From Gammaproteobacteria bacterium (lineage in GTDB: Bacteria; Pseudomonadota; Gammaproteobacteria; SZUA-229): a DNA stretch of 64,000 nucleotides. Under the pieces are notes generated by a model. The model was given only the letters and a program-made list of their open reading frames with translations. It did not search any database and was not told the origin of the DNA. Each line of letters starts with the position of its first letter. The first letter of the stretch is position 1. The stretch is from the NCBI GenBank assembly GCA_015488885.1, contig WFMW01000060.1, positions 1-64,000 of the forward strand. The letters run 5' to 3'. Positions 1-64,000 of this stretch are shown here, piece after piece. Both the position numbers and the translations under genes were made by a program.

Positions 1-414
1 AAAACATGGGCGCTAGATCTGGATGCTGATCTGCTCGGACAGGCAGAACAGGGCTGCGAAGACAATCCAAATTTCCACGCTATTCTCGGCGATGCCCGTG
101 AATTACCCAAACAGCTAACAGAACCAGTCGATTTTGTTTTTATCGCCAATACCTTTCACGGTGTACCGGATAAAACAGAACTGTCGCAGGCCGTACACGA
201 GGTGCTTAAATCCGGTGGGCAGTTTGCGGTGATTAACTGGCATAAACGCCCGCGAGAACAAACGCCTGTATTTGATTTACCCAGAGGCCCCGATACGACG
301 TTGCGGATGACACCGGAAGATGTACAACGCTATGTAGAGCCAGCGGGTTTTAAACTGGATGAAGTCGTCGAAGTTGGCCCTTACCATTATGGTGCGGTAT
401 TTCAGAAAGTTTAA
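1..414 (+). CDS. class I SAM-dependent methyltransferase, C-terminal part
   Basis: The reading frame is open from the first base, so the N-terminus lies outside the window; 137 residues are visible. The visible part holds the second half of a Rossmann-type methyltransferase: an acidic strand end (LDLDAD) near residues 5-10, a GDARELP stretch near 36-42, a VDFVFIANTFHGV strand and a KSGGQFAVINW segment typical of the post-motif III region of Methyltransf_11/25 proteins. Substrate unknown. It ends 27 bp before a methionine-rich protein gene and reads in the same direction as the metal-efflux genes, so it may belong to that island. Confidence 0.8.
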   Translation, partial: KTWALDLDADLLGQAEQGCEDNPNFHAILGDARELPKQLTEPVDFVFIANTFHGVPDKTELSQAVHEVLKSGGQFAVINWHKRPREQTPVFDLPRGPDTTLRMTPEDVQRYVEPAGFKLDEVVEVGPYHYGAVFQKV

Positions 415-441
415 GTTTATTTAAGAAAAGGTGTGAATGTT

Positions 442-705
442 ATGAAAGAAACAATGCAAAAAGTAATGGAAAAGATGATGTCGGGCATGATGAAGCCCGA
501 GGATATGCCTCACATGATGGAAACCATGATGGATAGTGTATTCAAAGAAATGTCGGCAGAAGATCGTATGGCTTTTATGCAGAATATGATGCCTCGCTGC
601 ATGTCGATGATGTTTTCCGAACTGGAGCCTGCTGCCCGTAAAGATCTGGCTGGCTCTATGCTGAAGGGGATGACTGAAGAACTAAAATCTCAACTTGATA
701 AATAA
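442..705 (+). CDS. methionine-rich small protein
   Basis: 87 residues, 22 of them Met, many as MM pairs (EKMMSGMMKPEDMPHMMETMM), with a single Cys in PRCMSMM. No signal peptide or membrane segment is visible, so it should be cytosolic; the pattern predicts amphipathic helices. I chose the ATG at 442 (AAGGTG nine bases upstream); a GTG at 433 in the same frame is an alternative. I do not recognise the family. Met-rich stretches bind Cu(I)/Ag(I) in several known proteins, and the gene lies upstream of a CadC regulator and an RND metal pump, so metal buffering is a reasonable but unproven inference. Confidence 0.7.
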   Translation: MKETMQKVMEKMMSGMMKPEDMPHMMETMMDSVFKEMSAEDRMAFMQNMMPRCMSMMFSELEPAARKDLAGSMLKGMTEELKSQLDK

Positions 706-719
706 ACGAGGAGGTTAGT

Positions 720-1190
720 ATGGATAAGCCAGGTATGAGTCCCCAGATGGGGATGGAGATGATGAAGAAAATGATGGGTGGCGGTGATAGTGAAAGCGGC
801 GGGCCCATGCAGATGTGCAAGGACATGACCTCATCCATCAAGAAAACCGCCTCAATGGCTGCATTTTCAACCCCTGAGCTGCACGCCTTGTTCAGCGAAT
901 GGTTGCAAAGCAAGGAAAAGGACGTGCTCGACACGGTTGCCAAACCCGGAAGGCATGACCTTGCAGGCATTGCCAAAGCCCTGAAGTTAACCCAGCAGAG
1001 TACTGCCTATCTGCTGGCGCGTATGGCCGCCGAAGAAACGTTGACTCTTGAGGTAAAAAGCACCGGTCCCGCCAGCAAGCCTGCCATGAAAAAGAAGGTG
1101 AAACGCCCCGTCAAGGCAATGGCAAAGAAGAAAGTTGCTACTAAAAAGACAGCGGCCAGCAAGAGGGCTACGAGAAAAGCCGGTAAATAG
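720..1190 (+). CDS. Met-rich protein with histone H1-like Lys/Ala tail
   Basis: 156 residues after a strong AGGAGG site. Three zones are visible: residues 1-36 are Met/Gly-rich (11 Met, one Cys); residues 45-105 look globular and resemble a small helix-turn-helix or winged-helix fold (HDLAGIAKALKLTQQST looks like helix 2 and recognition helix); residues 115-156 are an extreme Lys/Ala/Thr tail of the histone H1/AlgP type. The arrangement suggests a DNA-associated protein with a metal-binding head. It lies 14 bp after the other Met-rich gene, so the two are probably co-transcribed. Function not known; I cannot name a family. Confidence 0.7.
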   Translation: MDKPGMSPQMGMEMMKKMMGGGDSESGGPMQMCKDMTSSIKKTASMAAFSTPELHALFSEWLQSKEKDVLDTVAKPGRHDLAGIAKALKLTQQSTAYLLARMAAEETLTLEVKSTGPASKPAMKKKVKRPVKAMAKKKVATKKTAASKRATRKAGK

Positions 1191-1256
1191 GCGAAGCCAG
1201 AAGGTGCTGCAACACGGCGGTATATTTTTACTTGACTCAGTCCGTGCAATGTGAAA

Positions 1257-1280
1257 TCATTTTCGAAAATATCGAAATGT
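1257..1280 (+). promoter_or_regulatory. operator 1 (CadC/ArsR-type palindrome) before cadC
   Basis: An imperfect palindrome centred on TTTTCGAAAATATCGAAA lies just downstream of a TTGACT -35-like box (1232-1237) and 10 bp before the cadC start. Its reverse complement matches operator 2 (1697-1720) at 23 of 24 bases. Autoregulation by the CadC-like repressor is inferred. Confidence 0.7.
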
Positions 1281-1289
1281 ATTGGAGCA

Positions 1290-1676
1290 ATGAAAAAAGT
1301 TACTGCCATCGCAACCAAATCGGATACCTGCAACGTTCCCTGCTTTGATCACGATAAGGTCAATAAGATAAAGAACGCTCTCTCAAAAGAGGAACAGCGA
1401 CTGCCCGAACTGGCGGAGTTCTACAAGTTGCTGGGTAATGCCACCCGACTTAAGATTTTACTGGCACTCGCTCAGGGCGAGCTCTGTGTGTGCGATATCG
1501 CCCACGTGCTGGAATTAAGCACGGCGGCTACTTCGCATCAACTGAAGCTCTTACGCGGCAGAGGCTGGCTGCGTAAACGTGATAATGGCAAGATGGTGTA
1601 TTACCGGTTACACAGCGTGGATCTCCTGAAGGCGCTAAAGGGTGACTTGAAGATGCTGGAGGCACAGCTCGGATGA
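1290..1676 (+). CDS. cadC: CadC-type ArsR/SmtB metal-sensing repressor
   Basis: 128 residues. It carries the winged-helix core (ATRLKILLAL, then STAATSHQLKLLRGRGWL as turn and recognition helix, then a wing KRDNGKMVYYRL). Metal ligands of the CadC alpha3N site are all present: Cys14 and Cys18 in an N-terminal TCNVPC motif and Cys66/Cys68 in ELCVCD. That set is known from Cd/Pb/Zn sensors. I chose the ATG at 1290 (TTGGAG upstream) over a GTG at 1251 that would sit before the operator. It likely represses its own promoter and the efflux operon starting at 1745, releasing DNA when Cd(II), Pb(II) or Zn(II) binds. ArsR-type As(III) sensing is less likely because of the N-terminal Cys pair. Confidence 0.9.
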   Translation: MKKVTAIATKSDTCNVPCFDHDKVNKIKNALSKEEQRLPELAEFYKLLGNATRLKILLALAQGELCVCDIAHVLELSTAATSHQLKLLRGRGWLRKRDNGKMVYYRLHSVDLLKALKGDLKMLEAQLG

Positions 1677-1696
1677 CGTGTTTTTTTGTTGACTAT

Positions 1697-1720
1697 ACAT
1701 TTCGATATTATCGAAAATGA
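1697..1720 (+). promoter_or_regulatory. operator 2 and promoter region of the efflux operon
   Basis: Contains a perfect 8+1+8 palindrome (TTTCGATA, T, TATCGAAA; 1700-1716) directly after a TTGACT box at 1689-1694. It is nearly identical to operator 1 but in the opposite orientation. Its position between -35 and the first gene would let a bound repressor block transcription. Confidence 0.7.
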
Positions 1721-1744
1721 CTAAGCATGCAGGGGAGGGTGAAG

Positions 1745-2125
1745 ATGGCAAATAAGACACCGAATAGAAAAGATTATTCCTGGCTGGGATCAGCGACCAG
1801 CCTGCTTGCTGTATTGGCGTGTTATGGCACCTTGGCCACGGTAGCGCTGCTTTCCTTTATCGGTGTCAGCATCGAGATCGACGAAAGGCTGCTGGCGGAA
1901 CTGATCAGTGGTCTACTGCTTCTTGCATTAGCGGGTATGGGGTATTCCTATAGCGTGCATCGGTATCCAGGCCCGCTATTGCTGAGTATTGCATCTGCCG
2001 CGTTGCTACTGTGGGTGTTCTATGGCAGCTACTCAAAACCATTAGAACTGACTGGCTTCGTTGCGCTGGTCATTGCCTCTGTATGGGACTTTCGTGTCAA
2101 GAAGCGTGCCTGCTCTGTGAAATAA
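1745..2125 (+). CDS. MerC-like small inner-membrane protein
   Basis: 126 residues with four hydrophobic segments (about 13-43, 48-68, 76-95, 100-115) and a basic C-terminus. The TM1 region has one Cys (LACYGTLA) where true MerC has a Cys pair, and a second Cys near the end (RACSVK). The overall pattern fits small MerC-like proteins I have seen next to RND metal pumps. I chose ATG 1745 because GGGGAGGG sits just upstream; the in-frame ATG at 1727 has no such site. First gene of the efflux operon; two bases separate its stop from the next start. Role in metal uptake or delivery is inferred only. Confidence 0.65.
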   Translation: MANKTPNRKDYSWLGSATSLLAVLACYGTLATVALLSFIGVSIEIDERLLAELISGLLLLALAGMGYSYSVHRYPGPLLLSIASAALLLWVFYGSYSKPLELTGFVALVIASVWDFRVKKRACSVK

Positions 2126-2127
2126 AA

Positions 2128-3588
2128 ATGGCCTACAAATTTATACTGCCTACATTGCTTATCTCGGTCTTTCTATTGACAGGGTTGACGGGTTGCGCGA
2201 GTTATCAACCAGAACCGCTCTCGGCAACAGGAAATATTGCCATCTTCTCGACACGAACATTAGACAGTGAAGCGTTACATCACTTTATACAGGCTCAGCG
2301 CGACCATCCGAAAATGACATGGCCGCTAAAAGCATGGACACTGGATGACCTTACGCTGGTGGCATTGTATTATCATCCTGAACTTGCCCTTGCGCGTGCC
2401 AGATGGGCAGGTGCCCGTGCCCAGGCGATCACTGCGGGCGCGTACCCGAATCCTGTTCTCAAATTTCTTCCACGGTATGCGACAAATTCTGCTGCAGTAT
2501 CACCCTGGACGATTGATCTGTCGGTTGCTATTCCGATATTGACAGCCGGGAAACGCTCGTATCGTATTGCCGAGGCACTGGATCAGGCTGAAGCAGCCCG
2601 GCTTGATGTGGTGCAAAGTGCGTGGCAGATCAGGGCGAATGTACGTCAGCCGTGGCTCCAGCTTTATGCTGCACAACGCCGGGTAATATTATTAAATAAT
2701 CAGCGTAAGGATGCTCAGTCACTGTTGCATGCGCTCAGGCAACAGTTTGTGGCAGGCCAGGTTTCACCGTTGAAAGTGGTTGAGGCGCAGCTGAAGTGGA
2801 CAAATACACGTTTGAGTCTTGTCGATGCGCAGATGGCTGTGAGTCAGGCACGTACGGCACTTGCTGGCGCGGTGTCGGTGCCGGTAACGGCGTTACGCGG
2901 CATACGTTTTAACTTTGATTCAATACAGCAGCTACCCTCACCGGGTAATCTACCTGTTGCGCGTTTTAGAACCTATGCACTAACGCAGCGTGCTGATATT
3001 CGCGCCGTACTGGTGCGCTATGTTGCCAGTGTTCAGGCGCTGAAACTGGCACTTGCACAGCAGTATCCCGATCTGCAAATTGGTCCGGGTTACGAGTGGG
3101 ATCAGGGGGTGCATCGATGGTCGCTAGGATTTTCATTCAGCCTGCCGATTTTTAATCAAAATCAGGGGCCGATTGCTGCGGCGCGTGCGCACAGAGAAAA
3201 ACAGGCGGCTGAATTTCGGCTGTTACAGGAACATATTATGACCCGATTCAACCATGCGTTGGTAGCTTATCGAGCAAGTAATCGCAGTTTAAAACTTTCC
3301 CGGCATCTACTCACTACAGGCCAGACAGAACTTGCTCTGGCACAGGCCTCTCGACGGGCAGGGGAAATGGATCGTGTCGATCTGTTGCGTACCCGGTTAA
3401 AAACACAGGGGTATCATCTTGATGTTCTACAACGGCAGATACAGGCCGAACAGTCACTGGCGGCACTGGAAGATACGCTGGAACATTCGTTACAGCAGCC
3501 GGATGACGTTTCCAAAAGCATGGAAGAAATGGTTTCGTCATCGCCGACTCTGTTTCATCATCCGTTTACGGAGACAGCATCACAATGA
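2128..3588 (+). CDS. TolC/CusC-family outer-membrane efflux lipoprotein
   Basis: 486 residues. An N-terminal lipoprotein signal (TGLTGC lipobox, Cys near residue 21) is followed by two outer-membrane efflux protein repeats rich in Ala/Gln/Leu coiled-coil helices (about 90-300 and 310-470). Such proteins trimerise to form the outer-membrane channel of RND pumps. The start at 2128 is the ATG two bases after the preceding stop, suggesting translational coupling; a longer upstream frame lacks the lipobox at its N-terminus. The stop overlaps the adaptor gene by 4 bp. Confidence 0.9.
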   Translation: MAYKFILPTLLISVFLLTGLTGCASYQPEPLSATGNIAIFSTRTLDSEALHHFIQAQRDHPKMTWPLKAWTLDDLTLVALYYHPELALARARWAGARAQAITAGAYPNPVLKFLPRYATNSAAVSPWTIDLSVAIPILTAGKRSYRIAEALDQAEAARLDVVQSAWQIRANVRQPWLQLYAAQRRVILLNNQRKDAQSLLHALRQQFVAGQVSPLKVVEAQLKWTNTRLSLVDAQMAVSQARTALAGAVSVPVTALRGIRFNFDSIQQLPSPGNLPVARFRTYALTQRADIRAVLVRYVASVQALKLALAQQYPDLQIGPGYEWDQGVHRWSLGFSFSLPIFNQNQGPIAAARAHREKQAAEFRLLQEHIMTRFNHALVAYRASNRSLKLSRHLLTTGQTELALAQASRRAGEMDRVDLLRTRLKTQGYHLDVLQRQIQAEQSLAALEDTLEHSLQQPDDVSKSMEEMVSSSPTLFHHPFTETASQ

Positions 3589-4631
3589 AAAAATTAATCA
3601 CTTTTATGGTCATCGCTGTTATCGCCAGTTCCGGTCTGACGGTAGGGGGTAGTGCGCACGCTGATGAGGATGACGAAGGGCCGTCCATTTCATCACCGCA
3701 GCGTGTTTTTACGCACGCTGGCATCACCTATGTCAAGCTTGATACCGATACGCGAAAAGCCATTGATCTACAGACAAAAGTGCTCAGGTCAGATTCTTAT
3801 CAGGCGAGTCTGAGGGCTTATGGTCAGATTGTTAAGCCGGATGATTTACTCAATAGCTATCAGCAACTTGTCGGGGCGCAGGCAAAGGTGAGTCAGGCGC
3901 GTGCCCGGCTTGATGCATCAAAGGCGGAGTACCAGCGTCTGAATGGTCTTTATCAACATCAGGGTGCCTCGAAAAAAAACCTTCAAAAGGCCTATGCAGT
4001 CTGGCGTTCTGATGAGGCCGTTGTGCAGATTGCCGAATCGCGGAAATTTACTGCCAATAGTAAAGCCAAAGCTCGGTGGGGGAGCTTGATTACTCGCTGG
4101 ATGAACGAATATAGTCCGTCTTTTAAACAACTGGCGGCAGGTCAGAGTCGATTACTGAGACTGACATTGCCGCTGGCTGAAGCTCCTGCGAAGCCGCCTT
4201 TAACCGCCCGGCTGTTATTAGCCAATGCCACCACGGTAACGGTAACACTGCTTGCGTCTGCACCAACAACCGATTCTGACCTACAGGGACAAAGTTATTA
4301 TTTCCTCGCGATTTCTCAGCTCAGTCACATACCGTATGGGCTTGGTGTAACCGGTTTAATGTCTTATGGTGCTCGGCGTAGCGGCGTTGTTGTGCCGGAA
4401 AATGCCGTGGTCTGGTTTCACGGTAGTGCCTGGGCGTATATCAGTGCAGGTGAGGCGCGTTTTGTGCGTACACCGGTGCGTACCGATATGCCGGTACCCG
4501 GTGGCTGGTTTCAGGCCGATGGACTCAGACCGGGTAAACGGATTGTTAGTCGGGGTGCTGAAGTACTACTGTCGGTACAGGCACTGGCAGAGGCACCTAA
4601 AAGCAGTGGCGGTGATCACGATGAGGACTAA
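3585..4631 (+). CDS. RND periplasmic adaptor (CusB/CzcB-like)
   Basis: 348 residues with a cleavable signal peptide ending near SAHA (about residue 26). A helical hairpin with the QARARLDASKAEYQRLNGLYQ pattern is split as expected for a membrane-fusion protein, followed by beta-barrel and membrane-proximal segments (VPENAVVW, GLRPGKRIVSRG). It is on the short side for the CusB family; the lipoyl half-motifs are hard to see. Acidic and His-containing ends (ADEDDEG at the N-terminus, GGDHDED at the C-terminus) could bind metal. Overlaps the channel gene by 4 bp and precedes the pump by 3 bp. Confidence 0.88.
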   Translation: MKKLITFMVIAVIASSGLTVGGSAHADEDDEGPSISSPQRVFTHAGITYVKLDTDTRKAIDLQTKVLRSDSYQASLRAYGQIVKPDDLLNSYQQLVGAQAKVSQARARLDASKAEYQRLNGLYQHQGASKKNLQKAYAVWRSDEAVVQIAESRKFTANSKAKARWGSLITRWMNEYSPSFKQLAAGQSRLLRLTLPLAEAPAKPPLTARLLLANATTVTVTLLASAPTTDSDLQGQSYYFLAISQLSHIPYGLGVTGLMSYGARRSGVVVPENAVVWFHGSAWAYISAGEARFVRTPVRTDMPVPGGWFQADGLRPGKRIVSRGAEVLLSVQALAEAPKSSGGDHDED

Positions 4632-4634
4632 CAA

Positions 4635-7600
4635 ATGCTCCGGCGTATAGTCAATGCCTCACTACAGCACCGCTGGGTGATACTTGTCATCGCCGGTCTG
4701 CTGGTTATTTACGGTGGTTATCGTCTGGGTGATGCAGAATATGATGTATTTCCACAGTTCGCGCCACCGCGGGTAGTGGTGCAGACCGAGGCTCCCGGTC
4801 TTTCGCCCCGTCAGGTTGAGCAGCTTATTACCACCCCGGTAGAAAATGCGATAAAAGGGGTGCCGGGTATCCGCTCCTTGCGTTCGAACTCGATTATGGG
4901 GCTGTCATTAATTACCGCAACCTTTGACCCGAATAGTGATATTTATCGTGATCGTCAAATGGTGGCCGAACGCCTGGTTCCTGTTTCCAGCCAGTTACCC
5001 GCCGGTGCGAAATCGCCAGTGATGATGCCGTTGACTTCTTCAACCGGTAAGGTGCTGGTTGTCGGGCTAACTTCCACAACGCGTTCGTTGATGGATTTGA
5101 ATACGGTAGCACAATGGACGGTGCGCCGCCGCCTGCTGGCAGTTGCAGGGGTAGCGAATGTGGTTGTTACCGGCGGGCAGGTGCGCCAGTTGCAAATTCA
5201 GCTAAACCCACAAAAGCTGGTGCAATATGGCCTGTCCGTTACGGAGGTGACCACAGCCGCAAAGCGTGCAACCGGCATACGCGGGTCAGGGTTTATTGAT
5301 ACTGGCAATCAACGTATTGAATTGCAGACACAGGGCCAGTCGATCACGGCGGCAGCACTGGCGAACATTATCCTGACCACCCGTCATGGGGTACCGGTCA
5401 CACTGGGAGAAGTGGCTGATGTGCGCGCTGCACCCCAGCCACCGGTTGGTGCAGCGCTGATTAATGGCCGTGTGGGTGTCGAATTAAGCATTTTTGAACA
5501 GTATGGTGCCAATACGGTACAGGTCACACAGCGTCTTGAAAAAGCGCTGAATGGACTGCGACCGGCGCTCAGAGCGATGCATATCCAGATGTCACCCGAC
5601 CTGTTCCGGCCGACCACATTTATTCATCGCGCCATCGAGCATTTACGTTCCACGCTGGTAGTCAGTGGTTTGCTGGTTGCGTTGGTACTGTTCTTTTTTC
5701 TATTTAACTGGCGCACGGCACTTATTTCGCTGGTGGCGATTCCACTGTCGTTACTGACAGCGACATTGGCGCTGGAACTATTGGGTTACACGCTTAATAC
5801 CATGACGCTTGGTGGCCTGGCAATTGCGGTCGGACTGCTGGTCGATGATGCGGTTATTACTGTTGAAAATATCTATCGCCGACTACGTGAGAATCAGACG
5901 GCGGCACAATCACAGCCAGTGTTACGGGTTATCCGCGATGCCACGCTGGAAGTGCGTAGCGCAGTGGTTTACGCCACACTTGCTATTGCCATGGTTTTTA
6001 TTCCGGTGCTCACGCTGCCGGGTGTGGCCGGCCGTCTGTTCGGACCGCTGGCCTACGCCTACGTGCTGGCAACACTGGCATCACTGGCTGTGGCGCTAAC
6101 GGTAACCCCGGCACTAAGTTATCTGCTGCTGGCTCATAGCGGGCTTAAAGCCCACGAGCCGCCACTGAGTAAATGGTTCAAGCCACATTATGCCCGGCTA
6201 CTGACTCATGTTGAACGCCATTATCGTCTGGTGATAGTGGCTGTTATTCTGGCCACGATTGCAGGTCTGGCCATTGTGCCTTTTCTTGGTGCACGATTTA
6301 TCCCGGAGCTCAGGGAAGGCCACTACATCGTCCATATGACCGAGAGCGCCGGTACGTCATTAGAACAGACAGAATTACTTGGGAAAACAGTTGCACGAAC
6401 CTTGTTGCAGTTACCCTATGTGCGTTCGGTTGCCCAGAAAATTGGTCGCTCGCCGCAATCGGAAGATGTGTTGGGACCGAATGCCAGTGAGTTTGATGTG
6501 GGCCTCAAAACCTTGAATGGTGCACAGTCACAGATGGCGAGGCGGTCAATTGAACAGACCCTGACGGGTATTCCGGGGGCGAATTTTGCAGTAAAAACGT
6601 TTCTGTCCGAACGTATTGAGGAAACCGTCTCCGGGCAGACGGCTGCGGTGGTCATCCATATCTTTGGCAGGAATATCGCTACAATGAACAGCAATGCAGA
6701 AGCCATTGTGCAGCTTCTACGTAAAATACCCGGTGCCAGCGCAGTTCAGTTGCAGGCACGACCCAGCAGTCCCCGACTGGTGGTGAAATTAAAACCAGCG
6801 GCGATAAAGCGCTGGGGGTTTCATCCACTGGATGTCCTCGATACTCTGCACACTCTTTATGCCGGTGAGGTGGTGGGGCAGGTTTATGATGACGACCGAA
6901 TTTTTGATGTCTCGGTTATTCTGCAGCTTAAAGACCGCGCCAGTGTAGCCGAGGTAGGCAGAGTACTAATAAAAAGTGCCAGTGGTATTTATGTGCCGCT
7001 GGATAAGTTGGCACGGTTGTATGTTACCAGCGGTGCTAAAACCATTTTGCACGAAGGCGGGCGGCGTGTAGTTACGGTAACGGCAAATGTTGTGGGGCGT
7101 GATACAGCATCGTTTGTGGCGCAGGCTCGGGAGGCTATTGCGCGTGACATTCATCTGCCAGCCGGTAGTTATGTGGAATACGCAGGCACGGCGCAAACCC
7201 AGTCGCGATCCACACAACACCTGCTTGCCAGTGCCTTAATCGCGGCAGTATCGATTGCTTTGCTGCTTTCTCTGGTACTGGTCTGGCCGCGAAATTTGTT
7301 GCTGATTCTGTTTAATGTGCCGTTTGCGCTGGTGGGGGGGATGCTGGCCGTTGTGGTATTTCTGGATGGCACGTTATCAATGGGCGGCATGGTCGGCTTT
7401 GTGACGGTCTTTGGCATTACCCTGCGTAACTCTATAATGCTGATCGCGCATTACGAATATTTAACCCGCCACGAGCATTTTGTCTGGGGACAGCAGACAG
7501 CAATCCGTGGCGCGAAAGAGCGAGTGGTGCCCATTCTAATGACTGCGCTGGTTACTGCGCTGGGTTTATTACCACTGGCTTTGACCAGTCAGGCCCCCGG

Positions 7601-7730
7601 TAACGCCATTGAAGGCCCCATGGCCATTGTTATTCTGGGTGGCCTGACCACTTCGACCATACTGAATCTGCTGGTAATGCCAGCACTGGCATTGCGCTAT
7701 GGACAGTTTATGGGTTCTTCGCACAGGTAA
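4635..7730 (+). CDS. heavy-metal efflux RND pump (CzcA/CusA family)
   Basis: 1031 residues, the usual length of HME-RND permeases, with twelve predicted membrane segments and two large periplasmic loops. The proton-relay region of TM4 reads GGLAIAVGLLVDDAVITVEN: the Asp and Glu are present, but the first Asp of the CzcA (Zn/Co/Cd) pattern is Ala, as in Cu/Ag pumps, while the DDAV part matches neither exactly. Substrate therefore cannot be read from this motif alone. The CadC regulator upstream favours Cd/Zn/Pb; the Met-rich neighbours favour Cu/Ag. Last gene of the operon. Confidence 0.92.
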   Translation: MLRRIVNASLQHRWVILVIAGLLVIYGGYRLGDAEYDVFPQFAPPRVVVQTEAPGLSPRQVEQLITTPVENAIKGVPGIRSLRSNSIMGLSLITATFDPNSDIYRDRQMVAERLVPVSSQLPAGAKSPVMMPLTSSTGKVLVVGLTSTTRSLMDLNTVAQWTVRRRLLAVAGVANVVVTGGQVRQLQIQLNPQKLVQYGLSVTEVTTAAKRATGIRGSGFIDTGNQRIELQTQGQSITAAALANIILTTRHGVPVTLGEVADVRAAPQPPVGAALINGRVGVELSIFEQYGANTVQVTQRLEKALNGLRPALRAMHIQMSPDLFRPTTFIHRAIEHLRSTLVVSGLLVALVLFFFLFNWRTALISLVAIPLSLLTATLALELLGYTLNTMTLGGLAIAVGLLVDDAVITVENIYRRLRENQTAAQSQPVLRVIRDATLEVRSAVVYATLAIAMVFIPVLTLPGVAGRLFGPLAYAYVLATLASLAVALTVTPALSYLLLAHSGLKAHEPPLSKWFKPHYARLLTHVERHYRLVIVAVILATIAGLAIVPFLGARFIPELREGHYIVHMTESAGTSLEQTELLGKTVARTLLQLPYVRSVAQKIGRSPQSEDVLGPNASEFDVGLKTLNGAQSQMARRSIEQTLTGIPGANFAVKTFLSERIEETVSGQTAAVVIHIFGRNIATMNSNAEAIVQLLRKIPGASAVQLQARPSSPRLVVKLKPAAIKRWGFHPLDVLDTLHTLYAGEVVGQVYDDDRIFDVSVILQLKDRASVAEVGRVLIKSASGIYVPLDKLARLYVTSGAKTILHEGGRRVVTVTANVVGRDTASFVAQAREAIARDIHLPAGSYVEYAGTAQTQSRSTQHLLASALIAAVSIALLLSLVLVWPRNLLLILFNVPFALVGGMLAVVVFLDGTLSMGGMVGFVTVFGITLRNSIMLIAHYEYLTRHEHFVWGQQTAIRGAKERVVPILMTALVTALGLLPLALTSQAPGNAIEGPMAIVILGGLTTSTILNLLVMPALALRYGQFMGSSHR

Positions 7731-7857
7731 AATTAGTGTCTTATGAATAAACAGCTTACTTATCATTCAGCGCTGTCAGCTGTATCTATGAGGCAGATGT
7801 TCCAGAAAAAATATCAGTTCATGTCACCAGTCATGAATATAAATAAGTTGCCCTGAT

Positions 7858-7876
7858 ATAACGGAATATACGTTAT
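7858..7876. repeat. inverted repeat before the MtrA-like gene
   Basis: ATAACG and CGTTAT arms (7858-7863, 7871-7876) are separated by 7 bp, 37 bp before the start codon at 7913. It could be an operator or chance; no poly-T tract follows, so it is not a terminator. Confidence 0.35.
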
Positions 7877-7912
7877 TTACATATGAATTTAATGCGACAG
7901 GAGTTAGGTATT

Positions 7913-9013
7913 ATGAAAAATAATACAAAACCATTAGAACAGGCTGAAAACGAACTTCGACTGGCGATGGTGGCAAAAAAATGCTGGCGTTGTGGTTGTT
8001 TTCAGACCACGGTTAACACCTTAAAAGACTTTAGTGCGATAACCGAAACGCTTGGCGAGTTATTAAGTGAAGCACAGAACCTGTTTGAGACCAAACGTTA
8101 TGATTGTCTTGGCTGTGATGTGTGCTGGCCTGCAGTGGCGCAGAATATGGCGGCTGAAGTTGATCCGGCTATTGCCGAAGGTGAGCACTGCGCAACACAG
8201 GAGCCGGAAACCCGTGATGGCTGGCCGCCACTACCCGGTGATTATCAGGTGCTGCGTTTTCAGGCACCGGTTGCGGTATGTACATTAAATTCTGATCAGC
8301 TGATCGATGAAATAAAAAACAGCCCGATTGAAGGCCTGTCAATTATTGGTGGCTTGCATACAGAAAATCTCGGCATCGAACATCTCATTCGTAATGTGCT
8401 GGCGAATCCACATATTCGCTATTTAATTATCTGTGGTGAGGATACACGAAAGGCGATTGGGCATTTGCCCGGCCAATCACTGGTCGCGCTTAGTGAGCAT
8501 GGCGTGAATGAAAACATGCGTATCATTGAAGCAAAAGGCAAACGCCCAATGTTGAAAAACATTCCACTGGAATACGTCGAAGCATTTCGTAAACAGGTAC
8601 GGATTATCAATCAAATCGGTGAAGTTGATGTCACATTATTGCAGAGTTTAATTATCCGTACGGCGAGTAATGACCCGGGTACGTTTGCTGGTGCGCTGAA
8701 AGATATTATTTCTGTATCGGTTGAAAAAGCCGATGAACCGGGCAGGCTGAAACTTGATCCGGCTGGTTATTTTGTGGTGATGCCCGATCGCACGCAGCAG
8801 CAACTGGTGGTCGAACACTACAGTAACAGGGGTATACTAAATCGGATTTTTACCGCAGACAACGCTGCTGCCTTATATACGCATATCATAAAACATGAAT
8901 TTATCAGTCGGCTAGATCATGCAGCGTACCTGGGGCGTGAGCTGGCACGTGCCGAGCAGACACTGCTAAGTGGTGAAACTTATAGTCAGGATCGTGCGCC
9001 GGGCGAACTGTAG
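7913..9013 (+). CDS. MtrA-like corrinoid protein with Cys-rich N-terminal region
   Basis: 366 residues, soluble. Residues 20-80 hold two Cys clusters (CWRCGC at 24-29, CLGCDVC at 65-71) suited to a metal or Fe-S site. Residues 103-240 match subunit A of the methanogen methyl-H4MPT:coenzyme M methyltransferase: GWPPLPGDY, PVAVCTL, GGLHTENLGIEHLI, the LIICGED loop and GHLPGQ, whose His184 corresponds to the lower axial cobalamin ligand of archaeal MtrA. Residues 278-350 resemble the DUF4346 tail. The archaeal C-terminal membrane anchor is absent. Start at 7913 has AGGAG upstream; the ATG at 7883 does not. No other mtr subunit is nearby, so it cannot act as the Na+-pumping complex; a corrinoid methyl carrier is a plausible inference. 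Confidence 0.82.
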   Translation: MKNNTKPLEQAENELRLAMVAKKCWRCGCFQTTVNTLKDFSAITETLGELLSEAQNLFETKRYDCLGCDVCWPAVAQNMAAEVDPAIAEGEHCATQEPETRDGWPPLPGDYQVLRFQAPVAVCTLNSDQLIDEIKNSPIEGLSIIGGLHTENLGIEHLIRNVLANPHIRYLIICGEDTRKAIGHLPGQSLVALSEHGVNENMRIIEAKGKRPMLKNIPLEYVEAFRKQVRIINQIGEVDVTLLQSLIIRTASNDPGTFAGALKDIISVSVEKADEPGRLKLDPAGYFVVMPDRTQQQLVVEHYSNRGILNRIFTADNAAALYTHIIKHEFISRLDHAAYLGRELARAEQTLLSGETYSQDRAPGEL

Positions 9014-9090
9014 TTATAATGTTTAAAATAATTTAAACAAGTGAATCTCCTACAGATGACTTTCACCTCATTAGTTCACGCCCATGCTGG

Positions 9091-9156
9091 GCGTACCAAG
9101 TTGTTCGTTCGGAGCTTCTCATAAAACGCGCCGCCCGCACAACTCGAACGTTATGT
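9091..9156 (+). other. attC-like site 1 (left edge, degenerate R'')
   Basis: Arms CAAGTTGTTCGTTCGG (9097-9112) and CCGCCCGCACAACTCG (9130-9145) are imperfectly complementary (12 of 16), followed by the R' core ACGTTATGT with the GTT at 9150-9152. The left core reads GCGTACC instead of the expected xxxTAAC, so the site is probably decayed. Confidence 0.6.
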
Positions 9157-9171
9157 TTTTTAGGAGAGCAG

Positions 9172-9861
9172 ATGGAAAAAAGTGATATCCAAATATCGAA
9201 AGGATTATATGAATATATGCTTTCGGCATCACTACGTGAGCATGATGCATTAATAGAGTTGCGCGAAGAAACAGCTAAAGACCCCAGTGCAATTATGCAA
9301 ATCCCACCAGAGCAAGGTCAGTTTATAGCATTGTTGGTGAAAATTCTTGGTGCAAAGAAAACCCTGGAAATTGGTACATACACAGGATACAGTGCACTAA
9401 GCGTCGCATTGGCCATGCCAGACAACAGCATCATCGTTACGTGTGATATAAATTCAGAGTGGGCAGATATCGGAAGGAAATACTGGGAAAATGCTGGTGT
9501 TAAAAACAAGGTTGATCTGCAAATTGGCCCAGCATTAGATACCCTTGATGAATTAATAAATCAGGGGCAAAAAGATACATTCGATTTTTCTTTCATTGAT
9601 GCTGATAAAATTAACTACGATGGATATTATGAAAAATCACTAAAGTTGTTACGCTCTGGTGGACTAATTGCTATTGATAATGTTTTTCTTTTTGGTTCCG
9701 TTGTTGATCCAGAGTTACTGGATGAAGACTTAAAAACAAGGATATCTGATGCAGATATCTTGGCAATGCGTACTCTAAATGAAAAGATCAAAAATGACGG
9801 AAGGGTAGATTTGAGTATGTTACCTATAGCCGATGGGCTTACATTGGTGCGTAAGAAATAA
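9172..9861 (+). CDS. SAM-dependent O-methyltransferase (cassette gene)
   Basis: 229 residues matching the Methyltransf_3 (caffeoyl-CoA/catechol O-methyltransferase-like) family: PPEQGQFIALLVKILGAKKTLEIGTYTGYSAL (motif I, residues about 44-75), VTCDIN (motif II), FSFIDADKINYDGYYE with metal-binding Asp residues, and GGLIAIDNVFLFG. These enzymes methylate hydroxyl groups of small aromatics and often need Mg2+. AGGAGA lies 4 bp after the attC core and just before the ATG, the usual cassette layout. No own promoter is obvious. Confidence 0.9.
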   Translation: MEKSDIQISKGLYEYMLSASLREHDALIELREETAKDPSAIMQIPPEQGQFIALLVKILGAKKTLEIGTYTGYSALSVALAMPDNSIIVTCDINSEWADIGRKYWENAGVKNKVDLQIGPALDTLDELINQGQKDTFDFSFIDADKINYDGYYEKSLKLLRSGGLIAIDNVFLFGSVVDPELLDEDLKTRISDADILAMRTLNEKIKNDGRVDLSMLPIADGLTLVRKK

Positions 9862-9887
9862 TATATGAGCAGAAATCAAATTAAGAA

Positions 9888-9975
9888 ACATAACAAGGCA
9901 ATTCCACGCGGATGTCAAAAAGCGTCGTTCGTACCTCACTATGCTTTTTGCCTCCGGTGAATTGCGGCGTTAGCT
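9888..9975 (+). other. attC site 2
   Basis: R'' ACATAAC (9888-9894), complementary inner arms GGCAATTCC (9897-9905) and GGTGAATTGC (9956-9965), and R' GTTAGCT (9969-9975). It directly follows the methyltransferase stop. Confidence 0.8.
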
Positions 9976-9997
9976 TGAAGAAGAATATCCTAAATAC

Positions 9998-10026
9998 TTG
10001 ACAAATTGTATTAAATTTTATACATT
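9998..10026 (+). promoter_or_regulatory. promoter of TA cassette 1
   Basis: TTGACA (9998-10003), 17-bp spacer, TACATT (10021-10026). The spacer contains a TGTAT/ATACA dyad that may be the antitoxin operator. The start codon at 10033 is only 7 bp beyond the -10, so the mRNA may be nearly leaderless. Confidence 0.7.
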
Positions 10027-10032
10027 TGTTAT

Positions 10033-10371
10033 ATGGGTGATGAAAAATCAATTTACTGGGTAGGCTCTAGCTATAAAGACTTGCTCTCTTTTCCAGCCGA
10101 AGCCAGGCAAGATGCGGGTTATCAATTGCACCGAGTTCAAAATGGGCTAAATCCAGAAGACTGGAAACCTTTTCAAACAATTGGCTCCGGAGTTAAAGAA
10201 ATCCGCATAAATGATGATGGTAATGCTTTTCGCATCATGTATATTGCACAATTTTCAGAAAAAATTTATGTACTTCATTCATTTCAAAAAAAATCACAAA
10301 AAACACGTTCAAAAGATATTGAAATAGCAAAGGCAAGATTTAACGCCGTACTTAAAGAGGAAAAATCATGA
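10033..10371 (+). CDS. RelE/HigB-like toxin (COG4679 type)
   Basis: 112 residues of the phage-derived Gp49-like/RelE toxin family: WVGSSYKDLLSFPAEARQDAGYQL at the N-terminus, a GSGVKEIRI strand, FRIMYIA and the LHSFQKKSQKT segment with the basic/catalytic cluster. Such toxins cleave mRNA at the ribosome. The gene overlaps its antitoxin by 4 bp (ATGA), toxin first as in higBA. Confidence 0.88.
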   Translation: MGDEKSIYWVGSSYKDLLSFPAEARQDAGYQLHRVQNGLNPEDWKPFQTIGSGVKEIRINDDGNAFRIMYIAQFSEKIYVLHSFQKKSQKTRSKDIEIAKARFNAVLKEEKS

Positions 10372-10667
10372 ATAATATCGACACTACAATCACTCATGTA
10401 ACCTCAGGTGGTAGCAACATCTTTGAAGAGCTAGGCTTTTCAGAGCAAGAAGCAACAAAATTAAAAATCAAAGCTCAGTTGATGTGCACAATAAGCGAGT
10501 GGATTAAAGATAAAGAATTAAAACAAGAAGAAGCATCTCACGTTCTACATGTTACTCGCCCAAGAGTTTCAGATGTTATGCGTGGTAAATCAGCAAAGTT
10601 CACAATTGATGCACTGATTGATATGATTGAAAGAACGGGTAAACATGTGACTTTCCAGGTTAATTAA
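10368..10667 (+). CDS. XRE-family antitoxin of TA cassette 1
   Basis: 99 residues. An N-terminal acidic/helical part is followed by an HTH domain (about 38-95): ISEWIKDKELKQEEASHVLHVTRPRVSDVMRGKSAKFTIDALIDMIE. This is the HTH_37/COG5606 antitoxin type that pairs with COG4679 toxins. It should neutralise the toxin and repress the promoter at 9998. Confidence 0.88.
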   Translation: MNNIDTTITHVTSGGSNIFEELGFSEQEATKLKIKAQLMCTISEWIKDKELKQEEASHVLHVTRPRVSDVMRGKSAKFTIDALIDMIERTGKHVTFQVN

Positions 10668-10677
10668 AAGTCAAAAG

Positions 10678-10768
10678 AGCTAACAATTAGCCCAACATTG
10701 ACCATTTTATACAGTGCGCCACTTCGTTTTGCACTGTATAAAATGGCAAGTTAGCATGGGCGTTAGAG
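10678..10768 (+). other. attC site 3 (long, perfect 16-bp inner stem)
   Basis: R'' AGCTAAC (10678-10684) and R' GTTAGAG (10762-10768). The inner arms CCATTTTATACAGTGC (10702-10717) and GCACTGTATAAAATGG (10731-10746) are perfectly complementary, with a 13-nt loop. Long palindromic attC sites of this kind are known from chromosomal integrons. Confidence 0.85.
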
Positions 10769-10890
10769 CGTCAAGTTTAATCTTGATGCATCTTGCAGGG
10801 TGAAAGGCCCTGTCGGGAAAGGGCTAACCACCCACCCGTATCGAGAGTTGCGCCCACGGCGGAACCGAGGTTTTAAAAACCTCCAAAGGT
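10769..10890 (+). ncRNA. structured leader RNA in a cassette
   Basis: About 120 nt between the attC core and the first ORF show consecutive stems: GCGTCAAG/CTTGATGC (8 bp, one G-U), CAGGG/CCCTG, CGCC/GGCG and GAGGTT/AACCTC, with a GGGAAAGGGCTAACC/ACCCACCC section between. The region is GC-richer than the ORFs around it and does not look coding. It may be a cis-acting leader or an independent RNA; the sRNA-Xcc1 family, known from integron cassettes, is one candidate that I could not test. A group II intron fragment is a second possibility. Confidence 0.5.
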
Positions 10891-10897
10891 GAACAAA

Positions 10898-11128
10898 GTG
10901 GATTTTGAAATAATCGGTACAATTCAAGAGGCTGAAACATTTGCTCAAGGCTCAGGAATCCGAGAAATAGCCCGCCTCAGAAAGCTGTATGGTCAGGGTC
11001 GGTGGCGGAAAAGAAAAGGTACGGCAACCGTGAAGCTTGCTGACGGCGCGGTTGTGGATGTTGAGCTTCATTGGTATGAAGCAAATGGAATCGGGAAACG
11101 TGAATATAAGATAAAGCGCTATCTTTAG
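10898..11128 (+). CDS. small conserved cassette protein, unknown function
   Basis: 76 residues, basic, with RKLYGQGRWRKRKGTATVKL and ELHWYEANGIGKREYKIKR. I recall similar small proteins in cassette arrays and elsewhere, but no function. I prefer the GTG at 10898, which has AAGGTG seven bases upstream; a GTG at 10889 overlaps that site. Lies 7 nt after the structured leader and 21 bp before the next ORF, so the two form a unit. Confidence 0.65.
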   Translation: MDFEIIGTIQEAETFAQGSGIREIARLRKLYGQGRWRKRKGTATVKLADGAVVDVELHWYEANGIGKREYKIKRYL

Positions 11129-11149
11129 CAACAGTGAGGTATCAAAATT

Positions 11150-11365
11150 ATGCATAAATTCGTAATTTGTATAGAAAACAACGGGTATGAGGTTTCGTTA
11201 GAACAACGGAAGTTATATGAAGTCTTGCCAGATGAAAAAGCATCAGAACATGGCCAATTACGGGTCGTTGATGAATCAGGAGAAGATTATTTATTTCCCA
11301 AAAGCATGTTTATGAATGTGGCTCTTACAGATGAAATTGCAGATAGGGTGGCGAAAATCGCATAA
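11150..11365 (+). CDS. small conserved cassette protein, unknown function
   Basis: 71 residues, acidic: FVICIENNGYEVSLE, then KLYEVLPDEKASEHGQLRVVDESGEDYLFPKSMF. The VxDESGEDYLxPKSxF pattern resembles a widespread family of short hypothetical proteins; I do not know its role. The stop codon is part of the R'' box of the next attC, which places it as the last gene of the cassette. Confidence 0.7.
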   Translation: MHKFVICIENNGYEVSLEQRKLYEVLPDEKASEHGQLRVVDESGEDYLFPKSMFMNVALTDEIADRVAKIA

Positions 11366-11416
11366 CAAGGCAATAAATCGGACGCAAAAAACGCGCCGAT
11401 TATCGCAACGTGAAAA
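11360..11416 (+). other. attC site 4 (degenerate R')
   Basis: R'' GCATAAC (11360-11366), arms AAATCGG...CGCGCCGATTAT, and a right core reading CGTGAAA rather than CGTTATG. About 47 bp are the same as in attC site 5 except for one base before the core. Confidence 0.75.
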
Positions 11417-11429
11417 GAGATAAAAATTA

Positions 11430-11458
11430 TTGACACCCGATACGTTACGGGTTACACT
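11430..11458 (+). promoter_or_regulatory. promoter and operator of the higBA cassette
   Basis: TTGACA (11430-11435), 17-bp spacer, TACACT (11453-11458), with the inverted repeat ACCCG/CGGGT inside the spacer as a likely HigA operator. The start codon follows the -10 by 6 bp. Confidence 0.75.
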
Positions 11459-11464
11459 CTGTAA

Positions 11465-11743
11465 ATGATACAGAGCTTTAAGCATAAAGGGCTAGAATTA
11501 TTCTTTGAAACTGGTCGTAAATCTGGCATACAGGCCAAACATGCAAAACGACTTCAATTAATTCTTGGTCGTCTTAATGCTGCCACATCACCTGATGATA
11601 TGAATTTACCAGGTTTATTCCTGCACCAACTCACAGGTAATAGAGCTAAAAGCTGGTCTGTACGTGTTAGCGGTAATTGGCGTGTAACTTTCAGTTTTAA
11701 TGGTGTACATGCCGAGTCCGTAGATTATGAAGATTATCACTGA
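11465..11743 (+). CDS. higB: HigB toxin
   Basis: 92 residues, full-length HigB/RelE-type mRNA interferase: LELFFETGRKSGI, a long helix LQLILGRLNAATSPDDM, GNRAKSWSVRVSGNWRVTFSF and a closing DYEDYH with the conserved Tyr/His end. It cleaves mRNA in the ribosome when not bound by HigA. HigA follows after 9 bp. Confidence 0.93.
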   Translation: MIQSFKHKGLELFFETGRKSGIQAKHAKRLQLILGRLNAATSPDDMNLPGLFLHQLTGNRAKSWSVRVSGNWRVTFSFNGVHAESVDYEDYH

Positions 11744-11752
11744 GACTATAGT

Positions 11753-12040
11753 ATGTTAATGCACAATCCCCCACATCCAGGCGAAGTACTAAAAGAACTT
11801 TGCATTGAGCCTTTAGGTTTAACCGTTACTGATGCTGCAAAAGGGCTTGGTGTCAGTCGTAAAACATTGTCAGCTATTCTTAATGGTAAATCTGGCATAA
11901 GCCCGGAAATGGCTGTTCGTTTATCTATCGCATTTAATACATCATCTGAGAGTTGGTTAAATCAACAATCACAGTATGATCTTTGGCAGGCTGAGCGGCA
12001 TCGCAAAGAGTTACATGTTACTCAATTGTCTGCGGCATAA
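11753..12040 (+). CDS. higA: HigA antitoxin
   Basis: 95 residues with the family signature [19 protein letters not shown] and an XRE helix-turn-helix ([33 protein letters not shown]). It binds HigB and the operator at 11430. A second ATG at 11759 is a possible start. Its stop lies 2 bp before attC site 5. Confidence 0.93.
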
Positions 12041-12042
12041 GC

Positions 12043-12099
12043 ACATAACAAGGCAATAAATCGGACGCAAAAACCGCGCCGATTATCGCAACGTTATGC
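12043..12099 (+). other. attC site 5
   Basis: R'' ACATAAC (12043-12049), arms ATAAATCGG/CCGATTAT, R' GTTATGC (12093-12099). Near-copy of attC site 4, so the higBA cassette is bracketed by two almost identical sites. Confidence 0.85.
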
Positions 12100-12108
12100 T
12101 ATAAAAAC

Positions 12109-12136
12109 TTGACATACCATATATGATATATATACT
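12109..12136 (+). promoter_or_regulatory. promoter of TA cassette 3
   Basis: TTGACA (12109-12114), 16-bp spacer with an AT-rich ATATATGATATATAT dyad, TATACT (12131-12136), 9 bp before the toxin start. Confidence 0.7.
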
Positions 12137-12145
12137 GTATTTAGT

Positions 12146-12427
12146 ATGTGGAAAATATATGAGCACAAGGGTGCATTAAAAGGCTTGAAGGCGCTACCCA
12201 TCGACATTCTTAAAAGGTATGAAAAATGGAAAGATATAGTAGCAATATCAGGGCCATCGGGTTTAAAGAAAATAAAAGGTTTCAATGATGAGGCTTTACG
12301 CGGAGAGTGGAGAGGCTATCGCTCATCTCGTTTAAACCTACAGTACCGCATCATATATAAAATAGAAAATGAACAGCTATTTGTGAAAGTAATCAAAGTA
12401 ACACCGCATGATTACCGGAGAAAATAA
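12146..12427 (+). CDS. RelE-superfamily toxin
   Basis: 93 residues: WKIYEHKGALKGLKALPIDILKRYEKW, then GEWRGYRSSRLNLQYRIIYKI and VKVIKVTPHDYRR. This is the RelE/StbE-type fold with a C-terminal HDYRR resembling the catalytic end of YoeB/YafQ-like interferases. It precedes and overlaps the antitoxin region without its start; the antitoxin ATG begins 1 bp after the stop. Confidence 0.87.
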   Translation: MWKIYEHKGALKGLKALPIDILKRYEKWKDIVAISGPSGLKKIKGFNDEALRGEWRGYRSSRLNLQYRIIYKIENEQLFVKVIKVTPHDYRRK

Positions 12428-12428
12428 T

Positions 12429-12689
12429 ATGAAAGATTTTAAAGAAGCAAAAAAAAGAGTCGATGTTTCTATTGGCGAATCTGTAAAAATAATTCGTGAA
12501 TTACAAGAATTAAGTCAAAATGAATTATCTTCAATAACAGGTATTCCTCAATCTACGCTTTCAGCTATTGAGCATGACAAAATTAATTTGGGTGTAGAAA
12601 GAGCCAAAGTATTAGCTAGGGCACTCAAGTGTCACCCAGCAGTTTTAGTGTTTCCTGGTTGGGACGTTAATCAAGAAATAGCAGCATAA
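12429..12689 (+). CDS. XRE-family antitoxin of TA cassette 3
   Basis: 86 residues with a central HTH: VKIIRELQELSQNELSSITGIPQSTLSAIEHDKINLGVERAKVLARAL. The start at 12429 has GGAG upstream; an in-frame ATG at 12408 lies inside the toxin gene. The stop overlaps the R'' box of the truncated attC. Confidence 0.87.
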   Translation: MKDFKEAKKRVDVSIGESVKIIRELQELSQNELSSITGIPQSTLSAIEHDKINLGVERAKVLARALKCHPAVLVFPGWDVNQEIAA

Positions 12690-12730
12690 CGAATAAGGAT
12701 AGATCGTGAGAGCGAAGCAAGCCACGATCT
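12684..12730 (+). other. truncated attC at the right edge of the array
   Basis: GCATAAC (12684-12690) is a good R'' box, and AGATCGTG (12701-12708)/CACGATCT (12723-12730) form a perfect 8-bp stem, but no GTTRRRY-type right core follows. The site seems to have lost its 3' end, which marks the array boundary. Confidence 0.55.
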
Positions 12731-12783
12731 TGTCCAGAATATTTAGGACTCCCATAATAATAATATTTAGGACATCCATAAAT

Positions 12784-12981
12784 TTGACTCCAGTTTTAAA
12801 TTCACGTTTTCCTGAAGACGTAAAAAAGGTGATTGTCAGGACTTTGGGAAAAGAGCGTATCTTAACGCCGGTAGACAGTACATGGGGTAGTTTTTTTCTT
12901 GCTAAAGAAGGTGTTAGCGATGACTTTATGACAGCAAGAGCGAGTCAGGAACAGGCAGAAAGAGAAACGTTTGATGATTAA
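12784..12981 (+). pseudogene. vapB: VapB-type antitoxin, N-terminally shortened
   Basis: The frame encodes RFPEDVKKVIVRTLGKERILTP followed by STWGSFFLAKEGVSDDFM, which matches the middle and C-terminus of VapB (AbrB-like) antitoxins. The usual first ~20 residues (xxAKLFxNGRSQAVRLP) are missing. In-frame starts are a TTG at 12784 (65 aa) or a GTG at 12706 that adds a sequence unlike VapB. The DNA-binding half-barrel may thus be incomplete, although the toxin-binding tail is intact. Overlaps vapC by 8 bp. Confidence 0.6.
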
Positions 12982-13375
12982 ATACATGCTGGATACCAAT
13001 ATTGTTATCTACATCATTAAACGTCGTCCAATAGAAATACTACAAATATTTAACCAGCACACAGGACAGTTATGTATTAGCAGTATCACCCTGGCAGAAT
13101 TAATGCATGGCGTAGAAAAGAGCAGGCACGTGGATAAAAACCTGAGAAATGTTGAAGATTTTGTATCACGACTGGACGTATTGGATTATGGCCGGAAAGC
13201 AGCAGCACATTATGGTGAGATAAGAGCAGATCTGGAACGTAAAGGGAAAACAATCGGGGTAAATGATTTATATATAGCAGGCCGTGCCCGTAGTGAAGGA
13301 TTAATATTAGTGTCAAATAATTTAAAAGAATTTGAAAGGGTTGTTGGTTTAAGGACTGAAAACTGGATTAACTGA
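12974..13375 (+). CDS. vapC: VapC PIN-domain ribonuclease toxin
   Basis: 133 residues, complete PIN domain: MLDTNI (first Asp), TLAELMHGVEKS (Glu), the IGVNDLYIAGRA segment (Asp) and VSNNLKEFERVVGLRTENW at the C-terminus. VapC proteins cut tRNA or rRNA; here the target is unknown. I use ATG 12974. It pairs with the shortened vapB and lies just outside the cassette array. Confidence 0.92.
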   Translation: MIKYMLDTNIVIYIIKRRPIEILQIFNQHTGQLCISSITLAELMHGVEKSRHVDKNLRNVEDFVSRLDVLDYGRKAAAHYGEIRADLERKGKTIGVNDLYIAGRARSEGLILVSNNLKEFERVVGLRTENWIN

Positions 13376-13505
13376 AGGGGGAAAGAGATATCGAACGCTC
13401 TTTCTTTACATGCCAGCTGTCATAAAATGGTACGAAAAGAACTCTTCTGTATTTACCGAAGATATCCCGGTAATTGCTTTTAATTTAGTATAAAATTTTT
13501 ACTAC

Positions 13506-13523
13506 AGCCTGATTTATCAGGCT
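13506..13523 (-). terminator. hairpin between vapC and the following convergent gene
   Basis: AGCCTGAT/ATCAGGCT with a 2-nt centre, touching the stop codon of the minus-strand gene; on the minus strand it is followed by an A/T-rich tract with TTTT. It may serve both directions. Confidence 0.6.
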
Positions 13524-14095
13524 TACTGTTTTAACTTTGTGCTCATCAGTTTCTCATGTAGCGGCAGGGCATTTGCCGATAACTGCTTATAGGCAAAACG
13601 GCTGCCGGTATCGCTCCACAGAGCCATTGCTTCCAGTGGTTGCAGAACCGGGCTGTTGTACTGGCGTATAGTCTGTAGCAGATCCATAAGCAGGGTGAAG
13701 GTGTCTTCAAGCTGGTGATAAAGTTCAGCCATACCCTGTTGGGTGCAGGTGCCAAGATGATGGTAGGCGCTGCGGCCAAGGTTGACATAATAGCTAACTC
13801 GAACCAGTTTTTTTGCAGCACGTTTCGGGTATAGCCCGGAGACCAGCAAACACTGATCGCCGATATCACGTAGCTGCTCATGTTGCATTTTAGCTGGCAG
13901 GCTATGTGTACGCAGGTAGTCCAGTGCCAGTGCGCCAGCATTTAAATCCTGTTTTTTCATAAAACGCATCAGAGTGAAAACCAGATAACTCTGCATAGAT
14001 TCATCCAGCTGACAGCCATAATCAACTTCTGCTTCATGTACAAGTTTGTGCCATTGCTCCAGTTCGGTTTCGGCAAGAATCAATTTTGAGCTCAT
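13523..14095 (-). CDS. conserved hypothetical protein next to glyQ
   Basis: 190 residues, mostly helical, no signal peptide or membrane segment. Features seen: LEQWHKLVHEAEVDYGCQLDESMQSYLVFTLMRF near the start, and RAAKKLVRVSYYVNLGRSAYHHL in the middle. I do not recognise a domain. It is divergent from glyQ with about 270 bp between the two starts. Confidence 0.75.
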   Translation of the reverse strand: MSSKLILAETELEQWHKLVHEAEVDYGCQLDESMQSYLVFTLMRFMKKQDLNAGALALDYLRTHSLPAKMQHEQLRDIGDQCLLVSGLYPKRAAKKLVRVSYYVNLGRSAYHHLGTCTQQGMAELYHQLEDTFTLLMDLLQTIRQYNSPVLQPLEAMALWSDTGSRFAYKQLSANALPLHEKLMSTKLKQ

Positions 14096-14267
14096 CGTTA
14101 TTACCTTTTTCAGTTTGAAACCCGGTATTTATTTTTTGAGCATTTAACTTATATAATAGTTTCAATCAGGCTGTTTTGTGAATTACAGGTCGGAATTAGA
14201 CAGGTGTTTCCTATGTGTTTCTCAGGATATTCCACTAAAAACAGGGGGTTGGAGGAATGTTTTTAAT

Positions 14268-14296
14268 CCGACAAAAGCCTGGCTTTAGGGTATACT
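14268..14296 (+). promoter_or_regulatory. putative glyQ promoter
   Basis: TATACT (14291-14296) preceded by CCGACA (14268-14273) at a 17-bp spacing; about 66 bp upstream of the glyQ start. The -35 is weak. Confidence 0.5.
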
Positions 14297-14340
14297 TCAC
14301 GCTTTGTGTTTTATAATAATGTCAACAGACTGAGACTAAA

Positions 14341-14362
14341 GAAGAGATATAGAAGAGATATA
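14341..14362 (+). repeat. 11-bp perfect tandem duplication abutting the glyQ start
   Basis: GAAGAGATATA occurs twice head to tail and ends at the base before the ATG. Each unit carries a purine-rich GAAGAG that can act as ribosome-binding site, so the duplication doubles this site. Confidence 0.9.
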
Positions 14363-15256
14363 ATGGCTTACGATGTATCAACATTTCAGGGGCTGATCTT
14401 TGCGGTTCAGGATTACTGGCAGAAGCAGGGTTGTGCTGTGTTGCAGCCACTCGATATGGAGGTGGGGGCGGGTACGTTTCATCCTGCTACCTTTTTAAGG
14501 TCGATTGGCCCAGAACCCTGGCGTGCAGCTTATGTGCAGCCCTGTCGTCGGCCTACCGACGGGCGCTATGGTGAAAACCCGAATCGCCTGCAACATTATT
14601 ATCAATTTCAGGTTGTGTTAAAACCCTCGCCCGATGATATTCAGGATTTATATCTGGGTTCATTGCAGGCACTGGGGTTTAATCTGCTGGAACATGATGT
14701 ACGTTTTGTTGAAGATAACTGGGAATCTCCTACGCTGGGTGCCTGGGGACTGGGGTGGGAAGTCTGGTTAAACGGTATGGAAGTGACCCAGTTTACCTAT
14801 TTTCAGCAGGTTGGCGGGCTTGAATGTCGCCCGGTAACCGGGGAAATTACCTATGGTCTGGAACGTCTGGCCATGTATCTGCAGGAAAAAGAAAGTGTAT
14901 TCGATCTGGTCTGGACACGCGGACCACAGGGGGTGGTTACCTATGGTGACGTATTCCATCAGAATGAAGTGGAGATGTCGACGTATAATTTTGAGCAGGC
15001 GAATACGACGATACTGTTTGCCGGTTTTGATAACTGTGAAGCGGAAAGTCAGCGGCTGATTGAACTGGGGCTGTCGTTACCTGCCTACGAACAGGTATTA
15101 AAAGCCTCGCATATGTTTAATTTGCTGGATGCGCGCCACGCTATTTCGGTCACCGAACGACAGCGCTATATTTTACGGGTACGAAGTTTATCGCGTGCCG
15201 TTGCGCAGGCCTATTATGCTTCACGCGAAGCACTGGGATTTCCTGTCGGGAAATAA
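14363..15256 (+). CDS. glyQ: glycyl-tRNA synthetase alpha subunit
   Basis: 297 residues. Class II catalytic subunit of the tetrameric bacterial enzyme that charges tRNA-Gly. Begins [19 protein letters not shown] as in the family; contains [36 protein letters not shown] and [15 protein letters not shown] (motif 3 region with the conserved Arg). The start at 14363 follows the duplicated GAAGAG site; the frame is open further upstream (14306) but that part is not conserved. Followed 48 bp later by glyS. Confidence 0.98.
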
Positions 15257-15304
15257 GCAAAGAATCTCTATCAAAATCAAAAAAATAACCATGGTTTACT
15301 GATT

Positions 15305-17416
15305 GTGTCTGAACAAAATTTATCCAATAAAATAGTTACCGATGATTTACTGGTGGAAATTGGAACTGAAGAATTACCCCCTAAAGCGCTGAAGTCTTTA
15401 TCGGTCGCATTCAGTGCGGGGGTGGTTGAAGGTCTGAAAAAAGCTGGTTTTGCTGTTGACGAAGTTGAGTCTTTTGCTGCACCTCGTCGATTGGCTGTGT
15501 TATTAAAAAAGCTTGCTGCTACCCAGCCGGATAGAAAAATCGAACGCAAAGGACCGTCATTAAAGGTTTCTTATGATGCCAAGGGTATGCCAACTAAAGC
15601 ATTGCAGGGTTTTGCCTGTTCCTGTGGCTGTGAAGTGGATCAGTTAAATCGTCAGCAAACAGCTAAAGGTAGCTGGCTGGTTTTTAAGGCAGTTAAAAAA
15701 GGTCAGCCTCTGGTTGAGTTAATCGAAGGTATTATCAATCAGGCGCTGGTTCAATTACCGATTCCCAGAAGGATGCGTTGGGGAGATAAAGCGGCTGAGT
15801 TTGTGCGCCCGGTACACTGGGTGGTGTTAATGTATGGTAGCGAGGTGGTAAACGCAACCATATTAGGCGTGAAAAGTTCGAACCAGACCCGGGGGCATCG
15901 CTTTCATACGACAGCACCGGTTACCCTGGCAAAGGCTGCGGACTATCAAAATCAGTTGCAGACACAGGGTTATGTACTGGCTGATTTTGCACAGCGTCAG
16001 CAAAGCATTAAGCAACAGGTAATCGATACGGCTGCCCGGCTTGGCGGTAGTGCAATCATTGATGATCTATTGCTGGAGGAAGTGACAGCATTAAATGAAT
16101 GGCCAGTGGCTGTCGCCGGAGAATTTGATGCGGGCTTTTTATCGGTGCCTGCTGAAGCACTGATTAAAACCATGCAGGATAATCAGAAATATTTTCCACT
16201 GCTTGATGACGTCGGCAAATTAAAAAATGCTTTTATTACCATCAGTAATATTGAAAGTATTGCACCGGAAAAAGTTAAAGCAGGGAATGAGCGAGTTATT
16301 CGTCCGCGTCTTGCCGACGCAAAATTTTTCTGGGAACAAGATCAGAAACAGGTGCTCGATGCCTTCTTTCCATTACTTGAAAAGCTGGTGTTTCAGGAAA
16401 AACTGGGCAGTGTGGCAGACAAAACCCGCCGTGTATCCGCACTGGCAGAGAGTATTGCGCAGACGCTGAATGCGGATACGACACAGGTGAAGCGTGCAGC
16501 ATTTTTAAGCAAGTGCGATTTAATGACCGAAATGGTCGGTGAATTTGCTTCCTTACAGGGGATGATGGGCAGGCGTTATGCCGAGGTAGCCGGTGAACCG
16601 GAAGAAGTGGCACTGGCACTGGAAGAGCAATATAAACCGCGTGGTGCCAGTGACGACACAGCCAGCACACTGATAGGACAGATACTTTCTATCAGTGACC
16701 GGCTGGATACGCTGGTGGGTATTTTTGCAATTGGTCAGAAACCCAGCGGGGTAAAAGACCCTTATGCGCTGCGTCGGGCTGCATTAGGTATATTGCGCAC
16801 GATGATTGAACATAAGCTGGATCTGGATTTAAAACCGATGATCAGCAAAGCGGCGGCTTTATTGGCTGACAGGGTTGATGCTGCCGCTGTAGAGGATAGT
16901 GTTTTCGATTATGTTCTTGACCGCTTGCGAGCGTATTATCTTGATCGCGGGGTGCTCGCCGATGTGTTTGATGCAGTGGTTGCGCTAAAACCGTCACGCC
17001 CACTGGATTTTGACAAACGTATCCGGGCGGTAACCGTATTTCGTGCCCTGCCTGAAGCTGAAAGTCTGGCGGCAGCAAACAAGCGGGTAGGCAATATTCT
17101 GAAGCAGTCAGCACTGACCGATACTGGCAGTGTTAATCCGGCTTTATTTGAAACATCAGCGGAAAAAAATCTGTATCAGCAATTAAACGCTATGCATGAC
17201 GCAGTGATAACAGCGTTTGATCGGGGCGATTATGAAGCCGCATTAAAACAACTGTCAGGTTTGCGTGAGCCAGTGGATACTTTTTTTGATTCAGTGATGG
17301 TAATGTGTGAGGATGAGAACCTCAGAAATAATCGCGTTGCGTTACTGCAAACCATGCATGGTTTATTTTTACGAGCCGCCGATCTGTCGCGTTTACATAC
17401 CTCCCGACAAGGTTAA
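15305..17416 (+). CDS. glyS: glycyl-tRNA synthetase beta subunit
   Basis: 703 residues, the normal length, with GTG start. It binds tRNA and supports the alpha subunit. Seen: LLVEIGTEELPPKALKSL at the N-terminus, RRMRWGD, TMQDNQKYFPLLD, an HD-like region with FLSKCDLMTEMVGEFASLQGMMG, and a C-terminal anticodon-binding DALR-like part (ALKQLSGLREPVDTFFDSVMVM). Confidence 0.98.
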   Translation: MSEQNLSNKIVTDDLLVEIGTEELPPKALKSLSVAFSAGVVEGLKKAGFAVDEVESFAAPRRLAVLLKKLAATQPDRKIERKGPSLKVSYDAKGMPTKALQGFACSCGCEVDQLNRQQTAKGSWLVFKAVKKGQPLVELIEGIINQALVQLPIPRRMRWGDKAAEFVRPVHWVVLMYGSEVVNATILGVKSSNQTRGHRFHTTAPVTLAKAADYQNQLQTQGYVLADFAQRQQSIKQQVIDTAARLGGSAIIDDLLLEEVTALNEWPVAVAGEFDAGFLSVPAEALIKTMQDNQKYFPLLDDVGKLKNAFITISNIESIAPEKVKAGNERVIRPRLADAKFFWEQDQKQVLDAFFPLLEKLVFQEKLGSVADKTRRVSALAESIAQTLNADTTQVKRAAFLSKCDLMTEMVGEFASLQGMMGRRYAEVAGEPEEVALALEEQYKPRGASDDTASTLIGQILSISDRLDTLVGIFAIGQKPSGVKDPYALRRAALGILRTMIEHKLDLDLKPMISKAAALLADRVDAAAVEDSVFDYVLDRLRAYYLDRGVLADVFDAVVALKPSRPLDFDKRIRAVTVFRALPEAESLAAANKRVGNILKQSALTDTGSVNPALFETSAEKNLYQQLNAMHDAVITAFDRGDYEAALKQLSGLREPVDTFFDSVMVMCEDENLRNNRVALLQTMHGLFLRAADLSRLHTSRQG

Positions 17417-17422
17417 GTGCTG

Positions 17423-17983
17423 ATGCAGCAGAAGCTTATTATTCTCGATAGAGATGGCGTCATCAACTATGACTCGGATGAATATATTAAAAGCCCCGGT
17501 GAATGGCGGCCCATTGAGGGTAGCCTGGAAGCTATTGCAAGATTAAATCGTGCTGGATATATTGTGACAGTAGCGAGTAATCAATCAGGCATAGCACGAG
17601 GGTATTTTGATCTGCAAACACTGTCTGCTATCCATACAAAAATGGATACTATGTTAGCCCAGGAAGGCGGGCGTATTGATGCCATCTTTTTTTGTCCGCA
17701 TCGTCCCGAAGACCACTGTCGTTGCCGAAAACCCAAACCTGCGATGTTGCTGGATATTGGTCAGCGATTTAATGTTTCACTCGAAGAGGTTTATTTTATT
17801 GGTGATACGGTGGGTGATATGAAAACAGCTTATGCGGCAAATGCCAGGCCGTTGTTAGTCCGAACCGGTAAAGGCAGTAAGGCCGAGCTTATCCTGAACG
17901 CCGAATGTAAACAGAAAATTCCGATTTATGATGATTTATCCAGTGCTGCAGATGCCATCCTTGATGAGTCAGTTCAGTCATGA
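17423..17983 (+). CDS. gmhB: D-glycero-beta-D-manno-heptose-1,7-bisphosphate 7-phosphatase
   Basis: 186 residues, HAD superfamily. LDRDGVIN holds the nucleophile Asp and acid/base Asp; SNQSGIARGYF is the substrate loop; CPHRPEDHCRCRKP gives the Cys/His zinc site typical of GmhB; FIGDTVGDM is motif III/IV. The enzyme removes the 7-phosphate in ADP-heptose synthesis for LPS. ATG 17423 is preferred to a GTG at 17417; both are within the 6-bp gap after glyS. Confidence 0.95.
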   Translation: MQQKLIILDRDGVINYDSDEYIKSPGEWRPIEGSLEAIARLNRAGYIVTVASNQSGIARGYFDLQTLSAIHTKMDTMLAQEGGRIDAIFFCPHRPEDHCRCRKPKPAMLLDIGQRFNVSLEEVYFIGDTVGDMKTAYAANARPLLVRTGKGSKAELILNAECKQKIPIYDDLSSAADAILDESVQS

Positions 17984-18010
17984 TTTTAGTCTGTTTGTGT
18001 GGGAAAGATA

Positions 18011-18766
18011 ATGGCTGAAAACATCCCTCCTCGATTTGTCCTCTATCTCCGATCTTTAATTTACTGGTTCGGGTTTCTGTTAACGACCATTATTTTTGGC
18101 TTGCTGATTGTGCTGTTATTTTTCATGCCTGCTGATTTTCGTCTGTGGATTGCAAAATTATGGGCGTATTCGAATCTGTGGCTGCTTAAAGTTATCTGTA
18201 AACTGCATTATACTGTCGAAGGCAAAGCGCATATTACACCACATAATGCGATTGTTTTATCCAAACATCAATCCACCTGGGAGACCATGGCATTACATGC
18301 CATTATCCCTCTGGGGCGCTGGGTGTTTAAGCGTGAATTAATGTTCATTCCGATTTTTGGCTGGGCGCTGGCGCTTACCGACCCGATTTCAATTAACCGG
18401 GGGGCGGGTAGAAAAGCCGTTAATCAACTGGTAATGAAAGGCGCAGAAAAATTACAACAGGGTAAATGGGTGATTATATTCCCGGAAGGCACACGTACAG
18501 CACCGGGTAGTGAACGTAAATATAAAATTGGCGGTGCCCTGCTGGCAGAAAAAAGTGCTTATCCGGTTCTGCCGGTCGCGCATAACGCGGGTGAATTCTG
18601 GCCGCGACACAGTTTTATCAAATGGCCGGGAACCATCACTGTATGTATTGGCCCGATGATTGAAACAAAAGGCAAAAAAGCCGAGCAGATAATGGCCGAG
18701 ACTCGTGAATGGATTGAAACAGCCATGCAGAAAATCAGTGATTCGTCGCGCTGGAACAGAAAATAA
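18011..18766 (+). CDS. lysophospholipid/1-acylglycerol-3-phosphate acyltransferase
   Basis: 251 residues, PlsC family. One or two N-terminal membrane segments (about 16-50), acyltransferase block 1 as KHQSTWETM, block 2 FKRELMFIPIFGW, block 3 FPEGTR, block 4 VLPVAHNAGEFW. Block 1 has Glu in place of the usual Asp of HX4D, a variant I know from homologues beside gmhB. It acylates lysophosphatidic acid or a related lipid at the inner membrane. ATG 18011 has GGGAAAG upstream. Confidence 0.88.
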   Translation: MAENIPPRFVLYLRSLIYWFGFLLTTIIFGLLIVLLFFMPADFRLWIAKLWAYSNLWLLKVICKLHYTVEGKAHITPHNAIVLSKHQSTWETMALHAIIPLGRWVFKRELMFIPIFGWALALTDPISINRGAGRKAVNQLVMKGAEKLQQGKWVIIFPEGTRTAPGSERKYKIGGALLAEKSAYPVLPVAHNAGEFWPRHSFIKWPGTITVCIGPMIETKGKKAEQIMAETREWIETAMQKISDSSRWNRK

Positions 18767-18782
18767 AAAGCAACGACTTACT

Positions 18783-18818
18783 GAATAGTTATAATAAAAA
18801 GAATAGTTATAATAAAAA
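18783..18818. repeat. 18-bp perfect tandem duplication
   Basis: GAATAGTTATAATAAAAA is present twice head to tail between the convergent acyltransferase and tatD genes. Confidence 0.95.
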
Positions 18819-18823
18819 ACGAC

Positions 18824-19600
18824 TCAGCTCCCCGGCAGATTAAATAAATTTTCTGTATTTAATGTCGTCTGCGTGGCAATAACAGCTGTGTCTTCATCAC
18901 GTAATTCTGCTACTGCCTGTAATGTATTGACTAAATAAGCAGGCTGATTGCGCTCCCCCTGATGTGAATAGTCAGGCTGGTCGGGGGCATCCGTTTCCAG
19001 TAACAGAGCGCTTAAGGGAATATGCTGGCCTATACGATGTATTCTTCTGGCCTGTGGGTAGGTTATAGCACCACCAATGCTGATATAAAAACCTCTGTCA
19101 ATTAACTGCCTGGCCTGCTCAAGACTGCCTGAATAGCTGTGTATCATGCCATGCAGATGGGGGTGTTTTTTCAATATATCAAGCACCACTTCTGTTGCGC
19201 GCACCGCATGGATAACAACAGGTAAAGCCTGTTGCTGCGCGATGGTCAGTTGTGCTTCAAAATAATAAAGTTGCTGTTTTTTGTCTGCCTGGCCGGGGCG
19301 AAAGTCTAGCCCGCATTCACCGACAGCAACACAGTCATAGTCGTTTAAATTTTTTTCAAGTTCAGCAAGATCTTCTGTTTTATGCTGATTGACCCAGTAA
19401 GGGTGCAAACCATAACAGGCATAAAGATCAGCTTGCTGGCAGAGTTGTTTTATTCTCTCCCAATATATTTTTTGAGTAGCTGGAATAATTATTTTTTTTA
19501 CATGGTTGCTATGAGCCTGGGCAATAAGCTGCTTCCTGTCAGGGTTAAAACATGTAAAGTCAAGATGACAGTGTGCGTCAATAAGTGAATAGATTCTCAT
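18824..19600 (-). CDS. TatD-family metal-dependent hydrolase (DNase)
   Basis: 258 residues, TIM-barrel amidohydrolase fold. Metal ligands visible: DAHCHLD near the N-terminus, VGECGLDFR (Glu), VVIHAVRA (His), MIHSYSG (His) and LLLETDAPDQP (Asp). TatD proteins are 3'-5' exonucleases or related phosphodiesterases. Lies 78 bp downstream of the phosphoribulokinase gene, with a terminator between. Confidence 0.92.
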   Translation of the reverse strand: MRIYSLIDAHCHLDFTCFNPDRKQLIAQAHSNHVKKIIIPATQKIYWERIKQLCQQADLYACYGLHPYWVNQHKTEDLAELEKNLNDYDCVAVGECGLDFRPGQADKKQQLYYFEAQLTIAQQQALPVVIHAVRATEVVLDILKKHPHLHGMIHSYSGSLEQARQLIDRGFYISIGGAITYPQARRIHRIGQHIPLSALLLETDAPDQPDYSHQGERNQPAYLVNTLQAVAELRDEDTAVIATQTTLNTENLFNLPGS

Positions 19601-19622
19601 CCGGGGATCATCGTTTCGACAT

Positions 19623-19645
19623 AAAAAAGACCGGTAAAACCGGCC
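19623..19645 (-). terminator. Rho-independent terminator after phosphoribulokinase
   Basis: GGCCGGT/ACCGGTC stem with a 3-nt loop, followed on the minus strand by TTTTTT. It lies 32 bp beyond the prk stop. Confidence 0.9.
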
Positions 19646-19677
19646 TTTACGTTATTGCATGGGTGTGCAAAATATTC

Positions 19678-20553
19678 TTATTTTGATGTGTTAATCATAT
19701 TATGAATAATCGGGGTCAGGATCAGTTCCATTGCATAGCCCATTTTACCGCCGGGGATAACAATAGAGTTTCGGCGTGACATAAATGAATGTGGAATCAT
19801 GGTGAGAAGATGAGGAAAGTCGGTATCAAATTTACCCGGGTCTTTAAAACGAATGATCACAAAACTTTCATCGGGAGTAGGAATATCCCGGGCAATAAAC
19901 GGATTAGAAGTGTCAACCGTCGCAACCCGCTGGAAATTGATGTCGGTACGTGAAAATTGCGGCGTAATGTAGCGCACATAATCATTCATCCGCCGTAGAA
20001 TTGTATCCACAATGACTTCTTCGGAATAGCCGCGTTCCGCATTATCCCGGTGAATTTTCTGAATCCATTCCAGATTGACAGCCGGGACAACACCAACCAG
20101 TAAATCGACATGGGTGGCAATATCAACATTTTCTGTTACCACACCGCCATGCAGGCCTTCGTAGAATAGAACGTCAGTATTGGCGGGTACGTCTTCCCAG
20201 GGCGTGAACTGGCCGGGTTGTAATCCAGGGTAAGCGGCAGCCTCTTCTTTACTGTGTAGGTATAGACGTTTTTTACCAGTACCGGTTTCGGCATAAGTTT
20301 TAAACAGGGTTTCAAGTTTACCGAATTCATTGGCATTTTCACCAAAATGACTGAAGGTCTTATCGCCATTTTCTTCAGCTTCGGCCATAGCATGCTTCAT
20401 TGCAGCGCGGTCATAGCGGTGGAAACTATCACCTTCAATAATTGCCGGGTTGATTTTTTCACGGATAAAGATGTGTTCAAAAGCATGTTTGACTGTGGAT
20501 GTGCCAGCGCCAGATGAACCAGTTACAACAACAATAGGATGTTTTTTGGACAT
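19678..20553 (-). CDS. prkB: phosphoribulokinase (proteobacterial class I)
   Basis: 291 residues. Phosphorylates ribulose 5-phosphate to ribulose 1,5-bisphosphate, the CO2 acceptor of the Calvin cycle. P-loop VTGSSGAGTSTV at residues 10-21; EGDSFHRYDRAAMKHAM, the SHFGENANEFGKLE region, TDVLFYEGLHGG with the catalytic acidic residue, and PGGKMGYAMELILTPI near the C-terminus are all typical. AGGAGT precedes the ATG. It stands alone, without RuBisCO genes nearby, and is flanked by terminator-separated unrelated genes. Confidence 0.97.
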   Translation of the reverse strand: MSKKHPIVVVTGSSGAGTSTVKHAFEHIFIREKINPAIIEGDSFHRYDRAAMKHAMAEAEENGDKTFSHFGENANEFGKLETLFKTYAETGTGKKRLYLHSKEEAAAYPGLQPGQFTPWEDVPANTDVLFYEGLHGGVVTENVDIATHVDLLVGVVPAVNLEWIQKIHRDNAERGYSEEVIVDTILRRMNDYVRYITPQFSRTDINFQRVATVDTSNPFIARDIPTPDESFVIIRFKDPGKFDTDFPHLLTMIPHSFMSRRNSIVIPGGKMGYAMELILTPIIHNMINTSK

Positions 20554-20726
20554 TAGAGTACTCCTGAAAATAACAAATGCTTATTTAAAGTAGACTGATT
20601 CCATATTTAGGCTCAGTCCATGATAGGTAAAATTATGCGCGTATTGTATCGCTTTCTGAGAAAATATGCAGAATCCTTTTATGGGCTAATGCCGATGATA
20701 CAATTATTAATACCGTTAACTTTGGG

Positions 20727-21428
20727 TTAACATACTTTACTATGCATAATATCCCAGACGCCATGCCCCAGCTTTAAGCCTCGGCGTTCAAATTTGGTTT
20801 CACTGCGTGCGCCTTTGCTGGCAGCATAGTGTCCACTTCCTGCCAGATTAGTAAAACCACGGGTATTATCCAGTACCCGCAGCATTTGTTCTGCATAGTT
20901 CTGCCAGTCAGTTGCCATGTGCAGGATGCCATCTGGTTTGAGTTTCTGTTGTACCAGCAGGGCAAAATATGTCTGTACCAGGCGACGTTTATGGTGACGC
21001 TTTTTATGCCACGGATCGGGGAAAAATAGTTGCACTTTATTGAGGCTGTTATTGCCGATTTGCTGCTGGAGAACCTCAACGGCATTATGGCGAATAATGC
21101 GAATGTTGGTCAGTCCCTGTTCGGTGATGCAGTGGATAAGATGGCCGATGCCGGGGCCATGCACTTCAATACCAAGAAAATCCTGCTCAGGAAAGCGAGC
21201 AGCCTGTTGCAGTAATGATTCGCCATTGCCAAAACCAATTTCCAGAATAATATCCGCCTGACGGCCAAATAATTGCGAAAAATTCAGCGGCTGCGGCTGA
21301 TAATCAACCCCATATTTTGCCCAGTACTGGTCGAGTGCATTTTTTTGTGCACGGGTGTAACGCCCCTGTCGTAGTATATAACTACGAATGGGGTGACGCT
21401 GAGGTTTGTCTTTATGAATGACAGTCAT
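20727..21428 (-). CDS. trmB: tRNA (guanine-N7-)-methyltransferase
   Basis: 233 residues. Methylates G46 of tRNA. Motif I EIGFGNGESLL, FLGIEVHGPGIGHL, QLFFPDPWHKKRHHKRR (signature of TrmB) and the C-terminal TKFERRGLKLGHGVWD are present. ATG 21428 is chosen; a GTG three codons upstream is in frame. Confidence 0.96.
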   Translation of the reverse strand: MTVIHKDKPQRHPIRSYILRQGRYTRAQKNALDQYWAKYGVDYQPQPLNFSQLFGRQADIILEIGFGNGESLLQQAARFPEQDFLGIEVHGPGIGHLIHCITEQGLTNIRIIRHNAVEVLQQQIGNNSLNKVQLFFPDPWHKKRHHKRRLVQTYFALLVQQKLKPDGILHMATDWQNYAEQMLRVLDNTRGFTNLAGSGHYAASKGARSETKFERRGLKLGHGVWDIMHSKVC

Positions 21429-21507
21429 ATCAGTCACGACAGAAACGTTGGCATTATGCTATTTCAAGTTGCTGTTAAAAGCCGGGCAGGTATAAAAAAG
21501 ACAGCTA

Positions 21508-22335
21508 TCAGAAAAACAGGCCGTCCAGTGGTGAAGATGCTGAGGCAAAACGTTTTTTTGGCATCCGTCCAGCAAGGTAAGCTTCACGTCCTGCCTCGGT
21601 AGCTTTTTTCATTGCCGATGCCATTAATAGCGGATTTTTTGCTGCGGCGATGGCTGTATTCATTAAAATACCGTCACAGCCCAGTTCCATTGCCATGGCT
21701 GCATCCGAGGCAGTACCAACACCGGCATCAACCAGAACGGGTACCTGCGCATTTTCAACAATAGTCAGAATGTTATAGGGATTGCGAATGCCCAGCCCGG
21801 AACCAATAGGTGCCGCTAATGGCATCACCGCAACACAGCCAATTTCTTCCAGTTGTCTGGCGATCAACGGGTCGTCATTGGTGTAGACCATAACATCAAA
21901 GCCATCTTTAACCAGTATTTCAGCCGCCTTCATGGTTTCAATAACGTTTGGGAACAGGGTTTTTGTGTCGGCCAGTACTTCCAGTTTTACCAGTTTATGA
22001 CCGTCAAGCAGTTCCCTTGCTAACTGGCAGGTACGAACAGCTTCATCAACCTGATAACACCCGGCAGTGTTGGGCAGTAAGGTATAACGATCCATCGGCA
22101 AAACATCCAGCAGGCTGGGTTCATCTGGATTTTGTCCAATATTAGTTCGCCGGATGGCTACCGTAACAATGTCTGCACCGCTGGCAGCAAGTGCATCGAC
22201 GGTCTGTTGATTATCTTTATATTTGCCTGTGCCAACCAGCAGACGTGACTGGTAGGTGTTGCCAGCGATAATTAATGGTGTATTTGCCGTGGTGGTTACA
22301 GTATTGCCGGATAATGCTTCTGGTGAGTCAGTCAT
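21508..22335 (-). CDS. thiG: thiazole synthase
   Basis: 275 residues, TIM barrel. Builds the thiazole phosphate of thiamine with ThiS-thiocarboxylate, DXP and dehydroglycine. The family pattern [45 protein letters not shown] (imine-forming Lys) and [24 protein letters not shown] is complete. About 20 residues at the N-terminus are an extension beyond the usual start. DXP for this reaction is made by Dxs at 43842. thiS lies 118 bp upstream on the same strand. Confidence 0.97.
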
Positions 22336-22452
22336 GGTAATTTGTATGTTTGATAAAAGGAGAAATTGTACCTGATTTTAGTGGTAGATGGTTATCGGTG
22401 ATACTGAAATAAGGCAGAAATTTTGCCCTGGCCGCCTGTTAGGATACTCTGA

Positions 22453-22656
22453 TTAACCCCCACCGATAGCCTGTACAATTTCAACACGGTCATTGTTCTG
22501 TAGCTGGTGATGTGTAAAACGGCTTCGCGGTACAATTTGCTGATTTATTTCTACAGCAAGACGTTTATTTTGCAGGCCAAGCTGATTGATTAGCTGGTCA
22601 ACAGTCGTTGATGCGGTAACGGTTTTTGATTCGCCATTGAGAAGAATATTTATCAT
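22453..22656 (-). CDS. thiS: sulfur carrier protein ThiS
   Basis: 67 residues, ubiquitin fold, ending in IGGG (the C-terminal GG becomes the thiocarboxylate). AVEINQQIVPRSRF and VEIVQAI match the family. Its stop and the thiG start are 118 bp apart, a longer gap than usual for this pair. Confidence 0.94.
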   Translation of the reverse strand: MINILLNGESKTVTASTTVDQLINQLGLQNKRLAVEINQQIVPRSRFTHHQLQNNDRVEIVQAIGGG

Positions 22657-22809
22657 AAAGCCATTTTAACCGGGTAAACAGAAAATTACATTAATTGTGC
22701 TATAAATATAAAACATAATAACCGTCAATTTTTTGGCTTAATAGCACAGACAGGCAGCCTGTGATTTCAGGATAAGGAATGTGTAGAATAGTTTCAATAT
22801 GGCAACACT

Positions 22810-23868
22810 ATGATTATGCGTTTGTTTCTCGTTTTAATAGCTTTATTTTTATTTAATACATCATATGCAAATAATAATCCTTTTGAAAAAAAGGAGCGGG
22901 TAGCTATTGGTATAGAAAATCCATGGCATATTCAACACGGCACTGCAGTAAAAACCACTGAGGATAATAAAGGTAACTATATTCATCTGGCATTTGATAA
23001 TAAACAACTGCGTCTGACATTCACTGAGGATAAAGCGGGGAAGTTGGCAGAAGAGTACAAACATTTAGGGATTAATAATGTGCAAGTTGATGGTAAAACG
23101 CTACCTTTATTCAACTGGTGCCTGGCAAACCAGACAAGACAGAACCGTTTTTTACAGCAGGGTCTGGTTGTTAAAGATAACCGCTGTATGGTTAATGGCG
23201 AGCGGGGCGAATTTATTCTACAGCTTGATGCCGCAACGCGGAAACAGCTCAATCATGGTAAACGACTGGTATTTGTGGTTAAGCCTTATAGAACTCATAT
23301 AGAAATTAGCTACGATTTAGCTGATTTTAATAATATGGCGATAGCGTTATCGGTGAAATTGCCGACACAACCACCGCTACATCAGGCAGCCATACAGATG
23401 CCTGTTATTAATAAATCAGCACCGGTTGCGGAGAAAAAATGCTGGGTAGACCCGCCAGCTAAATACCATCATATAAAACCAGTGGAATATAATTGTAGTG
23501 ATGGCATAGCAAAAAAAATTGCAGAAAGTCAGGTTATTCAACGGGTGACGGCGCAAAAAGTGCATGAAAAACAATTATTACAGGCCAGACAGAAAAAAAT
23601 AATAGCAACTCAGGCAGAAAGAAAACGTATGCAGGAGGCAAAACATAAACAACTGGAAACTTTACGCGAACAGCGTAAGCAACAGAAGGAAGAAGTAGCG
23701 GCGATTGCTGCCAGCCAGGTAAAACAAAGTGAAATCAGTAGTGAGATTACGGTAAAGATGGTTAGTATGTGTCAGAAATTATGGAGTAAAGGGATGCATC
23801 GTTGTTATTGTCAGAAATACATTGCCTACGCGCCGGCTGCCATTAAAGCCGGTTCAAAATGTAAATAA
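22810..23868 (+). CDS. secreted protein with coiled coil and Cys-rich C-terminus, unknown
   Basis: 352 residues. Signal peptide of about 21 residues ending in SYA. Residues 25-190 look like a beta-rich globular domain (FVVKPYRTHIEISYDL). Residues 240-300 are a charged coiled coil rich in Gln/Lys/Glu/Arg. The last 40 residues hold four Cys (MVSMCQKLW, HRCYCQKY, GSKCK), and two more Cys are at about 215 and 227. Envelope location is likely. No family recognised. Confidence 0.75.
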   Translation: MIMRLFLVLIALFLFNTSYANNNPFEKKERVAIGIENPWHIQHGTAVKTTEDNKGNYIHLAFDNKQLRLTFTEDKAGKLAEEYKHLGINNVQVDGKTLPLFNWCLANQTRQNRFLQQGLVVKDNRCMVNGERGEFILQLDAATRKQLNHGKRLVFVVKPYRTHIEISYDLADFNNMAIALSVKLPTQPPLHQAAIQMPVINKSAPVAEKKCWVDPPAKYHHIKPVEYNCSDGIAKKIAESQVIQRVTAQKVHEKQLLQARQKKIIATQAERKRMQEAKHKQLETLREQRKQQKEEVAAIAASQVKQSEISSEITVKMVSMCQKLWSKGMHRCYCQKYIAYAPAAIKAGSKCK

Positions 23869-23886
23869 TAAACCTGGCGGTCATTG

Positions 23887-24432
23887 TTATGAGGTGGGCT
23901 TTTCCAGTAAATCACTACCGACTTCAGCCAGGCTCAGCTGGCTGATATCAGCTATTTTCTGCTTCTTTTGTTGCACGGGATGGACGAGTATATCAGCACC
24001 GGTCTCAGCCAGTGTTATGGTGCTGATGTCGGCAATTTTTTGTGCCAGTACAGGTTGCGGGTTTTCAATGATATCGACACCCGGTGGGGCTAAAGTAGCA
24101 TTGACAGGGGTAATATGATTTTCTGGTGTGCGGTTACTGGCTGTGGTTTTGTCGGTAACTGGTTGTGCTAATCGATCAGACTCAGCATCAGTGCTATCGC
24201 TACTAGCTTCAAGTTTTACTACCAGACCGATATTTTCCAGTGCACCGATATATTTTTCAGCGGCTGCTGCATTAATATTGTGCTTGATAACTTTACGGTT
24301 ACCAGAAAAGAAATGTTTTATATGAGTGAGGTCAGTTTTGAATAGCTGTGCCATGTTATTCATGGCTGTATTTTTATCCTTACCCGCCTGCAATATTCCA
24401 AAAAAGACCACATCAAACAGCGCTTCACGCAT
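23887..24432 (-). CDS. protein with L7/L12-like N-terminal domain and C-terminal repeats
   Basis: 181 residues behind a strong AAGGAGG site. Residues 1-75 (VVFFGILQAGKDKNTAMNNM, LFKTDLTHIKHFFSG, AAAAEKYIGALENIGLVV) resemble the small domain found at the N-terminus of many gammaproteobacterial hypothetical proteins. Residues 110-180 contain three imperfect repeats of IADISxxxLAExGxDILxxP. Cytosolic; function unknown. Convergent with the secreted protein gene, 18 bp apart. Confidence 0.75.
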   Translation of the reverse strand: MREALFDVVFFGILQAGKDKNTAMNNMAQLFKTDLTHIKHFFSGNRKVIKHNINAAAAEKYIGALENIGLVVKLEASSDSTDAESDRLAQPVTDKTTASNRTPENHITPVNATLAPPGVDIIENPQPVLAQKIADISTITLAETGADILVHPVQQKKQKIADISQLSLAEVGSDLLEKPTS

Positions 24433-24499
24433 TGTCCTTACCTCCTTTGGGTTGAGGGTGGATGCCTCTTAAGTTTAGAGTGCATTACGGGTAAGTCAA

Positions 24500-24778
24500 T
24501 CAGTCTTTGTTTTTTGGTTTGCTGAAAGGTACCACATGTGATGTTCTGGGTTGGTCTGCAAAGCGAGGGCGTTTATCCATAGTCCCGCCAGCCTGCTCGA
24601 TAATTTCTTTTTCACGTGAGGTGATGAGCAAAAAGCAGTTTTTCAGATCTTTGATTGTGTCCGGCCTCAATACCGATGGTCGATTGGGTGGCGGGGTAGT
24701 GTCGCGCACAACACTGGACAATACTTTGCGTATCGTGGCCAGAATTTCATGTTCTTTTGAATGGTATTCGGTACTCAT
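24500..24778 (-). CDS. small conserved hypothetical protein
   Basis: 92 residues: HSKEHEILATIRKVLSSVVRDTTPPP, then DTIKDLKNCFLLITSREKEIIEQAGG and a Pro/Arg-rich tail. No signal peptide. Same strand as the preceding repeat protein, 67 bp apart; possibly one transcript. Unknown function. Confidence 0.65.
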   Translation of the reverse strand: MSTEYHSKEHEILATIRKVLSSVVRDTTPPPNRPSVLRPDTIKDLKNCFLLITSREKEIIEQAGGTMDKRPRFADQPRTSHVVPFSKPKNKD

Positions 24779-24901
24779 AATGTGGTGTTTTCAATGCTCA
24801 CTGATAGTATAATGATTAACTGATATTCTGTTTGCGGGCGTTTTATGCTTGCAGACACTCAATTCTAACAGATAGTGCAACATAAAAAAGAAGATTTCAT
24901 T

Positions 24902-25144
24902 ATGCCTTATTATGTATTTAGAATGACCTCGCCTGAGGGTATGGAGCTGGTAAAAAATCTTGAATTAATCAATGAATTTGAGAAGTTCCGTGAGGCAAAG
25001 CTTTTTGCTAAACAACAACGTGCAAACCAGGATGCCGATGACACAGCGATTATTAAGGTGATGTTTGCTGATAATCAGTTATCGGCTGAGGAGCAATTGC
25101 TGGCTTACCGGGAAAAGCCGATTGTGATGGAACATGAGAAATAA
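24902..25144 (+). CDS. small hypothetical protein
   Basis: 80 residues starting MPYYVFRMTSPEGMELVKNL, followed by an EKFREAKLFAKQQRANQDADD helix and a short acidic tail. I have chosen the ATG at 24902 (AGAAGA upstream); an upstream GTG at 24875 is in frame. First of three short same-strand genes (24902, 25175, 25683) with no recognised domains. Confidence 0.7.
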   Translation: MPYYVFRMTSPEGMELVKNLELINEFEKFREAKLFAKQQRANQDADDTAIIKVMFADNQLSAEEQLLAYREKPIVMEHEK

Positions 25145-25174
25145 TTCAGTGAAGTAATTAGTCATAATAATATA

Positions 25175-25624
25175 ATGGAAGAAGATGAATACCGGCAGAC
25201 CTATAAAACCCTGACTCGTGTACCCTGTGCGTTTGAAAAGGCGCTGACGAATAAAAAAGCGGTATGTGATTTTTCACGACATTTTTGCCTCGCGCAACGT
25301 GAAGGTTATGCCTGTAAAAGTAGCTCCCGGGCGCAAATATGTCAATACCTTCTGGTTAGCCTGCGTGAGAAGGCTCGATTTTCGTTAAAAATACAGCAAA
25401 CACAGAACCCATTGCCTCATAATATGGAAATCCGGGTGCAGGCAGGGGGGTTACAGGGGTTGCTGGCAACACAGGGTAAAATACCTGCTGATGCGCTTAC
25501 TGACAGTATTCATGACGTGGTTGCACGGGCGTTACAGCAATATGGCTCAATCGAAGCCTTACCCTATGGGGAAATTATCCAGTCGATTACGCAATTTAAA
25601 GGGCGTAAGCGCAGGCAACGTTAA
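25175..25624 (+). CDS. small Cys-containing hypothetical protein
   Basis: 149 residues. The N-terminal half has five Cys (Cys18, 31, 38, 47 and 56: PCAFEK, AVCDFSRHFCLAQREGYACKSS, QICQYL) spaced as might suit an Fe-S or zinc site. The C-terminal half (ALTDSIHDVVARALQQYGS and a KGRKRRQR end) is helical and basic. Family not recognised. Confidence 0.7.
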   Translation: MEEDEYRQTYKTLTRVPCAFEKALTNKKAVCDFSRHFCLAQREGYACKSSSRAQICQYLLVSLREKARFSLKIQQTQNPLPHNMEIRVQAGGLQGLLATQGKIPADALTDSIHDVVARALQQYGSIEALPYGEIIQSITQFKGRKRRQR

Positions 25625-25655
25625 CGGTCATTGGTTATTGTCGATTGTTAATTCA

Positions 25656-25689
25656 AGAGATTTATATGTTAAAGAGGTTTACATGTTAA
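25656..25689 (+). repeat. 17-bp tandem duplication spanning a start codon
   Basis: AGAGATTTATATGTTAA (25656-25672) is followed by AGAGGTTTACATGTTAA (25673-25689), 15 of 17 identical. The second copy supplies the AGAGG site and the ATG of the next gene; the first carries an ATG in another frame. Confidence 0.85.
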
Positions 25690-26009
25690 ACAATAATAAA
25701 ATTGTACGTGCGCGTTCTACCGAAGAATATGTTGATATGATCAAACAGGCTATTGATGATGTTTTTGATCTAAAACAGGCCATCGAATATGACAGTGACG
25801 AGATGTCGCAGGCTATCAACTTTGTTGATGAGCTGGATAAAGACCTGAAGGCGCTGTATAAATCAATGGAGGACGGTAGTTATCAGTTTGCAACGGGTGA
25901 TCTGCCTTATATAGCGCTGATTGAAAAACAGCCGGTCGCGCTGCTGCCGTTTAAATATTTATTAAAGCGAATTAATGAAACACATCTAAAAGGTCTTGAG
26001 ATTGACTGA
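25683..26009 (+). CDS. small acidic hypothetical protein
   Basis: 108 residues, rich in Asp/Glu: VDMIKQAIDDVFDLKQAIEY, INFVDELDKDLKALYKSM, DLPYIALIEKQPVALLPFKYLLKRIN. No signal peptide or membrane segment. The start lies in the second unit of a tandem duplication. Unknown function. Confidence 0.7.
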   Translation: MLNNNKIVRARSTEEYVDMIKQAIDDVFDLKQAIEYDSDEMSQAINFVDELDKDLKALYKSMEDGSYQFATGDLPYIALIEKQPVALLPFKYLLKRINETHLKGLEID

Positions 26010-26263
26010 GCGGTGTCAGCTCTGCATGGCCTGGTAATCAATATCCTGTGGATAACTCTGTGGAAGAAAAAAATGCAAGCCCGAAATGTTATTTTTTTTG
26101 TCAATTATTGTGAAACATGAAGAAATGGCATGAATAATTTATATTCAATTATATTAATGTGTTATGTAACATTTATTTGGCTTAACTTGATGTATATAGA
26201 GATAAGATATTGTTATTTTTTGTTGAAAAAATCAGTTGCTGGAATGTGTATAACTTCTGCTGC

Positions 26264-27898
26264 CTATCCCGCGCAGCAGGATAGTTGTTTCACGTCTTTA
26301 TGAAAGGTTTGTGCTGTTAGTTTCAGGCCTTCAACCATGGTCAGGTAAGGGAATAACTCGTTGGTAAGTTCATCAATGGTCATCCGGCTGCGTATTGCCA
26401 GTACGGCTGTCTGGATAATTTCACCTCCGTGGCTGGCCAGCACCTGACATCCCACTATTCTGCCTGATATTTTTTCCGCCACCAGTTTGATAAACCCTCT
26501 GGTGTCCAGATTGGCTAATGCACGGGGTACATTTTCCAGATCCAGCTTTCGGCTGGTCACATCCAGCCCCTGATTCTGTGCCTGTTGCTCGCTCAGGCCA
26601 ACTGTCGCCACCTGCGGGTCGGTGAATACTACCGCCGGCATGGCCGATAGATTAATGCTGGCATCACCGCCGGTCATATTGATGGCAGCACGTGTACCTG
26701 CCGCCGCCGCCACGTAAACATATTGCGGCTGAGTGGTGCAGTCCCCGGCGGCAAAGATATTGGCCTGGCTGGTACGCATATGATCATCAATAATGATATT
26801 GCCTGAGTGACTGGTTTCAACCCCGGCATTGTCCAGAGCCAGGGTGTCCGCATTAGACTGACGACCCGTTGCAACCAGCAACTGATCGCTATGTACTTCT
26901 GCCTGCTGTGTGCGGATGATAAAACCGTTATTCTCATATTTAACGGTATCAGGGACAGTGTGTAAGACAACGTTTATGCCTTCATTTTCAAGCATTACTT
27001 TCAGCCCTTCACCAATATCCGGGTCTTCTCGAGATAACAGGGTGCTGCGAGCCATAATGGTAACGTTGGCACCCAGATGGTGGAAGGCCTGTGCCAGTTC
27101 CAGCGCCACCACTGAGCCACCCAATACCACAAGGTGTTCGGGAACCTGCTCTGCAATCAAGGCTTCGGTCGATGTCCAGTACGGGGTATCCATAAGGCCG
27201 CTTATGTCAGGAATCCTCGGTCTTGCACCCACCGCAAGTAAAAAGCGGTCGGCGGTTATTGCCTGCTCAGTGCCATCATGTCTGCTAACGACCAGCGTCG
27301 TGCTGTCTTTGAAACGGGCTTTGCCCTTTAACAGCTGAATATCCGGGCTGTCTTCAAGAATACTTTCATATTTGGCATAACGTAAAGCTTCAACCTTGTT
27401 TTGCTGCTGCCTGACCATGGTGTGACGATCAATCTCTGGAGTATTGTAAGCAAGGCCTGCGAAGTTATGGTGTTGCTGAAGCCAGGCGATATGTGCCCCC
27501 TGAATCATGATTTTGGAGGGTACGCAACCAACATTGACACAGGTGCCGCCAATCATATCAGCGGCTTCAATAAGCGTTACCCGGGCACCGCGTTCAACGG
27601 CCTTGATGGCTGCCGCAAACGCACCGGAACCGGTTCCGACAATAGCAATATGCAAACCATTCTGGTCGTCTTCTATTGCCGGGTTATTTTTATCCACCAG
27701 CGTTGCGCCATAACCTTTTGCTTCGATCGCGGTCAATAATAAAGTGCTGTCCAATGTCGGCGGGATTTCAGCTGTTGCCAGGTTCTGCTCAAAAGAAACC
27801 GAGGCCTTAACGCCGGTCAGGGCATTTAATGCGTCCTGTACGCTCTGGGCGCAATGGTCACAGGTCATGCCTGTTACTTGTATATCGATGATGTTCAT
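26264..27898 (-). CDS. merA: mercuric reductase
   Basis: 544 residues. Reduces Hg(II) to volatile Hg(0) with NADPH. An HMA domain (GMTCDHC, residues 10-16) leads into the flavoprotein: VGTGSGAFAAAI (FAD), GGTCVNVGCVPSKIMI (redox Cys pair), NAD-binding LVVLGGSVVALELA, IFAAGDCTT, and the C-terminal Cys pair in LSCCAG that takes over Hg(II). The Tyr of FPYLTMVEGLKL is present. Second gene of a merC-merA operon; the 60-bp gap to merC holds its ribosome site. Confidence 0.97.
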   Translation of the reverse strand: MNIIDIQVTGMTCDHCAQSVQDALNALTGVKASVSFEQNLATAEIPPTLDSTLLLTAIEAKGYGATLVDKNNPAIEDDQNGLHIAIVGTGSGAFAAAIKAVERGARVTLIEAADMIGGTCVNVGCVPSKIMIQGAHIAWLQQHHNFAGLAYNTPEIDRHTMVRQQQNKVEALRYAKYESILEDSPDIQLLKGKARFKDSTTLVVSRHDGTEQAITADRFLLAVGARPRIPDISGLMDTPYWTSTEALIAEQVPEHLVVLGGSVVALELAQAFHHLGANVTIMARSTLLSREDPDIGEGLKVMLENEGINVVLHTVPDTVKYENNGFIIRTQQAEVHSDQLLVATGRQSNADTLALDNAGVETSHSGNIIIDDHMRTSQANIFAAGDCTTQPQYVYVAAAAGTRAAINMTGGDASINLSAMPAVVFTDPQVATVGLSEQQAQNQGLDVTSRKLDLENVPRALANLDTRGFIKLVAEKISGRIVGCQVLASHGGEIIQTAVLAIRSRMTIDELTNELFPYLTMVEGLKLTAQTFHKDVKQLSCCAG

Positions 27899-27958
27899 AT
27901 TGCTGTCCTTTGTACAGGTTTTTTAAGCCGTGGTTACTAATGATTACTAAAGTGATGG

Positions 27959-28375
27959 TTAAATGGTGCAGTTTTTATCGTTGCAACGTTTACTGGCCGG
28001 ATAAATTAAATCCACAATGGCTACAACCACCATCAGAATTAGTGCGGAGTAGGTTACATAGGTACTCCAGCTATATTCAAATAACGGGTATAAAGACAAC
28101 AGTAGAAGCGTGGGGCCGACCATGCCTGCTAAACTGCGCAGCCATTGTTTATGGGCAAAATAACCCAGTGCATTAATTACCAAAGCTAACCAGGCAAAGG
28201 CGGGTAACAGGGTGTTTACAAACAGGCCTTCCCATTGAGCAAGAAACCCCATACCCATGGCGCCACCCAGGCTGGCAATAGCCGGAAAACACATTGAGCA
28301 GCCCATGGCCGATATAACCGCACCGAAGGCGCTGATTTTGTCACCTGAACGGGTAAACAGATTAAAAAAATTCAT
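27959..28375 (-). CDS. merC: MerC mercury transport protein
   Basis: 138 residues, four membrane segments. The TM1 Cys pair lies in AMGCSMCFPAIASLGGAMGMGF, and a C-terminal pair in RCNDKNC; both match MerC. It carries Hg(II) across the inner membrane to MerA. First gene after a MerR-type promoter. Confidence 0.94.
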   Translation of the reverse strand: MNFFNLFTRSGDKISAFGAVISAMGCSMCFPAIASLGGAMGMGFLAQWEGLFVNTLLPAFAWLALVINALGYFAHKQWLRSLAGMVGPTLLLLSLYPLFEYSWSTYVTYSALILMVVVAIVDLIYPASKRCNDKNCTI

Positions 28376-28406
28376 TATTTCACTCCTGCATTAAGACTGA
28401 GCAGGA

Positions 28407-28437
28407 GTATAAATCCTGTACTATAGTACGGAGTCAA
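28407..28437 (-). promoter_or_regulatory. MerR-type promoter of merCA
   Basis: On the minus strand: TTGACT (-35, 28437-28432), a CCGTAC/GTACAGG dyad (28431-28415), and TTATAC as -10 (28412-28407). The 19-bp spacer filled by a dyad is the hallmark of promoters activated by MerR through DNA distortion, and the dyad is close to the classical mer operator. No merR gene is present in the window. Confidence 0.85.
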
Positions 28438-28469
28438 GCAGGGTAGTTGATTTATGTCGAAATTTGTTT

Positions 28470-28656
28470 TAACCCAGATATTTCATGGGAATGCAGAATT
28501 TTGGGACGGATGTTATATAAAAGCAGTCAGTGAGTCCATTTGGATGATTCGACGAAAAGCGTAGCCATAGCTCGGTTACAGGCGAATCATTCAAAGGGGT
28601 CGCTGAGCCATTATCAATAGTAGCGGTCCAAAAACTGGATAGCGGGCAACGGGTAC
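28470..28656. mobile_element. MITE-like element, truncated copy
   Basis: Left terminus TTAACCCAGATATTTCATGG and internal hairpin (TTTGGATGATTCG ... CGAATCATTCAAA) match the intact copy at 55940-56185 almost base for base up to GGGCAACGGGTACA. About 85 bp of the right end are missing, and the element stops 4 bp before the nhaR stop codon. Confidence 0.8.
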
Positions 28657-28660
28657 AGAC

Positions 28661-29563
28661 CTATTCATTATGTGAAAATAATGATTCGCGCGCAGCTTCC
28701 ATAATACTTACGACAATAGGATGCAATATCTTTCGTTCTACAGATATGGCATAAAAACGCTCTTTTATTTCATTGGTTTGCCCTATGCAGATGGAGTGAT
28801 ACTGCGTTTCCACTTCAGCTTCAATCGCTGATGGCGAAATAAATATGCCAGCATCCTCCTGCCCAAAAACTTTCATCAAAGCGCTATCGTCAAATTCTGC
28901 GACAATACGTGGGTGCAACCGGTGTTTGTCCAGCCAACGGTCAATGCCTGAACGTAACTGGTTACCGCTGCTTGGTAACAATATCGGCGCGCCATCCAGA
29001 CATTGTGGAAACTTGCCTTTTAGTTTTTTAGCAATCTTTTTTGTGGCAAAAAAACTAACACCGCATTCACCTAATTTATGGCTATATCCTCTTGTACTTA
29101 CTGTTGAAGGAATCGGACGGTCAGCCAGTACCAGATCAAGTCGGTGCACAGCGAGTTCTCCCAGTAATGTGTCTATTCTGGCTTCCTGGCATATCAATCT
29201 TACCGGTTCAGCGATTTTAAGCGCTGGCGCAATGATTCGATGTGCTATTGATTTTGGCACTACATCGACCACACCAACCCGTAGCGTTTTTGGCAGCCCT
29301 GTAGGTAACTGATGAATTAATTCTTCGAGCTCGCCACCCAGGGAAAATATTTCATCTGCATAACTCAATACAAATCTTCCCGTTTCTGTTAACACCAATC
29401 CACGTCCAACACGTGAAAATAAACTTACGCCCAAGCGCTTTTCCAACAACGTTAACTGCCCGCTTATTGTCTGTGGTGTTAGGTGTAATCTTTCACTGGC
29501 ACGTGCGACACCCCCTTCTTTAGCCACCACCCAAAAGTAATGTAGATGTTTATAGTTAACCAT
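28661..29563 (-). CDS. nhaR: LysR-family regulator NhaR
   Basis: 300 residues. NhaR-type N-terminus NYKHLHYFWVVAKEGGVARASERLHLTPQTISGQLTLLEKRLG (HTH), then SRVGRGLVLTETGR and effector-domain features GECGVSFFATKK, EFDDSALMKVFGQEDAGIF shared with E. coli NhaR. NhaR activates Na+/H+ antiporter genes in E. coli; no nhaA is nearby here. Divergent from the HPF-like gene, 121 bp between starts, so it may control that operon. Confidence 0.9.
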   Translation of the reverse strand: MVNYKHLHYFWVVAKEGGVARASERLHLTPQTISGQLTLLEKRLGVSLFSRVGRGLVLTETGRFVLSYADEIFSLGGELEELIHQLPTGLPKTLRVGVVDVVPKSIAHRIIAPALKIAEPVRLICQEARIDTLLGELAVHRLDLVLADRPIPSTVSTRGYSHKLGECGVSFFATKKIAKKLKGKFPQCLDGAPILLPSSGNQLRSGIDRWLDKHRLHPRIVAEFDDSALMKVFGQEDAGIFISPSAIEAEVETQYHSICIGQTNEIKERFYAISVERKILHPIVVSIMEAARESLFSHNE

Positions 29564-29684
29564 CGTTTCACCTATACTTCGTATTTTTCGAATAATATAT
29601 AAATTATATTCGACTTTTATTATACTTTAAAGATGCCTATGATGTTTGCAACGAAATTAATTCCAACTGTGTACGGAGAATTTT

Positions 29685-30044
29685 ATGCAAATTGATATTC
29701 AATCACGCGGTTTTTCTTTAACTGACGCGTTAGTTAATTATTCAGAACAACGACTGATTTTTTCTATGTCCCATTTTAGTGACCATATAAATAAAGTAGT
29801 CGTCAGGCTGTCAGATATCAATGGGCCTCGTGGCGGCAAAGACAAATGTTGCCATTTACGGCTGATTATTGCGGGCTTACCTAATATCGTTGTCAAAGAC
29901 ACAGAGATCAATATGTACGCCGCTATTGACAGAGCAATGGATCGAATCAGACGCGCTGTGGCAAGAAGGCTTGACCGACAACGAACACTGCTTAAGCGAA
30001 GTCATCCCTTTTCATTAGAAGAACAGGTAACGGTTAAAAGGTAA
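29685..30044 (+). CDS. HPF/RaiA-family ribosome-associated protein
   Basis: 119 residues: MQIDIQSRGFSLTDALVNYSEQRL, then HINKVVVRLSDINGPRGGKDKCCHLRLII and VKDTEINMYAAIDRAMDRIRRAVARRL. The fold and motif order fit short HPF-like proteins, which bind the ribosome decoding centre in stress. It has a basic C-terminal tail but no long-HPF domain. CGGAGA precedes the ATG. Five bases before the next gene. Confidence 0.85.
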   Translation: MQIDIQSRGFSLTDALVNYSEQRLIFSMSHFSDHINKVVVRLSDINGPRGGKDKCCHLRLIIAGLPNIVVKDTEINMYAAIDRAMDRIRRAVARRLDRQRTLLKRSHPFSLEEQVTVKR

Positions 30045-30049
30045 ACATT

Positions 30050-30718
30050 ATGAATACTATAAACACAATTAGAAATCCAGGTCGCCTTAGCACGGTTGAA
30101 ACCAATAAGGTTCTGCGCAACACCTACACTCTTCTGTCCATGACACTGGTATTTAGTGCGATTACAGCAGGCGGTGCTATGGCGCTTAATTTACCGCACC
30201 CGGGACTGCTGCTTACATTAGTCGGCTATTTAGGATTGCTATTTTTAACCACGAAATATCGAGACAGTGGTATGGGCATTACGTTCGTCTTTGCCTTAAC
30301 CGGCTTCATGGGATACACCCTTGGTCCCATCCTTAATTCCTATATGGCTCTAACTAATGGTGGTCAGATTGTAATGACAGCTATGGGAGGAACAGGTGCT
30401 ATCTTCCTTGGTTTATCAGGATATGCGCTTGTCTCACGTAAAGATTTCAGTTTCATGGGCGGGTTTCTAATTGCAGGTATTCTGGTTGCATTTATGGCTG
30501 GTTTAGGGGCAATGATTTTCGAGATGCCTGGCTTATCACTTGCTGTATCGTCAATGTTCATACTGTTGATGGCTGGTCTGATCCTGTATGAGACCAGTAA
30601 TATTATTCACGGCGGCGAAACCAATTACATTATGGCAACCGTGGCCCTGTATGTATCCATATTTAATCTATTTACAAGTCTATTGCATTTGCTGGGCTTT
30701 ATGAGTGCTGAAGAATAG
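30050..30718 (+). CDS. YccA/Bax inhibitor-1 family membrane protein
   Basis: 222 residues, seven predicted membrane segments, starting after an N-terminal tail ending in TNKVLRNTYTLLSMTLVFSA. GFMGYTLGPILNSYM and the final SIFNLFTSLLHLLG are family signatures. E. coli YccA modulates the FtsH protease. Located 5 bp after the HPF-like gene, so both are likely one operon. Confidence 0.93.
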   Translation: MNTINTIRNPGRLSTVETNKVLRNTYTLLSMTLVFSAITAGGAMALNLPHPGLLLTLVGYLGLLFLTTKYRDSGMGITFVFALTGFMGYTLGPILNSYMALTNGGQIVMTAMGGTGAIFLGLSGYALVSRKDFSFMGGFLIAGILVAFMAGLGAMIFEMPGLSLAVSSMFILLMAGLILYETSNIIHGGETNYIMATVALYVSIFNLFTSLLHLLGFMSAEE

Positions 30719-30759
30719 AGGCGTAACAACAACAGATCGTCTAAAGAGGAGATAATGAC

Positions 30760-31263
30760 ATGCCTAAGAAATGGCTGCAGATTAAAGGAGACCCGATGGT
30801 ACGCGGGTTTCTGTTTCAACAACAGCGGGTGGAGAGCCTGTTCGATCCATCCATCGACCGCATTCATGATATTGTGCATGCACTCCTCACAAAAAAGGGT
30901 TTTTTTCATATAAAAATCCACTATTCATCCAGCCAGTTGACCTGCTGGTCTGCACACGCACCGTTCTGTTACAAAAAATTTGTGCGAGAAGAAGTGCTCG
31001 ACGATGGCTTTCTTGATCAATTCACGGATACGGATCTTGCAGGGCACAAATCCGTACTCAAGTCACAGCGCATTAAGCGCATTTTCAGGGAGTTCCGGCG
31101 CCTGCGATTAACGGACCAGACCATTTACCTGCGCAACGGGGCGATCAACCTGATTGATGGCATGATCAATATGGGATTCTCCTGTGACGGTGCACATTAT
31201 ATCGACCACCAAACCTTTTTCGCCAGGCTCGACACGTTCGAGACAACCGAGCAGTCATCGTGA
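30760..31263 (+). CDS. hypothetical protein downstream of yccA
   Basis: 167 residues with a strong AGAGGAG site. Mixed alpha/beta, no signal peptide. Features: FDPSIDRIHDIVHALLTKKG, WSAHAPFCYKKFVREE, and IYLRNGAINLIDGMINMGFSCDGAHYIDHQTFF. No family recognised. Same direction as the HPF-like and YccA genes, 41 bp downstream. Confidence 0.7.
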   Translation: MPKKWLQIKGDPMVRGFLFQQQRVESLFDPSIDRIHDIVHALLTKKGFFHIKIHYSSSQLTCWSAHAPFCYKKFVREEVLDDGFLDQFTDTDLAGHKSVLKSQRIKRIFREFRRLRLTDQTIYLRNGAINLIDGMINMGFSCDGAHYIDHQTFFARLDTFETTEQSS

Positions 31264-31512
31264 TAGCCAAAGAACAAACAGGTCTATTTTGCTACAATTT
31301 AGTCAGATCTGCATGATTATGAGCAGATGAAGCAGCTGGTCAGGTAAGTATTACACGGGGCTTGCAAGAATGCAGTTTGTTAAGCCAGTTCTATATGCAT
31401 ACCTTGTTGATGTGCATAATGTGATCGAGATAGGGTGTACAGTCATAAATTAAGTGCGTTTCTGACAAAGAGCGTAATAAAAACAGGCACACAAGCTTTC
31501 ACTCATTTCTGG

Positions 31513-31518
31513 TATAAT
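31513..31518 (+). promoter_or_regulatory. -10 box of the tRNA gene
   Basis: A consensus TATAAT begins 16 bp before the tRNA, which would place the transcription start at its 5' end. No good -35 is seen. Confidence 0.55.
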
Positions 31519-31528
31519 CTCACGCCCC

Positions 31529-31605
31529 GCGCCCGTAGTTCAGCTGGATAGAATATCGGTCTCCGACACCGAAGGTCACAGGTTCGAATCCTGTCGGGCG
31601 CGCCA
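31529..31605 (+). tRNA. tRNA-Arg (anticodon CCG)
   Basis: 77 nt including encoded CCA. Acceptor GCGCCCG/CGGGCGC, D-loop AGCTGGATAG, anticodon loop CTCCGAC with anticodon CCG at the centre, T-arm CAGG-TTCGAAT-CCTG. Reads the CGG codon. Confidence 0.97.
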
Positions 31606-31714
31606 TTTTCTTTTAAATCAACCACTTGTAACGGCTCATTTTCTGCCATTTTGGCATTGAGTACAGTGCCACGTGACCAACACTCACTTTTTCAATGCCA
31701 GCTAAAACCACTCA

Positions 31715-31887
31715 TTAGTTTAGGTTTCGGTGCCCAAAAAACGGGCAAAAATTGCCCGTGCCCAAATTGTATCCTGACTTTTTAGGTCATCCATAAACTC
31801 CGAAGCCGGGTTGACGCTAGTCACCAAAAGATAATCCTGTGCATGAGTACAGGCAATGTACAGCAGGTGGCGCATAGTGTTGTAGAC
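31715..31887 (-). pseudogene. remnant of a UvrD/Rep-like helicase, C-terminal end
   Basis: The minus strand translates as RHLLYIACTHAQDYLLVTSV followed by NPASEFMDDL and a stop at 31715-31717. This matches the C-terminal motif VI region (LYVAxTRARDxLL) of superfamily I helicases. A stop codon (31888-31890) precedes it in frame, and no start is possible, so only a fragment remains. The location directly downstream of a tRNA gene suggests debris of an integrated element. The rest of 31606-32236 shows nothing I can name. Confidence 0.65.
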
Positions 31888-32236
31888 CTAAGAGATTATG
31901 CCTGGCAGGGTAAAAATGACTCAAACTAGACGTTCAATTCTATCCTTTATGAATCTATTTCCCCCGCCTTTATCCTTGCAGCTATTTTTCAGGTTATGTT
32001 CGGGTTATGTTTTATATTGACAAATGTGTTCACAAAAGGCATAGTTGTGATAGCTTGAAAGTAGTACTTTAATTTATGTAACACCATTTCGATGCTGCAT
32101 CATTAGTTCTTCGTCCTGTTCTTCATATTTCATAGCAACACATTTCAGCCAAATAGCCTTATGATTTTTTATAATCAGATAGTTTTTTATAACAAGGCTC
32201 AATTACATTTAAAATTTAATTAATAGGATATAACTT

Positions 32237-32443
32237 ATGTCTACAACAACCGGTACCGTAAAATGGTTTAACGAATCTAAAGGTTTTGGCTTTATCGAGC
32301 AAGAATCTGGTCCAGATGTTTTTGCTCATTTCAGTGCTATTTCTAGTTCTGGTTTCAAAACTCTGGCCGAAGGTCAGAAAGTTGAATTTACTCTTACTGA
32401 AGGCCAGAAAGGTCCTCAAGCAGAAAATATCGTAGCGATTTAA
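32237..32443 (+). CDS. cold shock protein (CspA family)
   Basis: 68 residues, complete cold-shock domain: [17 protein letters not shown] (RNP1) and VFAHFSAI (RNP2). An RNA-binding chaperone. AGGATATAACTT precedes the ATG, and the ~70-nt AT-rich stretch upstream may be a regulatory leader as in other csp genes. A terminator follows. Confidence 0.96.
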
Positions 32444-32510
32444 TTTAGAGGTTGCTATATGACCTGTGTTGAATATCATGCAGGCCAGACTCTCATCCTT
32501 TAAGGGTTGA

Positions 32511-32553
32511 AAATTAAAGAGGCGAGACTTTAAGTTCTTGCCTCTTTAATTTT
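32511..32553 (+). terminator. Rho-independent terminator after csp
   Basis: AAATTAAAGAGGC/GCCTCTTTAATTT, 13-bp stem, with T-rich 3' side. It lies 68 bp after the csp stop. Confidence 0.85.
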
Positions 32554-32584
32554 AAGAAGATAAATTTATTTTCTACGATCCAGA

Positions 32585-32807
32585 AGTCTGTCGGACTTAA
32601 CACAACCTCTGCGTAAAAGCCGAATTTGGACATATTTCCTGTTATTTTTGCTCAACGCATCCATGCGTTTCACCCCTTTAGGGGTTGACGCGTTATGTTG
32701 TTCCTGACAATATAATCGTTAAATAGTCGTACTATTCGCATCAAAATAACAAAAAAACTGTCTCAAATCGGCTTTCCCTCGCTACGATTGGTTAAGTCCG
32801 ACAGACT
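32585..32807. mobile_element. second MITE-like element
   Basis: Perfect 17-bp terminal inverted repeats AGTCTGTCGGACTTAAC (32585-32601) and GTTAAGTCCGACAGACT (32791-32807), with a further inner match AAGCCGA/TCGGCTT. 223 bp, no ORF. An inner hairpin CCCCTTTAGGGG is flanked by CAACGC/GCGTT arms. No target duplication is evident. Different from the 55940 element. Confidence 0.8.
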
Positions 32808-32952
32808 CCCAGGCTCCTGAATTAATAAAATCAGGCTAAAAAGATTTACTTTCCTTTTTTTTCAATTATTGGTTAAGCTAAGGTGCGCTAAAATAGCCAC
32901 TATTTCAGGTCAAACAAGGTGTAGTGATGAATGTCAAATTAGAGGTGAAATT

Positions 32953-33216
32953 TTGAAAACAGTCGTTAAGAAATGGTTCCGTGATAAGGACTCCGGGTTT
33001 CTCGATAACGGAGGCGGCCCAGACATAATGGTACGCAAGGCCGAGCTTGTTAACTGTCAGTTTTTGAAAGTAGGCGCAACCGTTGAGTTTGAATGTCACA
33101 CAAGTAAACAGGGACTAATCGCCAAAAACGTCAAGCTTTCGCATCAAAAAGGATCAAACGGTTCACATAAAGGAAATAGGAGTCCTAAGGCGTTTCGCTT
33201 TGGCGTCATGACTTAA
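32953..33216 (+). CDS. cold-shock-domain-like protein, TTG start
   Basis: 87 residues: KTVVKKWFRDKDSGFLDN and a second strand set MVRKAELVNCQFLKVGATVEFECHTSKQG resemble a diverged cold-shock domain whose RNP1 aromatic residues are partly kept (WF, GF). The basic Ser/Asn/Gly tail is extra. The TTG at 32953 has AGAGGTG just upstream; a longer frame from 32869 is not conserved-looking. RNA binding is inferred. Confidence 0.6.
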   Translation: MKTVVKKWFRDKDSGFLDNGGGPDIMVRKAELVNCQFLKVGATVEFECHTSKQGLIAKNVKLSHQKGSNGSHKGNRSPKAFRFGVMT

Positions 33217-34031
33217 ATTGACATTAGCTCGGGATTGGAAAGTGGTGATTGTGACTTCGTCATTAAGTGATGAGCTGTACCCACATACCTCCCTTACAAA
33301 AAAGCCCACAAAGATTATCTCGCCATCGTCAAGCGCCGCAGACCCGGAAAGAAAGTTTATCGTAAAGGCAATGCCGTTACCCTACAAACGCCTGCGACAG
33401 TACTGGATCATCCAGACCCTGTATGCACATCAAAGCCTGATGTATAAAAACAAACACAGCGAATACCTCCTATGCCTGGATCAACAGCATCTTCTTTGTG
33501 ATGAACCTGCTGGTTTTGGCCGAGGTTTTTTATTTACCTGGCATTATTCAACGCATTGTTGAATTATATCGAGCGTTATTCTGTAAAAATGGTGTTAATG
33601 GTAATAAATGCTCTGGGATGTATAGCTATCCATCGATTATTTACGACACTGGTGTTTGTGTCGTGTAACTTTCTGAGGAGGCTCTATATAGATATAGTTG
33701 TCATAACTGGGATAAATACCTTGATGCCGCACGTTATTATGTTCACTATGTAGGCGAGACACTGATCAGAGTAAGATAGTGCTGTGTACTGTAAGGTAAT
33801 CATGTTAAATCTACTAAAGTAAGGTCGTTGAGTGTTTCCAGAAAATATGTAGTAGATTCATGTATATAAAGTGTTTTATGTCCTTATCATGCAGAGGATA
33901 TAAGCAATTATTAGTGGTGGCCTTAAGATAAATTTGTAATATACCCGAAATATCCGGGTTAAATTGTTGTCGATTGTGGCTAAACTGATACAATGGCCAT
34001 GAAATTTTTTATTATTAATGAAATCAGAAAA
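33217..34031. other. 815 bp without a supported gene
   Basis: Open frames here (33218-33562, 33556-33753, and a hydrophobic run around 33470-33660 in another frame) lack ribosome sites and family resemblance. A short CCCGAAATATCCGGGTTAA at 33944-33962 resembles, in reverse, the end of the 55940 MITE, but no further element sequence follows. Possibly decayed DNA. Confidence 0.5.
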
Positions 34032-34664
34032 ATGAAAATAGTATATTTAATTCTCAGTTTTTACATTTTAGGGATCATCGGTGGTTGTGCAAGCAATGGT
34101 ACAAGCTCGCCCTTACCCGATGCAGACCAGTCCAGTCGAGGCCCCAGTGTATTAACCAAATCCTACAGAATGTCAGTCGGTGACCAGGTGCAGATTAATG
34201 TCTGGAAAAACCCGGATCTTTCCATCGGTGAACCGATTCGGCCTGATGGTAAGATTTCCGTGGCGCTGGTCGGTGATGTGATGGCCGTGGGGCTTACCCC
34301 TGAACAGCTGGCAAAGGAAATTGAAAAGAAACTGTCGGTTTATATCAAAAATCCCAATGTGACAGTTATTCTCACCGGCCTGCAGGGGCAGGAGTTTCTT
34401 TCCCGTATCCGTGTGACCGGCGCGGTAGTGAAGAATATTTCCATGCCTTATCATCAGGGCATGACAGTATTGGATGCGGTACTGGAAGCAGGCAGTGTCG
34501 ATTTATATGCGGATGCCAACGATACCAAACTGCATCGGCGGACTAAAAAAGGTATGGTTAGTTACGATATTCATCTCAAGGATATTCTTGAGGATGGCAA
34601 GATGAAGACCAATATCATGTTATTGCCGGGCGATATTATTACCGTGCCGGAACGTAATTTTTAA
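34032..34664 (+). CDS. polysaccharide export lipoprotein of the PEP-CTERM/XrtA system
   Basis: 210 residues. Lipoprotein signal with IIGGC lipobox, then a polysaccharide biosynthesis/export (Wza-like) domain: YRMSVGDQVQINVWKNPDLS, IRPDGKISVALVGDVMAVGLTPEQLAKEI, followed by an SLBB-like part (RVTGAVVKNISMPYHQGMTVLDAVLEAG) and LLPGDIITVPERNF. This pattern fits the EpsE-like proteins of exosortase-associated gene clusters. ATG 34032 gives the best signal peptide; an in-frame ATG at 33993 is possible. Confidence 0.88.
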   Translation: MKIVYLILSFYILGIIGGCASNGTSSPLPDADQSSRGPSVLTKSYRMSVGDQVQINVWKNPDLSIGEPIRPDGKISVALVGDVMAVGLTPEQLAKEIEKKLSVYIKNPNVTVILTGLQGQEFLSRIRVTGAVVKNISMPYHQGMTVLDAVLEAGSVDLYADANDTKLHRRTKKGMVSYDIHLKDILEDGKMKTNIMLLPGDIITVPERNF

Positions 34665-34793
34665 TATTGCTAATTTTGTTAGATAAATAACAGTTTTATT
34701 CGATAATTCTGAATCTTACGCTACAATCTTTTCATGATTAGTAAAAATATTACTTATTTGTCAGGTTATAGCTTTGCGAAAAAATGGCGGCCA

Positions 34794-36098
34794 ATGAACT
34801 ATCTGCAAACTAGCCTGTGTCTGTTGCTGGGTATTGCCTGTTATCGTTCTGCCTGGGCTTTAAAAGTTGAGCCTGGCGTTGGTGCCGGGGTGGAATACAC
34901 GGATAATGTCAGATTGACATCGAATAATAAACAAAGCGATACGATTGGTGTTGCCTATGTAGGTGCCAATATTGAGCAGAAAAGTGGTGCGCTACGGGCA
35001 AACGCGAATACCACATTGAATTATCAGCATTACAGTCAGAATACCTTCTCCGATCAGCATTATTTTAATTTAAACGGGCTGATGGACTGGGAAATGGTTA
35101 AAAACCAGTTCCACTTGCTGTTGCGGGATAATTTTTCCCAGCGTACGGTCAATTCATTAGGTACTAATGTTCCGAATAATCTGCAGGATACCAATGTTTT
35201 TACTTTTGGCGCCAACTGGGACATTCAGCTTTCAGCCAGAAATAAACTGACCCTGTTGCCGGAATACCGGCAGTTTTATTATGAAGTTCAGGCTACCGAT
35301 AATAAACAAATTTCGCTGGCAGCAAACTGGTCGTATCTTATGTATCCACTGCTAAATGTGGGCTTGAATGCCAGTGTGCGTAAAATTGATTATAATCAAA
35401 CGTCCATTGCGGATACCCGGTTTAGTACACTGCATGTAAACTTCAGTGGCAAGCGACCGCAATCCAGTTACAGCCTGAACCTTGGGGTGACCCACGTTAG
35501 TCGTGATACCGGACAGGGGAATACCGGCTTTTCCGGGAGTTTTAATGGCCAGTTGAATTTCACCAACACATCAAAACTACAGGCTCGGCTTTCAACCGAA
35601 TTAACCGATTCCAGCAGTGGTAGCTTGAATACGATCAACGACCCGAGTGCTGGTGACGTTAACAATGTACAGATTACTACTGATGTCATCCGCAATAAAC
35701 TGTTCCGGCTGGCCTATCTGCGTGAAGATGGCAGTTTAAATTCTCAGTTATGGACGCAGTTACGTGAAGTTTTATACAGTCAGTCACCCAATGACCGCCG
35801 CATAAGCTCATTGGGTATTGACTTGAATTATCCACTGACTGATTTATTAAGTGGTCGGTTCTATACCTATTATGACCGAAATCGTTTACTGCAACAGTCA
35901 AGAACCGATAAGACTGTGTCTGCTGGCTTGGGACTGAGTTATCATCACTCCAGAAAATTACGCAGTGTGCTGGATATTAAATACCGCAACAGGAATAGTA
36001 CCGGTGCTTTATCTGACTATAGCAGTAGCAGTATTTTTTATAGCCTGATTTATGGTTTTGGTCAGGTTAGGGCGCCCACACTCACGGGTGGATATTAA
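34794..36098 (+). CDS. PEP-CTERM-associated outer-membrane beta-barrel protein
   Basis: 434 residues. Signal peptide ending in SAWA, then repeated amphipathic strands: VGAGVEYTDNVRLTSNNK at the start, alternating aromatic patterns throughout, and an end in YSSSSIFYSLIYGFGQ. Resembles the TIGR03016-type outer-membrane proteins of exosortase clusters. Start chosen at 34794 for the signal peptide; ATG 34734 is in frame. 129 bp downstream of the export lipoprotein; no other genes of the system are near. Confidence 0.78.
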   Translation: MNYLQTSLCLLLGIACYRSAWALKVEPGVGAGVEYTDNVRLTSNNKQSDTIGVAYVGANIEQKSGALRANANTTLNYQHYSQNTFSDQHYFNLNGLMDWEMVKNQFHLLLRDNFSQRTVNSLGTNVPNNLQDTNVFTFGANWDIQLSARNKLTLLPEYRQFYYEVQATDNKQISLAANWSYLMYPLLNVGLNASVRKIDYNQTSIADTRFSTLHVNFSGKRPQSSYSLNLGVTHVSRDTGQGNTGFSGSFNGQLNFTNTSKLQARLSTELTDSSSGSLNTINDPSAGDVNNVQITTDVIRNKLFRLAYLREDGSLNSQLWTQLREVLYSQSPNDRRISSLGIDLNYPLTDLLSGRFYTYYDRNRLLQQSRTDKTVSAGLGLSYHHSRKLRSVLDIKYRNRNSTGALSDYSSSSIFYSLIYGFGQVRAPTLTGGY

Positions 36099-36337
36099 TT
36101 TTTCCTGATAAATAGCGTGTTCAGGTTATTTATTTTTAGTTTAAGCAACAGGGAATAACCTGCCTGTTGGCAGAAAACTATCAGCATCCGAACGGTCTCA
36201 TTACTGCATGCACTTACCTTTAGAATATCACCTGACAGCAGTGTGTTCATCGACTGAGTCACTGCTATCTTTGGTGTAGGTCTGCTTAAATTCGCGATAT
36301 TAATTTCAAATTTCGGTTCAACCGTATTCGCTTTCAT
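36095..36337 (-). CDS. TusA-like protein lacking the catalytic Cys
   Basis: 80 residues. The TusA/SirA fold pattern is visible: NLSRPTPKIAVTQSMNTLLSGDILKVSACSNETVRMLIVFCQQAGYSLL matches LxCPxPxxxxxxAxxxxxxGDxLxVxxxDxxxxxDIxxWCxxxGHxLL, but the Cys of the CPxP motif is Arg. Sulfur transfer by the usual persulfide is thus unlikely. ATG 36337 has GGTGGAAAG upstream. Convergent with the beta-barrel gene, overlapping its stop by 4 bp. Confidence 0.6.
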   Translation of the reverse strand: MKANTVEPKFEINIANLSRPTPKIAVTQSMNTLLSGDILKVSACSNETVRMLIVFCQQAGYSLLLKLKINNLNTLFIRKN

Positions 36338-36976
36338 GGTTCTTTCCACCCCACCGGAAACCTGTTATCGAACAAATTCCCGGTCTATCAATAATTGTCC
36401 CTTTGCGTTGTTTGTTTATACCCCTGTTTATACCTATACTTTATATCTTATTTTTAATCCACGTTATTAATTCATATTTATTAATACGGAAGCATACTTT
36501 GTGCCAATGACAGAAGATATGGTAAGTGAATGAATCTACTGGGAATATGTATTGATATAAAAAGATCAGGCAGAATATCAGGTAGGTAATGAAGGAAAAA
36601 AGTCAGAATTTCATCATATCCTGTCGAAATGGTGAATAAAGAAGGACTTTAACCCTCGGAACCCGCAATGTAGTGGTCAAGTAAATTTGTTCACTTGATT
36701 TCGAATCAAGCCCGTTCAGCTGATCCGGCATTTCTCCACAAAGCCACGTCTTGCCAGAAGCTTCTATAAGGCCGTGATTTTTTTCATCTGCCTGTATTGT
36801 CAAATTTGATTTGTGGGTACCATTATTGCCATGAGGAACGGTTTATTGTGTAAAGATTTCAGTTTATGTGAACTGTAGTTACTGATTCCAGCCCAAGATC
36901 ACTGGTCTGTAAACAAAAATTTATCTGTAAACAAAAATCTAAAGGGCTCTTCGCAAATTAATCAGTTGAACAGCAT
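36338..36976. other. 640-bp gene-poor stretch with two tandem repeats
   Basis: I see no convincing gene; a 66-codon minus-strand frame at 36603-36803 has no family resemblance. TGTTTATACC is duplicated with a 12-bp period at 36413-36434, and an 18-bp unit TCTGTAAACAAAAATTTA is duplicated at 36906-36941 (17 of 18 identical). Confidence 0.6.
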
Positions 36977-38722
36977 TCAGAGTGGTTCTGTCTGTTTGGC
37001 TGCATGCAGTTTCTGGTAGCCATCAAGTAATTTTTTATGGGTAGAAAATCCTTCAAGCGACAGCCCTGGACTATGCAGGCCATAAAAATTTTCCCTGCCT
37101 TCAATAATGGAAATACAGTCTGTCAGTGTTTGCTGGCCATAGAGTTGTGAAAAGCTGCTGAGGTAGTCTTTGCGTTGCCGGTCTTTATCCTGCTCAATCT
37201 GCAATAGTGATTGCAGGCACTGATAAAAACAGGTATCAGCCTGGTTCAGCTGGTCAATATGCAGACACCAGTTTACCCATTCAATGGCATCATCATTTTT
37301 CAGTGCAAGACATAACATAGCCTTGAGTTCACCGATACGTAAACTTGCCCATTTTGTGTCGGGATCGGGAGCTATACCGATAAATTCAGCGACCCGTTGG
37401 TAGTCATTGTAACCACCTTCTTCCAGTCGTTGAAGGATAGATGACCATTGAGCTGGTTGCTGTTTTTTTAATGAAAGAATGTCTTCACGAAATAACGCGC
37501 CTTCATTATTATTATTCCAGACCAGGTCATCGACCGGGTAAATGTCTGACATGCCTGGTACAATAATGCGGCAGGTGTAGACATTAAGGTGATTGTAATC
37601 GGCAATATAAATATCAAAACCCATGTCATGAATAATGTTGCATAGCAGGGTGAATTCATCTTCAGTGCTGGCATCAAAATCCCAGTCATGAAAGGCATAA
37701 TCAGCTGTGTTTTTGAAAAAATCAACAGCAATCAAACCACTTGAGTCGATAAAATGTGTTTCCAGATTATGCGGGTCGGCAACTTCATCGAGATTGAAAC
37801 TGGGTGGTTGAAAACCATCGAGTTGATTCAGGTCTCTGCCCTGCAGCAGTTCAGTCACAGTACGTTCCAGTGCAACCTCAAAACTCGGGTGGGCACCGAA
37901 AGAAGCAAATACGGTGGCGTTATCAGGATTAATTAACGTTACACTCATCACTGGATATTTACCGCCCAGTGAGGCATCGGCAATACGCAGGTGATAGCCA
38001 TGCTGCTCGAGTTTGTTAATCGCCTGACGAATTTTTGGAAACCGGTCAATGACCGCTTCAGGCACTTCAGGCAGGCAGATGCCTTCGGCAATAATTTTGT
38101 TTTTGATATAACGTTCAAAAATTTCAGACAGACTTTGTACGCGCGCTTCACAGGCAGTATTGCCAGCTGACATGCCGTTGCTGACATACAGATTGCCAAT
38201 AATATTAATCGGAAACCAGATAATTTTACCATCATGCTGACGTTGGTAAGGGCAGGCGCAGATACCCCGTTCACCGTTACCGCTATTGGTGTCAAAAATA
38301 TGCGAGGCTCTGAGCATGCCATCAGGATTGTAATATTGCCAGAGCCTGTCATCGAGCAGGTCGGCTGGAATAGCGTTATCTTCAACCTTGAACCAGCGTT
38401 CATTCGGATAGTGAACAAAATGCTGCTGCGAAAATGCTTCACCAAGATAAAAATCGGCAAAAAAATAATTGCAGCTCAGGCGTTCAAAATATTCCCCCAG
38501 CGCACTGGCAAGGCAGGACTTTCTGCTGGTGCCTTTGCCATTGGTAAACATCAGGCCGCAGTCACGGTCGCGAATATGCACCGAAAAAACATTGGGTACC
38601 GGGTTAAGCCAGGAGGCTTCTTCGATATCGAAACCCAGAGCAAGCAGTTGCTGCTGCATCGTTTCAATAGACGATTCAAGTGCGGCATCCTTGCCTTTGA
38701 TATAGGTTTGGTGCTGGCTCAT
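36977..38722 (-). CDS. ycaO: YcaO-domain protein (E. coli YcaO type)
   Basis: 581 residues, close to E. coli YcaO (586). The YcaO domain spans about 50-400: GKGTSRKSCLASALGEYFERLSCNYFFADFY, EIFERY and TELLQGRD provide the ATP/Mg-binding Glu residues. The last ~150 residues are a helical, TPR-like tail. E. coli YcaO is linked to beta-methylthiolation of ribosomal protein S12 with RimO; whether the same holds here is inference. I chose ATG 38722; in-frame starts at 38749 and 38794 would overlap bcp. Confidence 0.93.
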   Translation of the reverse strand: MSQHQTYIKGKDAALESSIETMQQQLLALGFDIEEASWLNPVPNVFSVHIRDRDCGLMFTNGKGTSRKSCLASALGEYFERLSCNYFFADFYLGEAFSQQHFVHYPNERWFKVEDNAIPADLLDDRLWQYYNPDGMLRASHIFDTNSGNGERGICACPYQRQHDGKIIWFPINIIGNLYVSNGMSAGNTACEARVQSLSEIFERYIKNKIIAEGICLPEVPEAVIDRFPKIRQAINKLEQHGYHLRIADASLGGKYPVMSVTLINPDNATVFASFGAHPSFEVALERTVTELLQGRDLNQLDGFQPPSFNLDEVADPHNLETHFIDSSGLIAVDFFKNTADYAFHDWDFDASTEDEFTLLCNIIHDMGFDIYIADYNHLNVYTCRIIVPGMSDIYPVDDLVWNNNNEGALFREDILSLKKQQPAQWSSILQRLEEGGYNDYQRVAEFIGIAPDPDTKWASLRIGELKAMLCLALKNDDAIEWVNWCLHIDQLNQADTCFYQCLQSLLQIEQDKDRQRKDYLSSFSQLYGQQTLTDCISIIEGRENFYGLHSPGLSLEGFSTHKKLLDGYQKLHAAKQTEPL

Positions 38723-38741
38723 GCACTTTTTCGGTATGGTA

Positions 38742-39221
38742 TTATGCATGGCTTTGCTGATTAAGCTGTTTAACAGCAGCCAGGACTTCCTCAATATGTC
38801 CGTTTATTTTTACCTTGCGCCATGCCTGGCGAAGTATGCCTTTGCGGTCAATCAGAAAGGTGCTGCGTTCGATACCCATATATTCTCTGCCATAAAGTTT
38901 TTTCAGTTTAATGACATCGAACTGTTTGCATACGGTTTCATCTTCATCAGATAAAAGGTCAAAATTAAAGGATTGTTTGGTTTTAAAGTTTTCGTGGCGT
39001 TTTATACTGTCTCTGGAAATACCCAGGATCATCGTATTTTGTTGGGTAAATTTTGTTTTTGCATCGCGGAAATTCTGACCTTCGGTGGTGCAGCCCGGTG
39101 TGCTGTCTTTGGGGTAGAAATAAAGTACGACATTTTTTCCCTGCAAATCTTTCAGGCACAGCGTTTGATTGCCGGTTGCTGGCAGGCAGAATGACTGGAT
39201 TTTTTTACCTATGGATAACAT
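38742..39221 (-). CDS. bcp: peroxiredoxin Bcp/PrxQ
   Basis: 159 residues. Thioredoxin fold with KNVVLYFYPKDSTPGCTTEGQNFRD: peroxidatic Cys44 is present, while the second Cys five residues later (as in E. coli Bcp) is absent, so it may act as a 1-Cys enzyme or use Cys103. Reduces peroxides. Same strand as gcvR and ycaO. Confidence 0.95.
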   Translation of the reverse strand: MLSIGKKIQSFCLPATGNQTLCLKDLQGKNVVLYFYPKDSTPGCTTEGQNFRDAKTKFTQQNTMILGISRDSIKRHENFKTKQSFNFDLLSDEDETVCKQFDVIKLKKLYGREYMGIERSTFLIDRKGILRQAWRKVKINGHIEEVLAAVKQLNQQSHA

Positions 39222-39252
39222 GGATGACCTATATGAATAAGTTTGGTGAGTT

Positions 39253-39780
39253 TTAAAGACTTTTTAACTCTGCATCAAGATTTAACTGATCACAGAATTC
39301 GGTGAATTCATCACGTAAACGGGCAATAGCCATGTCTGCGGGTATGCCGATGGTCATATGCAGGGCAAACATGGGGGTGCCGGTATGAGGTGCGGCATAT
39401 TTGTCGGTGTCCAGATTGACAATATTGATTTGCCGGTTAGAAAAAAAGCTGGCGAGATTACGCACGATACCCGGGTGGTCAAGTGCGCTAACTTCAACCT
39501 GATAAGGAATGGTGTCAGGGCTGCTATCATCTGTCGTCTGGGTGGTGGCCATCAGCAATTGCATGGCCAGTGATTTTTCCAGCTGTGGTTTTTGGGTAAT
39601 GAAATCTTTAATATTGTTTTCGCTGCCTCTGGTAAGCAGAACGATAGCAAATTCACCGCCCAGTACCGTCATGCGGCTATCTTCAATATTCAGCTGATGC
39701 TGATAAACTTTATTGCTGAGTGCATCAACAATTCCCGGGCGGTCAGCACCGAGTGCAGAAATAACGAGTTGCATTGACAT
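39253..39780 (-). CDS. gcvR: glycine cleavage system regulator GcvR (two ACT domains)
   Basis: 175 residues: ISALGADRPGIVDALSNKVYQHQLNIEDSRMTVLGGEFAIVLL (ACT 1) and VEVSALDHPGIVRNLASFFSNRQINIVNLDT (ACT 2). In E. coli, GcvR holds GcvA back in the absence of glycine. Gene order gcvR-bcp is found in other gammaproteobacteria. Confidence 0.92.
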   Translation of the reverse strand: MSMQLVISALGADRPGIVDALSNKVYQHQLNIEDSRMTVLGGEFAIVLLTRGSENNIKDFITQKPQLEKSLAMQLLMATTQTTDDSSPDTIPYQVEVSALDHPGIVRNLASFFSNRQINIVNLDTDKYAAPHTGTPMFALHMTIGIPADMAIARLRDEFTEFCDQLNLDAELKSL

Positions 39781-39887
39781 AGTTGGTGGCGATTCATTTG
39801 CTGAAAGAGGTACAGTCTAAACAAATTCAGCGACAAGCAAAACTATTATTTTCAGTGTGGTATTTTCTGTTTATATATGGTCAATTT

Positions 39888-40274
39888 TTAATGTGTTCGA
39901 CCAAGTTCAGATAGTTCGCGAGTGAGCAGGTTCGGGTTACTGGTATTTAATTCCAGCAAACGACGTAAATGCTGTAAACTCGTCGTATCAATCTGTAACC
40001 AGCGTAATCCCCAGGTATCTTCATCCTGGTGGATAATTTTAACCCTGGCATGAATTGATACCTCTTCACTGAGAAATAAGGCCATTGCACAGGGGTTTTG
40101 CGTGTTGATGTGAAGATTTTCGGGGGGTTCGACCAGCATTCCGCGAAGTGAAATATCCAGTAGATTGCAACTCCATTCCTCATTGCCGCACTGCATGAGA
40201 ATTTCGGCATGAAAAGGAATTCGGTTATAGCTGCGTCGTTCTGTATGTGAAGTCGGATTCAATTTATTTTCCAC
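39888..40274 (-). CDS. PilZ-domain protein
   Basis: 128 residues. Contains the c-di-GMP binding pattern RRSYNRIPF (RxxxR) and DISLRG (DxSxxG) about 30 residues later, followed by beta strands and a C-terminal helix. Likely binds c-di-GMP. Divergent from dapA. Confidence 0.9.
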   Translation of the reverse strand: MENKLNPTSHTERRSYNRIPFHAEILMQCGNEEWSCNLLDISLRGMLVEPPENLHINTQNPCAMALFLSEEVSIHARVKIIHQDEDTWGLRWLQIDTTSLQHLRRLLELNTSNPNLLTRELSELGRTH

Positions 40275-40422
40275 TCATTTGTTTACTGTCACTGAGTATA
40301 GGTTAGATTGATTGATAATCAATGAATCTGTCAGGCGGTGGGCTGAAATAATGGAATTTTTCCTGCTTGAAAAAAGCCTGAAATATTGCTTAACTGTGCG
40401 TCTTCATTCTTTCAGGTGGATT

Positions 40423-41343
40423 ATGTTTAAAAACGGTGTCTTTAAAGGTAGTATGGTAGCACTGGTAACACCTATGCACCCAGATGGCAGTGTCGATTTT
40501 GACAGTCTTGCCAGGCTGGTTGAATTTCATATTGCGAATAATACGGCTGCTATTGTATCAATGGGCACAACCGGTGAGTCGGCCACGCTGAATATGGACG
40601 AACACTGTGAAGTAATGGCGCGTACAGTTGAGCTAGTTGACGGTAGAATACCTGTGGTGGGCGGTACCGGGGCTAATTCGACATCTGAAGCGATTGCATT
40701 AACCCGTTGTGCACAACAGGGAGGGGTAGATGCCTGTTTACTGGTTACGCCTTACTACAATAAGCCGACTCAGGAAGGTCTGTATCTGCACTATAGGCAA
40801 ATTGCTGAAACCGTGGATATCCCTCAGATTCTCTATAACGTGCCCGGACGTACGGCCTGTGATCTGCTAAGTGATACCGTTGTGCGCCTGGCAGAAGTGC
40901 CGAATATTGTGGGTATCAAAGATGCTACGGGAGATTTGAACCGACTGGCTGAAATGCAGTCAAAGCTGGGTGATACAAAAAAAACGGACAATACCCGTTT
41001 TAGTCTATACAGCGGTGATGATGCCAGCGGCACCGAATTTATGTTGCGCGGTGGACATGGGGTTATTTCTGTTACTGCCAATGTTGCACCCAAAGCAATG
41101 GCAGCCATGTGTGCGGCAGCGTTGGCGGGTGATCGTGAGCAGGCTGAAAATCTCAACCAGCCGCTGCTGGGTTTGCATAAGAACCTGTTTTTGCAGTCGA
41201 ACCCCATCCCGGTGAAATGGGCTGTGTATAAAATGGGTTTAATGCCTGCCGGGATACGCTTACCAATGACACCATTATCTAAAGAGTTTTATGCGCCGTT
41301 ACTGGAGGCGATGCAACAGGCGGAGTTAAATCCGCCAGTGTGA
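40423..41343 (+). CDS. dapA: 4-hydroxy-tetrahydrodipicolinate synthase
   Basis: 306 residues, TIM barrel. Condenses aspartate semialdehyde and pyruvate for lysine/DAP synthesis. Typical: GSMVALVTPMHPDGSVDF, MGTTGESATL, VTPYYNKPTQEGLYLHY (active Tyr), YNVPGRTACDLL and VGIKDATGD (Schiff-base Lys). AGGTGGA precedes ATG 40423; the frame is open upstream to 40312 without conservation. bamC follows after 10 bp. Confidence 0.97.
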   Translation: MFKNGVFKGSMVALVTPMHPDGSVDFDSLARLVEFHIANNTAAIVSMGTTGESATLNMDEHCEVMARTVELVDGRIPVVGGTGANSTSEAIALTRCAQQGGVDACLLVTPYYNKPTQEGLYLHYRQIAETVDIPQILYNVPGRTACDLLSDTVVRLAEVPNIVGIKDATGDLNRLAEMQSKLGDTKKTDNTRFSLYSGDDASGTEFMLRGGHGVISVTANVAPKAMAAMCAAALAGDREQAENLNQPLLGLHKNLFLQSNPIPVKWAVYKMGLMPAGIRLPMTPLSKEFYAPLLEAMQQAELNPPV

Positions 41344-41353
41344 TTTAATAACT

Positions 41354-42535
41354 ATGATTCAAACAAATATAAGACCCACCAGTCAGCGGTATAACATCAC
41401 TATTTCTCGCAATTTTGTCCGATTTATCAGCCTTGTTTCGATACTGGTATGCATCACAGGTTGTAGCCTGTTTGGTAATAAACGACCGGCATATCAGGGA
41501 GCTGAATATTATAAAAACCTTGAAGTACCGCCTGATCTGACTCAGCCCGACAAAACTGATGTGGTACATATACCACAACCCTCCCGGCAGGCGCTGGAAC
41601 ATTTCCAGGATAATAATAAACTTGCCACGGTTATTTTGCCAAAATTCAAGGGTGTTCGTGTGGTTAACGATGCTGGTTCCAGCTGGCTGGAAGTAGATGC
41701 TCCAGTTGAAAAAGTCTGGCCTGCACTGAAACAGTTCTGGCAACAGGAAGGGGTTGGCCTTGCCCAGGTTCAACCATTGCTGGGATTTATGGAAACAAAA
41801 TGGATCGCACGTAAGGACAAGGATGCTGGATTCATCAGTTCTATGTTTCAGCGTTTTGAACCCGACCAGAAAGATAAATTTCGCCTGCGTGTCGAACGTT
41901 TTGATCATGGCAAAAAAACCCGTATTTTTGTCGCGCACACGGGTATTGAACGCGTTGTTCAGGAAGGTGATGGGAATGATTATATCTGGGTTACCTTGCC
42001 TTCTAATGTAGAGCGTGAACGTGAAATTGTGGCCAGGCTGGCATTATTCGCCGGTTTAAGTGAAAAGCAGCAGGCAAAACTGGCTGCTAATTATTCGCCT
42101 TATGCATCGTTGGTAACCCTTGACCCCCGGAACAGTATTGCGTTAACCATGAAAGGCAGTCTGGCCTTTGTCCATCGGCGCGCATTACGCGCACTTGACC
42201 GGATGCGTATGCAGGCTATCAAGCCGGAAGGTGATACGGTTATTCATTTCACGGTGGCAAATCTGGATACAGAAAATCCCGATTCAGTAAATGCTGATAA
42301 GGAAGATAGCAGCTGGCTGGCTAAATTATTCAGCAGTGATAAAGGGGATGCTTCAGGAAATAAAAAAGTCAGTAAAAATCGTCAGCTCAAGCTGATATTC
42401 ACCGATCAGCAAGGTTCGGTTCGCATCGAAGTGCGTGATGAACGTTATGGTGTGGATGTTGATGAAGAAGGTGATGTTAGCAGCAGCCCACTGGCAGAAA
42501 AATTCAGAAATAAATTTGCCAAAGCACTCGAATAA
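41354..42535 (+). CDS. bamC: outer-membrane assembly lipoprotein BamC
   Basis: 393 residues. Signal peptide with lipobox ITGC (Cys about residue 37), an unstructured LEVPPDLTQPDKTD segment as in NlpB/BamC, and two helix-grip domains (about 95-230 and 255-390). Part of the BAM complex. Downstream of dapA as in E. coli. Confidence 0.93.
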   Translation: MIQTNIRPTSQRYNITISRNFVRFISLVSILVCITGCSLFGNKRPAYQGAEYYKNLEVPPDLTQPDKTDVVHIPQPSRQALEHFQDNNKLATVILPKFKGVRVVNDAGSSWLEVDAPVEKVWPALKQFWQQEGVGLAQVQPLLGFMETKWIARKDKDAGFISSMFQRFEPDQKDKFRLRVERFDHGKKTRIFVAHTGIERVVQEGDGNDYIWVTLPSNVEREREIVARLALFAGLSEKQQAKLAANYSPYASLVTLDPRNSIALTMKGSLAFVHRRALRALDRMRMQAIKPEGDTVIHFTVANLDTENPDSVNADKEDSSWLAKLFSSDKGDASGNKKVSKNRQLKLIFTDQQGSVRIEVRDERYGVDVDEEGDVSSSPLAEKFRNKFAKALE

Positions 42536-42566
42536 TTTAGACTCCTGAGCTCGATTTAACGTATTT

Positions 42567-43412
42567 CTATTCTATTTCCTGGCGTTTTTTTTCAATTAAC
42601 GCATAGGCTGAATGATTATGAATGGATTCAAAGTTTTCTGATTCGATAGTATAAGACAGAATGCGTTTATCATTATTAAACAGATGGGCGATATCACGCA
42701 CAATATCTTCCACAAATTTCGGATTGTCATAAGCGCGTTCGGTAACAATTTTTTCATCTGGACGTTTGAGTAAGCCGTAAAGTTCGCAGGATGCCTGTTC
42801 TTCTACCAGGTCAATGATTTCTTCTATCCAGATAAACGCATCGGTTTCGATATTTACGGTAACATGTGAACGCTGATTGTGGGCGCCGCGGTCAGAGATT
42901 TTTTTCGAGCACGGGCACAGAGTGGTAACAGGGACAACAACTTTAACGTTGATGGTATTGTTATCTGCCCTGCGTTCTCCAATAAATGTAACATAATAAT
43001 CGAGCAGGCTGTGTACGCCTGAAGCGGGTGCCTTTTTATTCACAAAATACTGAAAACCCATTTCGATATGGCCGCACTCAGCATCTAGCCTGGAAGTCAT
43101 TTCGGTTAACATAGCTTTGAATGAATCCACGGAAATTTCCCACTCGTGACTGTTTAAAATTTCCACAAAACGGGACATGTGCGTGCCTTTGAAATTATGC
43201 GGTAAATCCACATACATATTAAAACTGGCGATGGTATGCTGGGTTTTACCATTACGACCTTTTACCTGTACCGGATGCAGGATATCTTTGATGCCGACCT
43301 TGTTAATGGCGATGGCACGTATATCCTGACTGTTTTGTACATCGGGTAAATCAGTGTGGGTAGTGGATTTTGTTGTGACGGATTTTTGTTGATGGACTTC
43401 AGACATGTTCAT
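42567..43412 (-). CDS. folE2: GTP cyclohydrolase FolE2
   Basis: 281 residues. Converts GTP to 7,8-dihydroneopterin triphosphate, the first step of folate and queuosine synthesis, independent of zinc unlike FolE. Typical: [18 protein letters not shown], a [18 protein letters not shown] segment, [27 protein letters not shown] (catalytic Cys) and [14 protein letters not shown]. Starts inside the 3' end of queD, showing coupling. Confidence 0.95.
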
Positions 43413-43797
43413 TCTCTTCGCTTTCGCTATAGCGCACACAGGCGCGTTCGGTTTCCCATAGTGTTACCGCGAGCAGTTTAATGGTGTCGGTATTGATGCG
43501 TGCTGCAATTTCACGGTACATGTAGGCGGCAATATTTTCAGCTGTCGGGTTGATTTCCTTAAAAGGTGCCAGGTCATTCAAATAATAGTGATCCAGCCGG
43601 TCACCGACCTCCCTGGCGGCCTGTTTTAGTATTTTGAAGTCCACTGCCATACCGGTAGCGTCCAGATGTGTTGCTACGGCTTCAGTTTCTACCTTCCAGT
43701 TGTGGCCGTGCAGGCGGCTACAGGCACCCGGGTAATTGCGTAAGGTATGTGCGGATGCAAATTCGGTAACAACTTTTAGCTGGTAGTGTGACGCCAT
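43399..43797 (-). CDS. queD: 6-carboxytetrahydropterin synthase QueD
   Basis: 132 residues. Uses the FolE product to make 6-carboxytetrahydropterin for preQ0/queuosine. Zinc His residues in EFASAHTL and RLHGHNW, catalytic Cys in [10 protein letters not shown], and [12 protein letters not shown] are present. Overlaps folE2 by 14 bp. Confidence 0.94.
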
Positions 43798-43841
43798 ACA
43801 ATAATACTTGACTAAAATAGTAGGATTTTATCGGGTTTTAA

Positions 43842-45722
43842 CTATTTTTGCAATGCAAGATAGTGTGATTCGATAGTCTGGAGGATGCCATCAGCATCCA
43901 GCTGCCAGTCATGCTTCACCTCTTCCGGGCGACTATGCAGAGGAAATTGATCGGGGAAACCCAGATGCAACATGGCGATGGTGTGATCCTGCTGGTGTAA
44001 ATACTCGCTGACTGCGCTACCTGCACCACCCGCGATGACATTATCTTCCAGGGTGACCAGTAAATGATGGTCGGTTGCTGCCTCAAGTATTGCCTGTTGA
44101 TCCAGTGGTTTTACAAAACGCATATTATAAACGCTGGCATCCAGCGTTTCAGCTACCTCGATGGCGGTATTCAGTTGTGGGCCAAAAACCAGCAGGGCAA
44201 TATTTTTGCCTTTACGACAGCGTACAGCACGGCCAAATTCAACCGTCTTGAGTTCTTTTTCAACCGTAATACCTGTTCCGTTGCCACGTGGATAACGGAT
44301 TGCAGAAGGACCATCGTGTAAAAAACCGGTGGTCAGCATTTGCCTTGCTTCATTTTCATTGGCGGGTGTCATAATGATAATATTGGGGATACAGCGCAAA
44401 AAGCTGATATCAAATGCGCCGGTATGGGTAGGGCCGTCAGCACCGACAATGCCGGCTCGATCAATGGCAAACATCACTGGTAGATTCTGTAAGGCAACAT
44501 CATGGATAAGCTGGTCATAGGCGCGTTGCAGAAAAGTGGAATAAATGGCAACTACCGGTTTCAGCCCGTCACAGGCCATACCGGCGGCCAGAGTTACGGC
44601 GTGTTGCTCGGCAATGCCAACATCAAAATATCGCTGTGGAAACTGTCTGGCGAATTCGACCAGGCCGGAACCTTCCTGCATGGCCGGGGTAATACCAACC
44701 AGACGTTGATCTGCTGCTGCCATATCACATAACCAGTCACTGAAAATCTGCGTGTAGCTGGGTGGGGTGTCAGGGGTATCTCGTGTATTTGCCTGTCCGG
44801 TACTGAGGTTAAATGCCGGTACACCGTGATATTTTCCCGGTGCATCTTCGGCGGGAAAATATCCTTTGCCTTTGCGGGTGCGTACATGTAACAAACGGGG
44901 GCCGGGCTGGCGTGATATGTTCTGTAAGACAGGAATCATTGCGTTTAAGTCATGGCCGTCAACCGGGCCAAAATAGTTAAACCCCAGTTCTTCAAATAAC
45001 GTACCCGGCGTGATCATGCCTTTAATATGCTCCTCGGTTCTTTTCGCCAGTTCCAGTACCGGTGGCAGGTTTTCCAGAACTTTTTTACCGCTTTGTTTGA
45101 CACTCGATAGCAGTTCGCCAGAGAGCAGTCGGGTAAGGTGATTGGAGAGGCCGCCAACGTTGGGGGAAATGGACATGTCGTTGTCGTTTAATACTACCAG
45201 CAGGTTTGCATCGCTGTCACCGGCATGGTTCAGGGCTTCAAAGGCCATGCCGGCAGTCATCGCACCATCACCAATAATTGCCACTGCCTGGCGTTTGCTG
45301 CCGGTCTGTCTGGCGGCAATACTCATTCCCAGTGCGGCGGCGATCGAGGTGCTGGAGTGGCCGGTGCCAAAGGCATCGTACTCACTTTCATCACGTTTCG
45401 GAAAACCGGCAATACCGCCCTTCTGTCGGAGTGTATGCATCTGGCTACGCCGTCCGGTGAGTATTTTGTGTGGATAGGTCTGATGACCAACATCCCAGAC
45501 CAGGCGGTCATCCGGGGTGTTGAAGACATAATGCAGGGCAATGGTGAGTTCAACCGTTCCCAGCCCGGCAGACAGGTGGCCGCCGGTGGCAGAAACCGTA
45601 TCCAGTAAAAATTCACGTAACTGACTGGCCAGCAGAGGTAATTGCCCCATGCTCAACTTGCGAACATCCGCTGGTGACTGAATGCTTTCGAGTAACGCCC
45701 ATTGTCGATTGGAATATGGCAT
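43842..45722 (-). CDS. dxs: 1-deoxy-D-xylulose-5-phosphate synthase
   Basis: 626 residues. Makes DXP from pyruvate and glyceraldehyde 3-phosphate, first step of the MEP isoprenoid pathway and a precursor for ThiG. TPP motif [17 protein letters not shown]...[36 protein letters not shown] (Glu for cofactor activation), [15 protein letters not shown]. Downstream of ispA. Confidence 0.98.
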
Positions 45723-45787
45723 AGCTTAATAATATCAGACGTTATTACAGATTGTTATCAATGATGTGTGTTGGTGCGACAGATGGG

Positions 45788-46690
45788 TTAATAGTGGCGT
45801 TCGACAATATAACTCGAAAGCTCTCGTAACGTATCGGCTTTTCTACCGAGGGGGCGTAAGTGTGTCAGCGCCATTTGATGTTGTTCCAGAGCGCGTTGTT
45901 TTGCAATTTCCAGACCCAGAATGGCCGGGTAGGTGGGTTTTAACTGTTGTTCATCTGAACCCTGTGGTTTTCCCAGGGTTTCAGTGTCGCTGACAACGTC
46001 GAGTATATCATCCTGAATTTGAAATGACAGCCCGATACAATGGGCGTAATTACTTAATATATTTAGTTCAGTCTCACTGGTATGCCCACTACACATTGCC
46101 CCAAGTAAAATACTGGCATGAATCAAAGCACCGGTTTTGAGTCGATGCATGGATTCAAGTTGTTCCAGGCTTAAGGTTTTACCAACTGAGGCGAGGTCGA
46201 TAGCCTGCCCACCTGCCATACCATGAGCACCGCTCGCTTCGGTTAGTATCTTTAACATAATCAGGCGGTTATCAGCTAGCAGGGTGGGTTGTTTGGTGCG
46301 CGCCAGAATTTCATAGGCAAGCGCCTGTAAGGCATCACCGGCCAGCATGGCGGTGGCTTCATCAAAGGCTTTATGGCAGGTTGGGCGACCGCGACGCAGG
46401 TCGTCATTGTCCATGGCAGGCAGGTCGTCGTGAATTAACGAATAGGCATGAATGATTTCGACGGCGGCGGCGGGTATGTCAAGAACGTCCAGCGCAGCAC
46501 CGGTAGCTTCGCCTGCGGCATAAACCATGGCCGGGCGAATACGCTTGCCTCCACCCGTGACGGCGTAGCGCATAGCTGTGGCAAGGTTGTGTTCCGGCGG
46601 GTCTTCGACTGGCAGGTAGTGATTCAGCGCACGATTGACTCGCAGCTGGTAGTCCTGCAGTCGGCTATCAAAAGGGTGTGCTGATGACAT
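45788..46690 (-). CDS. ispA: farnesyl diphosphate synthase
   Basis: 300 residues. First Asp-rich motif DDLPAMDNDD, second motif QIQDDILDV, and GGKRIRPAMVYAAGEA at the start. Extends DMAPP/IPP to C15. Shares one base with xseB (TGATG overlap), giving the usual xseB-ispA-dxs order. Confidence 0.97.
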   Translation of the reverse strand: MSSAHPFDSRLQDYQLRVNRALNHYLPVEDPPEHNLATAMRYAVTGGGKRIRPAMVYAAGEATGAALDVLDIPAAAVEIIHAYSLIHDDLPAMDNDDLRRGRPTCHKAFDEATAMLAGDALQALAYEILARTKQPTLLADNRLIMLKILTEASGAHGMAGGQAIDLASVGKTLSLEQLESMHRLKTGALIHASILLGAMCSGHTSETELNILSNYAHCIGLSFQIQDDILDVVSDTETLGKPQGSDEQQLKPTYPAILGLEIAKQRALEQHQMALTHLRPLGRKADTLRELSSYIVERHY

Positions 46691-46920
46691 CAGTCATCCA
46701 CAACAAAATCATATTCAACCAGTTTGGCGTTTTCAGCCACCAGTTTTTTTACCTTGAGTTCGGCATTCTGCAATGCCTGCTGACATTCACTGCTTAAGGC
46801 AATGCCTTTTTCAAAGCGATTTAGTGATTCTTCCAGACTCAGATTACCCTGTTCCATGTCTTCAACCAGGGTTTCAAGTTCGGTTAATGCTTTTTCAAAA
46901 TTGGGTTTCTTTTTTGCCAT
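46690..46920 (-). CDS. xseB: exodeoxyribonuclease VII small subunit
   Basis: 76 residues: NFEKALTELETLVEDMEQGNLSLEESLNRFEKGIAL, coiled-coil small subunit. ATG 46920 is the conserved start (MAKKKPNFE). Confidence 0.97.
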   Translation of the reverse strand: MAKKKPNFEKALTELETLVEDMEQGNLSLEESLNRFEKGIALSSECQQALQNAELKVKKLVAENAKLVEYDFVVDD

Positions 46921-47028
46921 AGCGCATTTTAACCTAAAACTATCTGTGGAGCCTATAGTAACGGTATACAAATGCAGGGTGGCATTTGCGTTTCAGGTAT
47001 TCAGCACCAGGCCTCTGGAAGAATCCGT

Positions 47029-47811
47029 TTAACCGAACTTGCCGGTAATATAATCTTCGGTCTGTTTCTCTTTTGGGCGGATAAAGATGGTTTCGGTATG
47101 ATCAAATTCAATCAGGTCTCCCAGGTACATAAACGCGGTGTAATCTGAAATGCGTGAGGCCTGTTGCATATTGTGGGTGACAATAGTGATGGTGTAATTT
47201 TGTTTGAGTTCAAAAATCATTTCTTCAATGGCCAGTGTTGACAGTGGGTCCAGCGCCGAGGTGGGTTCATCGAATAGAATAACTTCCGGTTTTAAGGCAA
47301 TCACCCGGGCAATACACAGGCGTTGCTGCTGGCCGCCGGATAAACCGCGGGCATCATCATACAGCCGATTTTTTACTTCTTCCCACAGCGCGACATCACG
47401 CAGTGATTTTTCAACATAATCATACAGTTTATGTTTGTTCTTTAAGCCGGTGAGTTTAAGTCCATAGGCGATATTGTCAAAAATAGACATGGGGAACGGG
47501 GTGGGTTTCTGGAACACCATGCCGACTTTCTGACGTAAGTGAATAAATTCATTTTCTTTTTTAATATCAAGAATATTTTGCTGATTGCCATCTTTGTCCA
47601 GTAAAAGAATTTCGCCTTCATAGGTGTTGCCGGGATAGAGGTCATGAATACGGTTCATACTGCGCAGCAGGGTGGATTTGCCACAACCGCTGGGGCCGAT
47701 AATCGAGGTGACTTTATGGGTTTGAACCGGCAGGGTGATGTTATTCAGTGAAGGGGCTTTGGCACCTTTATAGGTAAAGCTGAAATGATTAATTTCCATC
47801 TTGTTTTTCAT
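47029..47811 (-). CDS. pstB: phosphate ABC transporter ATPase PstB
   Basis: 260 residues. Walker [12 protein letters not shown]-loop [12 protein letters not shown], signature LSGGQQQRL, Walker [14 protein letters not shown], switch His THNMQQA. Last gene of pstS-pstC-pstA-pstB; no phoU is seen downstream. Confidence 0.98.
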
Positions 47812-47814
47812 TAT

Positions 47815-48624
47815 CTATAACCTTCTGTCTTTAATCAGGAAACGGCCGATCAGATTGAGTGCAAGGACGGCAATGGTAAGAATCAGCGCGGCCGCCCAGG
47901 CAAGTGCTACCAGCTTTTCATCCGGCATAGTAGCCAGGTTATAGATGGAAACGGTCATTGATGGAAAAGTTTGACTTAAACTGGTTTCCATATAAATCGT
48001 CGAGCCGCTGGTATAAAGTAAGGGGGCAGTTTCACCCACAATGCGGGCAAACGCCAGAATCAGACCGGTCATAATCCCCACTTTTGCGGCTTTTAATATA
48101 ATATGAAAAATAACATGGTATTTGGGCGCGCCAATAGCTATGCCCGCTTCACGCAGTTCGGTAGGCACCAGGCTCAACATATCATCGGTGGTGCGCACGA
48201 CAATAGGTAGCATCATTACAAACAGTGCGGCAATGCCGGCCCAGCCGTTGGTATGCCCCACCGGGATAACAATAATCGCATAAATAAAGGTGCCAATAAC
48301 AATCGATGGGGCCGACATCATCACGTCGCTAAGGTCGCGGATAAAATCGGCATAGCGGGTATGGTTGCCGTATTCCTGTAAATAAATGCCGGCCAGTAAA
48401 CCCACTGGAATACCAATGGCTGAAGCCAGCCCGGCAAGCACAAATTGCCCCCATAACAGGTTGCGAATGCCATTGTTAACCAGGTCATGGGTAAAAATAT
48501 AAGGGCTGAGTGCGGTGGAACCTTTAAGAATCAGGGTAATGAGAATCCAGCCTAAAAATATCAGCCCCAGAATCGCGGTCAGTGATGACAGGGCGATGGC
48601 AATTTTATTCACCAGTAAGCGCAT
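47815..48624 (-). CDS. pstA: phosphate ABC transporter permease PstA
   Basis: 269 residues, six membrane segments. ABC permease EAA-like loop is at ELREAGIAIGAPKYHVIFHIILKAAK. Two to three bases separate it from pstC and pstB. Confidence 0.97.
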   Translation of the reverse strand: MRLLVNKIAIALSSLTAILGLIFLGWILITLILKGSTALSPYIFTHDLVNNGIRNLLWGQFVLAGLASAIGIPVGLLAGIYLQEYGNHTRYADFIRDLSDVMMSAPSIVIGTFIYAIIVIPVGHTNGWAGIAALFVMMLPIVVRTTDDMLSLVPTELREAGIAIGAPKYHVIFHIILKAAKVGIMTGLILAFARIVGETAPLLYTSGSTIYMETSLSQTFPSMTVSIYNLATMPDEKLVALAWAAALILTIAVLALNLIGRFLIKDRRL

Positions 48625-48626
48625 AG

Positions 48627-49727
48627 TTAGTGACGCCTCAAAAAGAAATATTTAGCTGAAAAAATAGTGATAAAACTGACCACGAACAGGATTAAAGATA
48701 AATAAAACAGCGCATTCATGCTTATGCCACTGGATTCGGCAAAATTATTTGCCAGCACTACCGGTATCGAGGTAGTCGGGTCGGTCAGTTTGTGGGCAAA
48801 TTTAAACACCCCGCCAATAACAAAAGCAACCGCCATGGTTTCACCCATTGCGCGGCCGAGTGAAACGATAATTGAGCCGATAATGCCTGCCCTGGCATAG
48901 GGGAAAATAATATCTTTAATGACTTCGAATTTGGTCGCCCCCATGGCGTAGGCCGATTCTTTTAACACATCCGGTGTGGTGTTAATGGCATCGCGGCTTA
49001 ATGCTGCCATAAACGGAATCACCATTATACCTAATACCAGGCCAGCAATTAATAACGACACGCTGTGGCCGCCAAAAATAGAGGCCAGAAAAGGGCCAAA
49101 ATAAAACAGTGCCCACATGCCATAAATAATGCTGGGAATAGCAGCGAGCAGTTCAATAGCAACACCAATAGGCCTGGCAACGTGCTGGTTGGCAATTTCA
49201 GATAGAAAAACGGCAATCCCCATGGAAACGGGAATGGCAAATAACATAGCAATCAGGGTCGAAAACAGCGTACCAATAATAGGAATGGCACCGCCATAGA
49301 GGATTTTTGTATTTTTACCGGCAGTATCGGGCAGGTTGGCCTGGCCAGTATCGGTATCATCATCCATGGGAATGTTTTCATCACTGCCAAATTCATTGTC
49401 CATAGAATCATCCATAGGCGTATCCATAGAATCATCGATGGTGTTATCACTGGAATTAGTATCAGCAGTGGAATTGTCTGTTGTTGAGGTGTGGTCGGAT
49501 ACGGCTGATTTTGTCGTGCCTGAGTTAGCGGTTGCCCCTGCCGGGGTTCTATCCGTCGGTTTGTTTTGTGTTACCTCAACACCCCAGCGTGGTTCAATAA
49601 TAAAATGCGCGCCAAATTCCTCAATGGCGGGTTTAGCCGTGATGTAAAGCACAATAACCGTAGCCACCAGTATCACAAAAACAAAACTGGCACTGAGCTG
49701 TGCAAAAAGTTTAAATAATTTTTCCAC
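48627..49727 (-). CDS. pstC: phosphate ABC transporter permease PstC with periplasmic insert
   Basis: 366 residues. The membrane core (KESAYAMGATKFEVIKDIIFPYARAG loop, six segments) is normal, but about residues 55-140, right after TM1, contain a Thr/Ser/Asp/Met-rich low-complexity insert (such as DDSMDTPMDDSMDNE) that other PstC proteins lack or have much shorter. It should face the periplasm. Its role is unknown. Confidence 0.95.
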   Translation of the reverse strand: MEKLFKLFAQLSASFVFVILVATVIVLYITAKPAIEEFGAHFIIEPRWGVEVTQNKPTDRTPAGATANSGTTKSAVSDHTSTTDNSTADTNSSDNTIDDSMDTPMDDSMDNEFGSDENIPMDDDTDTGQANLPDTAGKNTKILYGGAIPIIGTLFSTLIAMLFAIPVSMGIAVFLSEIANQHVARPIGVAIELLAAIPSIIYGMWALFYFGPFLASIFGGHSVSLLIAGLVLGIMVIPFMAALSRDAINTTPDVLKESAYAMGATKFEVIKDIIFPYARAGIIGSIIVSLGRAMGETMAVAFVIGGVFKFAHKLTDPTTSIPVVLANNFAESSGISMNALFYLSLILFVVSFITIFSAKYFFLRRH

Positions 49728-49848
49728 AAGGCCTCTAAGTTAGTTGTTGAGGTGAATGTGTCCGGGTTGATGCAGGGTAAAAGTAAACAGGTGCCACCTT
49801 ATATCTCTTTGTGCAAGTCACTGAGTCAAAAAACAATAACTTGAAACT

Positions 49849-49912
49849 CAGGGAGGCTCTGAACAAGTCTGGACGCAAGATACGTCTTCACGACTTATTC
49901 AGAGTTTCCCTG
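49849..49912 (-). other. long hairpin between pstS and pstC
   Basis: CAGGGA/TCCCTG, CTCTGAA/TTCAGAG, AAGTC/GACTT and GACG/CGTC arms stack into one 64-nt hairpin in the 383-bp gap. There is no immediate T tract. It could attenuate or stabilise mRNA so that pstS is made in excess over the permease genes, or be a palindromic repeat element. The rest of 49728-50110 holds nothing I can name. Confidence 0.6.
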
Positions 49913-50110
49913 ATAAAGGGAGCAGAATTATATAACAATTTGTGATACATGGGGCACCTTATATCAGGGTAACCCTACTGATTTAGTAACTGCTCAAATT
50001 GCCGATGAAACCAGTCAGATCAGGGCTAAAAACGGGATTTACAAGTGTAAATGTCTGTTTTTTAACGCAGAGCTGGCAGATTTCAGCGGTTAGTTGAGTC
50101 GTTATCTGGT

Positions 50111-51100
50111 TTATTTCATACCTTTACTATTCATATAAGTTTCGATACGGGTGACCACAGCGGGCGGTAGTGGTACATAACCCAAGGCTGAGATAGTGTC
50201 AGGATGGGCCAGAGCAAAGCGATAAAAGTCAGCAACCTGAACTTTTTTATTGCTTTCATTGGGCACCAGAACAAAGGTGGCGGTCATCACGGGATAACCC
50301 GCCTTAGGGTACTCAATATTGGCATAAAAATCCTTTTTTGGGTTCAGGTTGGCAAATTTAGCACCGATAGCAAAACTAGCCGGGTCTGGCTTAACAAATT
50401 TGTGGGCCCGGTTTTCGATGCTGGCCAGATGTAATTCATTGGAAACTGCATCCGCATAATCAACATAACCAATGGAATACGGGTTGGTTTTTATGGCTGT
50501 CGATACGCCAAAATTACCTTTACCGGCAATCTGGTTTTTCATTGGCCAGTTGACGGCTTTTCTGGCACCAAAGTGTGATCGCCATACGGTATTCATTTTT
50601 GACAGGTAATAGGTAAAACCAAAGGTGGTACCGGATTTGTCAGCGCGATGCACAAATAAAACTTTTTTATGTGGCAGTTTCAGTCCCGGGTTATCCTTTT
50701 TGATGGTATAGGCATCCCAGTATTCGATATTACCGAGAAGAATCCCTGAAATAGCAATTTCAGACAGTTTCAGATTATTGACACCAGGAATATTGTAAGC
50801 AAAGGTGATAGCGCCGATACCAATAGGAAACTGGCTCAGATTTTTTTCTTTTAAAACGGCGGGTTTGAGTGGTTTGTCGCTGCCACCAAAATCAACGTGC
50901 CTGGCAGAGACTTCTTTAATGCCTGCACCTGAACCGGTGGGTGAATAATTAACTTTATTACCGGTTTTATCAAAATAAAGTTTAGACCAGGCTTTGTTTG
51001 CCGGATACTGGAAGCTGGAACCGGTGCCCTGGATAGTGACTGCCAGTACCGGTGTTGAAACAGCGCTTATCAATAAAGCAGCCAGAATCGTTTTTTTCAT
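50111..51100 (-). CDS. pstS: phosphate-binding protein PstS
   Basis: 329 residues. Signal peptide ending VLA near residue 20, then TIQGTGSSFQYP, SPTGSGAGIKEVSARHVDFGGSD (phosphate-binding loop), FVHRADKSGTTFGFTYYLS. Periplasmic receptor of the Pst system. Preceded by a Pho box. Confidence 0.97.
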   Translation of the reverse strand: MKKTILAALLISAVSTPVLAVTIQGTGSSFQYPANKAWSKLYFDKTGNKVNYSPTGSGAGIKEVSARHVDFGGSDKPLKPAVLKEKNLSQFPIGIGAITFAYNIPGVNNLKLSEIAISGILLGNIEYWDAYTIKKDNPGLKLPHKKVLFVHRADKSGTTFGFTYYLSKMNTVWRSHFGARKAVNWPMKNQIAGKGNFGVSTAIKTNPYSIGYVDYADAVSNELHLASIENRAHKFVKPDPASFAIGAKFANLNPKKDFYANIEYPKAGYPVMTATFVLVPNESNKKVQVADFYRFALAHPDTISALGYVPLPPAVVTRIETYMNSKGMK

Positions 51101-51192
51101 GAATTATTCCTCATTAATAATTAATAAATCTTGATTAATAGATTGTGAATAGATATGCGTTTGTACTACCCGGACTACTATAACGTCTGATT

Positions 51193-51210
51193 ATTACAAA
51201 ATTATGAAAT
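51193..51210 (-). promoter_or_regulatory. Pho box upstream of pstS
   Basis: Minus-strand ATTTCATAATTTTGTAAT agrees with the PhoB-box consensus (two CTGTCA-like halves) at about 13 of 18 positions, including TCATAA and TGTAAT. It lies about 90 bp before the start codon. PhoB control is inferred. Confidence 0.65.
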
Positions 51211-51232
51211 ATTCACATTATCCATCTTCAGG

Positions 51233-52078
51233 TTATTTTTTCTTTTTAGATTTCTCTATGGATTTAAGAATATTCAACAGGGTAAAGCCATCATCATAGT
51301 TAAGATAATGACTCGATGGGGTAAAAATGACGCTGGATTTGCCCTGTAATGCCGGAATATTATTCATATTTTCGCTGTAACCGGGTACCAGTATGTCACC
51401 GGGAATGCCCGCCGGGTTGGTGCGAACCACGGAAATATATTTTATATCTGGGTGCTTGCGGGTATTTAGCCAGTCGAGAAAACTGCCGGGGTAAACCGGT
51501 AACAGTTCATGCATCAGGGCGCGGGAATGGCGCAAAGCCTGATAATCATTGCCACCAATAAAGTCTTTAACCAGTTCAAACGGGCCATCATTTTCGGTAA
51601 TATTCAAGGCCTGTAGCGCACGCCCCGTACCCAGATGGGGGCTGGCAATGGTGATTAAAGCAATAACGTTTTTTTGCGGGTACAGCACCAGCGCGGCACG
51701 GGCAACCACACCACCGGCAGAATGCCCCGCGAGGATAAGGGGTTCATGGGGGTGCAGCTGGCGAATCCGGTCAAGCATCTGAGCCAGAATACCGGCCTGC
51801 ACAGGCACCGGGGTTTCGGAAGGCAGGTTGACAACATAGACCTGATTTCTGGCCTGGCTGGTCTGCGCGTGAACCAGCAGTTGTGGCCCAACCGGGCTGC
51901 CGATAAACAAACCGGCACGTTTCCAGCCATGATTATCCAGAATGGTGTTAATACCACTGCGTTCCCAGGAGCCGGCATCACCAAGATAACCGTGGATTAA
52001 TACCAGTATATCAGCACGCCCCGGCAGGCTAAAACTGATCAGTAGCAACATAAAGGAAAGACGAATAAGTTTTATCAT
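51233..52078 (-). CDS. secreted alpha/beta-hydrolase (lipase/esterase)
   Basis: 281 residues. Signal peptide about 21 residues (ending GRA), then ILVLIHGYLGDAGSWERSG (oxyanion region), LAGHSAGGVVARAAL with the nucleophile Ser, ITIASPHLGTG and a C-terminal SSHYLNYDDG that likely holds the catalytic His. AGGAGG precedes ATG 52078. Exported; substrate unknown. It follows the pst genes' regulatory region on the same strand but has its own promoter region. Confidence 0.88.
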   Translation of the reverse strand: MIKLIRLSFMLLLISFSLPGRADILVLIHGYLGDAGSWERSGINTILDNHGWKRAGLFIGSPVGPQLLVHAQTSQARNQVYVVNLPSETPVPVQAGILAQMLDRIRQLHPHEPLILAGHSAGGVVARAALVLYPQKNVIALITIASPHLGTGRALQALNITENDGPFELVKDFIGGNDYQALRHSRALMHELLPVYPGSFLDWLNTRKHPDIKYISVVRTNPAGIPGDILVPGYSENMNNIPALQGKSSVIFTPSSHYLNYDDGFTLLNILKSIEKSKKKK

Positions 52079-52186
52079 AATGGCCTCCTGAGGTATGATG
52101 CGCAAAATTCGTCACATTTTATCTTATTTTGCTTTTATTATTCCTGACCTTTATCAACTCAATAGCTAATTTAACGGTGCAAAACT

Positions 52187-52804
52187 ATGGTTCGGCAACA
52201 GGCACTTATTGAGCATCAACAGGCGCTGAGTGAGTGTCGATTATGCCCGAAAATGATACCGCCGGTTATTCTCGGGCCGCCAGTGGTGGCAAAAATTTTA
52301 CTGGTGGGACAGGCTCCCGGTATTCGTGAAGGTGAACTGGCCAGGCCGTTTGCGTGGACAGCAGGTAAAACATTGTTTAAATGGCTGCAAACCATTGGCA
52401 TGGATGAGGTCAGTGTGCGCCAGCAGGTGTATATTTCTGCGGTGTGCCGGTGTTTTCCTGGCAAAAAGCCAAAAGGCGGTGATCGTGTGCCGGATAAAAC
52501 CGAGATTGCACATTGTGCCCAGTGGCTTAACCGGGAAATTGAACTGTTGCAGCCAGTGCTGATTATTCCGGTTGGCAAACTCGCGATTCAGCAATTTCTT
52601 AGCCTGAGCAAACTGGTTGAGGTGATTGGTCAGCAGTTCAGGCAGGATATCAACGGTGTTGCAACCGTTATTATTCCCCTGCCACATCCGTCAGGGGCAT
52701 CCACCTGGCATCAGATGGCGCCGGGTAAAACATTATTAAAACAGGCGTTAAGTTTGATCCAGCAGCAACCCGCGTGGCAAAAGCTTGTCTCAGACATCGC
52801 CTGA
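52187..52804 (+). CDS. uracil-DNA glycosylase superfamily protein (family 4/5-like)
   Basis: 205 residues. Cys17, Cys20, Cys87 or 89 and Cys110 fit the Fe-S cluster of family 4/5 enzymes. LLVGQAPGIREGELARPFAWTAGKTL is motif A region with the catalytic loop, and PLPHPSGAS the DNA-intercalating motif B. Removes uracil from deaminated DNA. Divergent from the lipase gene, 108 bp apart. Confidence 0.87.
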   Translation: MVRQQALIEHQQALSECRLCPKMIPPVILGPPVVAKILLVGQAPGIREGELARPFAWTAGKTLFKWLQTIGMDEVSVRQQVYISAVCRCFPGKKPKGGDRVPDKTEIAHCAQWLNREIELLQPVLIIPVGKLAIQQFLSLSKLVEVIGQQFRQDINGVATVIIPLPHPSGASTWHQMAPGKTLLKQALSLIQQQPAWQKLVSDIA

Positions 52805-52823
52805 TATTCAGCGAACGTCTGTC

Positions 52824-55030
<2,207 letters not shown>

Positions 55031-55120
55031 TTACTGTGCAGTTTCAGGTGGTCCCTAGTGTAACTGAAAAATCAACGCTACTGGTAGGGTTGTGGATGAT
55101 AAGGCCGTTGTTCAGGTAAT

Positions 55121-55147
55121 AAAAAAGCCCCGAAGCGGGGCTCTTTT
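55121..55147 (-). terminator. terminator between rpmA and obgE
   Basis: AGCCCC/GGGGCT stem with a GAAGC-type loop, A6 on one side and CTTTT on the other, so it can act in both directions. It lies 23 bp after the rpmA stop; obgE expression would need read-through or its own promoter. Confidence 0.88.
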
Positions 55148-55169
55148 ATTACCGCTACATGAATAAAGC

Positions 55170-55430
55170 TTAATTTACCGGTGTCACACTAATCGTTTTG
55201 CGGTTAAGTGGGCCACGAATTTCAAATATGACATGACCGTTGGTTTTGGCAAACAGGGTGTGGTCACGACCCATGCCAACGTTATTACCGGCATGAAATT
55301 TGGTGCCGCGTTGGCGTACCAGAATATTTCCGGCTAATACTGCCTGTCCGCCAAATTTTTTTACGCCTAGCCGCTTAGATTCTGACTCACGTCCGTTACG
55401 GGTACTACCGGCTGCTTTTTTATGTGCCAT
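55170..55430 (-). CDS. rpmA: 50S ribosomal protein L27
   Basis: 86 residues: [37 protein letters not shown]. Full length. Confidence 0.99.
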
Positions 55431-55527
55431 GGTTTATTGCTCCTCCTGTATTACAATAAATAATAATCAGGAAATATCTACGGGGTTTATGATGGTCTCT
55501 GGCCTGTTGTGGCTTTATGCAGAGGTT

Positions 55528-55839
55528 TTATGCAGAAATGCCGGTTACTTCAATTTCAGTATAATACTGGCGATGGCCGGTTCTTTTCTGGTGATGTTTG
55601 CGGCGTCTGAACTTCATGATTTCGACTTTTTTAGCGCGGCCATGTGATTTTATGGTGGCAGTGACTTTACCGCCCTCGACATAGGGGGTGCCGATAGTCA
55701 GCTCGTCACCATCAGCAATCATCAGGACTTTGTCGAGTTCAACAGAAGCACCTTCTTCAGCATCAAGTTTCTCAACGCAAATTTTATCGCCCTGAGCCAG
55801 TTTATATTGTTTTCCGCCTGTTTTGATCACTGCGTACAC
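55528..55839 (-). CDS. rplU: 50S ribosomal protein L21
   Basis: 103 residues from a GTG start (TGGAGAA upstream): [36 protein letters not shown]. The frame continues upstream to 55911 but without conservation. Confidence 0.98.
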
Positions 55840-55939
55840 AGCGGTTCTCCAAAAATGGTTAAATGAAAGGGCGCAAATTATACGTTTTAGTTTCCATGCT
55901 GGCAAGTGCATTGTGGCGGTATTTATGATAATTTTGCGC

Positions 55940-56185
55940 TAGCCCGGATATTTCATGGGAATGCAGGATTTTGGGACAATCTCAGTGAGTCCATTTGGAT
56001 GATTCGACGAAAAGCGTAGCCATAGCTACGGTTACAGGCGAATCATTCAAAGGGGCCGCTGAGATTGGTACAAAAACTGGATAGCGGGCAACGGGTACAT
56101 GGTGCATTTTTCTGATGCCAATATTTACTTGTAAATTCATGATGTTAAGCAAAAATTATAGCGTTCCCATGAAATATTCGGGCTA
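55940..56185. mobile_element. MITE-like element, intact copy
   Basis: 246 bp bounded by 25-bp imperfect inverted repeats, TAGCCCGGATATTTCATGGG on the left and its complement at 56161-56185 (2 mismatches), ending in TA on both sides. No ORF. An 83-nt internal palindrome (55981-56063) from CTCAG to CTGAG includes CGTAGC/GCTACG and TTTGGATGATTCG/CGAATCATTCAAA arms. A truncated copy lies at 28470. It separates rplU from ispB. Confidence 0.85.
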
Positions 56186-56291
56186 ACTTCATTATTTGAA
56201 TAATAATATCCTGTCAGGTAATGTTAAACTTGACATCAGGCGCTGTCCCTGCATAGGATTTGCGTTCATCAAACTGCAACTGGGTATACTC

Positions 56292-57380
56292 TTGACAGCA
56301 AAACATCTATCTGAAAAACCATTGTCTAACAAGCCGTCGTCTGAAAAACAGTCGCCTGAAAAACCACTGCCTGGTAAACAAATATCTGGCAAACAGACAG
56401 GATTTGATTTAATCAGTAGTCAATGTCATAAGGATATGCAGGCGGTCAATGAGGTGATACATCAGCGTCTGTCATCAGAGGTTGTTCTGGTTAATCAGCT
56501 GAGTCATTATATCGTCAATTCCGGGGGCAAACGACTACGCCCGTTGCTGGCAGTTCTATCTGCAAAAACATGTGGTTATCAGGGTGAGCTGCATTATCTG
56601 CTGGCTGCAATTATCGAATTTATTCACACCGCGACATTATTGCATGATGATGTGGTGGATGAGTCTGATTTGCGCCGGGGGAATAAAACTGCCAACGCCA
56701 TGTTCGGCAATGCTGCTAGCGTACTGGTTGGTGATTTTCTATACTCTCGCGCCTTTGAGATGATGGTGGAGATGGACAATATGCGAGTGATGCAGATTCT
56801 GGCCAGCACCACCAATACTATTGCCGAAGGTGAGGTATTGCAGTTAATGAATGTGCATGATGCGGATATTACAGAAGCACAATATATGCAGGTTATTCAC
56901 AGTAAAACAGCTAAATTATTTGAAGCGGCAACACAGCTGGGGGCAATATTGTGTCAACGTCCTGAGCCTGAAGAGCAGGCCATGGCAGCCTATGGCCGAC
57001 ATCTGGGTACGGCGTTTCAATTGATCGATGATGTCATGGATTATCGTTCCGACAGTGAAACCATGGGTAAGAATGTGGGCGATGACCTGGCTGAAGGCAA
57101 GCCGACTCTGCCCCTGTTATATGCCATGCAGCAGGGTACTGAAGCTCAGTCTAAACTGATACGCCAGGCCATTGAGCAGGGTGGTTATGCCATGATTAAG
57201 CAGGTACAGGCTATTATTCAGCAAACCGGCGCACTGGAATATACCGAAGCCATGGCACGGCAGGAGGCGGAACAGGCTATTGCCCAGCTTGATACGATTA
57301 CTGATGATGTTACCGCTGATTGCGCCAGTAAACAGATTTTAAAGCAGTTGGCCCATTTGTCAGTGAATCGAAATGCATAA
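56292..57380 (+). CDS. ispB: octaprenyl/polyprenyl diphosphate synthase
   Basis: 362 residues if the TTG at 56292 is used; the frame is open from another TTG at 56196, and no ATG is available before the conserved domain. Core: [38 protein letters not shown] (first Asp motif), QLIDDVMDY (second). Makes the ubiquinone side chain. About 30 residues before the core are six tandem 5-residue repeats of the kind xSEKP/xPGKQ (15-bp DNA repeat, about 56310-56399), an unusual N-terminal extension. The start is uncertain. Confidence 0.88.
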
Positions 57381-58026
57381 CAATCACCTGCCTGGTAAAA
57401 ACAAAGCAACACTTTATGTGGTTTCTGCTGCCTCTGGAGCAGGTAAAACCAGCCTGGTAAATGCCGTGCTGAAACAACTGTCGGGTATTGAGCTGTCTGT
57501 TTCACATACCACCAGGGCACGACGTGATGGCGAAAAAGACGGCGTGAATTATCATTTTGTGACTATCGCTGAATTTAATGCCATGGTAGCGGCCAAAGAT
57601 TTTTTTGAATATGCAGAGGTCTTTGGTAATATGTATGGGACATCACGCCAGCATATCCAGCGGCAACTGGATCAGGGAAACGATGTTATACTTGAAATAG
57701 ACTGGCAGGGCGCGCGCCAGATTCGACAGCTTGTCGATAACTGTAAAACGGTTCATATATTACCACCGTCGATTAATATATTACGTCAGCGTTTAATGGC
57801 GCGAGGTCAGGATGATGAGACGGTGATAGCACAACGGATGCAGGCCGCTGTTAATGAAATATCACATTATGCGGAATATGACTATTTGATTATCAATGAT
57901 GATTTCGCTCAGGCCAGGGATGAACTGGCAGCAATCATTGTGAGTAACCGTCTGTTGCGAGTACGTCAACAACAGAAATATGCTGATTTACTCAGTGAAC
58001 TTTTAACAACTAACATAACGACTTAG
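57373..58026 (+). CDS. gmk: guanylate kinase
   Basis: 217 residues. P-loop [32 protein letters not shown] (GMP site), [28 protein letters not shown]. Overlaps the ispB 3' end by 8 bp and precedes rpoZ by 50 bp. Confidence 0.98.
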
Positions 58027-58076
58027 CGTGTAGCTGAGTCGTTACCAATAAACAATAAAAACTCTGGAGAATTAGT

Positions 58077-58343
58077 ATGGCACGCTTAACAGTAGAAGAT
58101 TGCCTGGATAATGTTGAAAATCGTTTCGAGCTGGTTCTTGTCGCCTCGAAACGGGCACGTCAGATAGCCATGGGTGCAGAACCCATGGTACCGCGTGATA
58201 ATGATAAACCTACCGTACTGGCATTGCGTGAAGTGGCAGAAAATCTGGTCAATAAACAGATACTGGAACAACAGGCCAAAGAAGAATCAATCATTGATGA
58301 TGTTGAAGCAATGATAGAAGGTGATTTGTCTGCGGGTCTGTAA
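58077..58343 (+). CDS. rpoZ: RNA polymerase omega subunit
   Basis: 88 residues: [30 protein letters not shown], then [15 protein letters not shown]. Typical gmk-rpoZ-spoT order. Confidence 0.98.
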
Positions 58344-58368
58344 TGGCTTGAACAGCCTGCAACACAAT

Positions 58369-58392
58369 GAAATATTCTCAGAAATATTCTCA
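58369..58392. repeat. 12-bp perfect tandem duplication upstream of spoT
   Basis: GAAATATTCTCA occurs twice head to tail in the 64-bp rpoZ-spoT gap. Confidence 0.95.
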
Positions 58393-58407
58393 GTTTCATA
58401 ATCTGTT

Positions 58408-60672
58408 GTGACGCATTCCTCTGCACATCCTCCATCATCCCGGATGCAGAAAAAAGTGGTGCAGAAAAAATCTTCGCGCAAACCGTCAGCGCAAAAAAAA
58501 CAACGGGCTGACGAGCATAAATATGCTGCCAGTAACAAACTACCCGAACGTTTCCTTGTGTCTGATTTATGTGATCTACTGGGTCAGTACATGGCGCAGG
58601 ATCAGGTAAGAGAAGTTTACCGGGCCTATCTGTTTGGTGCCCAGGCACATGAAGGCCAGCTGCGGGTATCCGGCGAACCCTATATCTATCACCCGGTTGC
58701 GGTTGCCCGCATCCTGGCACAGATGCATATGGATGTGAAAAGTATTACCGCCTCTATTCTGCACGATGTTCTGGAAGATACTCCCGCGACACGAAAATTA
58801 ATTGCCACTGAATTTGGCGAAGACATTGCCATGATGGTGGACGGCGTCAGCAAGCTGATGAATATCAAGTTCAAGAATAAAATTGAACAACAGGCAGAAA
58901 ATATTCAGAAAGTTTTACTCGCGATGGCGCAGGATATTCGTGTCATTATGATTAAACTGGCAGACCGCCTGCATAATATGCGTACGCTGAAGGCGCTCAG
59001 ACCGGATAAACGCCGACGCATTGCACAGGAAACGCTGGATATCTATATTCCTATTGCCAACCGCCTGGGTATGAACAGCATCCGCCATGAACTTGAAGAT
59101 CTGGTCTTTCTGGCCATGTATCCCAATCGTTATGCGGTACTGGAACATGCAGTGAATCAGGCCAGTGGTAATCGTAAGGAGGTGATTGAGAAAATCAACC
59201 ATGCTCTGGCCGCCCGTCTGGTCGAACTATCCATTGAAGCACAACTGATCTCACGTAAAAAACATCTATATAGCATTTATAACAAAATGCGTTCCAAACA
59301 TCTGTCATTTAATCAGGTACTGGATGTTTATGCGTTTCGGGTTCTGGTCAACTCGGTTGATGAATGTTACCGGGTGTTGGGGGTGGTGCATAATTTGTTT
59401 AAACCGATACCTGGCCGGTTTAAGGATTATATTGCAATTCCAAAAGGTAATGGTTACCAGTCTTTGCATACTGCCTTATACGGGCCACATGGTATTCCAA
59501 TGGAACTACAGGTGCGTACTCGAGAAATGAACAGATTTGCAGAAAGTGGCATTGCTGCACACTGGTTATATAAATCACCGGATGAAAAGGGCGCCATTGA
59601 TGCACACGCCCGTGCCCGAGACTGGTTAACCGGTATTCTGGAAATGCAGCAATCTGCCGGTAATTCAATAGAGTTTCTGGAAAATGTTAAAGTCGATCTG
59701 TTTCATGATGAAGTCTATGTGTATACCCCAGAAGGCGATATCGTCAAATTACCACGTCATGCTACCCCCGTAGATTTTGCTTATGCTGTGCATACGGATA
59801 TTGGTAATCATTGTGTGGCGGCGAAGCTGGATCATAGTTTTGCCCCTTTAAACACTCCCTTGCATAGCGGGCAAACGGTTGAAGTGGTGACCTCACCAAA
59901 CAGTCGGCCCAATGCAGCCTGGTTAAATTATGTGGTCACGGTAAAAGCACGCAGTAATATTCGTAGTTTTCTGAAAAATATGCAGGCTGATGAGGCCATG
60001 TCACAAGGCAGGCGTTTGCTGGAGCGCTGCCTGAAACCACTGGGTTTACGTCTTGATGATGTGCCCGAAAGTAATATTCAGCTGGCTCTGGAGGACTATG
60101 GTTTCCATAAACTTCCTCAATTACTGGAAGATGTCGGTATGGGCAATCGACCGCCAAGTATTGTGGTCAGACGTCTGGTGCCAGAACGTATTGCTGATGG
60201 GCATTCAGAAGAAACCTGTGAAATGAAGTCACGTTCACCGTTGGCTATTAGCGGCACGGAAGGCATGGTGGTCAGTTACGCGCGTTGCTGTCGGCCTATT
60301 CCGGGTGATCAGATCGTTGCCAATCTGAGCAAGGGGCGAGGCATTGTTATTCATCGCCAGAGCTGTAAAAATCTGGGTTCACGCTCAAAACGCAATGATA
60401 AATACATCGAAGTACAGTGGGCAAATGATGCGGCAGGCGAATTCAGCAGTGATATCCGCCTTGAAGTCGAAAACAAACCCGGCGTGCTGGCGCGTACCGC
60501 AACGATTTTGTCCGAAGCCGGTGTCGATATTGAAAATGTAGAAATGCAGGATCGTGACGGTTTTTCCATTAGCCTGTTATATCAGATCAAGGTGCGTGAT
60601 CGTACTCATCTGGCAAAATTAATGCGTCGTCTGCGGCGTATACCCAGTGTCATGCGTATTATCCGGTTGTAA
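58408..60672 (+). CDS. spoT: bifunctional (p)ppGpp synthase/hydrolase
   Basis: 754 residues from GTG 58408 (ATG 58444 is the alternative; neither has a strong ribosome site). A Lys/Arg-rich N-terminal tail of ~40 residues precedes the HD hydrolase domain (HPVAVARILAQM, SILHDVLEDTPATR). The synthetase domain has GRFKDYIAIPKGNGYQSLHT. TGS domain (VYVYTPEGDIVKLPRHATPVDFAYAVH) and C-terminal ACT domain follow. Controls the stringent response. Confidence 0.96.
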   Translation: MTHSSAHPPSSRMQKKVVQKKSSRKPSAQKKQRADEHKYAASNKLPERFLVSDLCDLLGQYMAQDQVREVYRAYLFGAQAHEGQLRVSGEPYIYHPVAVARILAQMHMDVKSITASILHDVLEDTPATRKLIATEFGEDIAMMVDGVSKLMNIKFKNKIEQQAENIQKVLLAMAQDIRVIMIKLADRLHNMRTLKALRPDKRRRIAQETLDIYIPIANRLGMNSIRHELEDLVFLAMYPNRYAVLEHAVNQASGNRKEVIEKINHALAARLVELSIEAQLISRKKHLYSIYNKMRSKHLSFNQVLDVYAFRVLVNSVDECYRVLGVVHNLFKPIPGRFKDYIAIPKGNGYQSLHTALYGPHGIPMELQVRTREMNRFAESGIAAHWLYKSPDEKGAIDAHARARDWLTGILEMQQSAGNSIEFLENVKVDLFHDEVYVYTPEGDIVKLPRHATPVDFAYAVHTDIGNHCVAAKLDHSFAPLNTPLHSGQTVEVVTSPNSRPNAAWLNYVVTVKARSNIRSFLKNMQADEAMSQGRRLLERCLKPLGLRLDDVPESNIQLALEDYGFHKLPQLLEDVGMGNRPPSIVVRRLVPERIADGHSEETCEMKSRSPLAISGTEGMVVSYARCCRPIPGDQIVANLSKGRGIVIHRQSCKNLGSRSKRNDKYIEVQWANDAAGEFSSDIRLEVENKPGVLARTATILSEAGVDIENVEMQDRDGFSISLLYQIKVRDRTHLAKLMRRLRRIPSVMRIIRL

Positions 60673-60714
60673 TCAACCGTAATCAAGATTCAGGAAAGGT
60701 TTACAAACAGGTTT

Positions 60715-60738
60715 TACATAAACAAGTACATAAACAAG
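60715..60738. repeat. 12-bp perfect tandem duplication upstream of ridA
   Basis: TACATAAACAAG occurs twice head to tail, ending 10 bp before the ridA start and containing the only purine run near it (AAGG overlaps the end). Confidence 0.95.
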
Positions 60739-60748
60739 GTTTAAAAAA

Positions 60749-61144
60749 ATGGCTAAAAAGATAATTTCTACTGACAATGCACCGCAGGCGATTGGTACTT
60801 ATTCTCAGGCGGTACAGGTAAATACAGCGAAAACCCGAGCAACGGTTTATCTGTCAGGGCAAATACCACTGCTAGCTGAAACCATGGAAATGGTAGAGGG
60901 TGATATTGTTGAACAGGTTCATCAGGTATTTAAAAATATCCGTGCAGTGGCCCGGGCGGCTGGCGGAGATTTATCTGCTATTGTCAAGCTGACTATTTAT
61001 CTTACTGATCTGTCCGATTTTGCGGTTGTCAATGAAGTCATGGCCGAATATTTTGCCGAACCCTATCCGGCACGAGCTGCAGTGGGTGTGGCCGCCTTGC
61101 CCAGAGATGCAGGGGTGGAAATGGATGCGATTATGATACTCTAA
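60749..61144 (+). CDS. ridA: RidA-family 2-iminobutanoate/2-iminopropanoate deaminase
   Basis: 131 residues: [60 protein letters not shown]. The Arg that binds substrate is within YPARAAVGV. It removes reactive enamines. It stands where trmH or other genes are found in some relatives. Confidence 0.96.
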
Positions 61145-61195
61145 AAGGCGACGGATACAGGGTGCAGGTTAATGGATGCAGGATGGTGGCTGAAA

Positions 61196-61231
61196 GATAA
61201 TGGATGAACGATAATGGTTAAGCAATAATGG
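61196..61231 (+). repeat. 14-bp period triplicate at the recG start
   Basis: GATAATGG, GATAATGG and AATAATGG occur at 61196, 61210 and 61224 with a 14-bp period; the last copy contains the recG ATG. The units in between differ. Confidence 0.8.
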
Positions 61232-63381
61232 ATAAAAGCGGGGCAGCATTTGAATACCAGTCGGTGCTGACGCTGAAAGGTGTGGGTTCTGCTATTGCAG
61301 AAAAATTAAAACGACTGGATATCGCCACCCTTCAGGATGTTTTGTTTCATCTGCCCTTGCGTTATGAGGATCGTACCACTGTGGTTCCCATTGGCTCTCT
61401 GCAGGCTGGCCAGCAGGCCTTGATAGAAGGCGTGGTCGAATATAGCGAAGTTAAATCTGGCGGGCGTTCACGACGTAGTTTATTATGTTATTTTGCGGAT
61501 GGCAGCGGTGCCATTGTGCTGCGGTTTTTTCATTTCAGCAAAGCGCAGCAACAACAGTTATCCGCTGGTAAACGGCTGCGTTGTTTTGGTGAAGTACGTT
61601 TCGGTGCCAACCGTCTGGAAATAGCGCATCCCGAGTATCAGCGTATTAATGAAACCCCGTCCAGTGACGGTTCATCCGCTGTCGAACAAAGCCTCACCCC
61701 GGTTTATCCCGGAACCGAAGGCATTCATCAAAGCCTGCTAAGAAAACTTTCTGCCCAGGTACTTAACCAGCTGAATACACAGAGTATGACGGACTGGTTG
61801 CCCGAGACCGTCAGGCAGCGTTACCGGTTTCCTGATTTAACAGCAGCACTGCAACAGATTCATCACCCGCCAAACAGTCTGGATGCCGACACTTTGCTGC
61901 TCTCGGCTACCGCAGCAGGACAACGGCTGATTTTTGAAGAACTGCTTGCGCATCAATTAAGCTTGCTAAAGCTGCGCACTGCCGTTAAAAAACAGTCTGC
62001 CATCGGCTTAACCTTAAAGCCTGAATTGCTCGCGGCGTTTCAACAGCAGCTCGGTTTTGCATTAACCGCCGCACAGCAAAAAGTGGTGGCAGAAATACTT
62101 GATGATATCAAGCAGCCAGCACCCATGTTACGTCTGTTACAGGGCGACGTCGGCTCGGGGAAAACAGTCGTGGCAGCCATTGCCGCGCTGGCAGCAGCCA
62201 GTAATGGCTGGCAGGTCGCACTGATGGTGCCCACTGAAATTCTTGCAGAACAGCACTATAACAGTTTTCAGCAATGGTTTAGCGATCAGGCATTCTCAAA
62301 GACTGAAAACAGCTGTGTATTATTAACCGGTAGAGATCGTGGTAAAAGTCGCCAGCAGAAACTGGCTGCAATCAGACAGGGTGAACGGCAAATTATTATC
62401 GGCACCCACGCCCTGTTTCAGGATGAGGTAATATTTAACCGCCTGGCTTTGCTGATCGTCGATGAGCAACATCGTTTTGGCGTGCATCAACGACTGGCAT
62501 TGCGTGAAAAAGCCGGGCTTAATGTTGGTGGAACCGATTCAGCAGGCATTAAAAATTATGTGCCGCATCAGCTGATTATGACCGCAACGCCGATTCCGCG
62601 CAGCCTGGCCATGACCGCCTATGCCGATCTCGATTATTCCGTTATCGACGCTTTACCCGCAGGCAGAAAACCGGTCAACACGGTAGTGGTATCGGCACAA
62701 CGTCGTGATGAAGTAATCGCACGCGTGGCCAATGCCTGTAAACAGGGCGAACAGGCATACTGGGTATGCACCCTGGTTGAAGAGTCAGAAGTATTGCAAT
62801 GTCAGGCGGCTGAATCCACCGCGCAGATGCTCACAGAATTATTGAACGGAGTGCGAATTGCGCTGGTACATGGGCGCATGAAAGCGGAACAGAAACAGGC
62901 GGTGGTGGCGGCATTTAAAAATCGCCGGGTCGATCTGCTGGTGGCAACCACAGTGATTGAAGTGGGCGTGGATGTCCCCAACGCCTCATTAATGATTATC
63001 GACAACGCAGAACGTCTGGGGCTGGCGCAACTGCATCAACTGCGTGGCCGAATTGGCCGCGGTAAAAAATCCAGCGTCTGTGTGTTGATGTACCAGCCGC
63101 CCTTATCGCAGCAGGGCAGGCAGCGGTTAAAAATTTTACGACAGACCGGTAACGGTTTTGACGTAGCAAAAAAAGACCTGCAACTGCGCGGCCCCGGTGA
63201 AGTACTGGGTACCCGTCAAACCGGCTTACTGCAAATGCGCATTGCCGACCTCGCCAGAGACAGCCACTGGCTACCCGAAGTCAAACAGGTTGCTGAACAT
63301 ATAATCCATCATGCCCCGGAAGCCATCGAGCCACTGGTATGTCGCTGGCTGGGACGGGCTGATCGCTACGGGCAGGTATAG
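61228..63381 (+). CDS. recG: ATP-dependent DNA helicase RecG
   Basis: 717 residues. Wedge/OB domain (about 60-160, with RYEDRTTVVPIGSL), Walker A LLQGDVGSGKTVV, DEQH box IVDEQHRFG, TATPIPRSLAMT, and C-terminal RGRIGRGKKSSVC, DLQLRGPGEVLGTRQTG. Reverses stalled forks. Downstream (18 bp) lies the convergent intI end. Confidence 0.98.
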   Translation: MDKSGAAFEYQSVLTLKGVGSAIAEKLKRLDIATLQDVLFHLPLRYEDRTTVVPIGSLQAGQQALIEGVVEYSEVKSGGRSRRSLLCYFADGSGAIVLRFFHFSKAQQQQLSAGKRLRCFGEVRFGANRLEIAHPEYQRINETPSSDGSSAVEQSLTPVYPGTEGIHQSLLRKLSAQVLNQLNTQSMTDWLPETVRQRYRFPDLTAALQQIHHPPNSLDADTLLLSATAAGQRLIFEELLAHQLSLLKLRTAVKKQSAIGLTLKPELLAAFQQQLGFALTAAQQKVVAEILDDIKQPAPMLRLLQGDVGSGKTVVAAIAALAAASNGWQVALMVPTEILAEQHYNSFQQWFSDQAFSKTENSCVLLTGRDRGKSRQQKLAAIRQGERQIIIGTHALFQDEVIFNRLALLIVDEQHRFGVHQRLALREKAGLNVGGTDSAGIKNYVPHQLIMTATPIPRSLAMTAYADLDYSVIDALPAGRKPVNTVVVSAQRRDEVIARVANACKQGEQAYWVCTLVEESEVLQCQAAESTAQMLTELLNGVRIALVHGRMKAEQKQAVVAAFKNRRVDLLVATTVIEVGVDVPNASLMIIDNAERLGLAQLHQLRGRIGRGKKSSVCVLMYQPPLSQQGRQRLKILRQTGNGFDVAKKDLQLRGPGEVLGTRQTGLLQMRIADLARDSHWLPEVKQVAEHIIHHAPEAIEPLVCRWLGRADRYGQV

Positions 63382-63399
63382 GAGAGGAGCCTGTCAGCC

Positions 63400-64000
63400 T
63401 CAATCCTCAATCTGTAACGTATCCACAGGGCTTTGTACGGTCACCCCCGGCTTGTTCAGTATATGCGTATAAATCATCGTTGTGTTGATATCCGAATGCC
63501 CGAGCAATTCCTGCACTGTTCGAATATCCTGCCCGGCGGCCAGCAAATGTGTAGCGAAGGAGTGGCGCAAGGTATGCGACGATACTTTTTTACGAATCTT
63601 CGCCTTCAATGCGGCCTGGCGAATAGCCCGTTGTAGCGTCGTTTCATGTAAATGATGCCGCCGAGACAGACCGGTTCGAGGATCCACCGACAGTTTAGAT
63701 GCAGGAAAAAGATACTGCCAGATCAATTCAGTTGCTGCATTCGCGTATTTCTTATCCAGCGCATGGGGCAAAAACACACGCCCCGCACCCATAGCCAGAT
63801 CCTTCTCATGTAACGCAGTAACCACCTCAATCTGCTGCGCAAGCGGGGCAATATAGCGTTTCGGCAAAGGCACGACGCGATCCTTGCCGCCCTTGCCATC
63901 ACGAATAATAATCTGCTGATAATCAAAATCAACATCCTGCACCCGTAAGCGCATACAGTCCATAATTCGCATACCCGTCCCATACATCAACCCCGCCATA
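63400..64000 (-). CDS. intI: integron integrase IntI, C-terminal part
   Basis: At least 200 residues are visible; the 5' end lies beyond the right edge. Tyrosine-recombinase catalytic residues are seen: Arg in GTGMRIMDCMRLRVQDVDF, His-x-x-Arg in HTLRHSFATHLL, His in LLGHSDINTTMIYTH with the nucleophile Tyr. The IntI-specific insert is present (about LDKKYANAATELIWQYLFPA). Its attI and own cassette array, if any, would lie to the right, since intI and attI usually diverge. Not adjacent to the array at 9091. Confidence 0.93.
   Translation of the reverse strand, partial: MAGLMYGTGMRIMDCMRLRVQDVDFDYQQIIIRDGKGGKDRVVPLPKRYIAPLAQQIEVVTALHEKDLAMGAGRVFLPHALDKKYANAATELIWQYLFPASKLSVDPRTGLSRRHHLHETTLQRAIRQAALKAKIRKKVSSHTLRHSFATHLLAAGQDIRTVQELLGHSDINTTMIYTHILNKPGVTVQSPVDTLQIED

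Follow-up and report, generated by a model that had tools for sequence, protein, structure and literature searches.

The window (the whole stretch of DNA analyzed, 64,000 nucleotides) carries near its start a gene for an MtrA-like corrinoid protein, which lies downstream of a metal-sensing regulator and of membrane and efflux components. The features of this region are the following.

1–414, + strand: 3′ part of a gene for a SAM-dependent (UbiE/ArsM-like) methyltransferase; operon membership uncertain
433–705 and 720–1190, + strand: two small Met-rich open reading frames that travel with the methyltransferase; operon membership uncertain
1251–1676, + strand: ArsR/SmtB-family regulator of the CadC type, with the alpha3N cysteines DTCNVPC ... 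ELCVCD
1258–1279, − strand: operator copy 1, CATTTCGATATTTTCGAAAATG, upstream of arsR
1698–1719, + strand: operator copy 2, CATTTCGATATTATCGAAAATG, between arsR and the operon
1745–2125, + strand: MerC-like membrane protein (PF03203), with one of the two MerC TM1 cysteines kept
2128–3588, + strand: TolC/NodT-type outer-membrane efflux protein of the RND system
3585–4631, + strand: RND periplasmic adaptor
4635–7730, + strand: CusA/CzcA-family heavy-metal RND pump (E = 1e-189)
7913–9013, + strand: MtrA-like corrinoid protein, 366 residues (Pfam, NCBIfam and PDB matches, alignment), made of a Cys-rich N-domain (residues 1–98), an MtrA domain (100–261, with His184/Glu151) and a PterinBD-DUF4346 domain (281–360)

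The reading frame at 7913–9013 is real, and relatives do not share the alternative in-frame ATG at 7883. The initial annotation had ascribed to its product an MtrA core with a presumed axial His, a Cys-rich N-terminal extension, a DUF4346-like tail and no membrane anchor, and all four attributes are borne out. Pfam places MtrA (PF04208) at residues 100–261 (E = 1.3e-38) and PterinBD-DUF4346 (PF14251) at 281–360 (E = 3.5e-23), and the solved MtrA structures 5laa, 8q3v, 5l8x and 9qtq are matched with E down to 1.7e-40. The Rossmann-type domain in common with MtrA, the corrinoid subunit of the Na+-pumping methyl-H4MPT:CoM methyltransferase, spans 160 residues and is about 42% identical to the solved core. 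In the MtrA–cobalamin structure His84 is the cobalt ligand and is itself linked to Glu54 and to a conserved meander, GAIPF(Y/F)xEN (PMC4915002). Alignment sets His184 on MtrA His84 and Glu151/Asn152 on Glu54/Asn55, and all three residues are invariant across seven diverse sequences, the solved core among them. With these ligands conserved, the protein very probably binds a cobamide. It departs from MtrA in its meander (GKRPxxKN in the gamma members, GAIPxxEN in MtrA), in three extra residues that precede the His of the gamma and Paraburkholderia proteins, and in its solubility: DUF4346 replaces the C-terminal transmembrane anchor, and we found no hydrophobic segment or membrane helix (best 19-residue mean hydropathy, 0.97).

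The N-terminal 98 residues have no match in Pfam nor, by profile, in the PDB. They carry the motifs C24xxCxC29 and C65xxCxxC71 that had been noted before, plus C93, and all seven cysteines (24, 27, 29, 65, 68, 71 and 93) are invariant in the 10 relatives aligned. Several relatives of the protein also end in CGC tails. The domain is rather likely to bind metal. The Fe-S activation site that the initial annotation had envisaged here is not established; given the CGC tails and the CGC repeats of a Planococcus homologue (see below), the resemblance of the Cys-rich parts to segments that bind soft metals is at least as good. Extension and tail are, on profile evidence, not unique to this protein, as the NCBIfam model NF002128 (PRK00964.1-6), named MtrA, already covers the full architecture; it matches residues 4–365 at 503.7 bits, under its curated cutoff of 568, with other members of the class reaching 548. 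An AlphaFold model built from ten close homologues was poor (pLDDT 46).

A survey of the genomic neighbors of bacterial homologues uncovered what the initial annotation had missed, namely a metal-resistance operon with a CadC-type arsR gene. Clustering the neighbors of twelve gamma- and zetaproteobacterial loci gave a conserved order: arsR, then a MerC-like protein (seven loci) or two SMR proteins (four loci), the MtrA-like protein, a thioredoxin and a DsbD/CcdA-type protein. The CadC-type arsR stands upstream of the mtrA-like gene in 11 of the 12, including the window; the twelfth, L019, is a 6-kb contig with no arsR on it. Thioredoxin and DsbD_TM follow the mtrA-like gene on its 3′ side in seven of the twelve. 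Neighboring genes overlap (mtrA-like and trx by about 10 bp), as would be the case in a single transcript. The thioredoxin has a single Cys and, given its N-terminal hydrophobic stretch, is probably periplasmic. Further exporters are locus-specific additions: CDF proteins in three loci (L015, L019 and L023), a MacB-type ABC transporter in L015 and L019, and in the window the CzcA/CusA RND system between regulator and mtrA-like gene. A SAM-methyltransferase lies near the operon in four loci (window 1–1190, L014:7422–8776, L016:162–776 and L020:4022–5259), accompanied in three of them by the two Met-rich open reading frames. Since the linkage is confined to these four loci, we do not count this module as part of the operon core.

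The regulator resembles the solved CadC (1u2w) and Listeria Lmo1102 (9t6r), and its true start is probably the ATG at 1290. Its DTCxxxC and ELCVCD motifs are the equivalents of CadC C7, C11, C58 and C60, which form an S3/S4 site that binds Cd, Pb and Bi (PMC1665450), and the four alpha3N ligands are kept in all linked arsR copies. Every locus with a CadC-type arsR has CATTTCGATATTATCGAAAATG or a degenerate form of it before arsR and another after, so that paired palindromic operators flank the regulator as they do in CadC-regulated resistance operons. At up to three mismatches there are 22 such sites in 11 loci, nearly all flanking arsR, against 0.4 expected from Markov shuffles. In whole carrier genomes the sites with at most two mismatches are exclusively those that flank arsR, and the regulator is thus probably dedicated to the operon. 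The sensor, the operator pair and the metal exporters are shared with CadC-regulated cad/pbr-type operons, a likeness that in Planococcus extends to a Cd-type P-ATPase; the present operons differ in the added corrinoid protein and Trx/DsbD, and in their exporter, which varies between loci: the window has the RND system, other loci a CDF protein or a P-ATPase. With the mer operons (MerC, MerA, MerB) they share the MerC-like protein, whereas the conserved operon lacks merA, merB and merR. Its MerC-like protein retains a single TM1 cysteine where MerC has two, and may for that reason be no metal importer.

Taken together, the gene order, sensor and operators argue strongly that the mtrA-like gene belongs to a CadC-type-regulated soft-metal resistance operon. 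The literature searched on MtrA, cobalamin or corrinoids and metal resistance held no report of such an association, and no paper on DUF4346 was found there. Databases file the protein as a subunit of methanogen energy metabolism, but its actual setting is metal resistance, and this context, which contradicts the function implied by the name of NF002128, points to a B12 methyl carrier as a means by which some bacteria deal with toxic metals. The initial annotation had thought of an undescribed methyl-transfer reaction; because of the operon, that proposal can be narrowed to a metal-resistance setting.

Homology to MtrA and the database name would fit a membrane-free remnant of methanogen-type C1 metabolism acting on methyl-H4MPT or CoM. 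The H4MPT marker methenyl-H4MPT cyclohydrolase (MCH) is absent from all seven genomes with an MtrA homologue that were checked (that of the window, G000, and six others), and the open reading frames of the window show no further mtr gene, as had been noticed at the outset. These absences argue that the protein does not serve such a metabolism, and the altered meander and the metal-operon context count against it as well. We therefore reject that role for lack of MCH; the remnant is largely refuted and has next to no likelihood. What stands of the earlier proposal is a soluble carrier of corrinoid with no part in methanogen metabolism, in keeping with the core, the ligands, the missing anchor and the missing MCH. 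The genome of the window has a B12-dependent methionine synthase, MetH. CobS was not found in this genome, which suggests that the cobamide must be imported or salvaged. MetH leads to a further reading, in which the operon shields one-carbon metabolism from metals: soft metals strip methyl groups from methylcobalamin, and the operon would supply a metal-tolerant back-up carrier for methionine or another acceptor. MtrA has indeed been predicted as the methyl donor for the core methionine synthases of methanogens (PMC7857596), yet no conserved operon contains a gene for methionine synthase or for another methyl acceptor, and we regard this reading as very unlikely.

We tentatively favor, at a likelihood just short of even, a cytosolic corrinoid protein that methylates a thiophilic metal, the product being exported or volatilized. 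Metal sensed by the CadC-type repressor on its two operators would release the operon, and the Cys-rich N-terminal domain, with the CGC tail in relatives, would take up the metal. The MtrA domain would carry a His-ligated cobamide, whose Co(I) would be loaded with a methyl group from methyl-folate or SAM, the donors considered because H4MPT is absent; DUF4346 would perhaps present the methyl group. The methyl group would then pass from the cobamide to the metal held by the Cys-rich domain. This transfer to a metal is the more tentative element, with the balance leaning somewhat against it, and we infer both its direction and a Cd/Pb/Bi/Hg-like target. The methylated, more lipophilic product would volatilize or leave through the exporter of the operon, which by locus is an SMR pair, an RND, CDF or ABC system or a P-type ATPase, types that fit ionic or lipophilic products.

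A precedent exists in HgcAB, the mercury methylase, in which a corrinoid protein methylates a soft metal with SAM as donor (PMC11588087). The scheme is analogous, a corrinoid methyl carrier combined with Cys-rich metal handling, but HgcAB differs in its CFeSP/CdhD-type corrinoid fold, its transmembrane domain, its separate ferredoxin HgcB and its Cys axial ligand. The window protein has no Pfam match to a CFeSP/CdhD-type domain, and no HgcB-like open reading frame was recognized nearby. The operon may thus represent a second, HgcAB-independent corrinoid route by which soft metals are methylated (or demethylated) as a means of resistance, and it is possible, with some reserve, that this route consists of a carrier of the MtrA fold that includes a metal-binding domain and has spread by way of plasmids and transposons, controlled by a metal sensor. 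If methyl groups move to or from metals here, bacteria that do not count as methylators would have a new route of metal(loid) alkylation, and its marker gene would have been overlooked by surveys seeking hgcA, merB or arsM only.

Transfer in the opposite sense would make the protein an organometal demethylase, the corrinoid counterpart of MerB, whose Cob(I) strips a methyl group from a metal or metalloid onto a pterin or thiol, with the bared metal then exported or reduced. Lipophilic cations, as which an organometal would probably occur, are exported by SMR pairs, and organomercurial transporters belong to the MerC family; a merA gene is present within the same window, and DUF4346 also occurs on dihydropteroate-synthase-like proteins, one genome with which has MCH, a possible link to pterins. 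Known CadC-type alpha3N sensors, however, respond to inorganic Cd, Pb and Bi, the MerC-like protein lacks one TM1 Cys, and the conserved operon is without merA or another metal reductase, so that we hold demethylation to be quite unlikely. It is also conceivable that no methyl chemistry takes place and that the protein is a Cys-rich metal chaperone or buffer, or a redox protein, which passes metal on to the exporter; its corrinoid domain would then be retained for redox work, with the Trx/DsbD chain feeding it. The conserved Cys motifs, CGC tails and repeats, the exporters in every operon and the thiol-redox partners are consistent with such a role. Against it, the MtrA-like protein lacks an export signal, whereas the thioredoxin is probably located in the periplasm, and the strictly conserved His/Glu cobalt-ligand pair, together with DUF4346, suggests methyl-carrier chemistry; we consider the role unlikely. 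A methyl carrier with a thiophilic metal as acceptor is the most economical model.

Carriage of the mtrA-like gene is sporadic. It was found in 2 of 54 genomes of the order, in 5 of 274 and 7 of 369 in two draws of the class, each count with partial or second-subtype matches included, in 2 of 398 of the phylum and in 1 of 78 Zetaproteobacteria. The genome of the window has one MtrA homologue, and the nearest relatives of the protein are from gammaproteobacterial MAGs, in agreement with the class given for this DNA. When one genome per species was scanned, ten loci came up, each in a gammaproteobacterial, Acidiferrobacterales or zetaproteobacterial MAG; a scan of viral contigs gave no relative. 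Among plasmid records, homologues occur on three Planococcus plasmids and one Paraburkholderia replicon. The Planococcus plasmids have the order ArsR/SmtB, HMA, Cd-type P-ATPase, mtrA-like gene and ISL3 transposase, and their homologue is distant (about 41% identity over the MtrA–DUF4346 part), with further CGC(N/D)xxxC repeats in its N-terminal part. The association with metal export is thus independent in Gram-positives and Gram-negatives, which makes coincidence unlikely. In the Paraburkholderia locus (L027) the Cys domain is kept and no recognizable metal gene lies within 8 kb; the link to metals is therefore strong, not universal. A Tn3 transposase adjoins or follows the operon in L015, and the adjoining transposases and sporadic carriage indicate that the resistance operon moves horizontally.

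A second MtrA–DUF4346 subtype, without the Cys-rich domain, is encoded at L033:9506–10369 and L065:9321–10181, where we saw no CadC-type operon, and the MtrA–DUF4346 core must therefore have other uses. In L033 a small conserved gene and a gene for an sqr-like flavoprotein lie directly beside it. A link of MtrA to sulfide oxidation, suggested by L006 and L033 (sqr-like gene, DUF1641), was set aside as it concerns this second subtype. Weak NF002128 matches in seven other gammaproteobacteria (L007–L013) were likewise discarded: they are not MtrA and have the DUF4346 tail motif only, at the end of long open reading frames that read like dihydropteroate-synthase-like proteins. The one genome of that set that was checked for MCH, G002, has it.

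The copy in the window appears rearranged. Its DNA is 85.6% identical to L014 exactly up to position 9010, where the identity ends; L014 continues with the CGC tail, trx and dsbD, and the window with a stop codon and a run of small toxin–antitoxin-like open reading frames with attC-like repeats. Relative to L014 the gene thus looks 3′-truncated, with the CGC tail and trx-dsbD lost, and no close copy of the operon's dsbD was found in the genome. With the RND genes between merC-like and mtrA-like genes and the 3′ part gone, we regard the operon of the window as a rearranged version, and this seemingly truncated copy without trx and dsbD may be less active. The segment 9011–13375 holds small open reading frames (a methyltransferase-like one and several toxin–antitoxin pairs) with attC-like repeats, CATAACAAGGCAATAAA...GTTATG, between them, and these are probably cassettes of the integron type, by which the mtrA-like gene was cut short. 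A second inverted repeat, ATAACGgaatataCGTTAT, lies at 7855–7885 just upstream of the mtrA-like start and is possibly the gene's own promoter or operator in the rearranged locus. At the far end of the window, cut by its border, is a tyrosine recombinase (63400–63999, − strand; Pfam phage integrase) that is integron-integrase-like. A separate merC-merA pair is located at 26264–28375 (− strand); its MerC keeps both TM1 cysteines, and its MerA has an HMA domain and a pyridine nucleotide reductase part ending in CCAG.
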